DNA from: Pelodictyon luteolum DSM 273
Lineage (GTDB): Bacteria > Bacteroidota > Chlorobiia > Chlorobiales > Chlorobiaceae
Length of the DNA stretch: 64,000 nt
NCBI RefSeq assembly: GCF_000012485.1
Contig: NC_007512.1
Span: forward strand, 1,551,001 to 1,615,000
Direction of reading: 5' to 3'
In this document: in pieces, positions 1 through 64,000 of the stretch
Layout of the letters: each line of letters starts with the position of its first letter
How positions within the stretch are numbered: the first letter of the stretch is position 1
Position numbers and translations under genes: made by a program
Notes under the pieces: model-generated
Databases searched by the model: none
Seen by the model: only the letters and a program-made list of their open reading frames with translations
Told to the model about the DNA's origin: nothing

Positions 1-339
1 CAACACCGATTCTGGAGCGCGGTTTGTGGAGCGGACATCCCAATCAATGCCAACCTCGGAGGAGGTCTCCTGATCCCTCACCCAAACGGCATCGTGATCC
101 ATCCTGCGGCAATAATCGGTCCCAACTGCCTGATCATGCATCAAGTCACTATCGGCACTACGGGAAAAGGGACTCCAATCATTGAAGGCCATGTTGATAT
201 AGGTGCTGGCGCCAAGATCTTGGGAGAAGTACACATTGGGGCCCATGCACTAATAGGAGCCAATGCGGTGGTACTCAAAAATGTACCGGCAAACACGACC
301 GCAGTCGGCGTACCGGCAAGAATCAAGGGTAATCCGTGA
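1..339 (+). CDS. Hexapeptide-repeat acyltransferase (serine acetyltransferase-like), 5' end missing
   Basis: The frame is open from base 1, so the start lies upstream of the window and about 112 residues remain. The visible part is a left-handed beta-helix: repeated short-turn hexapeptides run through IIGPNCLI, VDIGAGAKILG, VHIGAHALIGANAVV, and it ends in the VPARI closing motif typical of CysE/WcaF-type O-acetyltransferases. These trimeric enzymes move an acetyl group from acetyl-CoA to a hydroxyl. Beside glycosyltransferases, a role in sugar O-acetylation is more likely than cysteine synthesis; this is inference from context. The stop overlaps the next gene's GTG start by 3 bases, so the two are probably co-translated. 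Confidence 0.8.
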   Translation, partial: QHRFWSAVCGADIPINANLGGGLLIPHPNGIVIHPAAIIGPNCLIMHQVTIGTTGKGTPIIEGHVDIGAGAKILGEVHIGAHALIGANAVVLKNVPANTTAVGVPARIKGNP

Positions 340-1580
340 AAAAGAAACCGTATGATCAATTGCGGAAAATGAAAGAGAAACATTCGACACGGTTATGCAT
401 AGCTTACGCTGCCGGACCGGGTGATATCGTTAAAACATTTTCCTACTGGCAGAAAGGAAACGACGACCCTCATCAGGTTTCGACAACCTATAGCGCAATG
501 TTCTTTGATGCATGCCGTTCGCTCAATGCGAGGGGTATCGCCATTTCTTCATGCCCCAGAAAAGACCGTATCGTCACGGACCGGTTCCATGTCGAAAACC
601 TCCCTAAAAATCCGCAAGCGAATGCCATTGCGTTTCATAAGGAACAGGTCAGCTATGTTCTAAGGGTTGCTGATTTTGCTAAAAAGCAGGGTGCAGACTT
701 CCTGATCCTCAGTGAGGCTACAGGATATTTTTTCCCGCTTCTATGGGCAATACCCTCAAGGATGAAGCTGATCCCCACGCTGCACTGCAACCTCAAGTCT
801 CGTTTTCGGCCTCTCTCTGCAGCTCAGAAGCTGATACAGTTCATGAATGCTATGTTTTTCATCAGAAAAGCATCGGCCATCATGTCCGTTTCACCAAGCG
901 TAACCGAACAGATTGAGGGGATGACTTACGCCATGGCCTCACCGGTCCATCGCTTCTATCAGCTCTATCGACGAAAGTATTTTGAGTGTATCAACCCGCC
1001 AATACATCATAATAAACCCTTCAATATTCTGTTCGTAGGGCGGATGGAAACCGATAAAGGCATTTTTGACCTGCTTCAGATCGCCAGGGACCTCAGAGAA
1101 AAAGGACACACGGACATCGTCATCAATCTTTGTGGTGGAGGATCAGAAGAAACCGGGCTGCGCATGGCAGCATCAGCGTATGGGATAGAGGAAACATTCC
1201 GAATCCATGGCTTCTGCCGCCAGGACGAAATGCTTGAGCATATCAACAATAGCCATGCATTCATCGTGCCGACAAGAACAACATTCGAAGAAGGGTACAA
1301 CAAAGCACTTGTGGAGGGGCTGCTTTCAGGAAGACCGGTCATCACATCCATTGTATGCGCCTACCCCCACCTTGAAGAGCTCAACAGCGGAATCATTCTT
1401 GTCCCGCCTGATGAAACTGAAGGGTACCGTGAGGCCATTGAACGACTGGCTTACGACAGCGCATTTTATGCAGAAAAACAAAATGGAACTCAGAGGGGCA
1501 TGGAACCATTTTTCGACCCGGCATGCTCTTGGCAGGCCGTGCTAGAACGCATCATTACAAACATACGGAAGCATGGGTAA
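336..1580 (+). CDS. Glycosyltransferase, GT4/GT1 superfamily
   Basis: 414 residues, GT-B fold. The C-terminal half has the group-1 glycosyltransferase signature: ILFVGRMETDKG near residue 233, a nucleotide-binding stretch, and the E-x7-E motif in FEEGYNKALVE. It should add a sugar from a nucleotide-sugar donor to a lipid-linked oligosaccharide at the cytoplasmic face; donor and acceptor cannot be told. The start is GTG, overlapping the upstream TGA; an in-frame ATG at 369 (codon 12) is the alternative. The 3' end overlaps the polymerase gene by 8 bases, which puts it in the polysaccharide operon. Confidence 0.85.
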   Translation: MKKKPYDQLRKMKEKHSTRLCIAYAAGPGDIVKTFSYWQKGNDDPHQVSTTYSAMFFDACRSLNARGIAISSCPRKDRIVTDRFHVENLPKNPQANAIAFHKEQVSYVLRVADFAKKQGADFLILSEATGYFFPLLWAIPSRMKLIPTLHCNLKSRFRPLSAAQKLIQFMNAMFFIRKASAIMSVSPSVTEQIEGMTYAMASPVHRFYQLYRRKYFECINPPIHHNKPFNILFVGRMETDKGIFDLLQIARDLREKGHTDIVINLCGGGSEETGLRMAASAYGIEETFRIHGFCRQDEMLEHINNSHAFIVPTRTTFEEGYNKALVEGLLSGRPVITSIVCAYPHLEELNSGIILVPPDETEGYREAIERLAYDSAFYAEKQNGTQRGMEPFFDPACSWQAVLERIITNIRKHG

Positions 1581-3009
1581 TCCCGGAGCTAACATTCTGG
1601 TGCCCTTAGCCTTTTTCCTCTGGCCTGGCGTTGTCATTCTGCTGTACAAGAAGCTGGATAAACGACTTGTACCGGTCATTGCCTATGTCGCAGGCTGGAT
1701 GTTTCTGCCGTGCGCGGAGTATGATATCTTCATGCTGAAAAACACCAAATCAACAGTAATTGGATACAGCCTGCTTGCCGCAACATGGCTCTTTGACAAA
1801 GAAAAACTGCTCAGCTACCGATTCCGCAGCATAGATATCCCCATAATATTATGGTGTACGACCCCTTTTTTCTCTTCACTCGCCAACGGGCTGGGAATAT
1901 ATGATGGCTTGGCCTCAACACTCTACACCACAATTAAATGGGGGATCCCGTACTTTTTTGGCCGGGTCTATTTTAACGAAAGCGATATTCTCAAGACCCT
2001 TGCAATAACCATTTTCATCGGCGGGATCATCTATATCCCTTTCAGCTGGTTCGAACTCATCATGAGCCCGCAGCTTCACCGACTCACATACGGATTTCAT
2101 CAGCATGACTTTCTCCAGACACTCAGGGAAGATGGAGGATATCGCCCCATGGTCTACATGAACCATGGCTTGATGACCTCTATGTGGATGATGCTTGCTT
2201 CACTCCTTGGAATGTGGCTTTACATCACGAAAGTCCTTCCAAAGAAAATCTTTTTTCTTCCGTCATCCTTACTGCTGGCCCTCCTGATTGGTACATTTTT
2301 AATGTACCAATCAATGGGAGCCATATTTTATTTCGCGATGAGCCTGCTGATCCTATACATTGGCATCAAATGGAAAAACGCCGTTCTCGTCATAGTCTTG
2401 CTCGTGACGCCATATATCTATATCTTTTCAAGATCTACTGGATCTTGGGATGGAACAAATCTCACCAATTACATCGCAGAGAAAATCAGCCCGGCCAGAG
2501 CACAGTCACTGCAATTTCGCTTTGACAACGAAACGATCCTCATTGATAAAGCGCTTCAGGGCAGTTTTTTTGGCTGGGGAGGCTACGGTCGGGCAAGGGT
2601 CTTTACTGATAGTGGAAAAGATCTTTCCACTACAGATGGCCTTTGGGTCATAACACTCGGAAATCAGGGGAGCTATGGATTGTTATGGCTGCTTTTTGCT
2701 GTACAGCTGCCAACCATATTTTTCATCAGCAGGAAAAAGCCCGTTCAATGGGAATCGCCTGCATATGCGGCGCCGGCAGCAATGGCTGTTTTCATCGCGT
2801 TCACAATGGTAGACAACCTTCTGAATGCGATGGTCAACCCTATTTATCTCGTCTTTGCAGGGGGGCTTCATGGTTTACTGCTCAACAAAACGGACTTAAG
2901 CCTTGAATCGAGCGAAGAAACAGAACTCGACCTGTTCAGAGAATTCGACAAACTAACAAGCAGATTCCTTTCTGATCCTGGAAATTCGCAATCAAAATTC
3001 ATCAACTGA
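1573..3009 (+). CDS. Wzy-like O-antigen polymerase / ligase membrane protein
   Basis: 478 residues with about ten to twelve hydrophobic segments and a large polar loop around residues 290-340 (after IFSRSTGSWDG), the usual layout of the O-antigen polymerase/ligase superfamily. Such proteins join lipid-linked repeat units into a chain in the inner membrane, with the big loop on the periplasmic side. Sequence conservation in this superfamily is low, so the call rests on topology and on the genes around it. The C-terminal 40 residues are acidic and cytoplasmic. It overlaps the upstream glycosyltransferase gene and is followed after 5 bases by a VanZ-like gene. Confidence 0.7.
   Translation: MGNPGANILVPLAFFLWPGVVILLYKKLDKRLVPVIAYVAGWMFLPCAEYDIFMLKNTKSTVIGYSLLAATWLFDKEKLLSYRFRSIDIPIILWCTTPFFSSLANGLGIYDGLASTLYTTIKWGIPYFFGRVYFNESDILKTLAITIFIGGIIYIPFSWFELIMSPQLHRLTYGFHQHDFLQTLREDGGYRPMVYMNHGLMTSMWMMLASLLGMWLYITKVLPKKIFFLPSSLLLALLIGTFLMYQSMGAIFYFAMSLLILYIGIKWKNAVLVIVLLVTPYIYIFSRSTGSWDGTNLTNYIAEKISPARAQSLQFRFDNETILIDKALQGSFFGWGGYGRARVFTDSGKDLSTTDGLWVITLGNQGSYGLLWLLFAVQLPTIFFISRKKPVQWESPAYAAPAAMAVFIAFTMVDNLLNAMVNPIYLVFAGGLHGLLLNKTDLSLESSEETELDLFREFDKLTSRFLSDPGNSQSKFIN
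2288..2310. repeat. Perfect 10-bp inverted repeat inside the polymerase gene
   Basis: The arms TTGGTACATT and AATGTACCAA flank a TTT loop, giving a perfect hairpin inside coding sequence (codons for the segment around LIGTFLMYQSMG). No T-run follows, so it does not read as a terminator. Its function is unknown; it may be chance. Confidence 0.5.
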
Positions 3010-3014
3010 CTCCC

Positions 3015-3368
3015 ATGTCAACCAAGAATAAACTAAAAACAGCCTGGCTGGCCGCATTCATTCTGCTCCTTACGGCAAGCTTTTCTCCGGGAACAGATTC
3101 CTCAAGGGTGTTCGGACTGGATATCGTTTTTCATCTCGGGATCTATGCCATCCTGGCGGCAGTTCCCCTCATTGCCCTGAAAAAACGCCTGACGGCGTTT
3201 CTCGTCGCATTAGCCATTGCCCCATTGGGCCTTCTGTTTGAAACGATGCATGGTTCGACAACCGGATACGGCTTCAAGATGATGGATGCTTTTTACAATA
3301 ACCTGGGGATTACGGTTGGCATGATCACTGGCATCATGGTTCGATTGAAACATCATTACGAAAAATAA
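3015..3368 (+). CDS. VanZ-like family small membrane protein
   Basis: 117 residues with four predicted membrane segments. The pattern fits the VanZ-like family: a first helix, a D-x-x-x-H pair in LDIVFHLGIYAILA, a polar face with E in LLFETMH, and D-x-x-x-N in MMDAFYNNLGITVG. VanZ-like proteins often lie in exopolysaccharide loci, including exosortase-type ones, but their biochemical role is not settled. The gene starts 5 bases after the polymerase stop and ends the first operon; 220 bases without a gene follow, holding a sigma-54 promoter. Confidence 0.7.
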   Translation: MSTKNKLKTAWLAAFILLLTASFSPGTDSSRVFGLDIVFHLGIYAILAAVPLIALKKRLTAFLVALAIAPLGLLFETMHGSTTGYGFKMMDAFYNNLGITVGMITGIMVRLKHHYEK

Positions 3369-3529
3369 TCCCGGAACCACATCGCATAGACACCGCAAGT
3401 ACCTATAGCTCTCAATTAGAGAGCCCCCTAGCAGTCCACACCTCTCCAGATGCCAGCACGGCCTCACCGCCGCATCCAGCAGATCCCGTAAGCCTTTATA
3501 AATGAACGGCATAACGATTCGCATGGTTT

Positions 3530-3544
3530 TGGCACATGTTTTGC
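3530..3544 (+). promoter_or_regulatory. Sigma-54 (-24/-12) promoter of the second polysaccharide operon
   Basis: TGGCACATGTTTTGC matches the RpoN consensus TGGCAC-N5-TTGC, with GG and GC exactly 12 bases apart. Transcription would begin near 3556. That lies downstream of the first in-frame ATG (3536), so translation of the radical SAM gene must start later, at ATG 3590. No activator site was identified upstream. Confidence 0.75.
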
Positions 3545-3589
3545 GTGTATGAGTCAGAGTACGATTCATCCAGCAAAAAACTGCGCCCC

Positions 3590-4669
3590 ATGCATCTCAC
3601 AGAACTGCTCGCTCTCGGATTGAAGCACGGACGGAACACCATAGCCGAATCGGCCTATATTCTCGCCGATATCGATTTCACCCGGCCAGTCACATTCCAT
3701 GCCCTTCTCAATGAAAGGTGCAACTGCCTTTGCCGTCACTGCGACCACTGGCGCCTTGACAAATACACTGACGAGATGGGGATAGATGAGTGGAAAAAGA
3801 CACTGCTGAGCATCAGAGACTTCACTGGTTCCTATGCAATAAATTTCAGCGGAGGTGAACCTCTTATCAAGAAAGGCTTCATTGAGCTGCTGAATTTTTG
3901 TTCATCAAACAGCATATACGCCGGTATGACTACCAACGGAATGCTGCTTGAAAGACACGCGGCCGAACTGGTTGCCGCAAGGCCATTCAATATCAACATT
4001 TCACTCGACTCCCATAAGGCAGACACGCACGACTATATCAGGGGACGCGAAGGACTGCACGAAAAAATATGCAGGGGGATAGCACGCCTGAAGGAAGAGC
4101 AGAACCGCCAGGCAATCAGCTTTCCCATCATCATCAAGCCGACCGTCATGTCGCTCAATTACAGGCACCTGCCCGAGCTTGTACATTTTGCTGAACAACT
4201 CGGCGTATCAGCAGTAAACTTCCAGCCGCTCGGGAGGTGGACGGAAGAGACCAATAATGAACTGTGGATCGAAAAGGAAGAGTGGCCAAACCTCGAGAAT
4301 GTCATGCAACGCCTGATCGTCATGAAACGGGAAGGCGCTCCTATCATGAACAGCGAGGAAATACTCGGATTGATGACCGCCAGTTTTCGGGAGGAAAAAG
4401 CATCCACGGATAACCTACCCTGCCGCATCGGCCTCCACGAGTACTTCATTCGCCCAGACGGTGACGTCAAGCTATGTTTCCATTTCCCCTCCGTCGGTAA
4501 TGCATCTAAGCTCTCGGCAAAAGAAATTTGGCGGGGAGCGGAGGCACAAAAAATCCGAAAAGCCACGCTTCAATGCGACAAACTATGCCTTCTAACCTGC
4601 CTCTCACAGAAATCACTAGGCAACAAGATCAGTCAAGCAATCACGATGCTTTCGGGACAAAAAAAGTAA
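3590..4669 (+). CDS. Radical SAM / SPASM-domain protein
   Basis: 359 residues. The radical SAM cluster motif C-x3-C-x2-C is at Cys44, Cys48 and Cys51 (CNCLCRHC), followed by a glycine-rich SAM-binding stretch NFSGGEPL. A C-terminal SPASM-like region has spaced cysteines (LPCRIG, VKLCFHF, LQCDKLCLLTC) for auxiliary Fe-S clusters. Enzymes of this type modify peptides or do other radical chemistry; the substrate here is unknown and no small precursor peptide is visible nearby. I chose ATG 3590 because the sigma-54 promoter would start transcription after ATG 3536. It is the first gene of a run of glycosyltransferases, and its stop overlaps the next start as TAATG. Confidence 0.8.
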   Translation: MHLTELLALGLKHGRNTIAESAYILADIDFTRPVTFHALLNERCNCLCRHCDHWRLDKYTDEMGIDEWKKTLLSIRDFTGSYAINFSGGEPLIKKGFIELLNFCSSNSIYAGMTTNGMLLERHAAELVAARPFNINISLDSHKADTHDYIRGREGLHEKICRGIARLKEEQNRQAISFPIIIKPTVMSLNYRHLPELVHFAEQLGVSAVNFQPLGRWTEETNNELWIEKEEWPNLENVMQRLIVMKREGAPIMNSEEILGLMTASFREEKASTDNLPCRIGLHEYFIRPDGDVKLCFHFPSVGNASKLSAKEIWRGAEAQKIRKATLQCDKLCLLTCLSQKSLGNKISQAITMLSGQKK

Positions 4670-5778
4670 TGCACAAGGAACCTCCGGCCATGACCCATTT
4701 GAGCAGCAAGACACAAGCGCCCGATAACGCTTTGCCTCACATCGACTGTGTACTCATCGGAATCAATAGTGAAAAAACGGTGGGCCGCTGCATCGAATCT
4801 ATCCAGGCAGCAGATTACCCTAGGGACAGACTGCATATCTACTACGTCGATGGAGGATCTTCAGATGCAAGTATTCTCATAGCCAAACAGTATGAAGGGG
4901 TCATAACCATTGCACTCAGGCCAGTGCATCCAACCCCTGGACTCGGCAGAAACGCCGGCTGGCAAACCGGTTCATCTCCCCTGATCCAGTTTCTCGATTC
5001 TGACACCATACTTGATCGCAACTGGTTCTCGAGCGCAATCAAAGCGATAAGACCTGAGAAGATCGGAGCCGTTCAGGGGATACTTAGCGAATTGTACCCT
5101 GAGAGGTCTTTCTATAACTGGATCGGAAATCTGGAATGGAACGGCCTGAAAGGAGAATGCGAATCATTCGGGGGTAATGTGATCGTCAAGCGTGATGCCC
5201 TTGAAATGACCGGCGGCTATGATGAGGAGATGGTCGGAGGAGAAGACCCTGAACTCAGCAGACGAATCATCAGAGCTGGCTGGAAGGTCATTCAGACCGG
5301 GGTGCCGATGGCGCAGCATGATCTGGCAATGACACGTTTCAAACAGTACCTCCGCCGAACTTTCCGCACCGGCTATGCCTTTGCTGCCGTAAGAGAGCGG
5401 GAACGCTCCGCTGGAAGTCGTTTCTGGCAGTACGAATACCGAAAGATCATTATCAAGGGGGGAGGATTTTCCTTCAGCCTACTTCTTGCAATCCCCCTCA
5501 TGGCAGTCGGAGCTCCAGCACCTAGCATCACAGCACTCGCGTTGGTAGCGCTGGGCACAGCCCTGCTCCTGAACCCGCGAATTTTCAAGGTAGGCCAATT
5601 CATGCGTGAACAGCAGCTTGAGCGCAAAGATGCCAGGATATATGCTTGGCACTGCTCTCTTGTCGTACTCCCACAGCTAGCTGGAGTACTCCGCTACCAC
5701 ATAGGACGCATATTTAATCAACCTCTTCGGAACCGGCCGGCCAGGATAGCATCAGAAATTTCAGTCCAGACACCATGA
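4669..5778 (+). CDS. Family 2 glycosyltransferase with C-terminal membrane segment
   Basis: About 369 residues. The GT-A domain begins at HIDCVLIGINSEKTVGRCIESI; the metal-binding D-x-D is in FLDSDTILD, and an acidic catalytic segment appears as VGGEDPELSRR. A hydrophobic stretch near residues 265-305 anchors it to the membrane. It probably adds a sugar to the growing lipid-linked unit. Two starts are plausible: ATG 4669, coupled to the upstream stop as TAATG, or ATG 4690, preceded by AAGGA at good spacing. Its 3' end overlaps the next gene as ATGA. Confidence 0.85.
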   Translation: MHKEPPAMTHLSSKTQAPDNALPHIDCVLIGINSEKTVGRCIESIQAADYPRDRLHIYYVDGGSSDASILIAKQYEGVITIALRPVHPTPGLGRNAGWQTGSSPLIQFLDSDTILDRNWFSSAIKAIRPEKIGAVQGILSELYPERSFYNWIGNLEWNGLKGECESFGGNVIVKRDALEMTGGYDEEMVGGEDPELSRRIIRAGWKVIQTGVPMAQHDLAMTRFKQYLRRTFRTGYAFAAVRERERSAGSRFWQYEYRKIIIKGGGFSFSLLLAIPLMAVGAPAPSITALALVALGTALLLNPRIFKVGQFMREQQLERKDARIYAWHCSLVVLPQLAGVLRYHIGRIFNQPLRNRPARIASEISVQTP

Positions 5779-6998
5779 ACAAGGCCACAACCATAGCCTA
5801 CCTCTGTAGCGAATACCCAGCCGTTTCGCACACTTTCATTTTCAGGGAAATCGAATCGCTCCGCCAGGCAGGCATTCTGGTACATACCGCCACCATACGC
5901 AGGACGTCAAACTTGGGATTGATGACCGCGAGCGAACAGGATGAGGCCAAGCGCACCTTTGCCGTGATCACCGAGCCCCTCCCCGCAATATTCAAGGCTC
6001 ATGCAAAAAGCCTGATCAGAAACCCGGCAGGCTACCTGCGTATGGCCGCCGCGGCACTGAAGCCGGCATTCACCGGCCCCTGCAAGCCAATCAAGGCCGT
6101 AGCATACTTCATCGAAGCAGGCATTCTTCTCGAATGGCTACACGGACTAAGCATCACTCACGTCCACGAGCATTTCGGAAACCCGACCGCCATTGTTGCC
6201 ATGCTGATGAAAACCTACGGCGGCATTTCCTACAGCATCTCAGTCCACGGCCCCGACATTTTCTATCAGATTGATTCAGCCATGCTCGATGAGAAAGTCC
6301 GCCATGCCAGCTTCGTCCGCTGCATCAGCCATTACTGCCGGAGCCAGATCATGCGCATCAGCCCCTCGTCGATGTGGGAAAAACACCATATCGTCCGGTG
6401 CGGGGTTGATCCTGACACCTGGTTGCCGCGCCCCGAGCCCGATAACGAGGTGCCACAGTTGCTCTGCGTAGGCAGGCTAGTACCGGCAAAAGGCCAGCAC
6501 ATCCTGCTGAATGCCTGCGCACTACTGAAAAATGAGGGGGTGCGCTTCCATCTCACGCTTATCGGAGACGGCCCTGACAGGACATCACTGGAACAGTTCA
6601 GCCGTGAACATGGGCTTGAAGGCGCAGTCAAATTCACTGGCATCCAAGGCCAGGACAAGGTGCGGGAATGGTACGACATGGCTGACATGTTTATCCTTGC
6701 CAGTTTCGCCGAAGGTGTTCCCGTCGTCCTGATGGAGGCCATGGCCAAGGAGATTCCGGTCATCTCCACCCGAATCACCGGTATTCCCGAACTTATCGAA
6801 CATGGCCATAACGGACTGCTTGCAACCCCCGCAGATACCGAAGACCTTGCCAGAAAGATCCGCACCCTGATTGAAGATCCTGAAATGCGGAAACGATTGG
6901 GCCGTGAAGGACGGAAGAGCGTCGAACGCCGATACAACCAACACATCAACAACAATAAAATGGTCGACCTGTTCAAACAGGCCGTTGCGCAGGCATGA
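5775..6998 (+). CDS. Glycosyltransferase family 4, WcaL-like
   Basis: 407 residues, GT-B fold. The N-terminus (YLCSEYPAVSHTFIFREIESL) is the form seen in colanic-acid WcaL-like transferases. The C-terminal domain has LLCVGRLVPAKG and the E-x7-E motif in FAEGVPVVLMEAMA, which bind the nucleotide-sugar donor. It is expected at the inner face of the cytoplasmic membrane, building the repeat unit. It overlaps both neighbours by 4 bases (ATGA at each end), so the operon is tightly coupled. The sugar transferred cannot be read from sequence. Confidence 0.88.
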   Translation: MNKATTIAYLCSEYPAVSHTFIFREIESLRQAGILVHTATIRRTSNLGLMTASEQDEAKRTFAVITEPLPAIFKAHAKSLIRNPAGYLRMAAAALKPAFTGPCKPIKAVAYFIEAGILLEWLHGLSITHVHEHFGNPTAIVAMLMKTYGGISYSISVHGPDIFYQIDSAMLDEKVRHASFVRCISHYCRSQIMRISPSSMWEKHHIVRCGVDPDTWLPRPEPDNEVPQLLCVGRLVPAKGQHILLNACALLKNEGVRFHLTLIGDGPDRTSLEQFSREHGLEGAVKFTGIQGQDKVREWYDMADMFILASFAEGVPVVLMEAMAKEIPVISTRITGIPELIEHGHNGLLATPADTEDLARKIRTLIEDPEMRKRLGREGRKSVERRYNQHINNNKMVDLFKQAVAQA

Positions 6999-8185
6999 CA
7001 ATCCCATCCATTTTTCTTGTTACGCTGATCATCATAACAGCTGTACCCTCACTCTATCTGCTGATCACGACGATTGCATCGTTCTTTTTCAAGAAGGCAG
7101 CGCCCGCAACCAATCGGTTTCTCAACATAGGTGTTCTGATCCCTGCGCATAATGAAGGCATTGCCGTCCGAGAAACCATAGAGAACGTCCTCCGGTGCGA
7201 CTACCCTGCAAACAGGTTCGAAATCTTCGTCATTGCCGACAACTGCGACGATGACACGGCTGATCATGCCCGCAACGCAGGAGCCACCGTGTTTGAACGC
7301 TCGGACACAGACAACCGAGGTAAAGGACAGGCCCTCGACTGGTTCCTGAGGAATCATAGCAGTCGATACAGGACCACAGATGCCATCACCATCATTGATG
7401 CAGACGTCACTCCAGACGTCAACTACCTCCGAGAAATCAGTGCGTCACTCAGCATTCCCGCTGTCAGTGTCGTCCAAGGATACAACGGGGTCAACAATCC
7501 GTCAGCAGGATGGCGACCGGCTCTTGTAGATGCGGCATTCAATGTCTTCAACCACCTGCGTCTGGCAGGATCCTTCATACTCAGCGGATCAGCGGCACTG
7601 AAAGGCAACGGCATGGCATTCAGAACCCCAGTACTTGAACGGTACGGTTGGCCATGCCATTCCATCGTCGAGGATCTGGAATTCACACTTCGTCTTCTCC
7701 AGGACGGCACTGTAGTGTACTATAACCCGGACGCTATTGTGACCAGCGAAATGGTGACCAAGGGCAGCCACGCAAGCAGCCAGAGAACCCGTTGGGAAGG
7801 CGGACGGTTTGGCCTGGTCAAAAGCATGAGCATGCCCCTCCTGCGTCTCTTTATGAAGACCGGCAACCCGAAGTTTCTCCATGCATGGGCAGATCTTGCA
7901 ATTCCGCCCCTCGGACTCCTTGTTCTGCTCTTCATTCCAGGAACTCTGGCGGCAATCCTGCTTAGCGGCCTCTGGATCTGGATAGGAGCGGCATACTGGC
8001 TCATCGTCATATTCTATCTGCTATCGGCCCAAATCCAGAGAAAAGCCCCATTCTCGACGTGGGTTTCACTTCTTGCGGCACCGATCTACATACTCTGGAA
8101 AATCCCGATCTACCTGAAAATGATCATCGGAAAACAGGGAAAAGGTTGGGTTCGAACCACCAGAGAAACTCTGCACAATAACTAG
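6995..8185 (+). CDS. Membrane family 2 glycosyltransferase (QxxRW type)
   Basis: 396 residues. An N-terminal membrane helix is followed by a GT-A domain (VLIPAHNEGIAV), metal-binding D-A-D in IIDADVTPD, the ED motif in IVEDLEFTLRL and the QxxRW motif in SSQRTRWEGG. Two or three membrane helices close the protein. This layout resembles processive or polyprenol-linked GT2 enzymes such as cellulose-synthase-like proteins, though a single-sugar transferase is also possible. It overlaps the upstream gene by 4 bases. Confidence 0.85.
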   Translation: MTIPSIFLVTLIIITAVPSLYLLITTIASFFFKKAAPATNRFLNIGVLIPAHNEGIAVRETIENVLRCDYPANRFEIFVIADNCDDDTADHARNAGATVFERSDTDNRGKGQALDWFLRNHSSRYRTTDAITIIDADVTPDVNYLREISASLSIPAVSVVQGYNGVNNPSAGWRPALVDAAFNVFNHLRLAGSFILSGSAALKGNGMAFRTPVLERYGWPCHSIVEDLEFTLRLLQDGTVVYYNPDAIVTSEMVTKGSHASSQRTRWEGGRFGLVKSMSMPLLRLFMKTGNPKFLHAWADLAIPPLGLLVLLFIPGTLAAILLSGLWIWIGAAYWLIVIFYLLSAQIQRKAPFSTWVSLLAAPIYILWKIPIYLKMIIGKQGKGWVRTTRETLHNN

Positions 8186-8197
8186 ATCCACACCTCA

Positions 8198-8947
8198 ATG
8201 TCTAACGAGATAAAAAAAAGCATCATTTTCATGACCGGCTGCATCGATCCCGGCGGGATGCATATGACCGTCTTGACCGATACGGCAAAAAGAAAGGTCC
8301 AGTACATCGATGCCATTCGGTTTTACCTGAATTCAGCAAGTGTTCCTGTGCTTTTTATTGAAAATTCCGGTAATGACATCTCAAGCGAGTTCAGAAAAGA
8401 AATCAACGAAAAAACGCTTGAGATCGTAACGTTCAATGGCAACGATTACGACAAGAAAAAAGGCAAGGGATACGGCGAAATGCTGATAATCGAAGAAGCC
8501 ATCCGTTCTTCATCGCTCTTTGATCAGGCGGATTTCATCTTCAAGGCAACAGGTCGTTACAAAGTCCTGAACGTCCGCTCGTTTGTGGAATACGTCAATG
8601 AAAAGCCTGATGCGGCAGAGCTCATGGTAAATCTCCTGCCAACCCTCGCCGATGCCGACTCCCGCTTCTTCGGGGCCAAGCGTGATTTTTTCAGGGACTT
8701 CCTCATCGGATACCGTTCACGACTCAATGACCAGGAGTGCTTCTATTTCGAAACGGCCCTGGCAAGCGCTGTTCACATGGCCATCGTTGATGGATACCGG
8801 TACTCAGACCTGCATCACTATCCAAGATATTCCGCCGAGTCGGGAACTGGGGGTGGAGTCTATAACGACTCGTGGAGTCGATGGGTGCTTAAAGATCTTC
8901 TTCTCAAGGGACAACATCGGCTGCAGCAGGCCTTCAAAATCCGTTAA
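8198..8947 (+). CDS. Unrecognised protein, possible glycosyltransferase
   Basis: 249 residues, soluble, no signal peptide. I do not recognise the family with certainty. Features seen are IIFMTGCIDPGG at the N-terminus, ENSGNDIS near residue 52, KGYGEMLIIEEAI and FIFKATGRYKVLN. The phrase TGRY after an aromatic-rich strand recalls small glycosyltransferase-like proteins of capsule loci. Its place inside an uninterrupted run of sugar-transfer genes supports such a role, but catalytic residues cannot be assigned. It begins 12 bases after the upstream stop. Confidence 0.6.
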   Translation: MSNEIKKSIIFMTGCIDPGGMHMTVLTDTAKRKVQYIDAIRFYLNSASVPVLFIENSGNDISSEFRKEINEKTLEIVTFNGNDYDKKKGKGYGEMLIIEEAIRSSSLFDQADFIFKATGRYKVLNVRSFVEYVNEKPDAAELMVNLLPTLADADSRFFGAKRDFFRDFLIGYRSRLNDQECFYFETALASAVHMAIVDGYRYSDLHHYPRYSAESGTGGGVYNDSWSRWVLKDLLLKGQHRLQQAFKIR

Positions 8948-8982
8948 CCCGTCGAGGAACCCATAAACAGCCCCCAAGCCTC

Positions 8983-10041
8983 ATGGCAAACAAGAGAAAA
9001 TTTCTTCGACACATCCATTATTTCCGTGGTTTTGCGATCGTAAACGTCATGATCGTACATATCTGGAGCGCCCCAATGGGTGAAGGTGCGGCATATACCC
9101 ATGCGGCCGCTATGATCAGACTCTTCCAGCAGGTCTTTTTTCATGACAGTACCATCTACTTCATCTTTGTTTCCGGCTTTCTCGTCGAATACCTCTCCGC
9201 AACCAAGAATCCACTCGACTACTACGGAAAAAAACTATCAAATGTCATAGTGCCCTACCTCATCATGAGCACACTATGGTTTCTGTGGGAAAGTTCGAAA
9301 ATCCCTCAATCAGCTGAAGATCTACCGTCTCTTGCCGGCACCTACCTCTCAATGCTGACCTATGGCAAGGCACAGATACAGTACTGGTACATACCCTTCA
9401 TCGCCGTCGTCTTTCTGCTCAGTCCATTGATCCTGAGAATCCCTAACCCGGCATTCAACAGAATTACGCTTGCCGCAAGCATTCTCCCCCTGCTCGGAAC
9501 ACGAACCGGCACTGAAATCTCTGCATTTCAATTCATATATCTCCTTCCCGTTTATCTCCAGGGTATATATGTAGCAAGAAACCATGACAGAGTGATCAAT
9601 CTTGCAAAAAAGCATCAGCCCCTTCTGGCGTTCATAGCGCTTGCCTGCACCATCGCCCTAATGTACCTACATGGAAATTCTATTATCTTCGGCCCAACAA
9701 GCCTCTCCGAATCCATACACTACATCCACAAGTCGAGCATCATGTTCATAGTGTTGCCATTTTTGGCTTCACTAGAGCAAAAAAGCATAAAAGCTCTGGA
9801 CCTTTTCGCGACATACAGCTTCGCAATCTTCTTTACCCACGTAACGGTCTCCATGTACCTTGTATGGAAAATACTTCCTCCAGAAACCATCTATTCCCTT
9901 CCCCTTATCAGCGCATCATCGTATACGCTAATCATGGGCTCGATTCTCTACCTCTTCATCAAAATATTTGCAACGCTATTCTGCTGCATAGCAGCAAAAA
10001 AAGTACTAGGCTCCACATCCCGATTCCTCATCGGAGCATAA
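8983..10041 (+). CDS. Acyltransferase-3 family membrane protein (first copy)
   Basis: 352 residues with about ten membrane helices. The N-terminal motif R-G-x-A-x-V-x-x-x-H (YFRGFAIVNVMIVHIW) carries the probable catalytic histidine of the acyltransferase-3 (NodX/OafA) family. These integral proteins carry acyl groups, often acetyl or succinyl, onto sugars of polysaccharides. The protein ends with an ordinary final helix and has no extra SGNH domain. It lies between glycosyltransferase genes, so it most likely decorates the repeat unit. A second, different member starts at 14345. Confidence 0.82.
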   Translation: MANKRKFLRHIHYFRGFAIVNVMIVHIWSAPMGEGAAYTHAAAMIRLFQQVFFHDSTIYFIFVSGFLVEYLSATKNPLDYYGKKLSNVIVPYLIMSTLWFLWESSKIPQSAEDLPSLAGTYLSMLTYGKAQIQYWYIPFIAVVFLLSPLILRIPNPAFNRITLAASILPLLGTRTGTEISAFQFIYLLPVYLQGIYVARNHDRVINLAKKHQPLLAFIALACTIALMYLHGNSIIFGPTSLSESIHYIHKSSIMFIVLPFLASLEQKSIKALDLFATYSFAIFFTHVTVSMYLVWKILPPETIYSLPLISASSYTLIMGSILYLFIKIFATLFCCIAAKKVLGSTSRFLIGA

Positions 10042-10059
10042 CAATAGAACAAGACAGGC

Positions 10060-10785
10060 ATGGCCATGAACTTTCCGGATCATTTTGACAGGATCTCCGT
10101 GATCAACCTTCCAGATCGAACGGACAGGAAACGAGATACACTTAACGAATTCAGCAGGGCGGGCTGGGACCCAAATGATAAAATGATATCGTTTTTCCCG
10201 GCTATCCGCCCAGAAACGGCTGGAGGCTTTCCTTCAGTTGGCGTGAGAGGCTGCTATACAAGCCACATGGAAGTACTGCGGAGGGCAAAAGAAAACAACT
10301 GCGCCAATATCCTTGTACTCGAAGATGACATCTCATTTATCCGGGAGATAAACCAGATAGGGAATGCCGTTATGGAGCAGCTCGAAGGAAAAAAGTGGGG
10401 GTTCATCTACTTTGGCCACGATCGTCCGGCAGGCGACAAAAACTCCCTTGGAATCGAACTGCTTAAAGAACCGCTTATGCTGGCGCATTTCTATGCAGTC
10501 AATGGGCCGTATCTTGAACGATTCCTCCATTTCCTTGAGCAGTTGCTGAAAAGACCTGCGGGCCATCCCGACGGGGGCCCTATGCATTACGACGGAGCCA
10601 TTTCGACATTCAGGATGCAGAATCCTGACATCCCGACGTATATCATCTATCCGAGCCTCGGTTCCCAACGTAGTTCACGAACAGACCTTCACGCACTTCC
10701 CATCTGGGATCGATGGCCATTACTTGCCCCCCTGACAGGCGGAGTGCGTCAGCTAAAAAATGCATTGAAAAGGAGACTGCCATGA
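10060..10785 (+). CDS. Glycosyltransferase family 25 (LPS/LOS type)
   Basis: 241 residues. The N-terminus SVINLPDRTDRKRDTL is the GT25 signature found in beta-galactosyltransferases such as LgtB/LpsA. GVRGCYTSHMEVLRRA and the D-x-D-like acidic run LVLEDDISF follow, and YDGAISTFRM is a later conserved element. It probably transfers galactose or a related sugar, but the donor is unproven. ATG 10066 is an alternative start two codons in. The stop overlaps the next start as ATGA. Confidence 0.85.
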   Translation: MAMNFPDHFDRISVINLPDRTDRKRDTLNEFSRAGWDPNDKMISFFPAIRPETAGGFPSVGVRGCYTSHMEVLRRAKENNCANILVLEDDISFIREINQIGNAVMEQLEGKKWGFIYFGHDRPAGDKNSLGIELLKEPLMLAHFYAVNGPYLERFLHFLEQLLKRPAGHPDGGPMHYDGAISTFRMQNPDIPTYIIYPSLGSQRSSRTDLHALPIWDRWPLLAPLTGGVRQLKNALKRRLP

Positions 10786-11945
10786 ACTATCTGCCGGTTC
10801 TTTTCGGCTATGAAGCTTCCAATATCGGCAACAGCCATGTTGCGCTTTCTCTCTGCCGCCATTGGCATGAAAGCGGCAGGGCTGTCCAACTCACTCTACC
10901 CGGAGCAGTAAAAGGGCTCGAATACCCGTGGCTCAGAACAGCAATGAAGGGCCTCCGCCAGAAACTGACCTATAAATTCGGGACCAACATCCAAGCTCGA
11001 ACCATGGCCGAACAGCTTTTCTATAAACATGAAAAGGATGCAGATATTGTCTATCTATGGGCCGGCCTGTCTCTGGAGATTTTTGAAGCCTTTCATAAGC
11101 GAGGAAGCCGCATTGTCATCGAAAGGATCAACTGCCATAGGAAAAGCTCATGGAGAATACTTGAAGCAGCCGCAGATACATGGAACATCCCCTACAGGAT
11201 CAACACTGATGAAAAGGCAGCCTTGATTGAGGCAAAAAAGCTGGAAATAGCCGATGCAGTCTTCTGTCCGAGCCCAATGGTCCGAAAAAGCATGCTGGAA
11301 AACGGCGTAGAGGAAACCAAGCTCCTCTCAACCAGCTATGGCTGGGCTCCAGAACGATTTCCGGGAAGAAATGACGAAAAAAAACATGCGGAACGCCCGG
11401 TATTCCTGTTTGTCGGCAGCATCTGCCTGCGAAAAGGCATCCCGCTCCTGCTCGAAGCATGGAAAAGAGCGAAGCTCGATGCTGATCTGGTATTATGTGG
11501 CAACATTGCGCCGGAAATACAAGAACACCTCCCGCCACTCGAAACCTACCCCAATGTCCGCCACATCAGCTATACCCACGACATGGGAATGATATACCGC
11601 AGTGCGGACGTCTTCGTCTTTCCTAGCCTTGAGGAAGGTGGACCAATGGTCACCTATGAAGCCATGGCTCATGGAATTCCCTGCTTGGTTTCAGAAATGG
11701 GCGCAGGAGCAATAGTGGAAAAAGACATCAACGGCATAGTCCTTCCTGACATGGATATTGATGCATGGGCTGAAGCTCTGACATCAATGGCCTTGAACAG
11801 GCAGGCGAGAATCGACATCGGACAACATGCTCGACAACGCGCGGAGTGCTTTACATGGAAAAACGTTTCCAATCAACGTGCGGAACTTTTGGAACAACGT
11901 TATCCGATGCTGTGGAAAGATCAGGGAAATGCAACTGACCACTGA
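10782..11945 (+). CDS. Glycosyltransferase family 4
   Basis: 387 residues. I chose ATG 10782 because AAGGAGA lies six bases upstream and the start overlaps the previous stop (ATGA); a longer frame begins at 10713 but has no such support. The C-terminal GT-B domain shows FLFVGSICLRKG, VLCGNI and the E-x7-E motif in LEEGGPMVTYEAMA. It likely uses a nucleotide-sugar to extend the lipid-linked oligosaccharide. It is followed after 3 bases by the flippase-like ABC transporter. Confidence 0.87.
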   Translation: MNYLPVLFGYEASNIGNSHVALSLCRHWHESGRAVQLTLPGAVKGLEYPWLRTAMKGLRQKLTYKFGTNIQARTMAEQLFYKHEKDADIVYLWAGLSLEIFEAFHKRGSRIVIERINCHRKSSWRILEAAADTWNIPYRINTDEKAALIEAKKLEIADAVFCPSPMVRKSMLENGVEETKLLSTSYGWAPERFPGRNDEKKHAERPVFLFVGSICLRKGIPLLLEAWKRAKLDADLVLCGNIAPEIQEHLPPLETYPNVRHISYTHDMGMIYRSADVFVFPSLEEGGPMVTYEAMAHGIPCLVSEMGAGAIVEKDINGIVLPDMDIDAWAEALTSMALNRQARIDIGQHARQRAECFTWKNVSNQRAELLEQRYPMLWKDQGNATDH

Positions 11946-11948
11946 GGG

Positions 11949-13793
11949 ATGCCGGTAACCGGACGCCTGAACAATGGAATCAAAGACAAGAAAACAACGA
12001 TAATGAAGATACGAGTCCCCAATCTCAAATATCTCAAGGACATCCGCACCATTCTGTCAGAGAGGGAGCGCAGAAACAGTCTGGGGATACTTTCAATGAT
12101 GGTGATTGCCGTCCTCCTTGAAACATTGGGAGTCGGCCTGGTAATACCTGCGCTTGCACTCTTCACTGAAAAAGATTTTGCCGGGAAACACCCTGTTGCC
12201 AAACCGCTCATCGACTTCTTCGGCAACCCAGACCAGACCAGCCTGGTTTTTGGCGGGCTCGGCCTGCTGTTCAGCATCTATCTCATAAAAGCCCTCTTTC
12301 TGCTATTTATGACGTGGAGACAGAACCATTTCATCTACGCGATAGGTGAAAGGCTTTCACAACAGCTCCTCAAAATCTATCTGCATCAGCCATATACCTT
12401 TCATTTAGAACGCAATTCCGCACAGTTGATAAGAAACGTCACCACGGAAGTCGAGGTACTCGCAACAAATGTACTAACCCCTATCCTGCAATTGAGCGTA
12501 GAAACCCTGACGTTGCTGTGCATTTTCTCTCTTCTACTCATCGTTGAGCCACTAGGGACCCTGAACATCCTCCTCGTACTTGGGTTGACAAGCATTTCTT
12601 TTGTCATGCTGACCCGGCAAAATGTCGCCAAATGGGGAAACGACCGCCAGCATCATGAGGGACTCCGCATGCAACATCTTCAGCAGGGACTTGGAGGAAT
12701 CAAGGATGTCAAGATCCTTGGAAAGGAAGACTACTTCCTGTCCCGCTATGGATATCACAACACATCCAGTACAAAAGTAAGAAGAAAAAATACGACCATT
12801 CAGCAAGTCCCCCGTCTCTGGCTGGAATTGCTTTCAGTAACTGGCCTGATCGTCCTTGTGCTCACCATGATGATGCAAGGCAAGGATATGGACTCTATCG
12901 TTCCCAACCTTGGATTCTTTGCCGTAGCAACATTCAGGATGATGCCCTCCGTCAACCGTATCCTCAATGCGCTGCAATCACTTCAGTACTGTCTGCCTGT
13001 CGTCGATATCATCAGTAGAGATTTTTCGCTTCCCTTCCATGAAGAACCACAGGAGAAAACAGGTGCAATACGCTTCAAATCGTCGCTTCATCTCGAAAAC
13101 ATCACGTATGCCTACCCGCAGGCCAACAGGCAAACCATCGAAGATATCACGCTGACGATACAGAAAGGAGAATCAGTCGGATTCATCGGGCCAAGCGGCT
13201 CAGGAAAAAGTACGCTCATCGACCTATTGCTCGGACTGCTGGCCCCGAATCACGGAACGATAAGCATCGATGGAAACGACATCAGAACTAATATGCGGGG
13301 CTGGCAAAACATAATCGGCTATGTTCCGCAATCAATCTACCTGACTGATGATGACCTGGAACACAATATCGCTTTCGGTCTGTCCGACGAGCAGATTGAC
13401 AGGGATAAAGTTTTGTATGCCGTCGAAGCAGCCAATCTCGCTGCTTTCGTCAAAGGACTACCTGACGGCCTTGCAACCTTCGTCGGGGAACGAGGCATCA
13501 GGCTTTCCGGCGGACAAAAACAACGCATCGGCATCGCTCGGGCACTCTACCACAACCCGGAAGTCCTTGTTCTTGACGAAGCCACAAGTGCACTCGATAT
13601 GGAATCCGAAACTGCCGTCATGGAGGCGGTAACCGCGCTGCACGGCAGCAAAACGATCATCATCGTCGCCCATCGCTTAACCACCGTCGAGCACTGTGAC
13701 CGAATCTATCGCCTCGAAAATGGAAAAATAACCTCACAAGGCTCCCCTGCAGAGATGCTCACACGACACAACAGAACCCTGCAGAGCTCATGA
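11949..13793 (+). CDS. ABC transporter, fused membrane and ATPase domains (flippase type)
   Basis: 614 residues. The N-terminal half has six membrane helices; the C-terminal half is a complete ATPase with Walker A GPSGSGKST, Q-loop VPQS, signature LSGGQKQR and Walker B VLVLDEATSALD. It resembles MsbA/PglK-type lipid and oligosaccharide flippases working as homodimers. As the last gene of the glycosyltransferase run, it may move the lipid-linked repeat unit across the inner membrane. ATG 12003 (MKIRVPN) is an alternative start. Its stop directly abuts the convergent gene at 13794. Confidence 0.85.
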   Translation: MPVTGRLNNGIKDKKTTIMKIRVPNLKYLKDIRTILSERERRNSLGILSMMVIAVLLETLGVGLVIPALALFTEKDFAGKHPVAKPLIDFFGNPDQTSLVFGGLGLLFSIYLIKALFLLFMTWRQNHFIYAIGERLSQQLLKIYLHQPYTFHLERNSAQLIRNVTTEVEVLATNVLTPILQLSVETLTLLCIFSLLLIVEPLGTLNILLVLGLTSISFVMLTRQNVAKWGNDRQHHEGLRMQHLQQGLGGIKDVKILGKEDYFLSRYGYHNTSSTKVRRKNTTIQQVPRLWLELLSVTGLIVLVLTMMMQGKDMDSIVPNLGFFAVATFRMMPSVNRILNALQSLQYCLPVVDIISRDFSLPFHEEPQEKTGAIRFKSSLHLENITYAYPQANRQTIEDITLTIQKGESVGFIGPSGSGKSTLIDLLLGLLAPNHGTISIDGNDIRTNMRGWQNIIGYVPQSIYLTDDDLEHNIAFGLSDEQIDRDKVLYAVEAANLAAFVKGLPDGLATFVGERGIRLSGGQKQRIGIARALYHNPEVLVLDEATSALDMESETAVMEAVTALHGSKTIIIVAHRLTTVEHCDRIYRLENGKITSQGSPAEMLTRHNRTLQSS

Positions 13794-14288
13794 TCATGAA
13801 ATTTTCGAGAGTAAAACAGAGAGCTGCTCCTTTTTCCATACGATCAGCGCCCCCAATACAATAAAAAGCTCGAGAAAAAAAGGATCCCACAGACCATACT
13901 CGGCCAGTGAAATCTTTTGCCGCACGAACGAAATCGGTGCCAACAGAAAAAGGTGGCCGGTAAACATATCAAGAACGGTGTGGATGACCCCCCCAAAGAA
14001 AAACACCACGGCAAACGCTGAAGGGGTATGCTGGAACCGGGCAATCAAAAGCCAGAGGACTGAAAAAACAAGCAGTCCCAGCCATAACAGCGGATAGTGG
14101 GTGGGATACTGGTGATGGTCGCACAAGCGTTGATGAAGGTGGAAGCACCATACAAAATCGAAATCGGGAGCTATCGAACCCAGCATACCCCAGAACATGA
14201 AGGTGTTGCTCCGAAGAGGCGTTCGGCACAACCTGCCGTCAAGCAATCGAGCGGTAATATAGCCAGCAGGAAGATGTGCAAAATACAT
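13794..14288 (-). CDS. YdjM/DUF457-like membrane-bound predicted hydrolase
   Basis: 164 residues, about four membrane helices. It has the spaced histidine/aspartate pattern of the YdjM-type inner-membrane predicted metal-dependent hydrolases: an early His in FAHLPAGY, D-x-D-F in SIAPDFDFVW, a His cluster in DHHQYPTHYP and VIHTVLDMFTGH. The enzymatic reaction in this family is not established. It is transcribed against the polysaccharide operons, with no gap to the ABC transporter stop and about 57 bases from the divergent acyltransferase start. Its link to the polysaccharide pathway is unclear. Confidence 0.7.
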   Translation of the reverse strand: MYFAHLPAGYITARLLDGRLCRTPLRSNTFMFWGMLGSIAPDFDFVWCFHLHQRLCDHHQYPTHYPLLWLGLLVFSVLWLLIARFQHTPSAFAVVFFFGGVIHTVLDMFTGHLFLLAPISFVRQKISLAEYGLWDPFFLELFIVLGALIVWKKEQLSVLLSKIS

Positions 14289-14344
14289 GGGCAGGTATTG
14301 GAACGGAAAGGTTCAAGCCGCTGAAACTAACACTGAAATCAGTT

Positions 14345-15331
14345 ATGATAGAAAAAACCAGCACGCGCAATATTCCGATCGATACGCTGAGAGGCATCGC
14401 ATGCATCATGCTCGTTGCCTACCATGTTATCGGCATATCACCGGAAAGCGGACTCAGGCTGAGTGAGGGACTCCTGAAAGATACGAATGAAATGTTCGCC
14501 TATATCCGCATGCCTTTATTTACGTTTCTTTCGGGTCTCGTCTATGGCTGGCGACCATTCGCTGGAACATGGAAAGCTTTTATGAATGGCAAGATCCAAC
14601 GACTGATCATTCCGATGTTGTTCGTCGGAACCGGCTTTGCCATTCTTCAAGCCGTCACTCCCGGCACAAACAACCCTATTGAAGATTGGAAATATCTGCA
14701 TATCAAACCAGTTGCCCATTACTGGTTCATTGAATCGCTTTTTATCATCTTTCTGATCATTCTCGCGCTCGAACACTTCAAAGTGCTCGCCACCAGACGG
14801 GGCTTTGCGCTGGCCTACCTGGGATCGGTCACAGCTTTTCTATCCAACATCGGAACAATATGGTTTTCCCTTGCCGGGGTCTTCTACCTCTTGCCCTATT
14901 TCCTTGCCGGTCTTTATTGCACCCGATTCCCCCTGAAATTCAAATACTCTCAAATAACAGGGTTCATCATCATCATAGTGACCGTACTCTTCCTGATACT
15001 GTACAGCCAGCAGTATATCGATGACCGCCGCTCTTTTCTGGCTCTTTTCGTTGGCACGGTTGCATGTATCGCACTCCTGCTTACGCAAAGCCGCTCGGAA
15101 TGGCTTGCCAGCATCGGCTATTACTCTTACTCCATCTACCTCTTTCATGTATTCTTTACTGCAGCAGCAAGAATAGGGCTTATGCATATCGGAGTTTCAG
15201 ATATCACATTCCTTTTTCTTGCAGGAACAGCTGCAGGAATTACCGGCCCCATACTGACAGAAACCCTGGCAAACAAACATAACCTGCTCAGAACAACACT
15301 TCTGGGAAAGAAACCCCTGCCAAAGAATTGA
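14345..15331 (+). CDS. Acyltransferase-3 family membrane protein (second copy)
   Basis: 328 residues with about ten membrane helices. The opening IPIDTLRGIACIMLVAYHVIG holds the R-G-x-A and catalytic-His motif of the family, and SLFIIFLIILALEHF matches a later conserved helix. It should acylate a sugar of the exported polymer from the inner membrane. I took ATG 14345; the longer frame from 14276 would overlap the divergent gene. It differs clearly from the member at 8983, so it is not a recent duplicate. It ends 236 bases before the next gene, with a sigma-54 promoter in between. Confidence 0.82.
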   Translation: MIEKTSTRNIPIDTLRGIACIMLVAYHVIGISPESGLRLSEGLLKDTNEMFAYIRMPLFTFLSGLVYGWRPFAGTWKAFMNGKIQRLIIPMLFVGTGFAILQAVTPGTNNPIEDWKYLHIKPVAHYWFIESLFIIFLIILALEHFKVLATRRGFALAYLGSVTAFLSNIGTIWFSLAGVFYLLPYFLAGLYCTRFPLKFKYSQITGFIIIIVTVLFLILYSQQYIDDRRSFLALFVGTVACIALLLTQSRSEWLASIGYYSYSIYLFHVFFTAAARIGLMHIGVSDITFLFLAGTAAGITGPILTETLANKHNLLRTTLLGKKPLPKN

Positions 15332-15509
15332 ACATCACGAATACATGGTGTATCAAGCTCCCCGCACATCCTGATGCTCCCGGCAGGATCCCTTATTGCT
15401 CTCATTTTGAAAGTGCATGACAGCAGATCCTCTCAATACCGCTTCCGCAGCAAGAAACCAAACGACCCGAAAGCCTTTAAGGGTGAGGGTTCTGGCAGTA
15501 CACACCATC

Positions 15510-15525
15510 GGGCACGGGATTTGCA
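15510..15525 (+). promoter_or_regulatory. Sigma-54 (-24/-12) promoter of the exosortase operon
   Basis: GGGCACGGGATTTGCA agrees with TGGCACG-N4-TTGCA except for the first base, with the GG-to-GC spacing exactly right. Transcription would start near 15536, about 30 bases before the WecG/TagA start at 15568. With the site at 3530 it suggests that both halves of the locus depend on RpoN and an enhancer-binding activator. Confidence 0.75.
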
Positions 15526-15567
15526 TGAGGGTGAATAGGCAAGTAGTACACAACAACCCCCATAGCC

Positions 15568-16347
15568 ATGCCACAGGAACATACACTCATCCAAAAGAAA
15601 GCGATATCGATACTTAATATCGACATCAAAAGCATTACCGAACCAGAACTGCTTTGCAAACTTGAACGCGGCATGCTGGTCACCCCGAATATAGACCACC
15701 TTTTCCACCTCCAGAAAAACAGGAAATTTTACGAAGCGTATCAATCAGCAGAATGGGTCATCTGCGACAGCCGGATCATTTACTTCCTTTCGAAGCTTTT
15801 TCCGGAATCGCTGCCGGAAGCCATTCCAGGATCAAGCTTCCTTCGCTCATTCTACATGCATCATAAAAATGATCTGGAATGCAAAATCTTCCTTCTTGGA
15901 GCAGCAGAAGGTGTAGGCCGAAAGGCTATGGAGAACATCAACAGGAAAGCCGGAAGGAAGATTGTCATCGGAGCGCACTCACCCTCCTATGGATTCGAGA
16001 AAAATGAAACAGAATGCGATGAAATCGTCAATCTCATCAACAACTCAGGGGCAACCGTCCTTGTGGTGGGAGCCGGAGGGGTAAAACAGGAAATCTGGCT
16101 TGCACAGTACAGACATAGAATGCCAAATGTCAAACTTTTCATGGCACTCGGGGCAACAATCGACTTTGAAGCCGGAAATGTCAGGAGAGCGCCCATGATG
16201 ATTCGAAAAATCGGCATGGAATGGCTCTATCGACTGATGATGGAACCGAAAAGAATGTATAGGCGCTACCTGGTCAACGACCCGATATTCTTTTTTCATT
16301 TCGCAAAACAATTGCGAGGCACCTATATCAATCCGTTTAGCGCATAA
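15568..16347 (+). CDS. WecG/TagA/CpsF-family glycosyltransferase
   Basis: 259 residues. It is recognised by VTPNIDHLFHLQ near the N-terminus, the central VLVVGAGGVKQEIWL and the C-terminal block FMALGATIDFEAGNVRRAPM followed by IGMEWLYRLMMEPKRMYRRYL, all hallmarks of the family. Members transfer N-acetylmannosamine-type sugars, or glucuronic/mannosaminuronic acid relatives, to undecaprenyl-linked acceptors at the inner membrane. It is the first gene after the second sigma-54 promoter, and the PEP-CTERM and exosortase genes lie downstream. Confidence 0.9.
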   Translation: MPQEHTLIQKKAISILNIDIKSITEPELLCKLERGMLVTPNIDHLFHLQKNRKFYEAYQSAEWVICDSRIIYFLSKLFPESLPEAIPGSSFLRSFYMHHKNDLECKIFLLGAAEGVGRKAMENINRKAGRKIVIGAHSPSYGFEKNETECDEIVNLINNSGATVLVVGAGGVKQEIWLAQYRHRMPNVKLFMALGATIDFEAGNVRRAPMMIRKIGMEWLYRLMMEPKRMYRRYLVNDPIFFFHFAKQLRGTYINPFSA

Positions 16348-16376
16348 CGATCGGAGAACTATACATACAAACAACG

Positions 16377-17264
16377 ATGCAGCAAGTCATTGTCACATCT
16401 GAAACAAAAACAGACCGCACAGCAAAAAGGTCAATCATAGCAGCCATGGCCATGATCTTGATTTTGGCCATGGCTGGGCCACGAGCCGCCAATGCAGCGG
16501 AAGAATCCAGCATTCAGTCAGACGCCCGGCCGTTCGGGCTGGACATTGCCTCGCCAGTTTATGCGTCAGGGTCGGATGAGAATGCGACGACATTCTTGGA
16601 ATACTACTCAGAGACGCTGGTTCCCTGGGTCAGCACGAACCTACCCGAGTACACAAACAACTATACCACGAGCCTCCGCATTGACCCATCGTTGCTCACT
16701 CTTGCAACAGACTCTGATGTGAGAATATATTTTGTAGGAGAGGGGGCCGGATATGACAACACTCTCGGATTCACCAGTACGACGGGCGATCGAAGCCTCA
16801 TATTTCCCGAGGCCTCCGTCAATCCATCATACAACAACGCAACCGATCTCACAAAGGCCGCAGCCAATGTGAACTTTCCTCTCGTACCGGGAGACTTCGT
16901 CGACCTGGGCAGCTTTGAAGCAGGCGCACAACTCGACTTTTTCCTCATCGCCAACGGCGCCAACGGCGGCACGACGACCTTTTCCACAGACGCAACGACA
17001 AGTCCCGACGGCTTGACCCATGCCATATCATGGGCTCCAGCTGACAGCCCATACCTTCTGATCGGATTCGAAGACCTTCTTGGTGGAGGTGACGGTGATT
17101 TCAACGATCTGCTGTTCGCCGTTGCGATCCAGCCGTTGACAACCGCGCCAGAACCCTCGACCATGCTTCTTCTCACCAGCTTCCTGCTTGTCGTTCTCTA
17201 TCTGCGGCATAGCAGCCGGTTTTCTCCGCATAGTGATCCAGAACAATACCCTCGAATCAACTAA
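16377..17264 (+). CDS. PEP-CTERM protein with DUF4114-like domain (first paralogue)
   Basis: 295 residues. A cleavable signal peptide is likely around residues 19-40 (AMAMILILAMAG, cleaved near AANA). The body is rich in Thr, Ser and Asn, and DGDFNDLLFAVAI near the end is the DUF4114-like motif. The sorting tail is P258-E259-P260-S-T, a hydrophobic helix (MLLLTSFLLVVLYL) and a basic RHSSR. About 14 more residues follow the basic cluster, longer than usual for this signal. Exosortase is expected to process the tail after export, leaving the protein in the envelope or matrix. Its paralogue starts 12 bases downstream. Confidence 0.9.
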   Translation: MQQVIVTSETKTDRTAKRSIIAAMAMILILAMAGPRAANAAEESSIQSDARPFGLDIASPVYASGSDENATTFLEYYSETLVPWVSTNLPEYTNNYTTSLRIDPSLLTLATDSDVRIYFVGEGAGYDNTLGFTSTTGDRSLIFPEASVNPSYNNATDLTKAAANVNFPLVPGDFVDLGSFEAGAQLDFFLIANGANGGTTTFSTDATTSPDGLTHAISWAPADSPYLLIGFEDLLGGGDGDFNDLLFAVAIQPLTTAPEPSTMLLLTSFLLVVLYLRHSSRFSPHSDPEQYPRIN

Positions 17265-17276
17265 CTCCGCCCCAAT

Positions 17277-18038
17277 ATGCATCCCTCAATAGCAGCAGAT
17301 GGACCGGTTCCGAACAAAGCAGTCAAGAAACTCCCCGCAACCCTCCTCCTTGCGGGACTACTCCTTGCAGGCCCGCTTTCAGCAACCGGACTCACAGCAA
17401 CTGATACGGATCCCTTCAATGCGACCTATCTGGAAACATTGCAAGACAATCTTGGTCTAAACCTTTACGAGAGGGAAAGCATTGGTGACATTCCTCTCGT
17501 CAGTCTGGACCCCTCGAGTATCAGTCTGACAACGACCTCCGGTGTGAGGGTCTATTATATAGGCACGACCTCCAATTATATCAACACATTGGGATACAGC
17601 ACCAATGATGGAGCTGTCGCACCCATTTTCAAGACGAGCTTCAGTACATTCGACAGAAACCGCCTGATGCCGGGGGATTTCATTGATCTGGGTAATGTGG
17701 AAGGTGGTTCACAGCTCGATTTTTACATGACCACCAATCTGGGCTTCACCCGCACCAATACCGTTTCCACAAGCGACATGATTGAGCATGCCGTCGCCTA
17801 CGCAATAAGTGACAGCCCCTATCTTCTCCTCGGTTTCGAGGACACCATCAGCGACTGGATTGGAGGAGCGGACTTCAACGATCTGCTCTTCGCCGTTGAT
17901 ATCGGAGCAGCGAATGTCTCCGCCATGACCGCCGCGCCTGAACCCTCGACCCTGCTCATTCTCGGCAGCTTCCTGCTCATGGTGGCATTTCTCAGAAACC
18001 GCCAGCGCATCGTGGCCCCTAAATGCTCCCAGGCATGA
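17277..18038 (+). CDS. PEP-CTERM protein with DUF4114-like domain (second paralogue)
   Basis: 253 residues. The signal peptide is around LPATLLLAGLLLAGPLSATG, and the end of the domain reads GGADFNDLLFAVDIG, parallel to the first paralogue (both also share PGDFIDLG/PGDFVDLG and the SPYLL-GFED element). The sorting signal P221-E222-P223-S-T is followed by a helix and RNRQR, then a nine-residue tail containing a cysteine. It is a probable exosortase substrate and a tandem duplicate that has diverged well. Its stop overlaps the TPR gene start (ATGA at 18035). Confidence 0.9.
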   Translation: MHPSIAADGPVPNKAVKKLPATLLLAGLLLAGPLSATGLTATDTDPFNATYLETLQDNLGLNLYERESIGDIPLVSLDPSSISLTTTSGVRVYYIGTTSNYINTLGYSTNDGAVAPIFKTSFSTFDRNRLMPGDFIDLGNVEGGSQLDFYMTTNLGFTRTNTVSTSDMIEHAVAYAISDSPYLLLGFEDTISDWIGGADFNDLLFAVDIGAANVSAMTAAPEPSTLLILGSFLLMVAFLRNRQRIVAPKCSQA

Positions 18039-19990
18039 AACAGCACCGGACCGTGCGGCTCATCATCATCGGGGCCCTCATCCTCTTGACGGGTGGCGGC
18101 GTGTATTTCGGTCTTCCCGCCATACGCGCAGTCATCAAGGAATCAAGAGACAAAACTGCATACACAGAGGCAAAAACCTTTCTCAACGACCAAAGGGCGG
18201 CAAAAGCATTCGAGATCATCCGGATGAGGGACAGCTCCGTTCCCGACAGTAACAGCGAATGGCTCCACCTCGAAATAGAGGCCCTCAGTGCACTCGGCAA
18301 TGTTGGGCGCCTGAGCGCTCTGTACGATCGCCATCCCGAAGCGTTCATGCAGCACGAAAAGGGATCGATGATTGTGGCCCGCGCGATGCTTGCAACCGGG
18401 GACATGAAAAGCTATGTCACATTCAGAAAAGCATGGGAATCGCAGGAAAAGCAGCCAGAACTCTGGTTTGCTCTCGATGTCGACGCCCTCATCCTTCAAC
18501 AAGACACGGCCGGAGCCCTGAAGCTCTTGCGCTCCAGATCTTTCGAAGGTCAGGCTGATGCGGCAAGGCTCAACAGGCTTGCTCTGCTAACGGCAGGCGG
18601 GAACCTGCAGCAAGCCTGGCAATATCTGGAGCAGGCCTACAGCGTAGCCCCGAAAAATCCTGATGTCCGTTCTTTCAGGGCACAGATACTGGAGCGGATG
18701 GGTAAAGAAAAGATGGCCCGGGTTGAATATGTCGCAGCCCACCTCGCCCTTCCGGACAATCCACTCTATCGGGATCAGCTCGCGGAATTCTACCGCCGCC
18801 GCGGGCAGATCGGCCTTGCAGTGCAGACATGGGCACGGGATCTCAATGAACGCTCAGCCGATTTCATCAGGCTGAAGGCTCTTTTCTGGAGCAGGGTGAC
18901 GACACCGGCATCGATTGGCAAAACCGATCCTGCTGACATATATGGAGAGCTTGCGCCACTCGTCATCTACCTGCAAGAGCTTCCTGAGGGGCAATTCTGG
19001 GATGATGGCCTGTTCGAAAAAGAAGTTGCCAAAGGCCAGATGGTGCTCGAAAGGCGCCAGGAAGCCTACTGGCTGCGCATCCTGGAAGCTCTCCGGAACA
19101 AAGAGGAAGAAAAATGCTACGACATCATTCTCGTCCACCCGTTCAAACGATCGTCCTGGAACCCCGATCTCGAGAAGGCACTGGAACGGCTCCTTGCCTA
19201 CCGGCTCGAGAAACCCCAGCCGATGGATGCAAATGCGTTTGGTGCAAGTGGCCGCAACACCGAACAGAGACACCAGCTGTTCGAACAGTTGGAACGGATC
19301 GCTATGAGGGAAAAACCCGACCCCAAGCTTGACCGCCTCCTGCATAGCGATGAAGCTTTTGCTGCGGTCTTCATGGCAGGCGGCTGGATGGAAGCCGCCC
19401 TGCAATTGCGGGGCAAGGGAGCCATACCGGAAGGCATCCCCGACTGGTACATTTACGGAGTGACGCAGTCTCTACGCTTCAACAGGGATGCGAAAGCAGC
19501 TCTGGCGTTTGCCCGCAGCCAGCGGCCCACACCGGAAATGACACTGCTGACCGGAGAGATCCTGCTCGCAAACAAGGAGAGAGCTGCCAGTATCGAAATG
19601 CTCGAGCCACTGACCAAGAGCAAATCTGCGATTGGCTACCGCGCAGCATGGCTGCAGAGCCTTGCCTATCTGGACCAAAAAGCGACCCTCAAAGCCCGGA
19701 ATGCACTCCAGCGCCAACCCGAACTATTCAGCAGTACGGCAGGCAAAGAAATTCTGGCCCGCATCGCGCTTGCTGAAGGAGAACCCGAAAAAGCCCGCGC
19801 CATCTATACATCGCTGGCAGACCGGTCGGCCGAAGCCAAAGCCTACCTGGCCATGCTCGCATACCGCCAGAAAGACTGGAATACCTGCAAAATCCTGACC
19901 ATGGAGCTGATCAAAGAGTTTCCAGACAGAATGGAGCTTCAGGCCAACCTCGCGGCCATCAACAAAGCCGAGAAGGAGAACCGGCAATGA
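18035..19990 (+). CDS. Membrane-anchored TPR-repeat protein of the exosortase locus
   Basis: 651 residues. One N-terminal membrane helix (VRLIIIGALILLTGGGVYFGL) is followed by a long helical region with TPR-like pairs, such as NLQQAWQYLEQAYSVAPKNP and KARNALQRQPELFS, up to the C-terminus. It probably faces the periplasm and works as a scaffold. TPR proteins, often lipoproteins of the PrsT kind, accompany many exosortases; this one has an uncleaved anchor and no lipobox. I prefer ATG 18035, coupled to the upstream stop, over ATG 18023. The 3' end overlaps the exosortase gene by 4 bases. Confidence 0.8.
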   Translation: MKQHRTVRLIIIGALILLTGGGVYFGLPAIRAVIKESRDKTAYTEAKTFLNDQRAAKAFEIIRMRDSSVPDSNSEWLHLEIEALSALGNVGRLSALYDRHPEAFMQHEKGSMIVARAMLATGDMKSYVTFRKAWESQEKQPELWFALDVDALILQQDTAGALKLLRSRSFEGQADAARLNRLALLTAGGNLQQAWQYLEQAYSVAPKNPDVRSFRAQILERMGKEKMARVEYVAAHLALPDNPLYRDQLAEFYRRRGQIGLAVQTWARDLNERSADFIRLKALFWSRVTTPASIGKTDPADIYGELAPLVIYLQELPEGQFWDDGLFEKEVAKGQMVLERRQEAYWLRILEALRNKEEEKCYDIILVHPFKRSSWNPDLEKALERLLAYRLEKPQPMDANAFGASGRNTEQRHQLFEQLERIAMREKPDPKLDRLLHSDEAFAAVFMAGGWMEAALQLRGKGAIPEGIPDWYIYGVTQSLRFNRDAKAALAFARSQRPTPEMTLLTGEILLANKERAASIEMLEPLTKSKSAIGYRAAWLQSLAYLDQKATLKARNALQRQPELFSSTAGKEILARIALAEGEPEKARAIYTSLADRSAEAKAYLAMLAYRQKDWNTCKILTMELIKEFPDRMELQANLAAINKAEKENRQ

Positions 19991-20799
19991 CAGCTCGCGA
20001 TTACCCAATCATCGCTGCGCTCTTGATTCTGGCCCTCTTCATCTGGATACACGATCTATCATGGATGATGCAGCCGGCCGACACCCTCCCCATTCTTCTG
20101 GCCATACCCTGTATGTTCTGGCTCGGAAGCCCCTGGAAATTCCTTCCCGGAGCGTTCCGTGTGCCGACAGGAGGCCTTGCCGTCACGACAGGGGCTTTCA
20201 TTACCGGCATCGTAACAGGCTGGATGTTTCTTCTGGCCATCAGCTGGACCGTTCTGCTCTGGAGCTGGCTCTCAATCCGTATCGAACCCGCGGACCGGCG
20301 ACGGATCGCAAAACTGCTGATCCTGCCGATGATGGCGTTCCCATGGCTCCTGCTGGACGCTCAGGCCGTTGGCTGGTGGTTCAGGCTTTCTGGCAGCTGG
20401 GCAGCTGGAGAGTTCTTCTCTCTTACAGGGTTCCATGTGGTCCAGGACGGAACCAGGCTGCTGATACAGGGCCTGCCTGTTGAGGTGACGGCCGCCTGCT
20501 CGGGAATGCATTCCCTGCAGTCGATGCTGATTGCCGGTTCGGCACTCGCCTATATCATTCTCGGCCACCACCCGATTTACTGGATCAACCTTCCGCTGCT
20601 GGTCGTCATCTCATGGATTGCCAACACGGTGCGCATCGTAGCCATCGCTCTGGCGGCTCTTGCTGTGTCGCCCGAATTCGCTGCAGGCCTGTTCCATGAA
20701 TGGGGCGGCTGGGGCGTACTGATCCTAATGTTCGGGCTATGCTGGGCTATCTTCACCCTGCAGAGAACCCTTCTGAATAATAAAACCGCACAAGCATAA
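19987..20799 (+). CDS. Exosortase (PEP-CTERM sorting transpeptidase/protease)
   Basis: 270 residues with about eight membrane helices. The three conserved active-site residues are visible: Cys171 in TAACSGMHSL, Arg216 in ANTVRIV and His237 in FHEWGG, in the usual order and spacing. Exosortases recognise C-terminal PEP tails at the outer face of the inner membrane and cut or transfer the protein. The two PEP-CTERM genes just upstream are natural substrates. The protein is a single-domain form without the EpsI domain; that is supplied by the separate gene at 21275. I cannot assign a numbered exosortase subtype. Confidence 0.93.
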   Translation: MTARDYPIIAALLILALFIWIHDLSWMMQPADTLPILLAIPCMFWLGSPWKFLPGAFRVPTGGLAVTTGAFITGIVTGWMFLLAISWTVLLWSWLSIRIEPADRRRIAKLLILPMMAFPWLLLDAQAVGWWFRLSGSWAAGEFFSLTGFHVVQDGTRLLIQGLPVEVTAACSGMHSLQSMLIAGSALAYIILGHHPIYWINLPLLVVISWIANTVRIVAIALAALAVSPEFAAGLFHEWGGWGVLILMFGLCWAIFTLQRTLLNNKTAQA

Positions 20800-21278
20800 T
20801 GCGAGACCACTGGATCATCGCACCGCGACTTGCCATCACGCTCTGGTGCATATGGCAGGCACGCGACCTTCTTGCGGCATGGGAGCACTCCGGATACGAC
20901 CAGTATGGATGGATAACGTTGCTCGTCTGGTGTCTTCCGGTCTTCATGTCAGGGACCTCGGCACTGTTAGGTGCAGGAGCGCGCCAGTATGGTACAGCCA
21001 TGCTGACAGCGGCACTCCTTCTTGCCCTTCTCGGTCAGGCCGGATCGCTCCACATGCTCCAGCATGCCGGACTGGCCCTGGCTCTTGCGAGCTGGACTCC
21101 ATTCTCACCGCATCAGTTGCTGTGGCTGCTCTCATCGATATCATGGATGCCCGCCTTCGGCTGGATCGGCAGCCGCCTCTTCTTCGGCCATATCCTTCCG
21201 GCAAGGCTCCTATTGGCCCTCACCGCAGCGGGCTGGCTTGCCGCTGTACTTAGAGGCAGGAGGATGGAACGGCGATGA
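20799..21278 (+). CDS. Unknown small membrane protein between exosortase and EpsI-like genes
   Basis: 159 residues, about five membrane helices, rich in Leu, Ala and Trp, ending in the basic RGRRMERR. No family recognised. It starts as TAATG at the exosortase stop and overlaps the next gene by 4 bases, so the three are made together. The position suggests an accessory membrane subunit of the sorting machinery, but this is inference only. No cysteine/histidine pair suggesting catalysis stands out. Confidence 0.7.
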   Translation: MRDHWIIAPRLAITLWCIWQARDLLAAWEHSGYDQYGWITLLVWCLPVFMSGTSALLGAGARQYGTAMLTAALLLALLGQAGSLHMLQHAGLALALASWTPFSPHQLLWLLSSISWMPAFGWIGSRLFFGHILPARLLLALTAAGWLAAVLRGRRMERR

Positions 21279-21865
21279 ACGACAGGCACAACAACACGAT
21301 GCTCTGGGCGCTTCTGGCCATGGCGGTACTCTTCGGCACTGCGGCGGAATGGCACACTCCAGGGGTCAGCACGGATCGGCTAGCAGCACTCCGCAAGAAT
21401 GGATCGCTGTTTGCATCCCGCCCCCTTCCATTCTCCCCTGAAGAAACCGCATTCTACGGAACGGTTCGCGTTCTCAAACGTTTCTATCAGTGCTGGAACG
21501 GAGCGTTCATCCTGATTGCCATAGATGGATCGGCGAACCGGCATGCCGTTCATGATCCACTCTACTGCATCAAAGGGGCTGGGTGGGAGATTACGGAAAG
21601 CAGACGACTCGTTGTCGACGGAGGAACGGCAACCCTGCTCTCTCTCACCAGGAAAGGACAACAGAGAGAGGCCGTCTTCTGGTTTTCCGACGGCTCATCC
21701 CGCCATAGTTCCGTCCTCCGGTACTGGCTTCAGACCACTCTCCGGAGACTGACCTTCGGCGCATCGGGCAAGGAACCGGTCTTGTTGATCCTGCAGTCCA
21801 TCGAGCATGATCGTCCTGACTGGCAGTCGCTCTTGGAGCGATGTCTTTTCCTTTTTGAAGTTTAA
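21275..21865 (+). CDS. EpsI-like exosortase-associated protein (DUF3485-like)
   Basis: 196 residues. An N-terminal membrane helix (TMLWALLAMAVLFGTAA) anchors a periplasmic domain. The pattern HAVHDPLYCIKGAGWEI corresponds to the conserved H-x-P-x-x-C-x-x-G-x-G-W element of EpsI/DUF3485 proteins, which are either fused to or encoded beside exosortases. Its role is unproven, but it is tied to polymer export and sorting in these loci. Similarity outside the motif is weak, so the family call is moderate. It closes the operon that begins at the 15510 promoter. Confidence 0.72.
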   Translation: MNDRHNNTMLWALLAMAVLFGTAAEWHTPGVSTDRLAALRKNGSLFASRPLPFSPEETAFYGTVRVLKRFYQCWNGAFILIAIDGSANRHAVHDPLYCIKGAGWEITESRRLVVDGGTATLLSLTRKGQQREAVFWFSDGSSRHSSVLRYWLQTTLRRLTFGASGKEPVLLILQSIEHDRPDWQSLLERCLFLFEV

Positions 21866-22000
21866 CCCGCAACGCGCATAAAAACGAGATCCATGTTGTT
21901 ATATTACAGCCATATATCGCACAAAAATGATCCACTTTAACCCCGAATCGAAACCGATACCACCCTCATTTCTGAAACATTACATCTATACGACAGCGCC

Positions 22001-23143
22001 ATGTCACAAGAAACCCAATCAAAACCCGACACCATTCTGTTCAAGCACGCACCGGCGCCGATGTGGCTGCAGCAGGGCAGCATAGTCATTGATGCCAATT
22101 CCCGGGCGCTAGACCTGTTTCAGGGACCCGGCAGTGAAGGACTCATCGGGACCGACATCACCACTCTTCTTTCCGACTGCGGACAGGATGGAGGCGATGC
22201 ATCTCTTGAAGCTTTGGCGCTGTTCAGGGATGTTGAAAACGGAAATGATGCAACCGCAGACTGGCGCTGCCGGAAGCCGGACGGAAGCCAGATGGATCTC
22301 CACACTGAAATGAGCCCTGTCGACCTTGATGGCCAACGATTCATCCTGATCGTAGCGTTCGATCAGACCCGACTGAACCGCGACCGGGAAGCGATGCAGA
22401 CACAGCGGCGGCAGATGCAGGACTTTATCGGGAATTTCTCTCATGAACTCCGCACATCGCTCTTCAGCATTCTCGGCTTTACCAGTGTCCTCCGTCAGGA
22501 TGAAGCCGTGCTGGACACGGGACAGTTCAGGGAGTTCCTATCCATTCTCAACATCGAAACCCTGAAAATCTCATCCCTCGTAGAGGATGTACTCTCTCTT
22601 TCCCGCATCACTGCCGGTGCGGGCGTACTGAAAAAGAGACCGGCAGATCTCATAGCCATCCTTGAGGAACTCGCTGGCACCATGGCCGGACAGGCTACCC
22701 GCAACGGCGTCACCCTGAACCAGAAGTTACCCGATGGCCCACTGACACTCTTCATGGATCCCGATGCCATCAAAAGGGTATTTTTCAACCTGATCGACAA
22801 TGCTGTAAAACACACACCGATGGGAGGCTGGATTGAGTTACGCGCTGATGCAGATACCTCCCGTTCCTCCATCATCGTAAAGGTCATCGATTCAGGACTC
22901 GGGATTCCTGCACGCGACCTGCCGCATGTTTTTGAACAGTTCTACCGCGTCGAGCGATCCGGATTCACCCCTAACGGCTACGGCCTCGGACTCTCTATTG
23001 CCAAGCAGATCGTCGATGCCCATGAAGGCTCCATTGCCATCGAGAGCGATGAAGGTGCCGGAGCGACCACAACAGTCGTAATCCCCTTCAGCAATGGCAT
23101 CGATGGCATGGCCTCGTTACCCATAAGCGAAAGTGTTTCATGA
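22001..23143 (+). CDS. PAS-domain sensor histidine kinase
   Basis: 380 residues, soluble. A PAS-like sensor covers roughly residues 15-130 (APAPMWLQQGSIVIDANSRAL through DLDGQRFILIVAFDQT). The dimerisation box has the phospho-accepting His148 in FSHELRTSLFSILGF. The ATPase has an N-box NLIDNAVKHT, G1 DSGLGIP and G2 GYGLGLSIAKQI. It should autophosphorylate in the cytoplasm in response to an unknown signal. The gene is 135 bases after the exosortase operon and overlaps the next kinase gene by 4 bases. The CheY-like receiver at 26170 is the likely partner. Confidence 0.88.
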   Translation: MSQETQSKPDTILFKHAPAPMWLQQGSIVIDANSRALDLFQGPGSEGLIGTDITTLLSDCGQDGGDASLEALALFRDVENGNDATADWRCRKPDGSQMDLHTEMSPVDLDGQRFILIVAFDQTRLNRDREAMQTQRRQMQDFIGNFSHELRTSLFSILGFTSVLRQDEAVLDTGQFREFLSILNIETLKISSLVEDVLSLSRITAGAGVLKKRPADLIAILEELAGTMAGQATRNGVTLNQKLPDGPLTLFMDPDAIKRVFFNLIDNAVKHTPMGGWIELRADADTSRSSIIVKVIDSGLGIPARDLPHVFEQFYRVERSGFTPNGYGLGLSIAKQIVDAHEGSIAIESDEGAGATTTVVIPFSNGIDGMASLPISESVS

Positions 23144-25500
23144 TCTGCACACCCCCCGAAGCACCCCGAAGGCGCTCCTACGCTTTCCTTCAGGAAACCA
23201 TTTCGTCGCTCTGCGCCTCATTCCCGGAAAACATGCGCAGCCTGACACGCAGGGCATGTGAGATGAGCGACTGCCCGGCATCTCTCTACATCAGGATCAG
23301 GGAAGATGGCAAAACCCGGTACCTGGCTGCAGGCCATGCTGTCAGCAAAGGGCTTTTGGGCATAACGATGCCGCAGGAGCACGAAGGGCCTGCCATGGAC
23401 CACTGGATCCTTGAACATACAGGCTTTGAACATACATTGAGCTTTCCCGTCTCGCTGAGAAGCGGAAGGTATGCATACCTGACCATGCTCGCAGATAAGC
23501 CCCGTCGGCTCACCATCAAGCAGTATGATGCTCTTGAAGTCATCACCCTTGCGCTCACGCACGCCGAAGAGCTCCAGGATGCTTCGCGGGGAAACCTCAC
23601 CCAAGAGCTCTTCAGCAGTAGCCAGGAACGCGCCAGAGAGCAATGTGGCGAAACCCTGCTGACGAGCGTATGCCGGGAACTGGTTGAACAACACGGAGCC
23701 GAAAGTGCCTGGATAGCCCTTGTTGACCGTACACGGGTTCCCGATGGCCGATTCTTTCATGCAGGGTTGACGACCGATGAAACCGCCCGCCTCGACACCA
23801 TGCTTAAAGAGGGCAAGATCTCCGGGTGTGCGTCACGTTCCATGAACACCGCAGACGGGCAGGTTATCAGTTCACCCCGCTTGAAATGCAGTGCATGCCC
23901 CATGTCGGAAGACTTTGACGGATTCGGACACCTGAGCATCGGGATCTGCTTTAACGATCAACCGTACGGATGGCTGACAGTATCGGTTCCGAGCAGATAC
24001 ATTTCAGACCATATCCAGCATGCCGTACTTCAGGACCTTATCGCTTCACTCGGTATAAGCCTGCATTCGAGAGAGCTTGACCGACAGAACCTCGAAACCC
24101 AGAAAAGCCGGGAACGCATGCTGAAGCACTTTGAGCGGCTTTCGGCATTCCGGATAAAACAGGTGGAAATGATGAAGAACGCTTCCGTCAGGAAGATCCT
24201 TCAGGCAACAATCGACGAAGCTGAAGAGTGGACGGAAAGTCGAATCGGTTTTTTTCATTTCATCGAAGCGGAACATGAAACCATATCCATGCAGGCCTGG
24301 TCAACGAGGACGATTGAATCCATGTGCCGCATGAAAGACATGTACGGGCATTACCAGCTCGACCATGCCGGAATATGGGCCGATGCCATCCGTGAAAAGC
24401 GCACCGTCACCCATAACGATTACGCCTCAGCTCCGAATCGTAAAGGTCTGCCGGAGGACCACGCAGAGCTTTTGCGGGACATGGCAGTTCCAATCATCCG
24501 AAACGGCAGGGTCATGGCGATCCTCGGCGTTGGCAACAAATCGCGATACTATGACGAGGATGATGCCTTCTGGGTAGCAGCCCTTGCTGACCAGACCTGG
24601 GAGATCATCGAAAACAAACTCTTTGTTGAACATCAGGAACTGATGCGGCATCAGCTTGAGCATGCAAAGAAAATGGAGATGATCGGCAACCTCGCATCAG
24701 GTCTTACCCACGAAATCAATAATCCACTTAATTTCATCCGCCTGAATATTGCAAACCTCGATGAGGACTTCCCCAACCTTACCAACCTTGTCACCCTCTA
24801 CCGACAGTTGCTTGAGGGTATGGAAAGCATAGATGCATGCAGCCCTATAACCAGAGAAATCCGTTCCCGGGAAGAAGCCATCGATATTGATGGCCTGATG
24901 GAAAACCTTTCAGCAGTAATTGCATCGACACGGCACGGGGTGGAACGCATTACCGGCATTACCCGGAGCATGCGAAACTTCTCCTTCAAGAACCTGACTG
25001 ATACACACATCAACTCAAACATCAATAAAACAATTCAGGACACCCTGTTGATCGTCAACCATGAGAGCGCCGACACCGCCGATATCCGGACTGACCTCGG
25101 TAAAATCCCCGCGGTGGCGTGCAATCCGTCTCAAATCGGCCAGGTTGTCCTGAACCTCCTGATGAACAGCCTGCAGGCCATCAGGCAACAGAAAAGAACC
25201 GTCAAGGGACAGATAGGAATAAAAACCTGGGCTGACACCACACGGATCTACTGCTCGATTACCGATGACGGTCCGGGCATCGAGCAGTCGGTTAGGCAGG
25301 AAATCTTCACCCCGTTTTATACGACAAAGGAACGCGGAATCGGTACGGGTCTCGGACTGAGTATTTCCTATGACATCATTGTTCATAAGCATCAGGGACA
25401 GCTCGACTTTGAATGTCCCCCGGAAGGGGGAACGGTCTTCACCATGGCATTACCGCTGCAACAGGAAACTGCCTCCAATCAAAGAGAGGTCCAATCATGA
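23140..25500 (+). CDS. GAF-domain sensor histidine kinase
   Basis: 786 residues with no membrane helix. The first 330 residues look like one or two GAF-type sensor modules with several cysteines (MSDCPASLY, KCSACPMSED). A second GAF domain (HDNYASAPNRKGLP-like region, residues 350-490) is followed by the H-box with His524 in GLTHEINNPLNFI. The ATPase motifs are DDGPGIE and GTGLGLSIS. The H-box type matches NtrB/HWE-unlike HisKA kinases of the E-I-N-N-P class. It is translationally coupled to the PAS kinase upstream and to CheD downstream. Confidence 0.85.
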   Translation: MICTPPEAPRRRSYAFLQETISSLCASFPENMRSLTRRACEMSDCPASLYIRIREDGKTRYLAAGHAVSKGLLGITMPQEHEGPAMDHWILEHTGFEHTLSFPVSLRSGRYAYLTMLADKPRRLTIKQYDALEVITLALTHAEELQDASRGNLTQELFSSSQERAREQCGETLLTSVCRELVEQHGAESAWIALVDRTRVPDGRFFHAGLTTDETARLDTMLKEGKISGCASRSMNTADGQVISSPRLKCSACPMSEDFDGFGHLSIGICFNDQPYGWLTVSVPSRYISDHIQHAVLQDLIASLGISLHSRELDRQNLETQKSRERMLKHFERLSAFRIKQVEMMKNASVRKILQATIDEAEEWTESRIGFFHFIEAEHETISMQAWSTRTIESMCRMKDMYGHYQLDHAGIWADAIREKRTVTHNDYASAPNRKGLPEDHAELLRDMAVPIIRNGRVMAILGVGNKSRYYDEDDAFWVAALADQTWEIIENKLFVEHQELMRHQLEHAKKMEMIGNLASGLTHEINNPLNFIRLNIANLDEDFPNLTNLVTLYRQLLEGMESIDACSPITREIRSREEAIDIDGLMENLSAVIASTRHGVERITGITRSMRNFSFKNLTDTHINSNINKTIQDTLLIVNHESADTADIRTDLGKIPAVACNPSQIGQVVLNLLMNSLQAIRQQKRTVKGQIGIKTWADTTRIYCSITDDGPGIEQSVRQEIFTPFYTTKERGIGTGLGLSISYDIIVHKHQGQLDFECPPEGGTVFTMALPLQQETASNQREVQS

Positions 25501-26102
25501 AGAAAACTGCGAAGACAGATACGGAGGACGCCTTCAAGTTCCGGAGTACATTTGGAGAACATTATTATGACGGATACGGTGCCCGGCATGAAACACCGCA
25601 CATCGTCGCCTATACCGGCGAGGTTACAGCGGCAGGTCCCGGCAGAGTGCTGATTTCCAGCCCCCTTGGCTCATGCATAGCCGTCTGTGCATACGATCCG
25701 GGAACTCGAGTCGGAGGACTGGCGCATGTCATGCTGCCGGGAGTCCCTCCGGCACATGCTGAGACAGGAAAGGACCGCTATGCCGCCCATGCCCTCGAAA
25801 CGCTCTTCAGCGTAATGCAGAACGAAGGGGCAGACCCGGGAAATCTTCTCATTTGCCTTATCGGCGGTGCCAATGTCCTAAGGCGCGAACACGATACCAT
25901 ACATATTGACAACCTACGATCACTGACCAGCCTCATCCTGCAAAGAAATCTCCCAATCTGTCGAACCATGACAGGAGGCAGTGAGCGGATGATGGCTAGA
26001 ATGGAGACAAAAACCGGCAGAATTTTCCAGACCACAGGAAACAACCCCGAAGAGATGCTTTTCGATTACTTCACCCACAATATCGAGAACCCCGACAATT
26101 AG
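25497..26102 (+). CDS. cheD: CheD-like chemoreceptor glutamine deamidase
   Basis: 201 residues. ATG 25497 is supported by AGAGAGGT nine bases upstream and by ATGA overlap with the kinase stop. The CheD core is plain: Cys60 in PLGSCIAV and His77 in GGLAHVMLPG, spaced 17 residues as in characterised CheD, with Ser54 where a Thr is usual, and LIGGANVL further on. CheD deamidates glutamines on chemoreceptors and can bind CheC. No receptor, CheA or CheW gene is in the window, so its target here is unknown. The N-terminus carries about 35 extra residues. Confidence 0.87.
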   Translation: MKKTAKTDTEDAFKFRSTFGEHYYDGYGARHETPHIVAYTGEVTAAGPGRVLISSPLGSCIAVCAYDPGTRVGGLAHVMLPGVPPAHAETGKDRYAAHALETLFSVMQNEGADPGNLLICLIGGANVLRREHDTIHIDNLRSLTSLILQRNLPICRTMTGGSERMMARMETKTGRIFQTTGNNPEEMLFDYFTHNIENPDN

Positions 26103-26169
26103 GATTTTCATCACGGCATCGTTAAGTTCAATTAAATTATGCAGTAAGTATCACAAAGACATCATTACC

Positions 26170-26547
26170 ATGGCCCAGCAAACAATCCTTCTCGTTGAAG
26201 ACGAACCACATACAAAAAGGCTGATTTCCTACGTCCTTGAGTCAAAAGGCTTTCATGTCATGGTCGCAGAAAACGGCAGTGTAGCCCTTGATATATGTAA
26301 AAACAACGTGCCCGATCTCATTCTCTCTGATGTAATGATGCCGGTTATGGACGGACTTGAGCTCCGCAGAAAAGTGCTTCAGGACGCAGCACTGTCCGCA
26401 ATTCCGTTCATCTTCCTTTCCGCCAGGGCACAGACGCATGAAATCATCAATGCAGAGAAACTCAACCCGATTGCATATATCACGAAGCCTGTCGAACCGG
26501 ATGAAATCACTAATATCATTAATGGTATCCTCAAAAAAAATTCATGA
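26170..26547 (+). CDS. CheY-like single-domain response regulator
   Basis: 125 residues, a receiver domain only. The acidic pocket is Glu10-Asp11, the phosphorylation site Asp54 in LILSDVMMP, the switch Ser/Thr in FIFLSARAQ and the conserved Lys106 in YITKPVEP. With no output domain it must act by protein contact. It lies 67 bases after CheD and probably receives phosphate from one of the two kinases upstream. A mobile patch begins about 45 bases downstream. Confidence 0.9.
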   Translation: MAQQTILLVEDEPHTKRLISYVLESKGFHVMVAENGSVALDICKNNVPDLILSDVMMPVMDGLELRRKVLQDAALSAIPFIFLSARAQTHEIINAEKLNPIAYITKPVEPDEITNIINGILKKNS

Positions 26548-26632
26548 TGGGATGCATTGAATGGGGAGGGCTTAAGCCAGGATTAAGTATGATCGGGTAA
26601 CAGCGGCGTATTACTACGCCACCGTCCCCTCA

Positions 26633-26666
26633 GAACCCGGCGTACGACTTTCACCGTACCGGGCTC
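26633..26666 (-). ncRNA. Group II intron domain V
   Basis: Exactly 34 bases: begins GAGCC (containing the AGC catalytic triad), has a GAAA tetraloop at positions 15-18 and closes with GGGTTC. The two arms pair along almost their whole length with a two-base bulge on the 3' side. This is the most conserved part of group II ribozymes and fixes the strand and approximate 3' end of the intron. Confidence 0.85.
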
Positions 26667-26964
26667 AAGCCTCGCAAAAGCACACAAGTGCACCCAGTAA
26701 GGATATAGTCCTTACCTCTACAGTAGAACCGCAGCCTGCTTGATCACAATGATCTTGATGGCGCACACATGGATATAAATCCACGTACATTTGCTTTCCA
26801 TCATAATGCAGGTTCTCCGGCATTTCTGTAGCGCGAGACCTCAAGGAAGTCTGCCTGCTTTCGCATGGGGTGATGTTGCAACCCCTATCTGGTCCATTAC
26901 AGGCCAGCATTCGCTTTCTCCTTGATCTTCTGCCCACAGCTCCATGGTCATTCCTTGCGGTTTG

Positions 26965-26990
26965 ATTGCCTTACAAATTGTAAGGCGGAA
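26965..26990. repeat. 9-bp palindrome inside the intron
   Basis: GCCTTACAA and TTGTAAGGC flank a single A, making a strong hairpin between the intron's domain I-III region and domain V. It could belong to domain III or IV; the assignment is uncertain. Confidence 0.5.
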
Positions 26991-27502
26991 CTATGGGTTT
27001 ACCGTGTTCCGCAGATTGAACATGCGAACGAGTTAGGCCCCGTCTTTCCGCCGGCGGGAGTTATCGACCGTGTAGAGGAACACCGGTTACCTCTATCCAA
27101 CCCGCTTACCTTTTGGTTCGAGTGTTACAGTAGCTTTCACTCGTCACACTTTACGGCAGTTACGACGATTCACATATGTTGGCCATATCGCGCTCCCTCT
27201 TGCCCCTCTCCGCCTGCTACTGGCAGATTCAGCGTTCCCTCACGGGTCGGCCTACAGTTTTTCTGCGGGTACGTTTATCCGAGAGCTTCACACAAGTTGG
27301 TTACCCTGCTTGCATGTCTCGGTGAGGGCAACAGACGGCACTGCTGGTTCAAAGAACAGTTCAATTCTGCGACTTCACGTCGCACCCGGCGCAAGTGTAC
27401 TAACGCCTCTTATGCGGACCGGCAAGGTTCTAAACTTTAGGGATGAGCGGGTTACGGCCTATGACGAGAAGGCTGGCAGGAGGTATACCGTCAGTCAGAA
27501 GC

Positions 27503-28033
27503 TCACCCGACACTGATGCTGAGGTTCTTGCTCATTTTCTTTGCCATCTGCACCTTCGGATCATCAGCAGTGATCTTCGGCCGCCCCCCCTTCTTGCCTT
27601 TTGACCGGGCGGCCTTCAACCCTGCCTGCGCCCGCTCCTGGATCAATCGCCGCTCGAATTGCGCCAGGGTAGCGAAGATGTTGAACACCATCTCGCCGGA
27701 CGCGGTGGTGGTATCAATACCGCCGTCACTGATTGAGCGGAACCCTACTCCCCGGCCCTTCAGCTCTTCGACGATCTCGATGAGGTGTTTCAGGGACCGG
27801 CCGAGTCGGTCCAGCCGCCAGATGACGAGCGTATCCCCTGCCTGCAGTTCCGTCATGCAGGCTGCGAGACCCGGCCGTTCCGTTTTTGCTCCACTTGCCT
27901 TGTCGATGAAGATGAGTTTGTCAGGTATGCCGGCTTGCTTCAGGGCATCAAGCTGCAGGTTGAGTTCCTGACCGGTAGTCGAGACTCGGGCATAGCCTAT
28001 CTGCCTTCCGGTTTTTGTTGTTGTATCGGTCAT
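27503..28033 (-). CDS. Serine recombinase (resolvase/invertase family), C-terminus truncated
   Basis: 176 residues. The catalytic domain is intact: the nucleophile Ser18 is in [10 protein letters not shown], with RLDRLGRS and the long E-helix region [22 protein letters not shown]. The tail reaches [18 protein letters not shown] and then stops shortly after NLSIS. Relatives continue there into a DNA-binding helix-turn-helix, so about 15-20 residues are missing. The divergence point coincides with the estimated 5' end of the group II intron, which would explain the loss. Without the HTH it probably cannot bind its site, so it may be inactive. Confidence 0.85.
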
Positions 28034-28518
28034 TCTTTAAAACGGCTTGTTTTTATGGGTAGATGGACTATAGAAATACAGTACGCATTTATAAGACAGA
28101 TGCGGCCCGGAAAAGGGGGCATTTCTACCCCCTTACCAGCTGTCTCATAACACGACCGCTTCGCAATGACACTGCTCGGCATTTGAGGGGCCTTCCAAAG
28201 GCGCCTGAAAATGTCGCGAAACTCATTCATCACATAAAAGTCCGGAAGGCAGAGGCTTTGTAAATTCAATGTACGGGCTCATCACGGGCTTATTTGACCC
28301 TCATCCGGGTCACAGGCACAAAAAAAGACAACGCCAAAAGCATCACCGCCGCCGCGTGAGGGCCAATCGTGTCTTTTCTGCAACAATGAAGGTGGCGGTT
28401 CAGGGATTCAGGCTCCCAGCTTGTTTTTCTCAAAAGCCCTGCGTATGATGAAGGAACAGGTAGGGAAATGCCGCCGCCCGCGGCAGGAATTCCACGAACC
28501 CCAAGACGGAGGAGCACC
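28034..28518. other. 485-base stretch without a gene, with hairpins
   Basis: No convincing reading frame. It holds the inverted repeat at 28089-28150, a small hairpin at 28176-28204 (GGGGCCTT against AAGGCGCC), and the 8-bp pair AAAAGACA (28323-28330) / TGTCTTTT (28370-28377). It probably contains the promoter of the minus-strand recombinase, its possible recombination site, and the leader of the AlbA_2 gene. Confidence 0.5.
28089..28150. repeat. Nested inverted repeat upstream of the recombinase gene
   Basis: Outer arms TTATAAGACAG (28089-28099) and CTGTCTCATAA (28140-28150) match at 10 of 11 positions. Inside are AAGGGGG (28113-28119) and CCCCCTT (28128-28134). It begins 56 bases before the recombinase start, so it may be a recombinase site, a short mobile-element remnant or a terminator-like hairpin. 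Confidence 0.5.
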
Positions 28519-29001
28519 ATGCATCTCATCCGCCGCCCGCATTCCGCACGCCCCCTTCTCGAGCTCGTAGGAGAAGGAGAGGGACTATACACCGAATTCA
28601 AGCGGAAAGTCCACTCACCCCAGAAAATCGCCCGTCCAATAGCCGCATTCGCCAACACCGGCGGAGGCGTCATGCTCATCGGCATTGACGATGACGGAAG
28701 CATTGTCGGCATCCAGAGTGAAAAAGAAGCGCTTGAAGTCGTCTATGAGGCAATCCGCCACCATATCGACCCCGTCCCCGACGTCGACGCCTACATTGAA
28801 ATGCACCGCCGGCGTATGGTTCTGGCCATTGTCGTCCCCGAAAGCGCCCGGAAGCCCCACTTCCACCTCAGCACGGCCATCGACAGCAACACGGGGAAAT
28901 CCTGTACGGTACGGAAGGTCTATTTCAGGGAAGGGAGCCGCAGCAGGGCGATGACAGACGAAGCCGCCTTCCGCATGAAGTCAGCGGCCGGCTGCAGGTG
29001 A
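28519..29001 (+). CDS. AlbA_2 (Schlafen-type) putative DNA-binding protein
   Basis: 160 residues. ATG 28519 is preceded by a strong GGAGGAG site. The fold is shown by the family's opening EGEGLYTEFKRKVH, then AFANTGGGVMLIGIDDDGSIVGI, then VVPESARKPHF and TVRKVYFREGSRSRAM near the end. The AlbA_2 domain is thought to bind nucleic acid and often appears alone or fused to helicases or wHTH domains; here it is alone. It lies beside the mobile patch and converges on the gene at 29002 with no gap. Its role is unknown. Confidence 0.85.
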   Translation: MHLIRRPHSARPLLELVGEGEGLYTEFKRKVHSPQKIARPIAAFANTGGGVMLIGIDDDGSIVGIQSEKEALEVVYEAIRHHIDPVPDVDAYIEMHRRRMVLAIVVPESARKPHFHLSTAIDSNTGKSCTVRKVYFREGSRSRAMTDEAAFRMKSAAGCR

Positions 29002-29793
29002 TCAGGCACCGACCATGGCTTCAAAAAAGGAGATGGACTGTTGCAGGCAGGCAAAGTTATGCTGTTCAAGAGGCGGTTCGAGGGTCAGGCGGAACAGCAT
29101 GAACCGGCCTGCAACCGTCGTCAGCTGAAGCACGCTGATGGCATCGCCGACTGCATATACTTTCGCCAGGAGGCCTGGCTTTGAAATGTCCCTGATCACC
29201 CTCGCATCTCCATAGATCCTTGCCATATCCTCCGTAGCTGCATTGAACTCCTGATGGACCGGTTCAGGGGTCTGCCGGATATCGAGCGCCACCAGTTCCT
29301 TGTCGTAGACAAAGAGGGTGCCCCTCATCTGGGGCCCATCATAGGAAACGCTCACCCCGAGACCGGGATTTTCCACCTCGTTGTCGATCATGCCGGTATA
29401 GTGAACCCAACCGATTTCGTAGGGAAGAGAGAGGGCTGCCCGATCCCCCAGATAGATCATCGGGATCGGCGTCTTTTCGGATGGAGAAACAGCTCTGGAC
29501 ACATCAAAGTAAACGCTGCGCGTTTCGATGATTACCTGTTCTCCCTCGACACGCTTGACCTCATAGTCCAGCTTCTCCACGTCGCCATGAAGCCCTCTGG
29601 CAACCTCTTTATGGACAGTATTCCAGTACAGCCCGAGTTTGGAGGAAAGCGCGTGGACCACTTCCATCTCCACCCTCGCTGCCACCATGGAATCCGTCAC
29701 ATCGACAATCACCGGATCGTCATAAGCCATACCGGACCCTCCCGATATGGGGAGGTCGCGTCCGGTTGCGTTCTTAATGATTTCCCTCAGCAT
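29002..29793 (-). CDS. Unrecognised soluble protein
   Basis: 263 residues, no signal peptide or membrane helix. I do not recognise the family. The chain looks mixed alpha/beta with several strand-like stretches (DPVIVDVTDSMVAARVEM, VIIETRSVYFDVSRAVSP, GTLFVYDKELVALDIRQT), a run LPYEIGWVHYTGMIDNE, and an amphipathic end LEQHNFACLQQSISFFEAM. No catalytic motif is evident. It is the downstream gene of the minus-strand pair with the epimerase at 29812, separated by 18 bases, so the two may be co-transcribed. Confidence 0.6.
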   Translation of the reverse strand: MLREIIKNATGRDLPISGGSGMAYDDPVIVDVTDSMVAARVEMEVVHALSSKLGLYWNTVHKEVARGLHGDVEKLDYEVKRVEGEQVIIETRSVYFDVSRAVSPSEKTPIPMIYLGDRAALSLPYEIGWVHYTGMIDNEVENPGLGVSVSYDGPQMRGTLFVYDKELVALDIRQTPEPVHQEFNAATEDMARIYGDARVIRDISKPGLLAKVYAVGDAISVLQLTTVAGRFMLFRLTLEPPLEQHNFACLQQSISFFEAMVGA

Positions 29794-29811
29794 GCAGCAG
29801 CACTTGAATTG

Positions 29812-30825
29812 TCAGCCGTTGATGCCGTAGTACTCACGATACCATGCAACAAACCGCCTGATACCGTCATCAACGGTGGTTGAAGGCTTGTACTGCACAT
29901 CCTCGATCAGCTGGTCCACATCGGCGTAGGTGTCGGGCACGTCACCGGGCTGGAGCGGAAGCATCTCCTTTTCAGCAGTCCGGCCGAGCTCTCGCTCAAG
30001 GGCTGCGATATAGTCCATCAGCTCGACGGGTTTACTGTTGCCGATGTTGTATACCCTCCAGGGCGCGCGGCTGGAACCGGGATCGGGTTTTGCCCCCGAC
30101 CACAGCGGGTTCGGCTCTGCCACATGGTCGAGGGTACGGATGACCCCCTCGACGATGTCGTCGATGTAGGTGAAGTCGCGACGGTGTTTGCCGTAGTTGA
30201 AGACTTTGATCGGCTTGCCCTTCAGGATGGCGTCGGTGAAAAGGAACAGCGCCATGTCGGGCCTGCCCCACGGGCCGTAAACGGTAAAGAAACGCAGGCC
30301 GGTTGTCGGGAGCCGGTAAAGGTGGCTGTAGGTGTGGGCCATCAGCTCGTTGGCCTTCTTGCTTGCGGCATACAGCGAAAGAGGGTGGTCGACATTGTCA
30401 TGCACCGAGAACGGCATGGTTTCGTTGGCGCCGTATACCGAGCTCGATGAGGCATAAACCAGATGCCGGACACCGTTGTGCCGGCACCCTTCAAGGATGT
30501 TGATGAACCCGACGATGTTGCTTTCGATGTAGGAGTGCGGGTTGGTGATCGAGTAGCGCACGCCGGCCTGGGCTGCAAGGTTGACGACCCGGTCGAATTT
30601 CCCCCGGGCAAACAGTTCCTCCATCGCCTTCCTGTCGGCAATATCGGCCTCAACAAAGGTGAATGCCTCGTGCGGGGTAAGCTGTTGGAGGCGGGCCTCC
30701 TTCAGCGAGACCTCATAATAGTCGTTCATGTTGTCGACCCCCGTTACACAATCGCCTCGCTCGAGCAGTCTCCCCGAGACGCTGGAGCCTATAAATCCGG
30801 CAGCGCCGGTCACCAGTACATTCAT
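29812..30825 (-). CDS. NAD-dependent nucleotide-sugar epimerase (UDP-glucuronate 4-epimerase-like)
   Basis: 337 residues, short-chain dehydrogenase fold. The NAD-binding GxxGxxG is in [11 protein letters not shown] at residues 5-15; the catalytic Ser/Tyr/Lys elements are in YASSSSVYG and [30 protein letters not shown] is characteristic of the UDP-glucuronate 4-epimerase/LpsL-type subgroup. It would interconvert UDP-glucuronate and UDP-galacturonate in the cytoplasm for surface polysaccharide. I start it at ATG 30825 rather than at the longer frame from 30897, because homology begins there. The polysaccharide operons lie on the other side of the mobile patch. Confidence 0.88.
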
Positions 30826-31097
30826 TGCAATGCAGTCGTTTTGTGCGTTATGCCCCGTCGGGCGGAGTGATCGGCCAGTACTCAAGTATAGGAACAATTA
30901 TGGGGCCCTACAAGGCAAAAAAAGCCCCGAAACAATGACCGGAGAGGGCAAAAAAAGATGAACGCTGTCGAGAGAGCATCATATTTTCTTCATAAATGTA
31001 ATTTTTTAAGGCTCATAATATTTATTTCCATAAAAAATTAAGTATATATAGGGCGAGGGTTGCAAAAGTCCCCGCAAACAATAGTAAACAGACGGAC

Positions 31098-32546
31098 ATG
31101 AAGCGTTTTTTCGACAACTACGATGCTGATGCATCCCGGTTTTTCGACGAGCTTGTCGCGCGGGAGGGAGGGCCGAGGCCCCATTATGAAAAGCTGCTCC
31201 GGCGGTTCGCCATGTTTTCACAGGAGGATGTGAAAACAAGGAGGGAGATGACGAACATCTTCTTCCGCAGCCAGGGCATCACCTTCACCGTCTACGGTCT
31301 TGAGGAGGGCATTGAGAGGATCTTCCCCTTCGACCTCATTCCGAGGGTCATCCCGGCGGCGGAATGGGCGCTTATCGAACGGGGGCTCGCCCAGAGGATT
31401 GCGGCGTTGAACCTCTTTCTCTACGACATCTACCATACCCAGAATATCCTGCGCGACAAGGTCATTCCGGCAGAACTCATACTCGGCAGCCAGCATTTCC
31501 GCCGCGAGTTCGTCGGCGTCACCCCGCCGCAGGGCATATACATCCACGTTGCCGGCAGCGACATCATCCGGGACGGGGAAGGCCGGTATCTGGTGCTTGA
31601 GGACAACCTCCGGACCCCGAGCGGTGTCTCCTACATGCTGCAGAACCGTCAGGCGATGAAACGGGCCTTCCCGGTTCTTTTCAGCCAGTACAAGGTGCGC
31701 CCCGTGGAAGACTACCCGCAGGAGCTGCTCCGCACCCTTCAGGAAGTGAGCCCGCCGCTCCAGAGGGAACCCAACGTCGTGGTGCTCACCCCGGGCATCT
31801 ATAACTCCGCATACTTCGAACACAGCTTCCTTGCCCGTCAGATGGGCGTGGAGCTCACCGAGGGCCGTGACCTCGTCGTAAACGACAATGTCGTCTACAA
31901 ACGGACCACACGGGGACTTGAACGGGTCGATGTGATCTACCGGCGCGTCGACGATGCCTATCTCGATCCGCTCTGCTTCAGGCCCGACTCCAAGCTCGGG
32001 GTCGCAGGGCTCATCAATGCCTACCGGAAAGGCAATGTGACTCTGGCTAATGCCATCGGCACCGGCATTGCCGACGACAAGGTCATATACAGCTTCGTGC
32101 CGAAGATGATCAAATACTACCTCGGGGAGGACCCCGTGCTCGAAAACGTCCCGACCTGGCTGCCGGGAACCCCGTCCGACATGAAGTATATCCTTGAGCA
32201 TCTTGACGAGCTGGTGGTCAAGTCCGCCAACGAATCCGGCGGATACGGCATGCTGATCGGACCCGAGTCGACTGCGCAGGAGCAGGAACAGTTCAGGGAA
32301 CTCATCGTGGCAAATCCCCGCAACTACATCGCACAGCCGACCATATCGCTCTCGCGCCATCCGAGCCTCCTCAACGACTCTGAGATGTACGGATGCCACA
32401 TCGATCTGCGCCCGTATGTGCTGACCGGAAAAAAGACCACGATCGTACCCGGTGGGCTGACCCGCGTGGCGCTCAAGCGAGGTTCGCTGGTCGTCAACTC
32501 CTCGCAGGGCGGGGGCAGCAAAGACACCTGGGTCGTCGACGAATAA
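31098..32546 (+). CDS. Circularly permuted ATP-grasp protein (DUF404/DUF407 type)
   Basis: 482 residues, soluble. It is recognised by the order of ATP-grasp elements: [20 protein letters not shown] near residue 170, [21 protein letters not shown] and [10 protein letters not shown] in the middle, and [14 protein letters not shown] plus [11 protein letters not shown] near the end. Such enzymes are predicted to form amide bonds, as amidoligases, using ATP. The partner alpha-E gene and a transglutaminase-like gene follow directly, a grouping seen in many bacteria. The substrate is not known. An AT-rich leader with TATATA precedes it. Confidence 0.9.
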
Positions 32547-32572
32547 ACGGAACACCAACCAACCACCCCATT

Positions 32573-33655
32573 ATGCTGAGCCGTGTCGCCGAATCACTTT
32601 TCTGGATGAGCAGGTACGTTGAACGTGCAGAGAACACTGCGCGCTTTCTGGACGTGAACTTCAACCTCCTGCTTGACCTCAACCGCATCACGACGGTTGA
32701 AACCCCCGACTGCTGGATCGCCCTTATACTCGTCACCAGCGACCGGGAGAAGTTCGACAGCCTGTATGGCCAGTACGGAGCCGAAACGGTCACCGACTAT
32801 CTCGTCTTCAACCGCAACAACCCGAACTCCATCATCTCCTGCATCGGTCTGGCCAGAGAGAACGCCCGGAGCGTGATTGAGAGCATTTCAAGCGAAATGT
32901 GGGAGCAGATCAACAACCTCTACCACTACCTGCAGACCGTCACCCCGCAGAGCGTGCAGAACGATCCGTTCAGCTTCTACCGTGAGATCAAGAACGCCTC
33001 GCACCTCTTCCAGGGCATCACCGACAGTACCTTCCCGCGAAACGAAGGCTGGGACTTCGTGCAGATCGCCAAATACCTGGAACGGGCTGATAACGCCGCC
33101 CGGTTGATCGACGTGAAATACCACATGCTTGAAACAAGCCATGCCGGCCACGGTGACGTGGTCAGCGGATCGGTGGACATCATCCAGTGGATGGCGGTCC
33201 TGAAAAGCTGCAGTGCGCTTGAAGCCTTCCGGAAAGTATATTTCGCGCGCATAAAGCCGCAGAGCATCCTGGAGTTCCTCATTCTCGACCGGACCTTCCC
33301 GCGCAGCATCAACTTCTCCGTCTGCGCCGCAAAAGATGCGCTCTGGCGACTCTCGGGCGGCTCTGCGGGACGCTCGTTCAACAGTGCAGACCGGCTCATC
33401 GGAAAAATGGAGGCGGAGCTGAGCTACACCACGATGGACGATATTGCCTCTAAAGGCCTCCACAGCTATCTTGCAGGACTTGAACAGGGAATCATGGATG
33501 TCGGCGAGCAGACCCACCTTACTTATTTCGCCTACCACACCCCGGAAATAGAACCGGTCGAGGAGGGGCTCCGCACCACATTCAGCGGCAACGGAGGAAA
33601 ACGGGCCGAATGGAGCCAGGCCCAGCAGCAGCAACAGCAGGCATACTGCCGATAA
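32573..33655 (+). CDS. Alpha-E domain protein (DUF403)
   Basis: 360 residues, mostly helical. MLSRVAESLFWMSRYVERAENTARFLDV is the standard N-terminus of the alpha-E family; later come WDFVQIAKYLERADNAARLIDV and FPRSINFSVCAAKDAL. The N-terminus has two repeats of the R-x-x-E-x-x-R-A-x-N/D motif, around residues 15-25 and 165-180. I start it at ATG 32573; a longer frame upstream overlaps the ATP-grasp gene without homology. It is expected to work with the ATP-grasp protein, perhaps as a helical substrate carrier or partner. The tail is Gln-rich. Confidence 0.9.
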   Translation: MLSRVAESLFWMSRYVERAENTARFLDVNFNLLLDLNRITTVETPDCWIALILVTSDREKFDSLYGQYGAETVTDYLVFNRNNPNSIISCIGLARENARSVIESISSEMWEQINNLYHYLQTVTPQSVQNDPFSFYREIKNASHLFQGITDSTFPRNEGWDFVQIAKYLERADNAARLIDVKYHMLETSHAGHGDVVSGSVDIIQWMAVLKSCSALEAFRKVYFARIKPQSILEFLILDRTFPRSINFSVCAAKDALWRLSGGSAGRSFNSADRLIGKMEAELSYTTMDDIASKGLHSYLAGLEQGIMDVGEQTHLTYFAYHTPEIEPVEEGLRTTFSGNGGKRAEWSQAQQQQQQAYCR

Positions 33656-33667
33656 CAAGAGAGGACT

Positions 33668-34486
33668 ATGATACTCAAAGTCGAACACAGGACGCTTTTC
33701 GAATACGACGTCCCCATCTATGAAACGGCAACGGAGGTTCGCCTGCACCCGCACACCGGACAGACCTCGAGGCAGCGCTGCACCAGCTTCACCCTGCAGC
33801 TTGACCCGCCCGCGCCGATTTTCGAGTACACCGACTTCTATGGCAACAAGGTTCACCACTTCAATCTCCTGCAGAGCCACAGACGGGTCAGCATCTTCGG
33901 CACCTCGGTCGTAGAGACCGGAACCGGACGGGCAGGAAGGGAGGAAAACGAAGAGATCCTCCTTCTGGACTTTTCCGCCGAGAGCCGGTTCGTTCACTTC
34001 GATGCCGCAATACGCTCCTTCATAGAAGCTCTGCCGCACACCGATGAGCCTGAAGCCCTTGCCGCATCCATCTGCCGCAAGATCAACGACACGTTCATCT
34101 ATGAACCCGGAGCAACAGACGTCCACAGCACCAGCACCGTAGTGATGGCGCTCGGCCGGGGCGTCTGCCAGGATTTCGCACACATCATGCTCGCCGCATG
34201 CCGGAGTCTCGGCATTCCTGCGCGCTATGTGAGCGGCTACCTCTACGGCGGAAGCACCCCTGAAGGGCATGACGAAGCCAGCCATGCATGGTGCGAGGTC
34301 TGGTGCGGGCCCGAAAAAGGATGGGTCGGCATGGACCCCACCCACAGCTCGATCATTGCGGACGAACGCTACATCAGGATCGGCTCGGGCCGTGACTATG
34401 CCGACGTCCCACCGGTGCGGGGAACATGGAAAGGCAATGCCAGGGAAACGCTCGGCGTATCGGTTCGGGTGACGGAAATCGGGTAG
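33668..34486 (+). CDS. Transglutaminase-like cysteine-protease-fold protein
   Basis: 272 residues, no signal peptide. The N-terminal half is the Bact_transglu_N-type domain (VEHRTLFEYDVPIYETATEVRLHP). The C-terminal half has the Cys-His-Asp triad: Cys in GRGVCQDFAHIML, His in DEASHAWCEVW and Asp in VGMDPTHSS. Cytoplasmic members of this family always sit with ATP-grasp and alpha-E genes, as here, and may cut or transfer gamma-glutamyl-type or other amide bonds. The gene starts 12 bases after the alpha-E gene and ends the cassette. Confidence 0.92.
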   Translation: MILKVEHRTLFEYDVPIYETATEVRLHPHTGQTSRQRCTSFTLQLDPPAPIFEYTDFYGNKVHHFNLLQSHRRVSIFGTSVVETGTGRAGREENEEILLLDFSAESRFVHFDAAIRSFIEALPHTDEPEALAASICRKINDTFIYEPGATDVHSTSTVVMALGRGVCQDFAHIMLAACRSLGIPARYVSGYLYGGSTPEGHDEASHAWCEVWCGPEKGWVGMDPTHSSIIADERYIRIGSGRDYADVPPVRGTWKGNARETLGVSVRVTEIG

Positions 34487-34584
34487 CCGGAATAACCGGG
34501 GGCATTTCCTATTTTATTTCTCTCTTCGGCTGGTTACCTTCCTTGGTAACCAGCAACAGGCCCATACGACCAGCCCCCTCCTCC

Positions 34585-35715
34585 ATGAACTTCCGCCTCC
34601 AGAGCACCGACCCCCGATCCGCCGCCCGGACGGGCATCCTTTCCACCGGCCATGGTGATATCCCGACCCCCGTCTTCATGCCGGTCGGAACCCGGGCAAG
34701 CGTCAAGTCGGTCGAGCCGCATGAACTGCTTGAACAGGAAGCGCACATTATCCTCACGAACACCTATCATCTCTACCTGAAACCCGGCAACCACATCATA
34801 AGGAAAGCCGGAGGGGTGCACCCGTTCATGGACTGGCATGGACCGCTGCTCACCGACAGCGGCGGCTACCAGGTCTACTCGCTCTCAGAACTTCGCAGAA
34901 TCAGTGAAGAAGGGGTAACATTCAAATCGCACCTCGACGGCAGCATGCTGCAGTTCACTCCTGAAAATGTCGTTGACACCCAGCGCATCATCGGCAGTGA
35001 TATCATGATGCCCCTCGACGAATGCCCCTCATCCAAGGCGGATCGTGAGTACATCCGCAAATCAGGCGAACTGACCATACGCTGGGCCGAGCGTGCGCGG
35101 CGCCACTTCAGTGCAACTGCCCCCCTTTACCATCACCCGCAGATGCTCTTCGGCATCACCCAGGGAGGCACGCACAGTGACCTGCGTGCCCTGTCAGCCA
35201 AAGCGCTTGTCGACCTCGACTTCGACGGCTATGCCACCGGCGGCATGGCGGTCGGCGAACCGGCCGAAGAGATGTATCGCATCCTTGAGCTCTCCCATAC
35301 GCTCCTACCGGAACACAAGCCACGTTACCTGATGGGAGTCGGCACCCCGGAAAATATCCTCAACGCCATTGAGCGGGGCATCGACATGTTCGACTGCGTC
35401 ATCCCAACCCGCGAAGGACGCAACGGAAGAGTCTACACCCGAAAAGGCAAAATGAACCTCCGCTCGGCAAAATATGCCGAAGACTTCTCCCCTGTTGACG
35501 AAGGGTTCGGCAACCATGTGTGCAAACATTACAGCCGCGCCTATATCCGCCATCTCCTGAACGTGGGCGAAATCCTCGGCCTCAAGCTCTGCACCCTGCA
35601 GAACATCTCGTTTTTCATGTGGCTGACCAGAACCGCCCGCCAGCGGATTGAAGAGGGATCGTTCCTCGAGTGGAAGGCCGGGTTCCTTGAAGAGTTCAAC
35701 AGAGGAGAAGCATAG
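34585..35715 (+). CDS. tgt: Queuine tRNA-ribosyltransferase with degenerate zinc site
   Basis: 376 residues, TIM barrel. It swaps guanine for 7-aminomethyl-7-deazaguanine (preQ1) at the wobble position of GUN tRNAs. The first catalytic Asp is in LTDSGGYQV and the nucleophilic Asp in MFDCVIPTREGRNG. The zinc motif C-x-C-x2-C...H is altered: Phe308 and Asn310 replace the first two Cys, Cys313 stays, and Gln339 replaces the His, by collinear alignment with the E. coli sequence from memory. I chose ATG 34585 because the family's N-terminus begins there. rimO starts two bases after the stop. Confidence 0.9.
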   Translation: MNFRLQSTDPRSAARTGILSTGHGDIPTPVFMPVGTRASVKSVEPHELLEQEAHIILTNTYHLYLKPGNHIIRKAGGVHPFMDWHGPLLTDSGGYQVYSLSELRRISEEGVTFKSHLDGSMLQFTPENVVDTQRIIGSDIMMPLDECPSSKADREYIRKSGELTIRWAERARRHFSATAPLYHHPQMLFGITQGGTHSDLRALSAKALVDLDFDGYATGGMAVGEPAEEMYRILELSHTLLPEHKPRYLMGVGTPENILNAIERGIDMFDCVIPTREGRNGRVYTRKGKMNLRSAKYAEDFSPVDEGFGNHVCKHYSRAYIRHLLNVGEILGLKLCTLQNISFFMWLTRTARQRIEEGSFLEWKAGFLEEFNRGEA

Positions 35716-35717
35716 CA

Positions 35718-37040
35718 ATGCCCCACCCCGAACACAACACCAGCGTCTTCCTTCTCAGCCTCGGCTGTTCGAAAAACACCGTCGACAGCGAACGGCTCCA
35801 GGCACAGGCTGAAGCTTCCGGAATCACCTTCACCCAGCAGGCGGAGGAAGCCGAAGTCATTCTCATCAATACCTGCGGGTTCATCGAAGATGCCAAGGAG
35901 GAATCAATCATGGAGATCCTTGCAGCCGTCGATATGAAAAACGCAGGAACCGTGCGGCAGGTCTATGTGATGGGCTGCCTCACCGAGCTCTACCGGAACG
36001 AACTGCAGGAGGAACTCCCGGAAGTTGACCGGTTCTTCGGCACGAGAGAACTGCCGGCAGTGCTTGACGCCCTCGGCGCCCGCTACCATCAGGAACTTTA
36101 CGACCATCGCTCACTCCTGACACCGCCCCACAGCTCATATCTCAAGATCGCCGAAGGGTGCAGCCGCGCCTGTTCGTTCTGCTCCATACCCAAAATCCGG
36201 GGCCGCTACCTGAGCCAGCCAATGGAGCAGCTCCTGAGGGAGGCCCGACTGCTCCAGGAGAACGGGGTAAAGGAACTCAACCTCATCGCCCAGGATATCA
36301 CCGTCTACGGCGTGGACCTTTACGGAAAACAGATGCTCAACGACCTGCTCATGCGGCTATCCGACATGGAGTTCCGCTGGATCCGCCTGCTCTATGCCTA
36401 TCCGGTCGGCTTTCCGCTTGAGGTCATCGACACCATCGGGAACCGAAGCAATATCTGCAACTACCTCGACCTCCCGCTCCAGCACTGCAGCGACCCCATC
36501 CTCCGCTCCATGAACCGCGGCATCACCAAAGAGCAGTCTCTCCGGCTTATTGAGGAGATCCGCAACCGGAACCCAGACATCCGCCTCCGCACCACCATGA
36601 TTGCCGGTTACCCCGGCGAAACCCGCAAAGAGTTCGAGGAGATGCTGGAGTTCGCCGGAAGCGTGCGGTTCGACCGTCTTGGCTGCTTCCCTTATCGCCA
36701 CGAGGAACACTCCCCCGCATACAGCCTCATAGACACCGTACCGGAAGAGGAGAAACAGGAAAGGGTGAGCGAACTCATGGAGCTTCAGGAAGAGATTGCC
36801 CGAAAGAAGAACGAGGCCTTTGTCGGCAGCCTCATGACCGTCCTTGTCGACCGGCCTGAAGAGGGCGAAGAGGGGCTGATCCTCATCGGGCGCACAGAGT
36901 TCGACGCACCCGAAGTCGACAACGAGTGCCTGCTCGAGTCTGGATCCCCGGAGCCCTCACCCGGAACGTTCGTTCAGGCCCGCATCACCGGTTCAACTGC
37001 CTACGAGCTCCACGGAACAGTCGAATCGCTTATGGAGTAG
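35718..37040 (+). CDS. rimO: Ribosomal protein S12 (Asp89) methylthiotransferase RimO
   Basis: 440 residues. The N-terminal MTTase domain has Cys17 in SLGCSKNTVDSERL plus further Cys in NTCGFIEDA and MGCL for one Fe-S cluster. The radical SAM motif is C-S-R-A-C-S-F-C in EGCSRACSFCSIPKIRG, and a TRAM-like tail ends the protein (VDRPEEGEEGLILIGRT). SLGCSKN, rather than LGC-x-x-N, and GRYLSQP separate it from MiaB. It adds a methylthio group to ribosomal protein S12. It is likely co-transcribed with tgt and followed by a terminator. Confidence 0.93.
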   Translation: MPHPEHNTSVFLLSLGCSKNTVDSERLQAQAEASGITFTQQAEEAEVILINTCGFIEDAKEESIMEILAAVDMKNAGTVRQVYVMGCLTELYRNELQEELPEVDRFFGTRELPAVLDALGARYHQELYDHRSLLTPPHSSYLKIAEGCSRACSFCSIPKIRGRYLSQPMEQLLREARLLQENGVKELNLIAQDITVYGVDLYGKQMLNDLLMRLSDMEFRWIRLLYAYPVGFPLEVIDTIGNRSNICNYLDLPLQHCSDPILRSMNRGITKEQSLRLIEEIRNRNPDIRLRTTMIAGYPGETRKEFEEMLEFAGSVRFDRLGCFPYRHEEHSPAYSLIDTVPEEEKQERVSELMELQEEIARKKNEAFVGSLMTVLVDRPEEGEEGLILIGRTEFDAPEVDNECLLESGSPEPSPGTFVQARITGSTAYELHGTVESLME

Positions 37041-37042
37041 GG

Positions 37043-37072
37043 CTCCCTCAGCCGCTCCCTGAAGGGCTTTTT
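37043..37072 (+). terminator. Rho-independent terminator after rimO
   Basis: CTCCCTCAG and CTGAAGGGC pair with one or two mismatches around a short loop, and five T follow. It ends 90 bases before the aroK start and separates the tgt-rimO operon from aroK-aroB. Confidence 0.55.
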
Positions 37073-37161
37073 CACCATTTTTGACTATATTTGCCGCTAA
37101 GTACGCGCCCGAACGGGCGCAACCGGAACGCGTCGCCACACGCAGAATCGAAACCGTTGGG

Positions 37162-37770
37162 ATGGGACAGGACACGATAACAAAACAGCACTCGTTGATT
37201 TTCCTGACCGGTTTCAGCGGTTCGGGAAAGTCGACCATAGGCCCCCTTCTGGCCAACTCCCTCGGGTACGAGTTCCTCGATGTCGATCAGGCGGTTGAAC
37301 AACGTGCAGGCAAACCCATTACCCGCATTTTCGCAGAAGAGGGTGAAGCGGCATTCAGGGAGCTTGAGCTCCAGACCCTGAAAACCGTAGCCGGAGAAAA
37401 GGAGATGGTCGTCTCGCTCGGCGGCGGAGCACTCCAGTATGACCCGTCCCATGCATTCATTGCCGGAGCCGGCACTCTGGTTTATTTGAAATCATCAGCC
37501 GCGAACCTTGCAAAAAGGCTGGTCAACAAACGCGACCGCCCCCTGCTCCGTGGAGAGAACGGAAGAAAGCACTCCAGGGAAGAGCTTGAAGAAAAGATCC
37601 GCCGGATTCTCGAAGAACGGGAACCCCGTTACCAGCAGGCAGCCCTCACCGTACAGACTGACCAGAAACGGATCGGCTCGACAGTGGAGGAACTGACAAG
37701 GAAAATAGAACGGCTTGTCCGCAAAGCCCCGCAGATCGGGGAGGACGGCCAGCAACCAGAACAGCCGTGA
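37162..37770 (+). CDS. aroK: Shikimate kinase
   Basis: 202 residues. The P-loop GFSGSGKST is at residues 17-25; DVDQAVEQRAG, with the shikimate-binding Asp, and the Walker-B-like SLGGGA follow, then RDRPLLRG with the lid arginines. It phosphorylates shikimate at the 3-hydroxyl in the pathway to chorismate and the aromatic amino acids, in the cytoplasm. I start it at ATG 37162; upstream codons in frame show no homology. The acidic Gln-rich tail (IGEDGQQPEQP) overlaps the aroB start, GTG at 37767. Confidence 0.92.
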   Translation: MGQDTITKQHSLIFLTGFSGSGKSTIGPLLANSLGYEFLDVDQAVEQRAGKPITRIFAEEGEAAFRELELQTLKTVAGEKEMVVSLGGGALQYDPSHAFIAGAGTLVYLKSSAANLAKRLVNKRDRPLLRGENGRKHSREELEEKIRRILEEREPRYQQAALTVQTDQKRIGSTVEELTRKIERLVRKAPQIGEDGQQPEQP

Positions 37771-38855
37771 GCACCATCATCGTTTCGAGTCCGGTGACCG
37801 CCGGACTTGCATCACGCTTCAAAGCCCACGGGCTGAAGCTGAAAACCGTCGTCCTTTTCGACACCAACACCCGGAAGCTCTTCGGTGAGCAAGTGCTACG
37901 AACCCTCGCCGATGAGGGATTCATGGTCCACGAACTCGTTGTCCCCGCCCGTGAAGCATCGAAAAGCTTCAGCACGGCCTATAAGCTATACGGCGGCATG
38001 ATTGAAGCCGGTGTCGACCGGAGCTGGAACCTGCTTGCCGTCGGAGGCGGCGTGGTCGGAGATCTCGGAGGGTTCATTGCAGCCAGCTACTACCGCGGCA
38101 TCCCGGTCATCCAGCTCCCGACCACCCTTCTGGCCATGACCGACAGTTCAATCGGAGGAAAGGTTGCCATAAACCATCCGCTCGGCAAAAACCTCATCGG
38201 TTTTTTCCATCTGCCGGAACTGGTGCTGATCGACCCGTCGTATCTCGGGACCCTGCCGGAACGGGAGGTCTACTCCGGCCTGTCGGAGGTCGTCAAATAC
38301 GGATTCATAGCCGACTCAGCCCTCCTTGAACGGCTCCGCTCACACTTCAGCAGCATCGTCGCGCTCGAAGAGCCCTATCTGACCGACGCCATCCGGCGCA
38401 GTGCGGAAATCAAAGAGGCAGTGGTACGGGAGGATTTCAGGGAGATGAGCGGGCTTCGTGCCACCCTGAACTTCGGGCATACGTTTGCCCATGGACTCGA
38501 AAAACTTGCCGACTACCGCTTCATCCGCCACGGGGAAGCCGTCACCATCGGCATGGCTGCTGCGCTTTCGCTCTCCCGCCGCCTCGGGTTCCTGGACCGG
38601 CCTTCGCTTGAACAGGGGCAGTCCATCATTGCAGAATTCCGCTTTCCCCGCGGACTCCTGAAAAAGCGGTTCCTCGACATCGACGCTCCGGCGCTTCTGG
38701 AAAACATGCTCTCCGACAAGAAAAAGCTAGACAGCCGCCTCCGCTTCGTTCTCCTGAAAGCACTCGGAGAAGCATTCCTCCTCGAAGAAGACGTGGATGA
38801 CCGGGAAGTGCTCGGGGCGATTGAGGATGCGAAGACGTTCTTCAGGAAACAGTAA
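37767..38855 (+). CDS. aroB: 3-dehydroquinate synthase
   Basis: 362 residues, starting with GTG that overlaps the aroK stop. The NAD-binding motif GGGVVGDLGGFIAAS is near residue 92, followed by PTTLLAMTDSSIGGKVAIN. The zinc-binding set is Glu in SEVVKYGF and two His in NFGHTFAHGLE and RHGEAVTIGM. It makes 3-dehydroquinate from DAHP, step two of the shikimate route, with the adjacent aroK covering a later step. The 3' end overlaps the convergent coaX by 14 bases. Confidence 0.95.
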   Translation: MSTIIVSSPVTAGLASRFKAHGLKLKTVVLFDTNTRKLFGEQVLRTLADEGFMVHELVVPAREASKSFSTAYKLYGGMIEAGVDRSWNLLAVGGGVVGDLGGFIAASYYRGIPVIQLPTTLLAMTDSSIGGKVAINHPLGKNLIGFFHLPELVLIDPSYLGTLPEREVYSGLSEVVKYGFIADSALLERLRSHFSSIVALEEPYLTDAIRRSAEIKEAVVREDFREMSGLRATLNFGHTFAHGLEKLADYRFIRHGEAVTIGMAAALSLSRRLGFLDRPSLEQGQSIIAEFRFPRGLLKKRFLDIDAPALLENMLSDKKKLDSRLRFVLLKALGEAFLLEEDVDDREVLGAIEDAKTFFRKQ

Positions 38856-39654
38856 TCCGGTTCAGCTCGAAGAGGTAGCGGGCACCTCTCGATACGGCAT
38901 GGGGATCAAGCAGTGGCGGCATCTCCATCATGGACACGATGAGCGGTGCACGGCCACCGGTGGCCACAACCCGCGCGTAGCCTTCTCCATGTTCACTGCG
39001 GAGCCACCCCCGGATCTTCCGCACGAGGCCTTCCACCTGCAACACGCACCCCCATACCACGCCGCTCCGGATGCAGTCAGCCGTAGAGAGGCCCATGAGC
39101 CGTTCAGGCCTTGAGACCTCAACCCTCGGCAGCTGGGCCGTGCGTTCATGAAGCGCCGAGGCCATCAGCTCCAGACCAGGCATGATGAGCCCACCGAGGT
39201 AGCTGCGGTCTGCTGAAAGCACGTCGAATGTGATGGCGGTTCCGATGTCAAGGGCTATGACGGCGGCCTCTTCTTCAAGCATGCAGCATCGGGCACAGAG
39301 CGAAAGGCGGTCGGCACCGAGCGCAGAGGGGGGATCGTAGCTGATCCTGAAGGGCAGATTGAGGGTCGAATCGACAGCAAGCACCCTGCCGGGAAGTATA
39401 TCCAGAAGCCAGCGGCCGGCAGCTTCTCCGGCACGGGGAACGACGGAACTGATGACGGCGTCAGCCGCAAGGGAATGGCGGGCGAGAAGCGGCTGAAGAA
39501 GTTCCCCGACCGCTTCGGGTGAAGAAAGAGCTGCGGTCGCAACCTGTAGAGAGTCGATAGGGTCAGTGCCGCTGAAGACGGCAAACATGGCCGTGGTGTT
39601 GCCGATTTCGGCAACAAGCAGCGGCGTGGAGGAGGGATGCGCCATCTGTTCCAT
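38842..39654 (-). CDS. coaX: Type III pantothenate kinase
   Basis: 270 residues. Motifs of the ASKHA-fold CoaX family are EIGNTTAMFAV near the N-terminus, GADRLSLCA, ALDIGTAITFD, GGLIMPGLELM and VATGGRAPLI. It phosphorylates pantothenate, the first step of coenzyme A synthesis, with monovalent cation and no feedback by CoA. The first phosphate motif, normally D-x-G-N-T, begins with Glu here. The start could be ATG 39654 or ATG 39645. It is convergent with aroB and overlaps its end. Confidence 0.9.
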   Translation of the reverse strand: MEQMAHPSSTPLLVAEIGNTTAMFAVFSGTDPIDSLQVATAALSSPEAVGELLQPLLARHSLAADAVISSVVPRAGEAAGRWLLDILPGRVLAVDSTLNLPFRISYDPPSALGADRLSLCARCCMLEEEAAVIALDIGTAITFDVLSADRSYLGGLIMPGLELMASALHERTAQLPRVEVSRPERLMGLSTADCIRSGVVWGCVLQVEGLVRKIRGWLRSEHGEGYARVVATGGRAPLIVSMMEMPPLLDPHAVSRGARYLFELNRITVS

Positions 39655-39677
39655 GATTGGCCCCGTTCCGGGAAACA

Positions 39678-40184
39678 CTACCGTAGTTCGGCCTTTACGC
39701 CGGTTTTTCGGGACAGCTCATGAAGGAATCGCCGGTAATCGGGCAGTTTTTCCGTCACATACACGGAATCACGGCCTGTAGGGGTTGTGGCGACAATGAA
39801 GATTTTAGGGGGCGGATTGTAGGTCACCCCCTCCTGCCGGATGGCCTCTATTTCCGAAAGAGGGAACGTCATCACCCTGCCCTTCCGGTCAAGGTACTGC
39901 AGCCGGTCCCCTTCAATGCGGACCGAGTCGCCGTCCTGGCCGTGCTCGGCAGCAAACTTCGTATTGTAGTACATCGGCAGGCCGAGCGTCACGGTGAACA
40001 GGAGAAGCATCATGGCCGTTTTCCAGAAACATCCGAGGTTGATGGCGTAGGTGAACCTGCCATAACGGAAAAACAGCCCCCAGCCGACAGCAAGAATGAG
40101 CATGGAGAGAAACCATGACGCGTAGTAGTAATAGTCCAGCCAGAGGGCCGGATAGGACATGGGGTACTGGAACGCTTCGGCCAT
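39678..40184 (-). CDS. Unrecognised membrane protein
   Basis: 168 residues. It opens with two hydrophobic helices (YYYYASWFLSMLILAVGWGLFF and FWKTAMMLLLFTVTLGLPMYY), after which comes a globular part with strand-rich sequence (VRIEGDRLQYLDRKGRVMTFPLSEIEAI and KIFIVATTPTGRDSVYVTEKLPDYRRFLHEL). The latter recalls membrane-attached PH-like or bPH domains, but this is not certain. It is divergent from the YjbQ gene at 40295, with 110 bases between. The function is unknown. Confidence 0.6.
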   Translation of the reverse strand: MAEAFQYPMSYPALWLDYYYYASWFLSMLILAVGWGLFFRYGRFTYAINLGCFWKTAMMLLLFTVTLGLPMYYNTKFAAEHGQDGDSVRIEGDRLQYLDRKGRVMTFPLSEIEAIRQEGVTYNPPPKIFIVATTPTGRDSVYVTEKLPDYRRFLHELSRKTGVKAELR

Positions 40185-40294
40185 ATCGACTCGGGATCTT
40201 GTGTTCGTTGATGCTGGTGCGACAGTGAAAATAAGTCTTAACTTTCTCTATCCAATAAAATACAGAAAATCACCCGAAACCGATCCTCTGCATC

Positions 40295-40714
40295 ATGAAA
40301 GCCTATCATAAAGAACTCTGGCTGAATATCCCCGAACGGATGGGGTTCCGGAACATCACACGCGACGTCGAAGGTGCGCTCCAGGAAAGCGGCATCAAGG
40401 AAGGTCTCTGCCTCGTCAACGCAATGCACATCACCGCCTCCGTCTTCATCAACGATGACGAACCGGGCCTGCATGAGGATTACCGCCAGTGGCTTGAAGC
40501 GCTCGCCCCGCATGAACCACTCAGCCGATACCGCCACAACCGGACTGGCGAGGATAACGGTGATGCCCACCACAAACGCCAGATCATGGGGCGGGAGGTC
40601 GTAGTTGCCGTGACCGGAGGGAAACTGCACTTCGGCACATGGGAACAGATTTTCTACGGGGAGTTCGACGGGCGGAGGAAAAAACGGGTGCTGGTGAAAA
40701 TCATCGGAGAATGA
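40295..40714 (+). CDS. YjbQ/UPF0047 family protein
   Basis: 139 residues, matching the family length. The conserved pieces are seen: [18 protein letters not shown]-like opening ([10 protein letters not shown]), [57 protein letters not shown]. YjbQ proteins form small oligomers and have been linked to thiamine phosphate synthase-like activity, but the physiological role is not fixed. The His and Asp residues that line the proposed active site are present. It is a single-gene unit as far as can be seen. Confidence 0.9.
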
Positions 40715-40810
40715 ACATCCCATCCTCCCTCGAATTATTCACTCCCCGATGGTGTTGGTCGGTAAGGAAGCAGAATCATCCCCCGTCAACGATGAAAAAA
40801 GGAGGACATG

Positions 40811-41203
40811 ATGGTTACCGAGAAAATGGAACACAATCCGGTTGGATGGTTCGAAATCCCCGTCCACGACATGGAACGGGCAAAGACCTTTTACGAGGCA
40901 GTCTTCAACATGCCCATCGAAGTACATAGCATGGATGACGGCATGGTGATGGGATGGTTTCCGATGAGTGAAACAGGCTCGGGCGCCTCCGGGTCGCTGG
41001 TAAAAGCAAAAGGCTATATCCCGACGCATGAAGGGACACTCATCTATTTTTCAGAACCCGCCATCGAAACAGCGCTTGAGCGGGTACGCAACAATGGGGG
41101 CAATGTCCTCAAGGAAAAAACCGACATTGGCGAATACGGTTTTATCGCCTACATCGAAGACACTGAAGGCAACCGCATCGGCCTGCACAACATGACGTCG
41201 TAG
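40811..41203 (+). CDS. VOC-fold (glyoxalase/bleomycin-resistance-like) protein
   Basis: 130 residues. NPVGWFEIPVHDMERAKTFYEAVF is the usual start of a vicinal-oxygen-chelate domain, and IAYIEDTEGNRIGLH its end with the metal-binding Glu. The fold binds a metal and can serve isomerase, dioxygenase or resistance roles; the substrate cannot be told. GGAGG at 40801-40805 favours ATG 40811, spaced five bases, over ATG 40808. It lies 96 bases downstream of the YjbQ gene. Confidence 0.87.
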   Translation: MVTEKMEHNPVGWFEIPVHDMERAKTFYEAVFNMPIEVHSMDDGMVMGWFPMSETGSGASGSLVKAKGYIPTHEGTLIYFSEPAIETALERVRNNGGNVLKEKTDIGEYGFIAYIEDTEGNRIGLHNMTS

Positions 41204-41303
41204 CGGCTCGTTCCCGGCACACCGGTTCACTCAAAGGAACCCAGAGGAGTCAGGCGATGCATGCGGCCGGCAGCATACACAGCAGGGGTCTTCTCCGATT
41301 TCC

Positions 41304-42191
41304 TCAGCAAACCCTCTGCATGAAGGCCTTCACTGCTGCGACAAAGGCTTCCGGCTGCTCCTCATGAGGCAGGTGGGCGGAGTCGCCGATCACCTCAAGG
41401 TCGGCAGTGGGAACCTCACGGGCAAGACGGAGGCTTTCCTCAACCTTCACCGTACGGTCAAACTCACCGGTGACCACCAGCACAGGAAATGTGATCGAGC
41501 CGACCTTTTCATCAAGGTGAAGATGGTGCGTCTCAAGAAATACCTCCCAGAACCCTCTCCCCCAGTTCCCGGCCATCATGTCGGCGCGATAGGCCGAGAG
41601 GGTTTCGACGGGCAGCATGGACGGGTTATGCCAGAAACTCAAGAGCAGGCGGTCGAAAAACTTTCTTATGAGCAGCTTCATCAGTCGGGAAAAGACGGGG
41701 CTTGCGGCCTTCAGGAAGGGCTTCATAACAGGCGGGATGCCGCTGGCTGCATAGGCGCTGTAAATCATGGCATCAACGAGCACGAGCCCGGAAACCTTAT
41801 CTGGATGGCGGAGCGCCATGAGCATGGCGAGTGTCCCGCCGGTCGAGTTGCCGACGATGACCGCCTTATCGATACCAAGCTGTTCGAGGAAGGCTGCGGC
41901 AAGATCGCTCTGCGCTTCGGGTGCGTAACTTACACCATTCAGCTTCGTCGGAACCGGGCGGGAGGTACGGCCGAATGCCGGCCTGTCGAGAGCGATCAGC
42001 GTCGCCATTTCAGAAAGAGGGCCGACCACATTGCGCCATGAACGCATACTGAGGAAACTGCCATGAAGGAGAAGCATGAAGGGCGGCTCCCCGCTGCCAT
42101 GGATCCTGTAATGCAGTCTGAACCCACGGCAGTCAAGGAACCGGCTGTCGGAATCGGACTGAAGGGATGGATGACTCATAGTAAGTGACAT
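41304..42191 (-). CDS. Alpha/beta-fold hydrolase
   Basis: 295 residues. The oxyanion-hole motif is LLLHGSFLSMRSW, the nucleophile elbow GNSTGG in AVIVGNSTGGTLAML, the acid in VVTGEFDRTV and the histidine in SAHLPHEEQPE. Such enzymes cleave esters, amides or C-C bonds; the substrate is not evident. The first in-frame codon is a TTG at 42209; ATG 42191 or 42179 is more likely as start. Convergence with VOC leaves about 100 bases between; the glnA terminator lies just behind its start. Confidence 0.87.
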   Translation of the reverse strand: MSLTMSHPSLQSDSDSRFLDCRGFRLHYRIHGSGEPPFMLLLHGSFLSMRSWRNVVGPLSEMATLIALDRPAFGRTSRPVPTKLNGVSYAPEAQSDLAAAFLEQLGIDKAVIVGNSTGGTLAMLMALRHPDKVSGLVLVDAMIYSAYAASGIPPVMKPFLKAASPVFSRLMKLLIRKFFDRLLLSFWHNPSMLPVETLSAYRADMMAGNWGRGFWEVFLETHHLHLDEKVGSITFPVLVVTGEFDRTVKVEESLRLAREVPTADLEVIGDSAHLPHEEQPEAFVAAVKAFMQRVC

Positions 42192-42238
42192 AGGGTTGAC
42201 TTGCTGCAATAAGAAAAAGCACCTGAGTCGCTATAATA

Positions 42239-42267
42239 CAGAAAGGCCCGGAATACGGGCCTTTCTG
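42239..42267 (-). terminator. Terminator after glnA
   Basis: A perfect 12-bp hairpin, CAGAAAGGCCCG against CGGGCCTTTCTG with a 5-base loop, lies 24 bases beyond the glnA stop. The T-tract after it on the minus strand is poor (TATTATAG), so it may rely on the strong stem. Confidence 0.7.
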
Positions 42268-42290
42268 GTTTACTTCTTACGAACGGCGGA

Positions 42291-44435
42291 TCAATGTTCG
42301 AAGAGCATTTCCGAGTAGGTCGGAAGCTGCCAGCGACTGCGGTCTACCATAAGCTCGAGGCGGTCGGCCACTTCGCGGACCTTCAGCATGAAGGGCAGAA
42401 TGGTGTCGGCACAGTAGTCAGCCTTTGCGAATTCGCCATCAAGCGTTTCGAGCTTCTCGACCACCTCATCCAGTTCGGACGTGAGGTCGATGAGGAGCGA
42501 AAGGTTCTCTGCAAGAGTCCTGTAGTGACCAGCCTGACTCTTGAGGGCAGCCTTCGAAAGACCGATCTCGTCCGAAGCCGAGAGCAGATTGTTGAAGGAG
42601 CTGCCGATGTCGCCCTGGTACTCGCTAACATCGGGGATGACAAGGGTTTTCAGCATGAGCTGCAGGGTGCGGGCCTCGATGTCCACGCCCTTCACATACC
42701 GCTCGAGGCGGATGTTCAGACGCGACTCGATCTCCTCGACGCTGAGCACGCCGTATTTGACGAACACCGACTGCACGTCCTTGCTCTCCAGTACTCTGAG
42801 AGCCTCCGGGGTGTTCTTCAGGTTCGGCAGACCACGCTCTTTTGCTGCCTGCTGCAGAGCATCGCTGTAGTTGTCACCCGGGTAGCGGATCGCTTTGGTT
42901 GCGGTGATTTCCTCGCGGAGGGTTTCAAGGATTGCCGAATCGCGGTCTTTTCCGGCCTTGATCTTGGCTTCAATCGTGTCGGCCATATCGTCGACGGCTT
43001 CGGCCATGAGGGTGTTGAGCACCATGTTCGGCACGGAAACAGCCTGGCTGGAACCGACGGCCCGGAACTCGAACTTGTTGCCGGTGAAGGCGAAGGGCGA
43101 GGTACGGTTTCGGTCAGTGTAGTCCTTGTTGACCACTGGAACCTGCGAGAGTCCGAGGTTCAGCACCTGCTTTTCCGTCTTCAGATCTATCTTGCCGCTC
43201 TCAATCGCATCAAGTACTCGCTCAAGCAGGTCGCCAAGGAAGACGGTGACGACTGCCGGAGGAGCCTCGTTGGCACCAAGCCGGTGGTCGTTGCCGATGC
43301 TTGAGATGGACATGCGGAGCACGTCGGCGCGTTTGTATACGCCCTTCAGGACGGCGACGAGGAAGACGAGGAACTGGATGTTCTTTTCGGGGGTATCACC
43401 CGGATCGAGCAGGTTGACGCCGGTATCGGTACCGATGGACCAGTTGTTGTGCTTGCCCGAACCGTTGATGCCGGCAAACGGCTTTTCAAGCAGAAGAAGC
43501 GCAAAGCCTTTCTTCTCTGCGATCTTGCGCATCACCTCCATGATCAGAAGGTTGTGGTCTGTGGCAACGTTTGCCTCCTCGAAAAGCGGAGCGATCTCGA
43601 ACTGGTGCGGAGCCACCTCGTTGTGGCGGGTCTTGGCGGGAATGCCAAGCAGGTAGAGCTCATGCTCGACCTCCTGCATGAACTCGAGAACGCGGTCCGG
43701 AATGGCGCCGAAATAGTGGTCCTCAAGCTGCTGGCCCTTCGGCGGCATTGCACCGAGCAGGGTGCGGCCGCACATGATGAGGTCGGGACGCTCGCTGTAG
43801 AACTTCTTGTCGATGAGGAAGTATTCCTGCTCGACGCCGGCAAAGGTCTTGACGCGGGAAACGCCCTTCGTACCAAGCGTTTCGAGAAGACGAAGGGATG
43901 CCTTGCTGACGGCATTCATGGAGCGCAGGAGCGGGGTCTTGGCATCAAGTGCCTCTCCGTTATAGGAGATGAAGACAGTCGGGATGCAGAGCGTCACGCA
44001 GTTGCCGCCCTTCATGAGGAAAGCCGGGCTGGAAGGATCCCATGCGGTGTAGCCGCGGGCTTCGAACGTGGTGCGCATGCCGCCGGAGGGGAAACTCGAA
44101 GCATCAGGCTCGCCCTGGATGAGCTGCTCACCGGAAAAACGCTCTATCGGGGTACCGTCGCGATCGATGGAAAGGAACGCGTCATGCTTTTCAGCCGTCG
44201 AGCCTGTCATCGGCTGGAACCAGTGGGTATAGTGGGTGGCGCCGTTGTCCATCGCCCACTCTTTCATGCCGTGGGCTACGACGCCCGCAATCTCTTCAGT
44301 AATCTCCCTGCCGGCCCTGATGGTATCCTGCAGTGCGGTAAAGACCTCTTTGGGGAGTCTGGCCCGCATGGCTTTCTGGTCGAAGGTCATCGCCCCGAAA
44401 TAGGACGAAACCACATTTTTATTCTCGATGCTCAA
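42291..44435 (-). CDS. glnA: Glutamine synthetase type III
   Basis: 714 residues, the long GSIII (GlnN) form. It makes glutamine from glutamate, ammonia and ATP. Recognised by RLPKEVFTALQDTI near the start, AGVEQEYFLID, NEVAPHQFEIAPLFEEANVATDHNLL, GINGSGKHNNWSIGTD and NRTSPFAFTGNKFEFRAVGSS, which carry the metal- and substrate-binding residues. The start is TTG at 44435: AAGGAGGT lies six bases before it and MSIENKNVV follows; an ATG at 44474 in frame has no such site. An Lrp/AsnC regulator lies just upstream on the same strand. Confidence 0.93.
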   Translation of the reverse strand: MSIENKNVVSSYFGAMTFDQKAMRARLPKEVFTALQDTIRAGREITEEIAGVVAHGMKEWAMDNGATHYTHWFQPMTGSTAEKHDAFLSIDRDGTPIERFSGEQLIQGEPDASSFPSGGMRTTFEARGYTAWDPSSPAFLMKGGNCVTLCIPTVFISYNGEALDAKTPLLRSMNAVSKASLRLLETLGTKGVSRVKTFAGVEQEYFLIDKKFYSERPDLIMCGRTLLGAMPPKGQQLEDHYFGAIPDRVLEFMQEVEHELYLLGIPAKTRHNEVAPHQFEIAPLFEEANVATDHNLLIMEVMRKIAEKKGFALLLLEKPFAGINGSGKHNNWSIGTDTGVNLLDPGDTPEKNIQFLVFLVAVLKGVYKRADVLRMSISSIGNDHRLGANEAPPAVVTVFLGDLLERVLDAIESGKIDLKTEKQVLNLGLSQVPVVNKDYTDRNRTSPFAFTGNKFEFRAVGSSQAVSVPNMVLNTLMAEAVDDMADTIEAKIKAGKDRDSAILETLREEITATKAIRYPGDNYSDALQQAAKERGLPNLKNTPEALRVLESKDVQSVFVKYGVLSVEEIESRLNIRLERYVKGVDIEARTLQLMLKTLVIPDVSEYQGDIGSSFNNLLSASDEIGLSKAALKSQAGHYRTLAENLSLLIDLTSELDEVVEKLETLDGEFAKADYCADTILPFMLKVREVADRLELMVDRSRWQLPTYSEMLFEH

Positions 44436-44498
44436 GAGAACCTCCTTGTTGGTTTGCTTGGTGTTGCCTGTCAAAATCGAATACGTAAAACAATAAAT

Positions 44499-44523
44499 GA
44501 ATGCTGCCTAAAGGAATGCTGCC
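44499..44523 (-). promoter_or_regulatory. Tandem 10-bp direct repeat upstream of glnA
   Basis: GAATGCTGCC (read on the plus strand) occurs twice, at 44499-44508 and 44514-44523, offset 15 bases. It lies in the 94-base gap between the regulator stop and the glnA start and could be a binding site, possibly of the adjacent Lrp/AsnC protein. No function shown. Confidence 0.4.
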
Positions 44524-44529
44524 CTCCGC

Positions 44530-45054
44530 CTATTTCCTCGACTTCTTCTCGTCGTAGGTGATCAGCACCTGGCGGTCCTGCAGATTGTTGCGGATGATGT
44601 CCGCTCCTATTTTCCTCGTCTTCTTCAGCTGGGAAAGCACAAAGCTCGTATTCGTGCTCATCACTCCCGGCCAGCTCTGTATGCGTGAAAGGAACTTCTC
44701 GAGCGATCCGGTGTTGTGGGTCATGACCCGGAGGATATGCGACCCCTCGCCGGTGACGGAATAGCACTCCATGATCTCGTCCTCCTTCATCACATGCTCC
44801 ATGAAGGACTTGTAATGCTTGGAGGAATCAACCCGGACCCGCACGAACGCCTGGATATCGAAGCCGAGCTGGCGTTCGTCAACATCCATCGTAAAGCCCT
44901 TGACAATGCCGTTTTTCTGCAGCTTGTCAAGCCGTTCACTGACGGACGGGATGGAAAGGCCCACGACCTCGGCGAGTTCGCTCAGCCGGATCCGTCCATT
45001 CTCCCCCATGGACTCGATGATTTTCAAGTCGATCAGATCAAGATGTCCCGACAT
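44530..45054 (-). CDS. Lrp/AsnC-family transcriptional regulator
   Basis: 174 residues. The N-terminal winged helix reads IDLKIIESMGENGRIRLSELAEVVGLSIPSVSERLDKLQKNGIV, with the recognition helix in IPSVSERL, and the C-terminal RAM ligand domain covers AFVRVRV, CYSVTGEGSHILRVM and WPGVMSTNTSFVLSQLKKT. Lrp/AsnC proteins form octamer-like assemblies that sense amino acids. Being directly upstream of the glutamine synthetase gene on the same strand suggests it controls glnA and perhaps itself. The C-terminal tail (GADIIRNNLQDRQVLITYDEKKSRK) is longer than usual. Confidence 0.88.
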   Translation of the reverse strand: MSGHLDLIDLKIIESMGENGRIRLSELAEVVGLSIPSVSERLDKLQKNGIVKGFTMDVDERQLGFDIQAFVRVRVDSSKHYKSFMEHVMKEDEIMECYSVTGEGSHILRVMTHNTGSLEKFLSRIQSWPGVMSTNTSFVLSQLKKTRKIGADIIRNNLQDRQVLITYDEKKSRK

Positions 45055-45081
45055 AACGGTGGCGGATTAAATTCAATTTTG

Positions 45082-45163
45082 TAAGAAAATTACACATTTC
45101 TAAGAAATAAGCAATGATTTTCTTAAAAAGAAGGCATATGATCGCATTATTTCTTAAATAATT
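45082..45163. promoter_or_regulatory. Cluster of AT-rich palindromes upstream of the Lrp/AsnC gene
   Basis: TTTCT-A-AGAAA at 45097-45107, TTCTT-AAA-AAGAA at about 45119-45131 and ATTATTT-CTT-AAATAAT at 45147-45163, plus a TAAGAAA copy at 45082. All share a TTTCTTA/TAAGAAA core and lie 30-110 bases upstream of the regulator start, fitting an autoregulatory region for an Lrp-type protein. Confidence 0.5.
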
Positions 45164-45286
45164 TAGGGATGGGAGCGTAAAACACATTTCCCGGGAACAG
45201 GAAAAGCGCGTATCGGGTTGTTTCGTATTGCTTTCCTTCAAGTGATTGTGCAATTTATTCAATTCGCCGAAAGAGTCCACTGAAAA

Positions 45287-45496
45287 ATGACACACCCCCA
45301 GGTAATGAGCAACTATCAGATAGAGCGGCCGAACCCTCGCCCGGAAGAAAGAAAAACAATAGAAAAAAAAGTGTTCATAGAGCCCACCGCGAGAGTGGCG
45401 GCCGATGACCTGCGCTTCGTCGTCAAAGAGGGACTGAAGCTCGGCGTGCGGATCATTTCGGAAATTGACAGGGCACTGCGGGCGCTCACTCGCTGA
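45287..45496 (+). CDS. Small unrecognised protein
   Basis: 69 residues, soluble. The N-terminus is basic and Pro/Gln rich (IERPNPRPEERKTIEKKVF); the C-terminal half is an amphipathic helix (FVVKEGLKLGVRIISEIDRALRALTR). ATG 45305 is an alternative start. No family recognised. It lies between the divergent Lrp regulator and crtQ. The codon use and length are compatible with a true gene, but it has no known relatives in my memory, so confidence is low. Confidence 0.45.
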   Translation: MTHPQVMSNYQIERPNPRPEERKTIEKKVFIEPTARVAADDLRFVVKEGLKLGVRIISEIDRALRALTR

Positions 45497-45590
45497 GGGC
45501 CTAAGGCAGAAGCGTCAGCATTGCCGAATCCCGTCTCAAATCCCTATATTCACGTTTGAATTGCAGTGCACGGACGACAAAGAGCGACCG

Positions 45591-45609
45591 GAGAGAGAGA
45601 GAGAGAGAG
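45591..45609. repeat. (GA)n microsatellite upstream of crtQ
   Basis: An uninterrupted GAGAGA run of nineteen bases ends 29 bases before the crtQ start codon. Runs of this kind can change length by slipped-strand replication and thereby alter promoter or leader spacing. No other GA run of this length was noticed in the window. Confidence 0.7.
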
Positions 45610-45638
45610 TTTCCAACCATTTAGATATCTGTTGAACG

Positions 45639-47000
45639 GTGAAAATTGCCATTTTCGGCGCAGGAGTCGCAGGGCTCTCAGCCGCCATAGAACTTGTTGA
45701 ACGGGGCCACAGCGTTGAAATCTATGAAAAGCGCAAGGTGCTCGGCGGAAAGGTCTCGGTATGGAAAGACAGTGAGGGTGACTCCATCGAATCGGGCCTC
45801 CATATCGTCTTCGGCGGATACAGCCAGCTGCAGGAGTACCTGAAACGGGTCGGAGCTGAAGACAACTACCTCTGGAAGGAGCACTCCCTCATATACGCAG
45901 AACCCGACGGGGCCCAGTCATTCTTCAGGAAAGCCAACCTGCCGAGCCCCTGGGCCGAAGTGGTGGGCGGCATGCAGGCCGACTTCCTCACCATGTGGGA
46001 CAAGATTTCACTCATCAAGGGCCTCTGGCCTGCACTGGCCGGAAACGAGGAGTATTTCCGCAGCCAGGACCACATGACATACTCGGAATGGCACCGGCTG
46101 CACGGAGCCTCTGAGCACTCTCTCCAGAAACTCTGGCGGGCCATCGCTCTGGCAATGAACTTCATCGAGCCGAATGTCATCAGCGCACGGCCGATGATCA
46201 CCATATTCAAGTACTTCGGCACCGACTACGCAGCGACCAAGTTCGGCTTTTTCCGCAAAAACCCCGGCGAGTCGATGATTGAGCCGATGCGGCAGTATAT
46301 CCAGAGCCGCGGAGGGAGGATATTCGTGGACGCCCGCCTCAGCCGCTTTGAGCTTGAAGGCGACGAGACAATCAAGAGCGCCGTGCTCCGCGACGGCCAC
46401 ACCATCGAAGCCGATGCCTACATCTCCGCCCTGCCGGTCCACAACCTGAAAAAGGTCCTCCCGGACGAATGGCTCCGTCACGACTACTTCCGCAACCTCC
46501 ATCAGTTCACCGGAAGTCCGGTCATCAACTGCCAGCTGTGGTTCGACCGCAAGATCACCGATACTGACAACCTCATGTTCTCTGAAGGCACCATTTTCGC
46601 CACCTTCGCCGATGTCTCCCTGACCTGCCCCGACGACTTCCAGGCCGGCATGGGCACCGCAAACGGCGGCAGCGTCATGAGCCTCGTACTCGCCCCCGCG
46701 CACCAGCTGATGGACATGCCGAACCATGTCATCACGGACATGGTGATGAAAGACATCCATAACCGGTTCCCGAAATCCCGCGATGCGAAACTCCTGAAAT
46801 CGACCATCGTGAAAATTCCCCAGTCCGTCTACAAGGCCGTTCCCGATGTCGACCGGTACCGCCCAGACCAGCTTGGCCCCGTGAGAAACCTGTTTCTGGC
46901 AGGAGACTATACCGACCAGCACTATCTGGCGTCCATGGAAGGCGCCGCCCTCAGCGGACGGCAGGCGGCAGAAAAGCTGATGGCGAAATTCGGGGGCTGA
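45639..47000 (+). CDS. crtQ: Zeta-carotene desaturase CrtQ-like
   Basis: 453 residues, FAD-dependent amine-oxidase/phytoene-desaturase fold. The dinucleotide motif is IAIFGAGVAGLSAAIELVERGHSVEIYE; the carotenoid desaturase C-terminal signature is FLAGDYTDQHYLASMEGAALSGRQAA. It uses the plant/cyanobacterial-type route: four-step desaturation through zeta-carotene toward lycopene for chlorobactene-type pigments. CrtP (phytoene desaturase) is the main alternative; neighbourhood with a chlorosome protein gene favours a photosynthesis role either way. The start is GTG at 45639. Confidence 0.82.
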   Translation: MKIAIFGAGVAGLSAAIELVERGHSVEIYEKRKVLGGKVSVWKDSEGDSIESGLHIVFGGYSQLQEYLKRVGAEDNYLWKEHSLIYAEPDGAQSFFRKANLPSPWAEVVGGMQADFLTMWDKISLIKGLWPALAGNEEYFRSQDHMTYSEWHRLHGASEHSLQKLWRAIALAMNFIEPNVISARPMITIFKYFGTDYAATKFGFFRKNPGESMIEPMRQYIQSRGGRIFVDARLSRFELEGDETIKSAVLRDGHTIEADAYISALPVHNLKKVLPDEWLRHDYFRNLHQFTGSPVINCQLWFDRKITDTDNLMFSEGTIFATFADVSLTCPDDFQAGMGTANGGSVMSLVLAPAHQLMDMPNHVITDMVMKDIHNRFPKSRDAKLLKSTIVKIPQSVYKAVPDVDRYRPDQLGPVRNLFLAGDYTDQHYLASMEGAALSGRQAAEKLMAKFGG

Positions 47001-47163
47001 GACGGTTTGCGGCCAAGGGGGGACAGGCCCCTGGATGTCATGAAAAACAGTGACGTGATATGACAACGAATTACTGCCGTCACTTAATGACTTGGTGCTG
47101 GGATTGCGTATATTGCGAAAATACCACTAACACCAACAACCATCCATAAAACAATACAGCATC

Positions 47164-47829
47164 ATGGCAGAAGAGCTCAACAAACCGGCGGCACCGGCAA
47201 AACAGGCAGACATGCAGGGAGCCAATGTCGGCAATGGCGACATGGCACATCTCATCGGCAATATGGGCCTGCTCATCGATTCCACCATCGAATCGGTGCA
47301 GGGCGTGATCAATTCGGTCAGTTCGGCCACCGGCCAGCTGATTGAGGGAGTCACCACCACCATAAACTCCGACCAGGTCAAGGAAATGATCAGCACCGTC
47401 AGCTCGGCCACCGGCCAGCTCGTCGACGGCGTAACATCCACCATGAACTCCGACCAGGTCAAGGAAATGATCAGCACCGTCAGCTCGGCTACCGGCCAGC
47501 TCGTCGACGGCGTCACGGCAACCCTGAACTCCGAGCAGGTCAAAAGCTCATTCCAGGAGCTCGGCAAGCTCTGGACCAACATCCTCGAGAGCCTGAACAC
47601 GACCGTTGCGACCGGTCAGGTTCAGGACCTGTTCAACAATGTCAGCGCCGGACTCGGCCAGCTGATGGGCAGCGTCATGCCTGGCGGCATGCCGGGCGCC
47701 ATGCAGATGGGCGGAAGCGGTGACAAAGCGAAAAAAGAGATCAAGCAGATCCCCTTCTCGCAGAAAGAAACCGCCGCACCTGCGGCTCCTGCTGCACAGC
47801 TGCCCGGTACGCCCGGCCAGCAGAACTGA
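47164..47829 (+). CDS. csmH: Chlorosome envelope protein (CsmH/CsmC-D family)
   Basis: 221 residues, close to the 21.6-kDa CsmH of other green sulfur bacteria. An N-terminal Ala/Pro/Lys segment is followed by GDMAHLIGNMGLLIDSTI, then three 27-residue repeats around SSATGQL(V/I)(D/E)GVT, then a Gly/Met-rich stretch (SVMPGGMPGAMQMGGSG) and an Ala/Pro tail. Such proteins coat the lipid monolayer of the chlorosome. CsmC/D is the alternative family member. A 13-bp hairpin terminator lies about 50 bases beyond the stop. The gene sits 163 bases after crtQ. Confidence 0.7.
   Translation: MAEELNKPAAPAKQADMQGANVGNGDMAHLIGNMGLLIDSTIESVQGVINSVSSATGQLIEGVTTTINSDQVKEMISTVSSATGQLVDGVTSTMNSDQVKEMISTVSSATGQLVDGVTATLNSEQVKSSFQELGKLWTNILESLNTTVATGQVQDLFNNVSAGLGQLMGSVMPGGMPGAMQMGGSGDKAKKEIKQIPFSQKETAAPAAPAAQLPGTPGQQN
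47287..47529 (+). repeat. Three tandem 81-bp repeats inside the chlorosome protein gene
   Basis: Units begin at 47287, 47368 and 47449, with a partial fourth at 47530. The second and third are almost identical at DNA level over most of their length (the block from TCCGACCAGGTCAAGG to about SSATGQLVDGV). This 27-codon unit could expand or contract by recombination. Confidence 0.85.
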
Positions 47830-47880
47830 AGAACCACCCCCTCTTATAGTCGCCTGCCAGAATAGCGGCAGAACTGAATG

Positions 47881-47920
47881 CTGAAAATCCCCCGAGATCC
47901 CCCAACAGGGGGGTTTTCAG
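47881..47920. terminator. Strong hairpin terminator after the chlorosome gene
   Basis: CTGAAAATCCCCC pairs with GGGGGGTTTTCAG over 13 bp with one G-T wobble. The T4 run lies in the 3' arm; a shorter alternative stem TCCCCC/GGGGGG followed by TTTT also fits. It separates the gene from the regulator at 47969. Confidence 0.75.
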
Positions 47921-47968
47921 CCTTCCTTTACCGGAAATCTTCCCCCCGGCTTGAAAAGGAATACTGCA

Positions 47969-49429
47969 GTGAAAAAGACATGCCATACCATCCCGCCGTC
48001 GGACAGGAAACCGGCAGCGCGAAAAAATACCGTGCTCATTGCCGATGATGACGAAACCTCGCGGAGGATCTTCAGTCATTTCGTCAGGAAAATGGGCTAC
48101 ACGGCTCTGGTCGTGCAGAACGGCATGGAGTGCATCGAGAGCATCACGGAACAGTCGCCCGATGTCATCCTGCTCGACATCAACATGCCGGGCAAGGACG
48201 GATTTGAAGTGATGCTGCACATGAAGACAGAGCACATCAAAACCCCGGTCATCATCATCACGGCTTCGCACGACATTCCCCAGGCGGTCAAATGCATCAA
48301 GCTCGGCGCCTATGAATACCTGACCAAGCCACTGAACATCGACCGGCTTGAAATCGTCATGCGCAACTCCCTTGCCGAATCGGCGCTGCAGATCGAAGTC
48401 AAAAACCTGAAGAAGGAACTCCGGACGCGTGACATCTTCCAGCACATCATCGGCAGAAGCAGGGCCATAAAGGCATCCATGGAACAGGCCGTCCAGGTCA
48501 TGGAAACCGACCTGAACGTCCTGATACTCGGGGAAAGCGGCACAGGCAAGGAGCTCTTCGCCCAGGCGATCCATCAGGGCAGCAGAAGAAACTGCGGACC
48601 ATTCGTCTCGGTCAACTGCGCCGCCATATCCAGCACGCTGGCCGACAGCATACTCTTCGGCCACGCAAAGGGGTCGTTTACCGGCGCAGCCACCGACCAC
48701 ACCGGTTTTTTCGAGCAGGCTGACAAGGGCACCATCTTCCTCGACGAGATCGGTGACATGGAAGCAGACATCCAGGCAAAGGTGCTCAGGGCAATACAGG
48801 AGAGGAAAATCCGCCGGGTTGGTGAAAAACACGAGCGTTCGGTCGACTTCCGGGTCATTTCGGCAACCAACAGGAACTTCGCCGATGCCATACGCTCAAA
48901 CCAGTTCCGCGAGGACCTCTACTACCGGCTGGAAGAGTTCCCGCTCTTCCTTCCGCCGCTCAGAGAAAGGCCCGAAGACATCCCTTTGCTGGCGCGCCAT
49001 TTTCTGGATGAGTTCGCCAGTGCCAACAACATCGAAAAGCTCAGCTTCACCGATGAAGCGCTCGCGGGGTCCAAAGAGTATCACTGGCCGGGGAACATCC
49101 GTGAGCTCAAAAACGCCGTCCAGCGGGCGGCCGTTACAAGAAAAGGAGATGAGGTCGATTCCCTTCGCCCGATCCTCAAGCACGGAAACGGCAGCACAGC
49201 CGGACACCCCGCATCTGCGCTCGCGGGTTCAGCCGCACAGCGCTCGGCTGGCCATGGACCCGACATGCAGTCCTACTCGCTTGAGGAGCACGAACGGGAA
49301 GCGATACTGAAAGCATACAAGGCCTCGAACGGCAACCTCACCAAAACTGCACGGATGCTCGGCATCGGAAGGGCAACCCTTTACCGCAAACTCGACAAGT
49401 TCGGCCTGGAATACCTCAAGACCGGCTGA
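47969..49429 (+). CDS. NtrC-family sigma-54-dependent response regulator
   Basis: 486 residues. Receiver domain with Asp70 in ILLDINMPGKDG; AAA+ domain with Walker A GESGTGKE at residues 188-195, the sigma-54 contact loop written GSFTGA instead of GAFTGA, and Walker B GTIFLDEIGDM; Fis-type HTH at the end (NLTKTARMLGIGRATLYRKL). It should activate RpoN promoters when phosphorylated. No kinase lies beside it. I start it at GTG 47969, where AAGGA is eight bases upstream; TTG 47951 is possible. It may be the activator for the sigma-54 sites at 3530 and 15510, but this is inference. Confidence 0.9.
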   Translation: MKKTCHTIPPSDRKPAARKNTVLIADDDETSRRIFSHFVRKMGYTALVVQNGMECIESITEQSPDVILLDINMPGKDGFEVMLHMKTEHIKTPVIIITASHDIPQAVKCIKLGAYEYLTKPLNIDRLEIVMRNSLAESALQIEVKNLKKELRTRDIFQHIIGRSRAIKASMEQAVQVMETDLNVLILGESGTGKELFAQAIHQGSRRNCGPFVSVNCAAISSTLADSILFGHAKGSFTGAATDHTGFFEQADKGTIFLDEIGDMEADIQAKVLRAIQERKIRRVGEKHERSVDFRVISATNRNFADAIRSNQFREDLYYRLEEFPLFLPPLRERPEDIPLLARHFLDEFASANNIEKLSFTDEALAGSKEYHWPGNIRELKNAVQRAAVTRKGDEVDSLRPILKHGNGSTAGHPASALAGSAAQRSAGHGPDMQSYSLEEHEREAILKAYKASNGNLTKTARMLGIGRATLYRKLDKFGLEYLKTG

Positions 49430-49445
49430 AAATAGGGATCGACCC

Positions 49446-49892
49446 TTACCCTTGCCCCATGCCGGTGTGACCGAACCCGCCCTCACCGCGCTCCGTATCG
49501 CCGAGCGTGTCGACTTCAACGAAGGAAACCTGCTCGACACGGGCGACGACCATCTGCGCAATGCGGTCACCGTGGCTGACCTTGAACGGGTCCCTGCCGT
49601 GATTGACGAGAATCACCTTCACCTCACCTCGGTAATCAGCATCGATCGTTGCCGGAGAATTGGGAAGGGATATGAGGTTACGCAGAGCAAGCCCGCTGCG
49701 CGGTCGCAGCTGGGCCTCATATCCTTCGGGAAGCTCTATGGCCAGTCCCGTCGCAATAAGCTCCGCCGAGCCCGGCGCCACAACAACCGGAGCCTCAAGG
49801 CAGGCGGAAACATCCATGCCTGCGGCGTGTCGTGTAGCATAAACCGGCAGAAACGCTTGTTTGTTAAGCCGCACAATCTTTACTTTCAGCAT
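49446..49892 (-). CDS. dut: dUTP diphosphatase
   Basis: 148 residues, the trimeric dUTPase size. Motifs in order: [28 protein letters not shown] (Ala where Gly is usual), GDRIAQMVV and [10 protein letters not shown] (His in place of Ser). It hydrolyses dUTP to dUMP, preventing uracil in DNA and feeding thymidylate synthesis. It converges with the regulator at 47969 and has its stop 16 bases from that stop. Confidence 0.93.
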
Positions 49893-49989
49893 CTGCAGTA
49901 CTTTTTATCATTACTGGAACAGTCCATCAGGCCGCCCGGTACACGGGAAACTCCTCGAGGGCGCATCCAGAGCCCGGAGGCAATATACG

Positions 49990-50739
49990 ATGCAAATGGA
50001 AAGTGACGGCTCCCGTGTTTACGCCCTGGCCTTCGGCGCCCATCCCGACGATGTCGAACTCTCATGCGGTGCGACGCTGCTTAAAATAATGGGCGAAGGC
50101 AGCAAGGTCGCCGTCTGCGACCTCACCCGCGGGGAAATGGGCACGCTCGGCACTCCCGAAACCCGTCGGAAAGAGGCCGCGGAAGCCGCGAAAGCCATGG
50201 GCTACCGTGAACGCGTGCAGCTCGACCTCGGCGACTCGAAACTTTTCTACAACGAAGAGAACCTCCACGCCGTCATAGCAGTCATCCGCCGCTTCCGCCC
50301 GCAGGCGGTCTTCTGCAATCCGGCCGAAGAGCGCCACCCCGACCATGTGAAAGCCTCGAAGCTGGTGACTGACGCCTGTTACTATTCCGGGCTCCGCCAG
50401 CTGAAAACCACTGACGGGGGCACCCCGCAGGAACCGCACCGGCCGCGCCACATTTTCCACTATATCCAGTTCAGGGACCTCGCTCCGGACATGATCGTCG
50501 ACGTGTCCGATACTTTCGAGGCCTCACGCCATGGGCTCCTCTCCTTCACCTCCCAGTTCTGGCAGGAGGGCGAGAGCGGTTCGCCGGCCACACTGATCAA
50601 ACGCAAGGAGTTTCTCAGCGGCCTTGAAGCCCGGGCACGCGCGCTCGGCGAACAGATCGGCGCCCAATACGGCGAAGGGCTCATAGAAACCACAACCCCG
50701 GCCGTTCGAACCTTCACGGCCTGCTTCCCCGACATCTAA
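49990..50739 (+). CDS. bshB1: N-acetylglucosaminyl-malate deacetylase (bacillithiol pathway)
   Basis: 249 residues, PIG-L/LmbE fold. The zinc motif AHPDDVELSCG is at residues 17-27 with the second set in RHPDHVKAS. DLTRGEMGTLGT and SGLRQLKT are typical of BshB1. It removes the acetyl group from GlcNAc-malate during synthesis of bacillithiol; green sulfur bacteria make an N-methyl derivative. The ATG at 49990 fits this homology; the longer frame from 49861 overlaps dut. It sits in front of the binding lipoprotein gene and bchFCX. Confidence 0.87.
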   Translation: MQMESDGSRVYALAFGAHPDDVELSCGATLLKIMGEGSKVAVCDLTRGEMGTLGTPETRRKEAAEAAKAMGYRERVQLDLGDSKLFYNEENLHAVIAVIRRFRPQAVFCNPAEERHPDHVKASKLVTDACYYSGLRQLKTTDGGTPQEPHRPRHIFHYIQFRDLAPDMIVDVSDTFEASRHGLLSFTSQFWQEGESGSPATLIKRKEFLSGLEARARALGEQIGAQYGEGLIETTTPAVRTFTACFPDI

Positions 50740-50753
50740 CACCTCTTCCCCCC

Positions 50754-52436
50754 ATGCAGAGAACCATCACCGCACTCCTCGTTGTCCTGCTCTTCCTCGG
50801 CACCCTCACCTCCTGCCGGCAGAACAATGCCGAAGCCCGGAAAGAAACCATCATCGCAGCGGTATCGGCAGATTTCGACCATCTGAACCCGCTGCTCATC
50901 CAGCTTTCGATGTCGCGTGAAGCCTGTGCCCTCATCTACCCCTCACTCGTCAAGCCGTCCTATGACATCGAAAAAGGCACCATCACCTTCCTGCCTTCAG
51001 CGGCTGAACGCTGGGAGTTCTCGGCGGATGGCCGCACGGCGACATTCCACCTGCAACCCGGAGCGGTCTGGGAAGACGGGGAAAAGCTGACAGCGGAAGA
51101 CTTCAAATATTCCTACACCCTTTATGCAAATCCCGCAACGGCCAGCACAAGGCAGCACTACCTTGAGGATCTGCTTTTAAACGCCGATGGCTCCCCCGAC
51201 ATCGCCCGCTCGGTCGAAACCCCGAATGATTCTACCCTGGTGCTCCGTTTCCGCCGTCCACTCTCCCCCGCCATCATCCTCGACCACTTCAACGACCTGA
51301 TGCCGGTGGCCGAACATGTGTTCCGGAAGTACAGCCCCGACGAGATCCGCAGCCGTGCCGCAGAGATCCCGATTGTCGGAGCAGGGCCCTACAGAGTGCT
51401 GAAATGGGCGCGACAGGAAAAGCTGGTGCTGGAAAGCAGTCCCTCCTCAACCCTTCCGCACCCCGCCGTGACACGCCAGCTGATCTTCCTCGTGGTCCCC
51501 GAATACACGACGCGCCTGGCCATGCTCCGCTCCGGCCAGGTTGACGCGATGCTCTCCGCCGGAGGCATCAACCCGAAAGATGTCCCGGACCTCTCCACCA
51601 TGGCAAAGGACGTCGTCATCCGGCCGGTGAAAGACCGCTACTTCGACAGCATCGTCTGGCTGAACATCGACGGCGAAGTATGGCGCCGGCAACATCTCGT
51701 AAAACCCAACCCGCTCTTCGGAGACAAAATGGTCCGCCGTGCGCTCACGCTCGCCATCGACCGCCAGTCGATCATCGACGGGTTCATGGGTCCAGAACAT
51801 GCCGAAATCGTCAACACATCGCTCTCTCCGGCCTACCGCCAGATCACCGACACATCGCTCGACCCGTATGCCTACGACCCGGGCAAAGCCTCGGAGCTGC
51901 TCACCGCGGCTGGATGGACACCGGGCCCGGACGGCATCCTCCGGAAAGCAGGCAGAAGGTTCACTTTTGAACTTGCCGCACCTGTTGGCAACCCAAGGCG
52001 GAACTACGCGGCCACCATCATCCAGCAGAACCTCCGCCAGATCGGCATCGACTGCCGCCTCCGGTTCGATGAAAGCCTCATTTTCCTGAAGAACCAGAAC
52101 GAGTTCCGCTATGAAGCGGCCCTGTCGGGGCTGGCTGCCGAAACCCTTCCCTTCCAGCTGATCATCTGGGGGTCCGACTTTGAAAAACGCACGTTCAACT
52201 CATCGGCATTCCAGAACCAACGGCTTGATGCAGTCATCGAAGCACTCAGCGGCCCGCAGCAACCAGCCCTCGAACTGGCTCTCTGGAAAGAATACCAGCA
52301 GATCCTCCACCGCGACCAGCCGAGAACATTCCTGTACTATTATGACGAACTTGAGGGGTTCAGCAGTCGGGTGGAGAACGCTGACGTCAACCTCATCGCA
52401 ACCCTCTGGAACGCCTATGACTGGAAGCTTCGCTGA
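50754..52436 (+). CDS. ABC transporter substrate-binding lipoprotein (family 5, oligopeptide/nickel type)
   Basis: 560 residues. A lipobox L-T-S-C with lipidated Cys21 follows a hydrophobic leader, so it is anchored in the envelope. The body has the family-5 motifs VSADFDHLNPLLIQ, AAERWEFSADGRTATFHLQPGAVWEDGEKLTAEDFKYSY and VRRALTLAIDRQSIIDGF. It should bind an oligopeptide-like or other solute and deliver it to a permease; no permease or ATPase gene is next to it. The gene begins 14 bases after bshB1. Confidence 0.88.
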   Translation: MQRTITALLVVLLFLGTLTSCRQNNAEARKETIIAAVSADFDHLNPLLIQLSMSREACALIYPSLVKPSYDIEKGTITFLPSAAERWEFSADGRTATFHLQPGAVWEDGEKLTAEDFKYSYTLYANPATASTRQHYLEDLLLNADGSPDIARSVETPNDSTLVLRFRRPLSPAIILDHFNDLMPVAEHVFRKYSPDEIRSRAAEIPIVGAGPYRVLKWARQEKLVLESSPSSTLPHPAVTRQLIFLVVPEYTTRLAMLRSGQVDAMLSAGGINPKDVPDLSTMAKDVVIRPVKDRYFDSIVWLNIDGEVWRRQHLVKPNPLFGDKMVRRALTLAIDRQSIIDGFMGPEHAEIVNTSLSPAYRQITDTSLDPYAYDPGKASELLTAAGWTPGPDGILRKAGRRFTFELAAPVGNPRRNYAATIIQQNLRQIGIDCRLRFDESLIFLKNQNEFRYEAALSGLAAETLPFQLIIWGSDFEKRTFNSSAFQNQRLDAVIEALSGPQQPALELALWKEYQQILHRDQPRTFLYYYDELEGFSSRVENADVNLIATLWNAYDWKLR

Positions 52437-52571
52437 ATGAGCTGAGAGACCCGGCCATCCGACATTGGCCAAGGTATATTTTCATCGAATTGCTATATTT
52501 ACCTGCTTTCCGGGGAAGGGGCCGAACGGCCCGTTTCCCCTGTTCCCTATACCCGTGAAACCATTCGTCCC

Positions 52572-53045
52572 ATGCCCCGTTATACACCCGAGCAGCTCCA
52601 GCGCCGCAACGCCTCCGTCTGGACAACCGTACAGGCCATTCTGGCGCCCATCCAGTTCGTCATGTTCCTTCTGGGCGTCACCATCACCTACCTCTACAAG
52701 TACGACATCTGGATAGACAACTTCGCATGGGTCACCTTTTTCGTGACCCTGAAAACCTTCATGCTCTTCCTGATATTCATCACAGGCGGCTTTTTTGAAA
52801 AAGAGGTCTTCGGAGCGTTTGCCTTCGCTCCTGAATTCTTCTGGGAGGACTTCGGGAGCTCCATCGCCATGGTGGTCCATGTATCCTACTTCATTCTCTT
52901 CTACATGGGCCTCGATGAGTCGATCCTGCTCTGGACGGCACTTGCCGCCTACCTCAGCTACCTCATCAACGCTCTGCAGTTCGTCATCCGCCTCTTGCTT
53001 GAAAAGCGCAATGAAAAGAAAATGAAGGCAGGGGAGGCCGCATGA
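52572..53045 (+). CDS. bchF: Chlorophyllide 3-vinyl hydratase BchF
   Basis: 157 residues, several membrane helices. MPRYTPEQLQRRNASVWTTVQAILAPIQFVMF and FEKEVFGAFAFAPEFFWEDFGSS are the standard BchF pieces. It hydrates the 3-vinyl group of chlorophyllide on the route to bacteriochlorophyll a, or, with the related BchV, to bacteriochlorophyll c/d/e. Being directly followed by bchC (4-base overlap) and bchX points to the bacteriochlorophyll a branch, so I name it bchF rather than bchV. Confidence 0.87.
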   Translation: MPRYTPEQLQRRNASVWTTVQAILAPIQFVMFLLGVTITYLYKYDIWIDNFAWVTFFVTLKTFMLFLIFITGGFFEKEVFGAFAFAPEFFWEDFGSSIAMVVHVSYFILFYMGLDESILLWTALAAYLSYLINALQFVIRLLLEKRNEKKMKAGEAA

Positions 53046-54046
53046 AATCAAAAGCCATCGTCTTTACCGGCGTGCGGCAGATAGAGCTCCGGGAAGTGAC
53101 CCTCAAACCGCTCTCCTCGACCGACGTCCTTGTTGAAACCTGGTGGTCATCCATCAGCACCGGAACGGAAAAGATGGCCTTCAATGGCCTCATACCCTCC
53201 CCGCCCTTCATCTATCCGTTCATTCCGGGCTATGAAACCGTCGGCAAAATCACCGAAGTCGGCGCTCATGTCAACCGTGAACTCATCGGCAGGTACGCCT
53301 ACATCGCAGGTTCGTTCGGCTATGAAGGGGTGAACGCCGCTTTCGGGGGAGCGTCGCAGTTCGTTGCATGCCCGGTGGAGAGCCTCACCGTGCTTGAGGG
53401 CATAGAAAACCCGCAGTGCGGCATCGCCCTTCCGCTTGGCGCAACGGCTTTGCACATCGTAGATCTGGCAGCCGTAAAAGGAAAGAAAGTGCTGGTGCTC
53501 GGCCAGGGGGCAGTCGGGCTCCTGGCCGCGGAACTTGCAAAACTCATGGGGGCTGCACTCGTTGCCGCCACGGAACCCTCCCAGAACCGCCTCCGCCACT
53601 CACCGGCCGACATCAGAATCAACCCTGACACCGAGGACGTGATGGCTGCGCTAGCAGGCCATGAGTTCGACGTGCTCATCGACAGCACCGGCATCATGAG
53701 CGCGATCGACACCGGCCTGCGCTTCCTCAAATTCCATGGGCAGGTCATATTCGGCGGCTACTACCAGCGCATGAACATTGATTACTCGCAGGCTTTCCAG
53801 AAGGAACTCTCCTTCATTGCCGCAAAGCAATGGGCCAAGGGCGACCTGGAACGTGTCCGCAAGCTCATAGCCGAAGGGCGGCTCAACACCGAAAAGATCT
53901 TCACCCACCACCACCCGGTGGACGATGCCATCACAGACGCCTACATGCAGGCATTCAACGACCCCGACTGCATGAAGATGATCCTCACATGGAAAAAAGA
54001 AGCCGAAGAGGGCGGAACACCCTGCCACACTGCCCCGAAACCCTGA
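53042..54046 (+). CDS. bchC: Bacteriochlorophyllide a dehydrogenase BchC
   Basis: 334 residues, a zinc-less medium-chain dehydrogenase-like protein. IELREVTLKPLSSTDVLVETWWSSISTGTEKM is the BchC N-terminus; VLVLGQGAVGLLAAELAKLMGA is the NAD-binding turn. It oxidises the 3-(1-hydroxyethyl) group to the acetyl group of bacteriochlorophyllide a. It overlaps bchF by four bases and stops 10 bases before bchX, so the order follows the biochemical order closely. Confidence 0.92.
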   Translation: MKSKAIVFTGVRQIELREVTLKPLSSTDVLVETWWSSISTGTEKMAFNGLIPSPPFIYPFIPGYETVGKITEVGAHVNRELIGRYAYIAGSFGYEGVNAAFGGASQFVACPVESLTVLEGIENPQCGIALPLGATALHIVDLAAVKGKKVLVLGQGAVGLLAAELAKLMGAALVAATEPSQNRLRHSPADIRINPDTEDVMAALAGHEFDVLIDSTGIMSAIDTGLRFLKFHGQVIFGGYYQRMNIDYSQAFQKELSFIAAKQWAKGDLERVRKLIAEGRLNTEKIFTHHHPVDDAITDAYMQAFNDPDCMKMILTWKKEAEEGGTPCHTAPKP

Positions 54047-54056
54047 GCACACCCGA

Positions 54057-55157
54057 ATGGCAGCACGCACTCTGGCGATATACGGAAAAGGTGGCATCGG
54101 CAAAAGCTTCACGACGACCAACCTTGCAGCAACATTCTCCCTCATGGGAAAACGGGTGCTGCAGCTTGGCTGCGACCCGAAGCATGACTCCACGACCTCG
54201 CTCTTCGGCGGCATCTCCCTGCCGACAGTCACCGAGGTGTTCACTGAAAAGAACGCCCGGAACGAGGAACTTGAGATCAGCGACATCGTCTTCCGCAGAG
54301 ACATTCCCGACTTCCCCCAGCCCATATACGGTATCGAGCTCGGCGGCCCCCAGGTTGGTCGCGGATGCGGCGGGCGCGGCATCATATCGGGATTCGATCT
54401 GCTTGAAAAGCTCGGGCTGTTCAAATGGGACCTCGACATCATCCTCATGGACTTCCTCGGTGATGTCGTCTGCGGCGGCTTTGCCACACCTCTGGCCCGT
54501 TCGCTCAGCGAAGAGGTCATCCTGGTCACCAGCAATGACCGACAGTCGATCTTTACGGCAAACAACATCTGCCGTGCAAACAACTATTTCAGGACGATTG
54601 GCGGGCGCTCCCGTCTGCTTGGGCTCATCATCAACCGCGACGACCAGAGCGGTATGGCTGAGAAATATGCCGCGGCGGCGGGCATCAACGTGCTCTTGAA
54701 AGTGCCCTACAACATGGAGGCGCGCGACCGTGACGACAGTTTCGACTTCGCTATCCGCATACCCGAAATCCGCAGCTCTTTTGAAAAGCTTGCCGACGAC
54801 ATCATCCATGGGCGCATCACCCCGTCAGAAGGTGCCGGACTTGAATTCCATGACTTCGTCAACCTCTTTGGCGAAGTAAGCACGTCTCTTCCCCTTGCGG
54901 CAACCGCCGGTGAACTTTTCGGCAGCAGCCTTGAACCCACAGGGAACAATGCGGCTGCAGGCACCGGAGACGAAGCGAGAATGGAGAAGTGCATCGATCA
55001 ACTTGAAGAAAACCTGCAGGCGGTATGGCGGATGCATGAAGAGGAGGGCAGAGAAACCGATGCCATTGCCGAAGCACTGCACTGCAGCGAACCCGAAGCC
55101 GGGGAGCTGCTCAGGAAGGCCCGCAAGGAACTCAAACGGCTCTTTTTCAACACATAG
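54057..55157 (+). CDS. bchX: Chlorophyllide a reductase iron protein BchX
   Basis: 366 residues, nitrogenase-iron-protein fold. The P-loop GKGGIGKS lies at residues 10-17, and the two cysteines binding the bridging 4Fe-4S cluster are Cys104 (GRGCGGRG) and Cys139 (VVCGGFA). It passes electrons with ATP hydrolysis to BchY-BchZ, which reduce ring B of chlorophyllide; those genes are not in the window. The C-terminal 90 residues form a helical extension ending in KARKELKRLFFNT. Last gene of the bchFCX operon. Confidence 0.93.
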   Translation: MAARTLAIYGKGGIGKSFTTTNLAATFSLMGKRVLQLGCDPKHDSTTSLFGGISLPTVTEVFTEKNARNEELEISDIVFRRDIPDFPQPIYGIELGGPQVGRGCGGRGIISGFDLLEKLGLFKWDLDIILMDFLGDVVCGGFATPLARSLSEEVILVTSNDRQSIFTANNICRANNYFRTIGGRSRLLGLIINRDDQSGMAEKYAAAAGINVLLKVPYNMEARDRDDSFDFAIRIPEIRSSFEKLADDIIHGRITPSEGAGLEFHDFVNLFGEVSTSLPLAATAGELFGSSLEPTGNNAAAGTGDEARMEKCIDQLEENLQAVWRMHEEEGRETDAIAEALHCSEPEAGELLRKARKELKRLFFNT

Positions 55158-55203
55158 GATGCTCTCTTCGGCAGCCTGAGCGGCTGAAGGACACGAAACA
55201 GAA

Positions 55204-55238
55204 AACCCCTGCACATCACTGAAGGATATGCAGGGGTT
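55204..55238. terminator. Bidirectional hairpin between bchX and typA
   Basis: AACCCCTGCA (55204-55213) pairs with TGCAGGGGTT (55229-55238). On the minus strand a T4 run and further T residues follow, fitting typA termination; on the plus strand the tract is weaker (CTCCATTTT). Confidence 0.7.
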
Positions 55239-55263
55239 CTCCATTTTCTACCGGGGTGGTGGG

Positions 55264-57096
55264 TTACTCCCCCACTTTGGCGCGCTTGACGGCCTTGGCC
55301 CTCATGTCAGCATCGAGAATCTTCTTGCGGATCCTGATGCTCTGGGGGGTCACCTCGAGGAGCTCATCGTCGTTGATGAACTCAAGGGCCTGCTCAAGGG
55401 AAAGAATCCTTGGCGGAGTGAGCCGCAGCGATTCGTCAGTACCCGAAGAACGCATGTTCGTCAGCTTCTTGGTCTTGCAGACGTTCATGGTGATATCAAG
55501 ACCTCGCGTGGATTCACCGACAACCATGCCTGCGTACACCCGGGTGTTCGGAGAGACGAAGAAGGTGCCGCGATCCTCAAGGCTGCTGAGCGCATAGGCG
55601 ACGCAGACGCCGGTTTCAGCGACGACCAGGGCGCCGGTTTCACGGCCGGGAAGCTTGCCCCTGAACGGCTGGTACTCGTGGAAGACGTGGGCCATGATGC
55701 CCTCGCCCTTGGTATCGGTGGTGAACTCAAGGTTGTAGCCGATGAGGCCGCGGGTCGGGATCTCGAACTCGAGACGAACCATGCCGCCGCGCAGCGTGCC
55801 CATATGGGTCATTTCCGCCTTCCTGCGACCCATCTTTTCAATGATGACACCGGTGTACTCATCGGGAATGTCGATGGTGACGTGCTCGATCGGCTCAAGC
55901 ACCGCACCGGACTCGTCCTTGTGCAGGATCACCTGCGGTCGGGCAATAGCCAGCTCATAGCCTTCGCGGCGCATGGTTTCAATGAGTACGGAAAGGTGGA
56001 GTTCGCCCCGTCCTGACACGCGGAAGGTATCGGCGCTCTCGGTCTCTTCGACATTGAGGGCGACGTTGGTCATGACCTCCTTCATCAGGCGCTCGCGGAT
56101 CTTGCGGCTGGTAACCTCTTTGCCCTCCTGGCCTGCAAACGGCGAATCATTCACCGAGAAGAGCATGGAAAGGGTCGGCTTGCTGATCACGAACGACTCG
56201 AGCACTTCCGGGGAATCGGGAGCGGTCAGGGTAAGGCCGACGGATGCATCGGAAATACCGGCAATGGCGACGATGTCGCCCGACGATGCCTCCTTGACCT
56301 CCACGCGCTGCATCCTGTCGAACTGGAACAGCTTAGTCACCGTCCCTCTGCCGACGATGCCCTCGGGCTCGACGACGACCAGCTGGCTGCCGGGAGAGAC
56401 CTTGCCGCGGTAAATGCGGCCGATGGCGATTTTACCGATATAGTCATTGTAATCAAGGCTGGTGACAAGCATCTGGAACCCGCCCTCGTCGTTGTCCGCC
56501 GGCGCAGGAATCTCCTTGATGATAATGTCGAGCAAGAGATCCATGTTGCCATCGGGGTCATCCATGCTGTACTTGGCGATGCCGTTTTTGGCGGAGGTGA
56601 ACAGGTAGGGAAAATCGAGCTGATCCTCATCGGCTCCGAGAGCGATGAAAAGGTCGAGCACCTGGTCGTGGACCTTGACCGGGTCAGACTGCGGGCGGTC
56701 AATCTTGTTGATGACGACGATAGGCTTCAGCTTCAGCTCAAGCGCCTTGCGCAGCACGAACTTGGTCTGCGGCATGGGGCCCTCGAAGGCATCGACAAGC
56801 AGAAGGACTCCGTCGACCATCTTCAGGATGCGCTCAACCTCGCCGCCGAAATCGGCGTGGCCGGGGGTATCGACGATATTGATCTTATGGTCTTTGTAAA
56901 TAGCGGAGGCGTTCTTCGAAAAGATGGTGATACCGCGCTCACGCTCCTGGGGGTTCGAATCCATCACACGGACATCGACCTGCTGGTTATCCCTGAAAAC
57001 GCCGGTTTTCTGGAATATGGAATCGACCAGGGTGGTTTTGCCGTGGTCAACATGGGCGATGATGGCAATATTGCGGATATTCTTTTTCCTGTTCAT
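55264..57096 (-). CDS. typA: Ribosome-associated GTPase TypA/BipA
   Basis: 610 residues. G1 AHVDHGKTT at residues 14-22, G2 RERGITIF, G3 DTPGHADF, G4 NKIDRP; the C-terminal TypA domain begins at [18 protein letters not shown] and holds [24 protein letters not shown]. It binds the ribosome and helps growth under stress. I start it at ATG 57096, where AAGGATAAAAAG gives a good binding site; a longer frame to 57219 lacks homology. It is convergent with bchX and divergent from the cytochrome-assembly-like gene at 57251. Confidence 0.95.
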
Positions 57097-57250
57097 CTTT
57101 TTATCCTTGTAAATAAGTATATTTATGTTCCGTGACGGGCGGAATATACATCTTTTTCTTTGCTTTCCGAACACACTTGAAGGCCGCACGGATTCCCCCT
57201 GCAATTTTGGCCGATCCACTTAACGACCGGGCTCTACCGCATAGCGCACG

Positions 57251-58096
57251 ATGAATAATATAATCCTCGACAACACCCCGCTTTTCATCCTGACGCAGGT
57301 CGTCTCGATGCTCTATATCGTCACCACCATCCTCTACGGCGCCCACTTTTTCAAAGATTCGCAGTCCGCAAAGAAATACAAACAGCCGGCCCTGGTGCTC
57401 ACCGTGCTCACGCACCTCGTCTACCTCGGCCTGTTGACCTCGATAGCCGGATACCGGATCGGCTACTCTACATTCAACATCATGACCATGGTGGCCCTCA
57501 CCCTGACCACCACCTATTTCTTCATAGAATTCACCACAAAAAGCGACAAAACCGGCTTTTTCGTCATCGCCTTCGCAACAGGTGCAGAGTTGATCTCATC
57601 CATCATGACTGCCCAGACGTCATCCACAAGCCCCAGTTTCACAGGCATCGGTATGGGAGTCCACCTCATCGCAGCCATTTTCGGATTCAGCGCCATCGCC
57701 ATCGCAGGGCTCTACAGCTTCCTTTACCTGCTGCTCTTCCGCCAGATCCAGCGAAACCGTTTTGAGCTGCTGTTCCAGCGCCTTCCGAACCTCGAGGTGC
57801 TCGAACGCCTCATCATGCACGCGGTCGCATTCGGGTTCATTTTCCTCTCCGTCACACTGTTTGCAGGCATGGTGGAGCAGAACGCTACGGGCGGTGTCAT
57901 CAACATTTCAGACCCGAAACTCGTCACGCTCGGCCTCATATGGCTCATCTACGGCACCAGCATATTCATCCGCCCGCTGCTCGGATGGGATATCAAGCAT
58001 ATGGCATACCTCCTCATTTTCCTCTTCGTTTTCATCACGCTGCTCATCACGCTGATGGCCGTATTTTCACCGACCTTCCACAGCATCTCCTTATAA
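57251..58096 (+). CDS. CcsA/HemX-like cytochrome c assembly membrane protein
   Basis: 281 residues, about eight membrane helices. GVHLIAAIFGFSAIAIAGLYSFLYLLLF and the conserved His pairs (AHFF, HMAYLLIF) match the CcsA/HemX superfamily. Directly upstream of hemA, it resembles the HemX genes found before hemA in many bacteria; these modulate heme synthesis or handle heme at the membrane. A cytochrome c biogenesis role (CcsA) is the alternative. The full tryptophan-rich WWD motif of CcsA is not apparent, which favours the HemX type. Confidence 0.78.
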   Translation: MNNIILDNTPLFILTQVVSMLYIVTTILYGAHFFKDSQSAKKYKQPALVLTVLTHLVYLGLLTSIAGYRIGYSTFNIMTMVALTLTTTYFFIEFTTKSDKTGFFVIAFATGAELISSIMTAQTSSTSPSFTGIGMGVHLIAAIFGFSAIAIAGLYSFLYLLLFRQIQRNRFELLFQRLPNLEVLERLIMHAVAFGFIFLSVTLFAGMVEQNATGGVINISDPKLVTLGLIWLIYGTSIFIRPLLGWDIKHMAYLLIFLFVFITLLITLMAVFSPTFHSISL

Positions 58097-58217
58097 AATG
58101 CCCCTATATTTGAAAATATGGGGCTGTTGCGATATATTTAAGACTCAGCAATATGCCGGCACCGGAGGATTACCTACCCTCCTGCAAGCATAACCGGTTC
58201 ACTTAAACAGCCCTGCT

Positions 58218-59495
58218 ATGAACATCATTTCAGTTGGTGTCAATCATAAAACTGCACCTATTGAAATCCGGGAAAGAATCTCTCTTTCAGAAGTTCAGAA
58301 CAAGGAGTTCATCACCGGCCTCATTTCCGGAGGGCTGGCACACGAAGCGATGGTGCTCTCGACCTGCAACCGCACTGAGCTCTATGTCGTACCCGCCATG
58401 CACGAAGTCACCGGCGAGTATCTCAAGGACTATATCATCTCGTTCCGTGACGCCCGCAAGGATGTCCGCCCCGAACACTTTTTCAGCCGCTTCTACTGCG
58501 GTACCGCACGCCATCTTTTTGAAGTCTCCAGCGCAATTGATTCCCTGATCCTCGGAGAGGGACAGATCCTCGGCCAGGTCAAAGAGGCCTACCGGATCGC
58601 TGCCGAAGTACAGGCGGCCGGCATCCTCATCACCCGCCTCTGCCATACGGCATTCAGCGTCGCCAAGAAGGTCAAGACAAAGACCAAGATCATGGAGGGC
58701 GCCGTTTCAGTCAGCTACGCCGCCGTCGAACTGGCACAGAAGATCTTCTCGAACCTCTCCATGAAGAAGATCCTCCTTGTCGGCGCAGGTGAAACCGGCG
58801 AACTGGCGGCCAAGCATATGTTCGCAAAGAACGCGCGCAACATCGTCATCACCAACCGGACCCAGTCGAAAGCCGAAGCACTTGCAGAAGAACTCGGAAC
58901 CAACCGGGTCCTTCCGTTTGAAAGCTACAAGGAGCATCTGCACGAGTTCGACATCATCATCACCGCAGTCAGCACCAAAGACTACATCATCACCGAGGCC
59001 GACATGCACGGGGCCATGCAGAAGCGCCGCCTGAAGCCGGTCATCATCCTCGACCTCGGCCTGCCTCGCAACGCCGACCCGGAAATAGGCAAGCTCCAGA
59101 ACATGTTCCTGAAGGACATCGACGCACTCAAGCACATCATCGACAAGAACCTTGAGCGCCGCAGCCTTGAGCTCCCGAAAGTCCACTCCATCATCGACGA
59201 GGAACTTGTCGCATTCGGCCAGTGGATCAACACCCTGAAGGTACGGCCGACCATCGTCGACCTCCAGTCGAAGTTCATTGAAATCAAGGAGAAGGAACTT
59301 GAGCGCTACCGCTACAAAGTCTCCGAAGAAGAGCTCCGCAGAATGGAGCACCTGACCGACAGGATCATGAAAAAGATCCTGCACCACCCCATCAAAATGC
59401 TCAAGGCGCCCATCAGCACCTCTGACAACATGCCGAGCCGGGTTGATCTGGTCCGCAACGTTTTTGATCTTGAAGAGCCCAACCAGTCCCACTAA
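58218..59495 (+). CDS. hemA: Glutamyl-tRNA reductase
   Basis: 425 residues, the usual length. The nucleophile Cys50 is in [14 protein letters not shown], with [15 protein letters not shown] at the N-terminus and [13 protein letters not shown] further on. The NADPH-binding turn is [16 protein letters not shown]. It reduces glutamyl-tRNA to glutamate-1-semialdehyde, the first committed step of C5 tetrapyrrole synthesis, which supplies bacteriochlorophyll and heme. It is followed at 20 bases by hemC, whose start codon is TTG. Confidence 0.96.
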
Positions 59496-59515
59496 TTAAC
59501 AAATCCGTAACCGCC

Positions 59516-60457
59516 TTGAAAAAACAGCTTATCATCGGCACCAGGTCCAGCCCCCTCGCTCTCTGGCAGGCAGAGTTCACCAAAGCGGAACTCTCCAGGC
59601 ACTTTCCTGATCTTGAAATCACACTGAAACTGGTCAAGACCACGGGCGACGTGCTTCTCGACTCTCCCCTGTCAAAGATCGGCGACATGGGACTGTTCAC
59701 GAAAGACATCGAAAAGTTCCTGATTGCCAAGGAGATCGACCTTGCCGTCCACAGCCTCAAGGATGTTCCGACCGCAACCCCTGAAGGGCTGATCATCAGC
59801 GCCTTCACCGAACGCGAAGACACCCGCGACGTCATCATATCCAAAACGGGCGCCAAACTGCTCGACCTGCCGAAAAACGCCAAGGTAGCGACCAGCAGCC
59901 TTCGTCGCATGTCACAGCTCAAAAGCCTCCGCCCCGACTTCGAGATCTGCGACATCCGCGGCAACCTCAACACCCGTTTCAAGAAGTTCGACGAAGGCGA
60001 ATTCGATGCAATGATGCTTGCCTATGCCGGCGTCTACCGCCTGAACTTCAGCGACCGCATCTCCGAGATCCTGCCGCATGAAATCATGCTGCCTGCCGTC
60101 GGTCAGGGTGCGCTCGGCATAGAGACCCGTGTCGACGACGAACAGACCCGCGAGATCGTCAAGGTCATGAACCACAGCACCACCGAGTACTGCTGCAAAG
60201 CAGAGCGCGCGCTGCTCCGCCACCTCCAGGGAGGATGCCAGATCCCGATCGGCGCCTACGCGTCGTTCAAGAACGGCACCCTGCACCTTCTGGCGTTCGT
60301 AGGCTCCACCGACGGCACCATCGGCATCCGGGACGAAATCACCAAAACAGGACTCACCTCGCCGAGCCAGGCTGAAGAAGCCGGCATTGAACTGGCCAAG
60401 GAGCTCCTGAAGCAGGGCGCCGAAAAGATCCTTTCGGAAATCCGCAAGAGCTGCTGA
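59516..60457 (+). CDS. hemC: Hydroxymethylbilane synthase
   Basis: 313 residues. [15 protein letters not shown] and [24 protein letters not shown] are standard; the dipyrromethane cofactor Cys241 is in [13 protein letters not shown]. It joins four porphobilinogens into hydroxymethylbilane. The start is TTG at 59516, chosen because homology begins at [13 protein letters not shown]. It overlaps hemD as TGATG. A C-terminal tail of the usual length is present, with no frameshift seen. Confidence 0.95.
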
Positions 60458-61203
60458 TGCCAAACGTCCTGGTAACCCGCCCGGAACATCAGGCAGCAGC
60501 ATTCGTCAGAGAACTTGCAAGCCACGGTCTGGATTCGGTTGTCTTCCCGACAATCGAAATCAGGCCTGTCGGCGGCTGGACTGTACCCGACCTCTCGCCC
60601 TTCAGCGGCATCTTCTTCACGAGCCCCAACAGCGTCGGAGAGTTTATGCGGCGCATGATGGAGGAACGCCCTTGCGAGCTTGAAAACCTCAGGAAGGCAA
60701 CAGTCTGGGCTGTTGGAAAGACTACGGAAAAAGACCTCGCCGCCTACGGGGTAACGACAGAACCTGTCCCGAAGATTGCTGATGCCGTGAACCTCATGGC
60801 AGACATCCAGAGTGAAGACATTGAAGGCAGGACATTCCTCTTTCTTCGCGGGAACCTCTCGCTCGGCGTCATTCCAGACGTCATACAGAAGCGGGGAGGA
60901 ACCTGCATTGAACTTACCGTGTACGAGAACCATCCGCCGTCTCTGGAAGACTCGGCGAAGATACGCATGATGCTTGAGGGCGGCCAGCTCGACTGCCTCT
61001 CCTTCACCAGCCCATCAACTGCCGTCAATTTCTTTGAAGCAATGGGCTCGACGGCACTGCCCGAAGGCAGCCTCGTTGCAGCCATCGGCACCACAACGGC
61101 CGGAGCGCTCAAAAAGCTCGGCGTGAGGGTGGACGTCATTCCTGAATACTTCGACGGGCCGAACTTCGCAAAAGCTATCGCAGAAGCACTGAAGCAGCGC
61201 TGA
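60457..61203 (+). CDS. hemD: Uroporphyrinogen-III synthase
   Basis: 248 residues, two-domain Rossmann-like fold. Recognised by [13 protein letters not shown] at the start, [42 protein letters not shown] and [14 protein letters not shown]. It closes hydroxymethylbilane with inversion of ring D. The family is weakly conserved, but the order of motifs and its coupling to hemC make the call firm. It ends the hem operon; no hemB or hemL lies in the window. Confidence 0.93.
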
Positions 61204-61365
61204 TGCCCCGATAGAGTAGCCGCGAAAAGGCAGTTACCCCCTTACTATACCCCTTTCAGCAAACCTACCACCGGAACTCCAAACATACGCACCTGCAACA
61301 ACAGATGCGCATTGAGGGCATAACGCTCAATGCGTGTATCCGGAATCTGTCGGCTGTACTATCGG

Positions 61366-61908
61366 CTAGTCGACATCAGGAAGGTCATCGGCAGCATAGA
61401 CCCGAATCATGTCCTCCTCAGGAGGGGGAACAGGATCCGGATGCACAAGGCGCAAAGAGAGCGGAGCAGCGGCAGCGGGTTCGGCAAAAAGCGCCAGCTG
61501 GCCGCGGTCTTCTTCACGGACCTGCATGGGTTCATCCCCATCGTCGACAGAAGTGCTCTCAGGGAGGACAGCGGAAGGCTCTCTCTGGGCATCTCCGGTG
61601 TCAATGGAAGGAGGATTGCTGATGCTGTGCGGGGCCTGGCCTTTCCGCCCCTGCGACCGGCGCTTTGTACCTGCTGCGGCAAGAGAGCTGACCTCCTGCT
61701 CAATGGATTCACGCAGCGACTCTTCAAGCTCGATCTTCATTGCGTGGAGCAGCTGCATGGAATCAACACGCTGCTGCGCCATCTCGCGGCGAAGTTCACG
61801 GCCGATTTCTTCGACCGCCTTCCGCTCACGGCCCGGCCAGCCGGTGAAAAGCATCACGAAGATGGCAAGGAGAAGGCCAAGAGCCAGGAGAAGCAGAATG
61901 AGAATCAT
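61366..61908 (-). CDS. Unrecognised membrane-anchored protein
   Basis: 180 residues. A single N-terminal membrane helix (ILILLLLALGLLLAIFVMLFTGW) is followed by a coiled coil (about residues 30-75: REMAQQRVDSMQLLHAMKIELEESLRESIEQEVSSLA) and a disordered Pro/Ser/Glu-rich tail. No family recognised. It is the downstream partner of the phosphatase gene at 61922, separated by 13 bases, so it may be co-transcribed with it. Function not inferable. Confidence 0.6.
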   Translation of the reverse strand: MILILLLLALGLLLAIFVMLFTGWPGRERKAVEEIGRELRREMAQQRVDSMQLLHAMKIELEESLRESIEQEVSSLAAAGTKRRSQGRKGQAPHSISNPPSIDTGDAQREPSAVLPESTSVDDGDEPMQVREEDRGQLALFAEPAAAAPLSLRLVHPDPVPPPEEDMIRVYAADDLPDVD

Positions 61909-61921
61909 GGCGGAAGCGGGT

Positions 61922-62689
61922 TCAAAGCGTTTCGCTTATGGCTCGGAGAAGTGAAGAACCGATGGGTCCGTTCGCACTCACAAGCCCCTCTCCCGAAATG
62001 GTGGCCATGCCCCGGTAATCGAAAGAGCGGCCTCCGGCCTCCTCTACAATGGGAATGACGGCGGCGCAGTCCCATGGGCTCATGATCTTGTCGACGGCCA
62101 CTTCAGCCCGGCCTGAAGCCACCAGCATGTGGCCGTAGCAGTCGCCCCACCCGCGGACAAGTCCCGCCTCAAGGCGCAGCATGTCGACCGGATGGGCCGA
62201 AGGGGGATCAAGCAGATACTCTTTCTCAGTGAACACTATCGTGGCGGACGACGTATCGGCAATCGAGGAGACCGAGACCGGATCATCGTTCATGAACGCA
62301 CCGCCACCCCGTTCTGCGTGGTAGAGCTCCCGGAGCGCAGGGAAATTGATGACCCCGAGCTGCATTTTTCCGTCCACCTCAAGCCCTATCATGACGCCGT
62401 AGAGCGGGACACCGTGGATGAAGGCGCGGGTACCGTCAATCGGGTCGATGATCCAGCGGCGGCCGGTACCGGAAGGCTGCTCATCGAACTCTTCCCCGAA
62501 CAGTCCGTCATGCGGATGCTGTGCCGCAATCCCCCGCCGGATGAGTTCCTCCGCTCTCCGGTCCGCTTCCGTGACCGGTGAAGAGTCCCGCTTGGTATCA
62601 ACCTTGAGCGACTTGCGGGAAAAATATTCAAGCGTCAGATCCCCCGCCTCACGGGCAAGGTGCATCGCCAGATGCAGGTCAGAATGCAT
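61922..62689 (-). CDS. Inositol monophosphatase-family phosphatase
   Basis: 255 residues. Metal-binding motifs are GLFGEEF, DPIDGTRAFIHGVPLYGVMIGLE and WDCAAVIPIVEEAGGRS. The family includes inositol-1-phosphatase (SuhB), CysQ and histidinol-phosphatase (HisN). The substrate cannot be decided; the closest matches in my memory are HisN-like members with the TRAFIHG loop. It converges neither with neighbours nor overlaps; a 265-base gap follows to the carboxylase gene. Confidence 0.87.
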   Translation of the reverse strand: MHSDLHLAMHLAREAGDLTLEYFSRKSLKVDTKRDSSPVTEADRRAEELIRRGIAAQHPHDGLFGEEFDEQPSGTGRRWIIDPIDGTRAFIHGVPLYGVMIGLEVDGKMQLGVINFPALRELYHAERGGGAFMNDDPVSVSSIADTSSATIVFTEKEYLLDPPSAHPVDMLRLEAGLVRGWGDCYGHMLVASGRAEVAVDKIMSPWDCAAVIPIVEEAGGRSFDYRGMATISGEGLVSANGPIGSSLLRAISETL

Positions 62690-62954
62690 AGGTTTTCACG
62701 GCTGTTTGACAGCAAAAAAAAGAAAAATATAAGATTATTCGCCCCACTGCGGCAACAAAGGCGGTTATTCCCCTTTTTTTTTGAATATTCAATGCAACAG
62801 AGCGGAACCGCCATGGAACCGCGAACCCCTCATGCAGCGACTCTGCAAACCCGGAACACCAGATGGCTCCCCAGTCCACCATGTTCAGCATCAACGGTTG
62901 TGCAGATCTCACGGCACCTGCCATAGAGCATCTCAATCATTATCCCACAACACC

Positions 62955-64000
62955 ATGAAACGCTTGATTGCCGAACGCGAAAAAGCCCGCCTCGGAGGCG
63001 GTGAAAAGCGCATTGAAGCACAGCACGCCAAAGGGAAATTCACGGCCCGCGAGCGCATAGCAATGCTCCTGGACGAAGGAAGCTTCGAAGAGTACGATAT
63101 GTTCGTCACCCACCGCACCACCGATTTCGGCCTTGACAAACAGCACTACCTCTCCGACGGCGTCGTCACGGGGTACGGCACCATCGACGGCCGACCGGTC
63201 TATGTCTTCTCACAGGACTTCACGGTCTTCGGCGGCTCCCTCTCGGAAACCTATGCCGAAAAGATCTGCAAGATCATGGATCAGGCCCTGAAAGTCGGCG
63301 TGCCGGTCATCGGCATCAACGACAGCGGCGGAGCCAGAATACAGGAGGGTGTGCGCAGCCTTGCCGGCTACGCAAGCATCTTCCAGCGCAACATCATGGC
63401 ATCCGGCGTGATTCCGCAGATTTCAGCCATTTTCGGCCCCTGCGCCGGCGGTGCGGTATACTCCCCCGCACTTACCGACTTCGTCCTTATGGCCGAAAAA
63501 ACCAGCTACATGTTCGTCACCGGCCCGAAGGTGGTCAAAACCGTGACGGGTGAAACAATCACCGAAGAGGACCTTGGCGGAGCTTCAGTCCATGCCACCA
63601 AATCCGGCGTCACCCATTTCGTGGCGGCCGATGAAGAGGAAGGCATCCTGCTCATCAAAAAACTGTTGAGCTACCTGCCACAGAACAACCTCGAAGAACC
63701 CCCGCTGGCAATCTGCGACGACCCTGCCGACCGCCTCGAGGAGAGCCTGAACACCATCATTCCCGAGAAACCGTCCCAGCCATACGATGTAAAGGACGTC
63801 ATCCAGGCCATCGCCGATAACGGGGAGTTCCTCGAAGTGCAGCGCCAGTACGCCCGCAATATCGTCATCGGGTTCGTCACCTTCAACGGCATTTCGACCG
63901 GCATCGTGGCCAACCAGCCCAAGTACCTCGCCGGATGCCTCGACATCGACGCGTCAAGGAAAGCCGCCCGCTTCATCCGCTTCTGCGATGCCTTCAACAT
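62955..64000 (+). CDS. Acyl-CoA carboxylase beta subunit (propionyl-CoA carboxylase-like), cut by window edge
   Basis: The frame is open from ATG 62955 to the last base, giving 348 codons; the 3' part is missing. [34 protein letters not shown] is the carboxyltransferase N-terminus; [51 protein letters not shown] and [15 protein letters not shown] are its core motifs. The subunit moves carboxyl from biotin to propionyl- or another acyl-CoA. A biotin carrier and alpha subunit are not visible. The role in green sulfur bacteria (biosynthetic or catabolic) is uncertain. Confidence 0.9.

Follow-up and report, generated by a model that had tools for sequence, protein, structure and literature searches.

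The window, a 64,000-nt stretch of Pelodictyon luteolum DSM 273 (contig NC_007512.1, positions 1,551,001 to 1,615,000), carries on its minus strand a 794-nt ORF-less group II intron at 26592-27385, which is CL/IIB-like and has the ends GUGCG...CCCGAU (Table 1). The surroundings of the intron are debris of other mobile elements. The adjoining stretch 27386-27513 is exon and holds a transposase fragment as well as the tail of a serine resolvase/invertase gene. The transposase fragment gives DNA matches of 79-81% to places in other Chlorobiaceae, and its counterpart at one of these loci (L055) belongs to a transposase frame with PF01609. A Schlafen/AlbA_2 domain (PF04326, E 1.4e-20) was found in a 177-aa frame at window positions 28468-29001 (plus strand).

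Table 1. Features of the intron, its exons and the related RT-bearing intron of the same genome (window positions unless a contig or locus is named; a slash marks the junction).
Feature	Position	Strand	Basis or remark
Complete ORF-less group II intron	26592..27385	-	Rfam; empty site (L077, G028); alignment with relatives
Domain VI, bulged branch-point A at 26598	26595..26629	-	RF00029; pairs kept across 13 introns
Domain V, 34 nt	26633..26666	-	RF00029; compensatory changes across 13 introns
IEP frame remnant (start-codon region and last codons ...CEA-stop)	26665..26790	-	translation beside RT-bearing relatives
Mini domain IV and D3/D4 border	26671..26855	-	common only to ORF-less introns
EBS1, CCGGUGU	27080..27086	-	7/7 pairs with IBS1, 2 GU
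EBS2, AAGUGUG	27145..27151	-	7/7 pairs with IBS2, 1 GU
Domain I core	27202..27347	-	RF02012
IBS1, GCGCCGG, last 7 nt of 5' exon	27386..27392	-	pairs with EBS1
IBS2, UACACUU	27393..27399	-	pairs with EBS2
Predicted spliced exon junction		-	...ACACTTGCGCCGG/CATACTTAATCC; GCGCCGG/CATACTT
Transposase fragment (DDE_Tnp_1 type) on 5' exon side, antisense to intron	27443..27505	+	DNA match
Serine resolvase/invertase gene, same strand as the intron and upstream of it	27503..28033	-	PF00239, E 3.6e-46
RT-bearing intron of locus L012	L012:4838-6996 = G000:C1:751837-753995	-	
IEP of the L012 intron, 495 aa	G000:C1:751913-753397		RT, RVT_N and maturase (GIIM) domains

Boundaries and exon pairing

An unoccupied site was found in genome G028, where the joined flanks of the window's intron match without gaps over 465 bp (98.9% identity), and both ends of the intron are therefore exact to the base; comparison of the joined flanks with this empty site showed no target duplication at the insertion site. 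Homology to the RT-bearing intron of the same genome starts at GTGCGACG, position 27385, with a GUGYG start, and the minus strand reads GTGCG...GAT, in agreement with GUGYG...AY ends. The empty site confirms the 3' end at 26592 given in the original prediction, while the 5' end that had been placed at 27513 is 128 nt off; this position is ruled out by the empty site and by the homology to RT-bearing introns.

The first reading had also found no convincing EBS1-IBS1 pairing, which was overlooked because the 5' splice site had been misplaced; counted from 27385, EBS1 and EBS2 both pair with the 5' exon over their full length. When random stretches of the window were taken as 5' exon, 20 of 100,000 matched both EBS pairings as well. 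Across 15 introns of the family, the EBS/IBS score was 275 with the introns' own exons versus a mean of 146 (maximum 225) with swapped exons, and 0 of 20,000 swapped-exon trials reached the own-exon score; an ORF-less copy in G013 is among the members that pair poorly. With regard to the EBS3-IBS3 partner of IIB introns, no column is compatible with every intron; the best one pairs in 10 of 14.

Ribozyme structure

Covariance models from Rfam identified the domain I core with RF02012 (93.3 bits, E 4.2e-18, full model 1-151) and domains V-VI with RF00029 (60.8 bits versus a gathering threshold of 40, E 1.8e-9, 26592-26668, minus strand), which bears out the 34-nt domain V, the domain VI stem and the domain I-like stem that had been described from the letters. 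The bulged A of domain VI, which was read from the sequence, is located 7 nt from the 3' end of the intron. Among 13 introns, 10 pairs of domains V-VI were changed on both sides, a value reached by 0 of 500 shuffles, and the whole 794 nt folds with z = -6.15 relative to shuffles.

Loss of the IEP and the mini domain IV

The segment was correctly described as ORF-less; its longest same-strand frame has 90 aa, and a genome-wide RT search gave no RVT_1 match within the window. Domain IV opens close to where the IEP frame starts in RT-bearing relatives and consists, in this order, of the first ~11 IEP codons, a non-coding filler and the last codons before the stop. The N-terminal remnant reads MNTDFSVCAPS in the ORF-less copy of G080, as compared to MNTDLSVCAPS in an intact IEP. 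Judged from these remnants, most of the IEP coding sequence between them is deleted; a hidden or frameshifted RT frame is ruled out, as the 41-codon remnant is all that remains. The same deletion scar is present in G080, G073, G059 and G013, and hence in all five full-length ORF-less introns including that of the window. Five covarying pairs are found among the consensus helices of the mini domain IV.

Distribution and insertion sites in the Chlorobiaceae

Copies or pieces of the mini domain IV were found in the window's genome (G000) and in G025, G013, G059, G073, G080, G032, G075, G060 and G022, with a further piece in G036; all carriers, about ten genomes besides the window's, are Chlorobiaceae, and the copies occupy different sites. 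The mini domain IV was absent from 12 genomes that represent other families of the order, and a pattern made from it matched 8 loci, in Chlorobiaceae only, in a collection of named species. P. luteolum CIII (G025) carries a 100% identical copy at the same site as the window's intron, and partial copies of 98% identity, which adjoin ATACACTTTCGCCAG or AATACTC, are found at other sites in CIII and in Chlorobium sp. N1. Two genomes are multicopy: in G060, at least 7 ORF-less copies are represented by their 3' ends, and G075 has several copies. Most copies in draft genomes are fragments at contig ends; those at contig ends in G060 and G075 are 5' or 3' parts only, and 3' parts were scored as ORF-less only when the domain-IV filler was present. 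ORF-less introns at L088, L122 and L108 (G075) and at L103-L107 (G060) adjoin an intergenic repeat; their 5' flanks resemble GGTCCTATGGGACT, and most of their 3' flanks start with TAT. The window's genome also contains, at L015:4574-4694 (G000:C1:1178573-1178693, minus strand), a 122-nt decayed piece of domain I, which resembles the window's intron (85% identity) more than it does the RT-bearing one.

In G054, an RT-bearing intron is inserted at a site of the same type, GTACACTTTCACCGG/AATACTC. This insertion-site motif was present in 23 of 86 genomes (reversed control, 0); since it often lies within arrays of similar repeats and, in G035, adjoins istA/istB-type genes, we read it as a terminal repeat of IS21 type, of which a degenerate form occurs at the window's site.

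Mosaic history of the ORF-less introns

Over intron positions 541-660, the window's intron is 73-83% identical to other ORF-less introns as compared to 15-65% to RT-bearing introns; before position 540, it is not consistently closer to the ORF-less introns. In trees, the base of domain IV (the D3/D4 module) forms one clade (99/98, with the G075 copy included), but trees of domains I-III reject a single ORF-less clade (AU p 9e-51 and 2e-63), and a single origin of ORF-less introns as whole units is rejected by these tests. One clade for the module but not for domains I-III suggests that the ORF-less module has moved between intron backbones; the simplest account of these sequences would be a single deletion event, after which the deleted domain IV was transferred to other backbones by recombination.

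In an RT intron of G022 (L076:3778-3860), domains V-VI are 96% identical to those of the window's intron and the 5' part 74%, a further sign of exchange between introns. Nested introns (twintrons) were observed at L068:2118-5473, L096, L066 and L080, located either in another intron's IEP gene at the GFDF/LGW codons or in domain IV near the IEP start.

A possible helper IEP

A search of the window's genome for a related RT-bearing copy found the L012 intron, whose IEP has an intact frame. This intron is inserted in sense orientation within an outer-membrane-protein-like gene (exons ...YYDMD/MENVLPYV...) and shows a 7-nt EBS1/IBS1 pairing. A domain search gave no HNH endonuclease match in the L012 IEP, and its closest solved relative is PDB 6me0 (E 4.8e-188), which we take to be the TeI4h maturase. 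A second copy at 2.03 Mb has an identical 3' part of the RT intron and otherwise reads N; ~5 kb of N precede this 3' part (L013:~1500-6501, G000:C1 about 2027500-2032500) and an integrase-type transposase gene follows it. Further RVT_1 matches of the genome lie in 297-aa and 177-aa frames at L002 and L003 (G000:C1:991421-991939 and 1002841-1003116, respectively, minus strand).

The L012 IEP is a possible helper for the window's intron. It belongs, however, to a different backbone (73% identity over domains I-III) with a different domain-IV base and therefore may not act on the window's intron. A cognate IEP was not seen in the drafts of G025, G060 and G073, where IEPs of at most 39% identity were found, and the drafts of G059 and G080 gave no IEP at the cut-off, G059 being without any maturase domain found; as these carriers are draft genomes, this absence is not proof.

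Discussion

We consider it probable that the window holds a structurally intact ORF-less CL/IIB-type intron that derives from an IEP deletion, is spliced and retrohomes with the help of an IEP made by another intron, and belongs to a clan of such introns. An RT-bearing intron would have lost nearly the whole domain-IV IEP; the ORF-less intron would be transcribed from the upstream resolvase side and its splicing aided by an IEP from another intron. The intron RNP with the borrowed IEP would then retrohome to sites that match EBS1 and EBS2, TACACTTNCNCCGG/NATACT, a target that resembles the terminal repeats of IS21-type elements, and the clan sharing one domain-IV deletion would in this way have spread to many Chlorobiaceae sites. 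The sequence establishes where the intron begins and ends, its fold and EBS-IBS pairing, the scar of the deletion, the presence of several copies at several sites, and the common descent of domain IV; splicing, a helper protein and retrohoming are what we infer for the window's intron.

The original prediction had proposed an intron that is either mobile only in trans or a dead relic. The first part fits, and the best reading is a mobile intron that is competent to splice and depends on help in trans, comparable to those of Thermosynechococcus; a relic does not agree with the D5-D6 covariation, the EBS-IBS pairing and the near-identical copies. A decaying deletion derivative that has lost splicing would explain the loss of the IEP as well as the decayed clan piece in the same genome (L015), but intact domains I, V and VI, intact termini, both EBS-IBS pairings and the compensatory changes in domains V-VI make this very improbable. 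Less far from the data, yet still unlikely, is an intron that was recently immobilised, i.e., that still splices (alone or with a maturase), no longer moves and is inherited vertically; the 100% identical copy at the same site in P. luteolum CIII agrees with this, as does the finding that CIII shows only an IEP 34% identical to the cognate one, and introns without IEPs have been described as splicing-only elements (PMC4424553). The 98% identical copies elsewhere in CIII and in Chlorobium sp. N1, together with the multicopy genomes G060 and G075, point instead to recent movement of the clan.

With regard to how the clan arose, ORF-less introns might have originated repeatedly and independently, with a domain IV that converged, e.g., through binding of one driver IEP. 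The scatter of ORF-less introns in the trees of domains I-III is what such origins would predict, but the identical deletion points, the non-coding filler common to all and the single clade formed by the domain-IV base leave this the least probable of the explanations considered.

Relation to known systems

A multi-species, multi-copy ORF-less clan with a common domain-IV module provides a test case for the parting of introns from their proteins, and dependence of introns on a common trans-acting protein is a step that has been proposed on the way to the spliceosome. As different backbones carry the same domain IV, in genomes with and without a cognate IEP, helper specificity is directly testable.

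We found no description of ORF-less group II introns of green sulfur bacteria in the literature searched, although an earlier survey may have listed the window's intron. The closest relatives are those CL-type introns of Chlorobiaceae that bear an RT, L012 among them; they share ~70-79% identity over domains I-III and similar domains V-VI, but their domain IV contains a ~495-aa IEP and has another base. C.te.I1 of Clostridium tetani, by description, is likewise a bacterial ORF-less intron, and its genome is reported to lack a related IEP (PMC4424553); by contrast, the window's genome has one, and the Chlorobium clan extends over several species and looks mobile. In kind, the window's intron, which is ORF-less and presumably a trans-dependent mobile group II intron, is of the sort known from Thermosynechococcus elongatus, where Mohr et al. 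(2010; PMC2882425) described TeI3 ORF-less introns driven by TeI4 IEPs. Both systems show one deletion of the domain-IV IEP with N- and C-terminal remnants left, good EBS/IBS pairing at many sites, RT-bearing relatives within the genome itself, and twintrons; the Chlorobium IEP is also a very near match to PDB 6me0. The Chlorobium clan differs in that it extends over many species of one family rather than over one genome, in that some carriers (drafts) show no cognate IEP, in that its IEP is without an HNH match, and in that the deleted domain IV sits on at least two separate D1-D3 backbones; the Chlorobiaceae lineage is not described in the literature searched, and its domain-IV module appears to have been exchanged between backbones.
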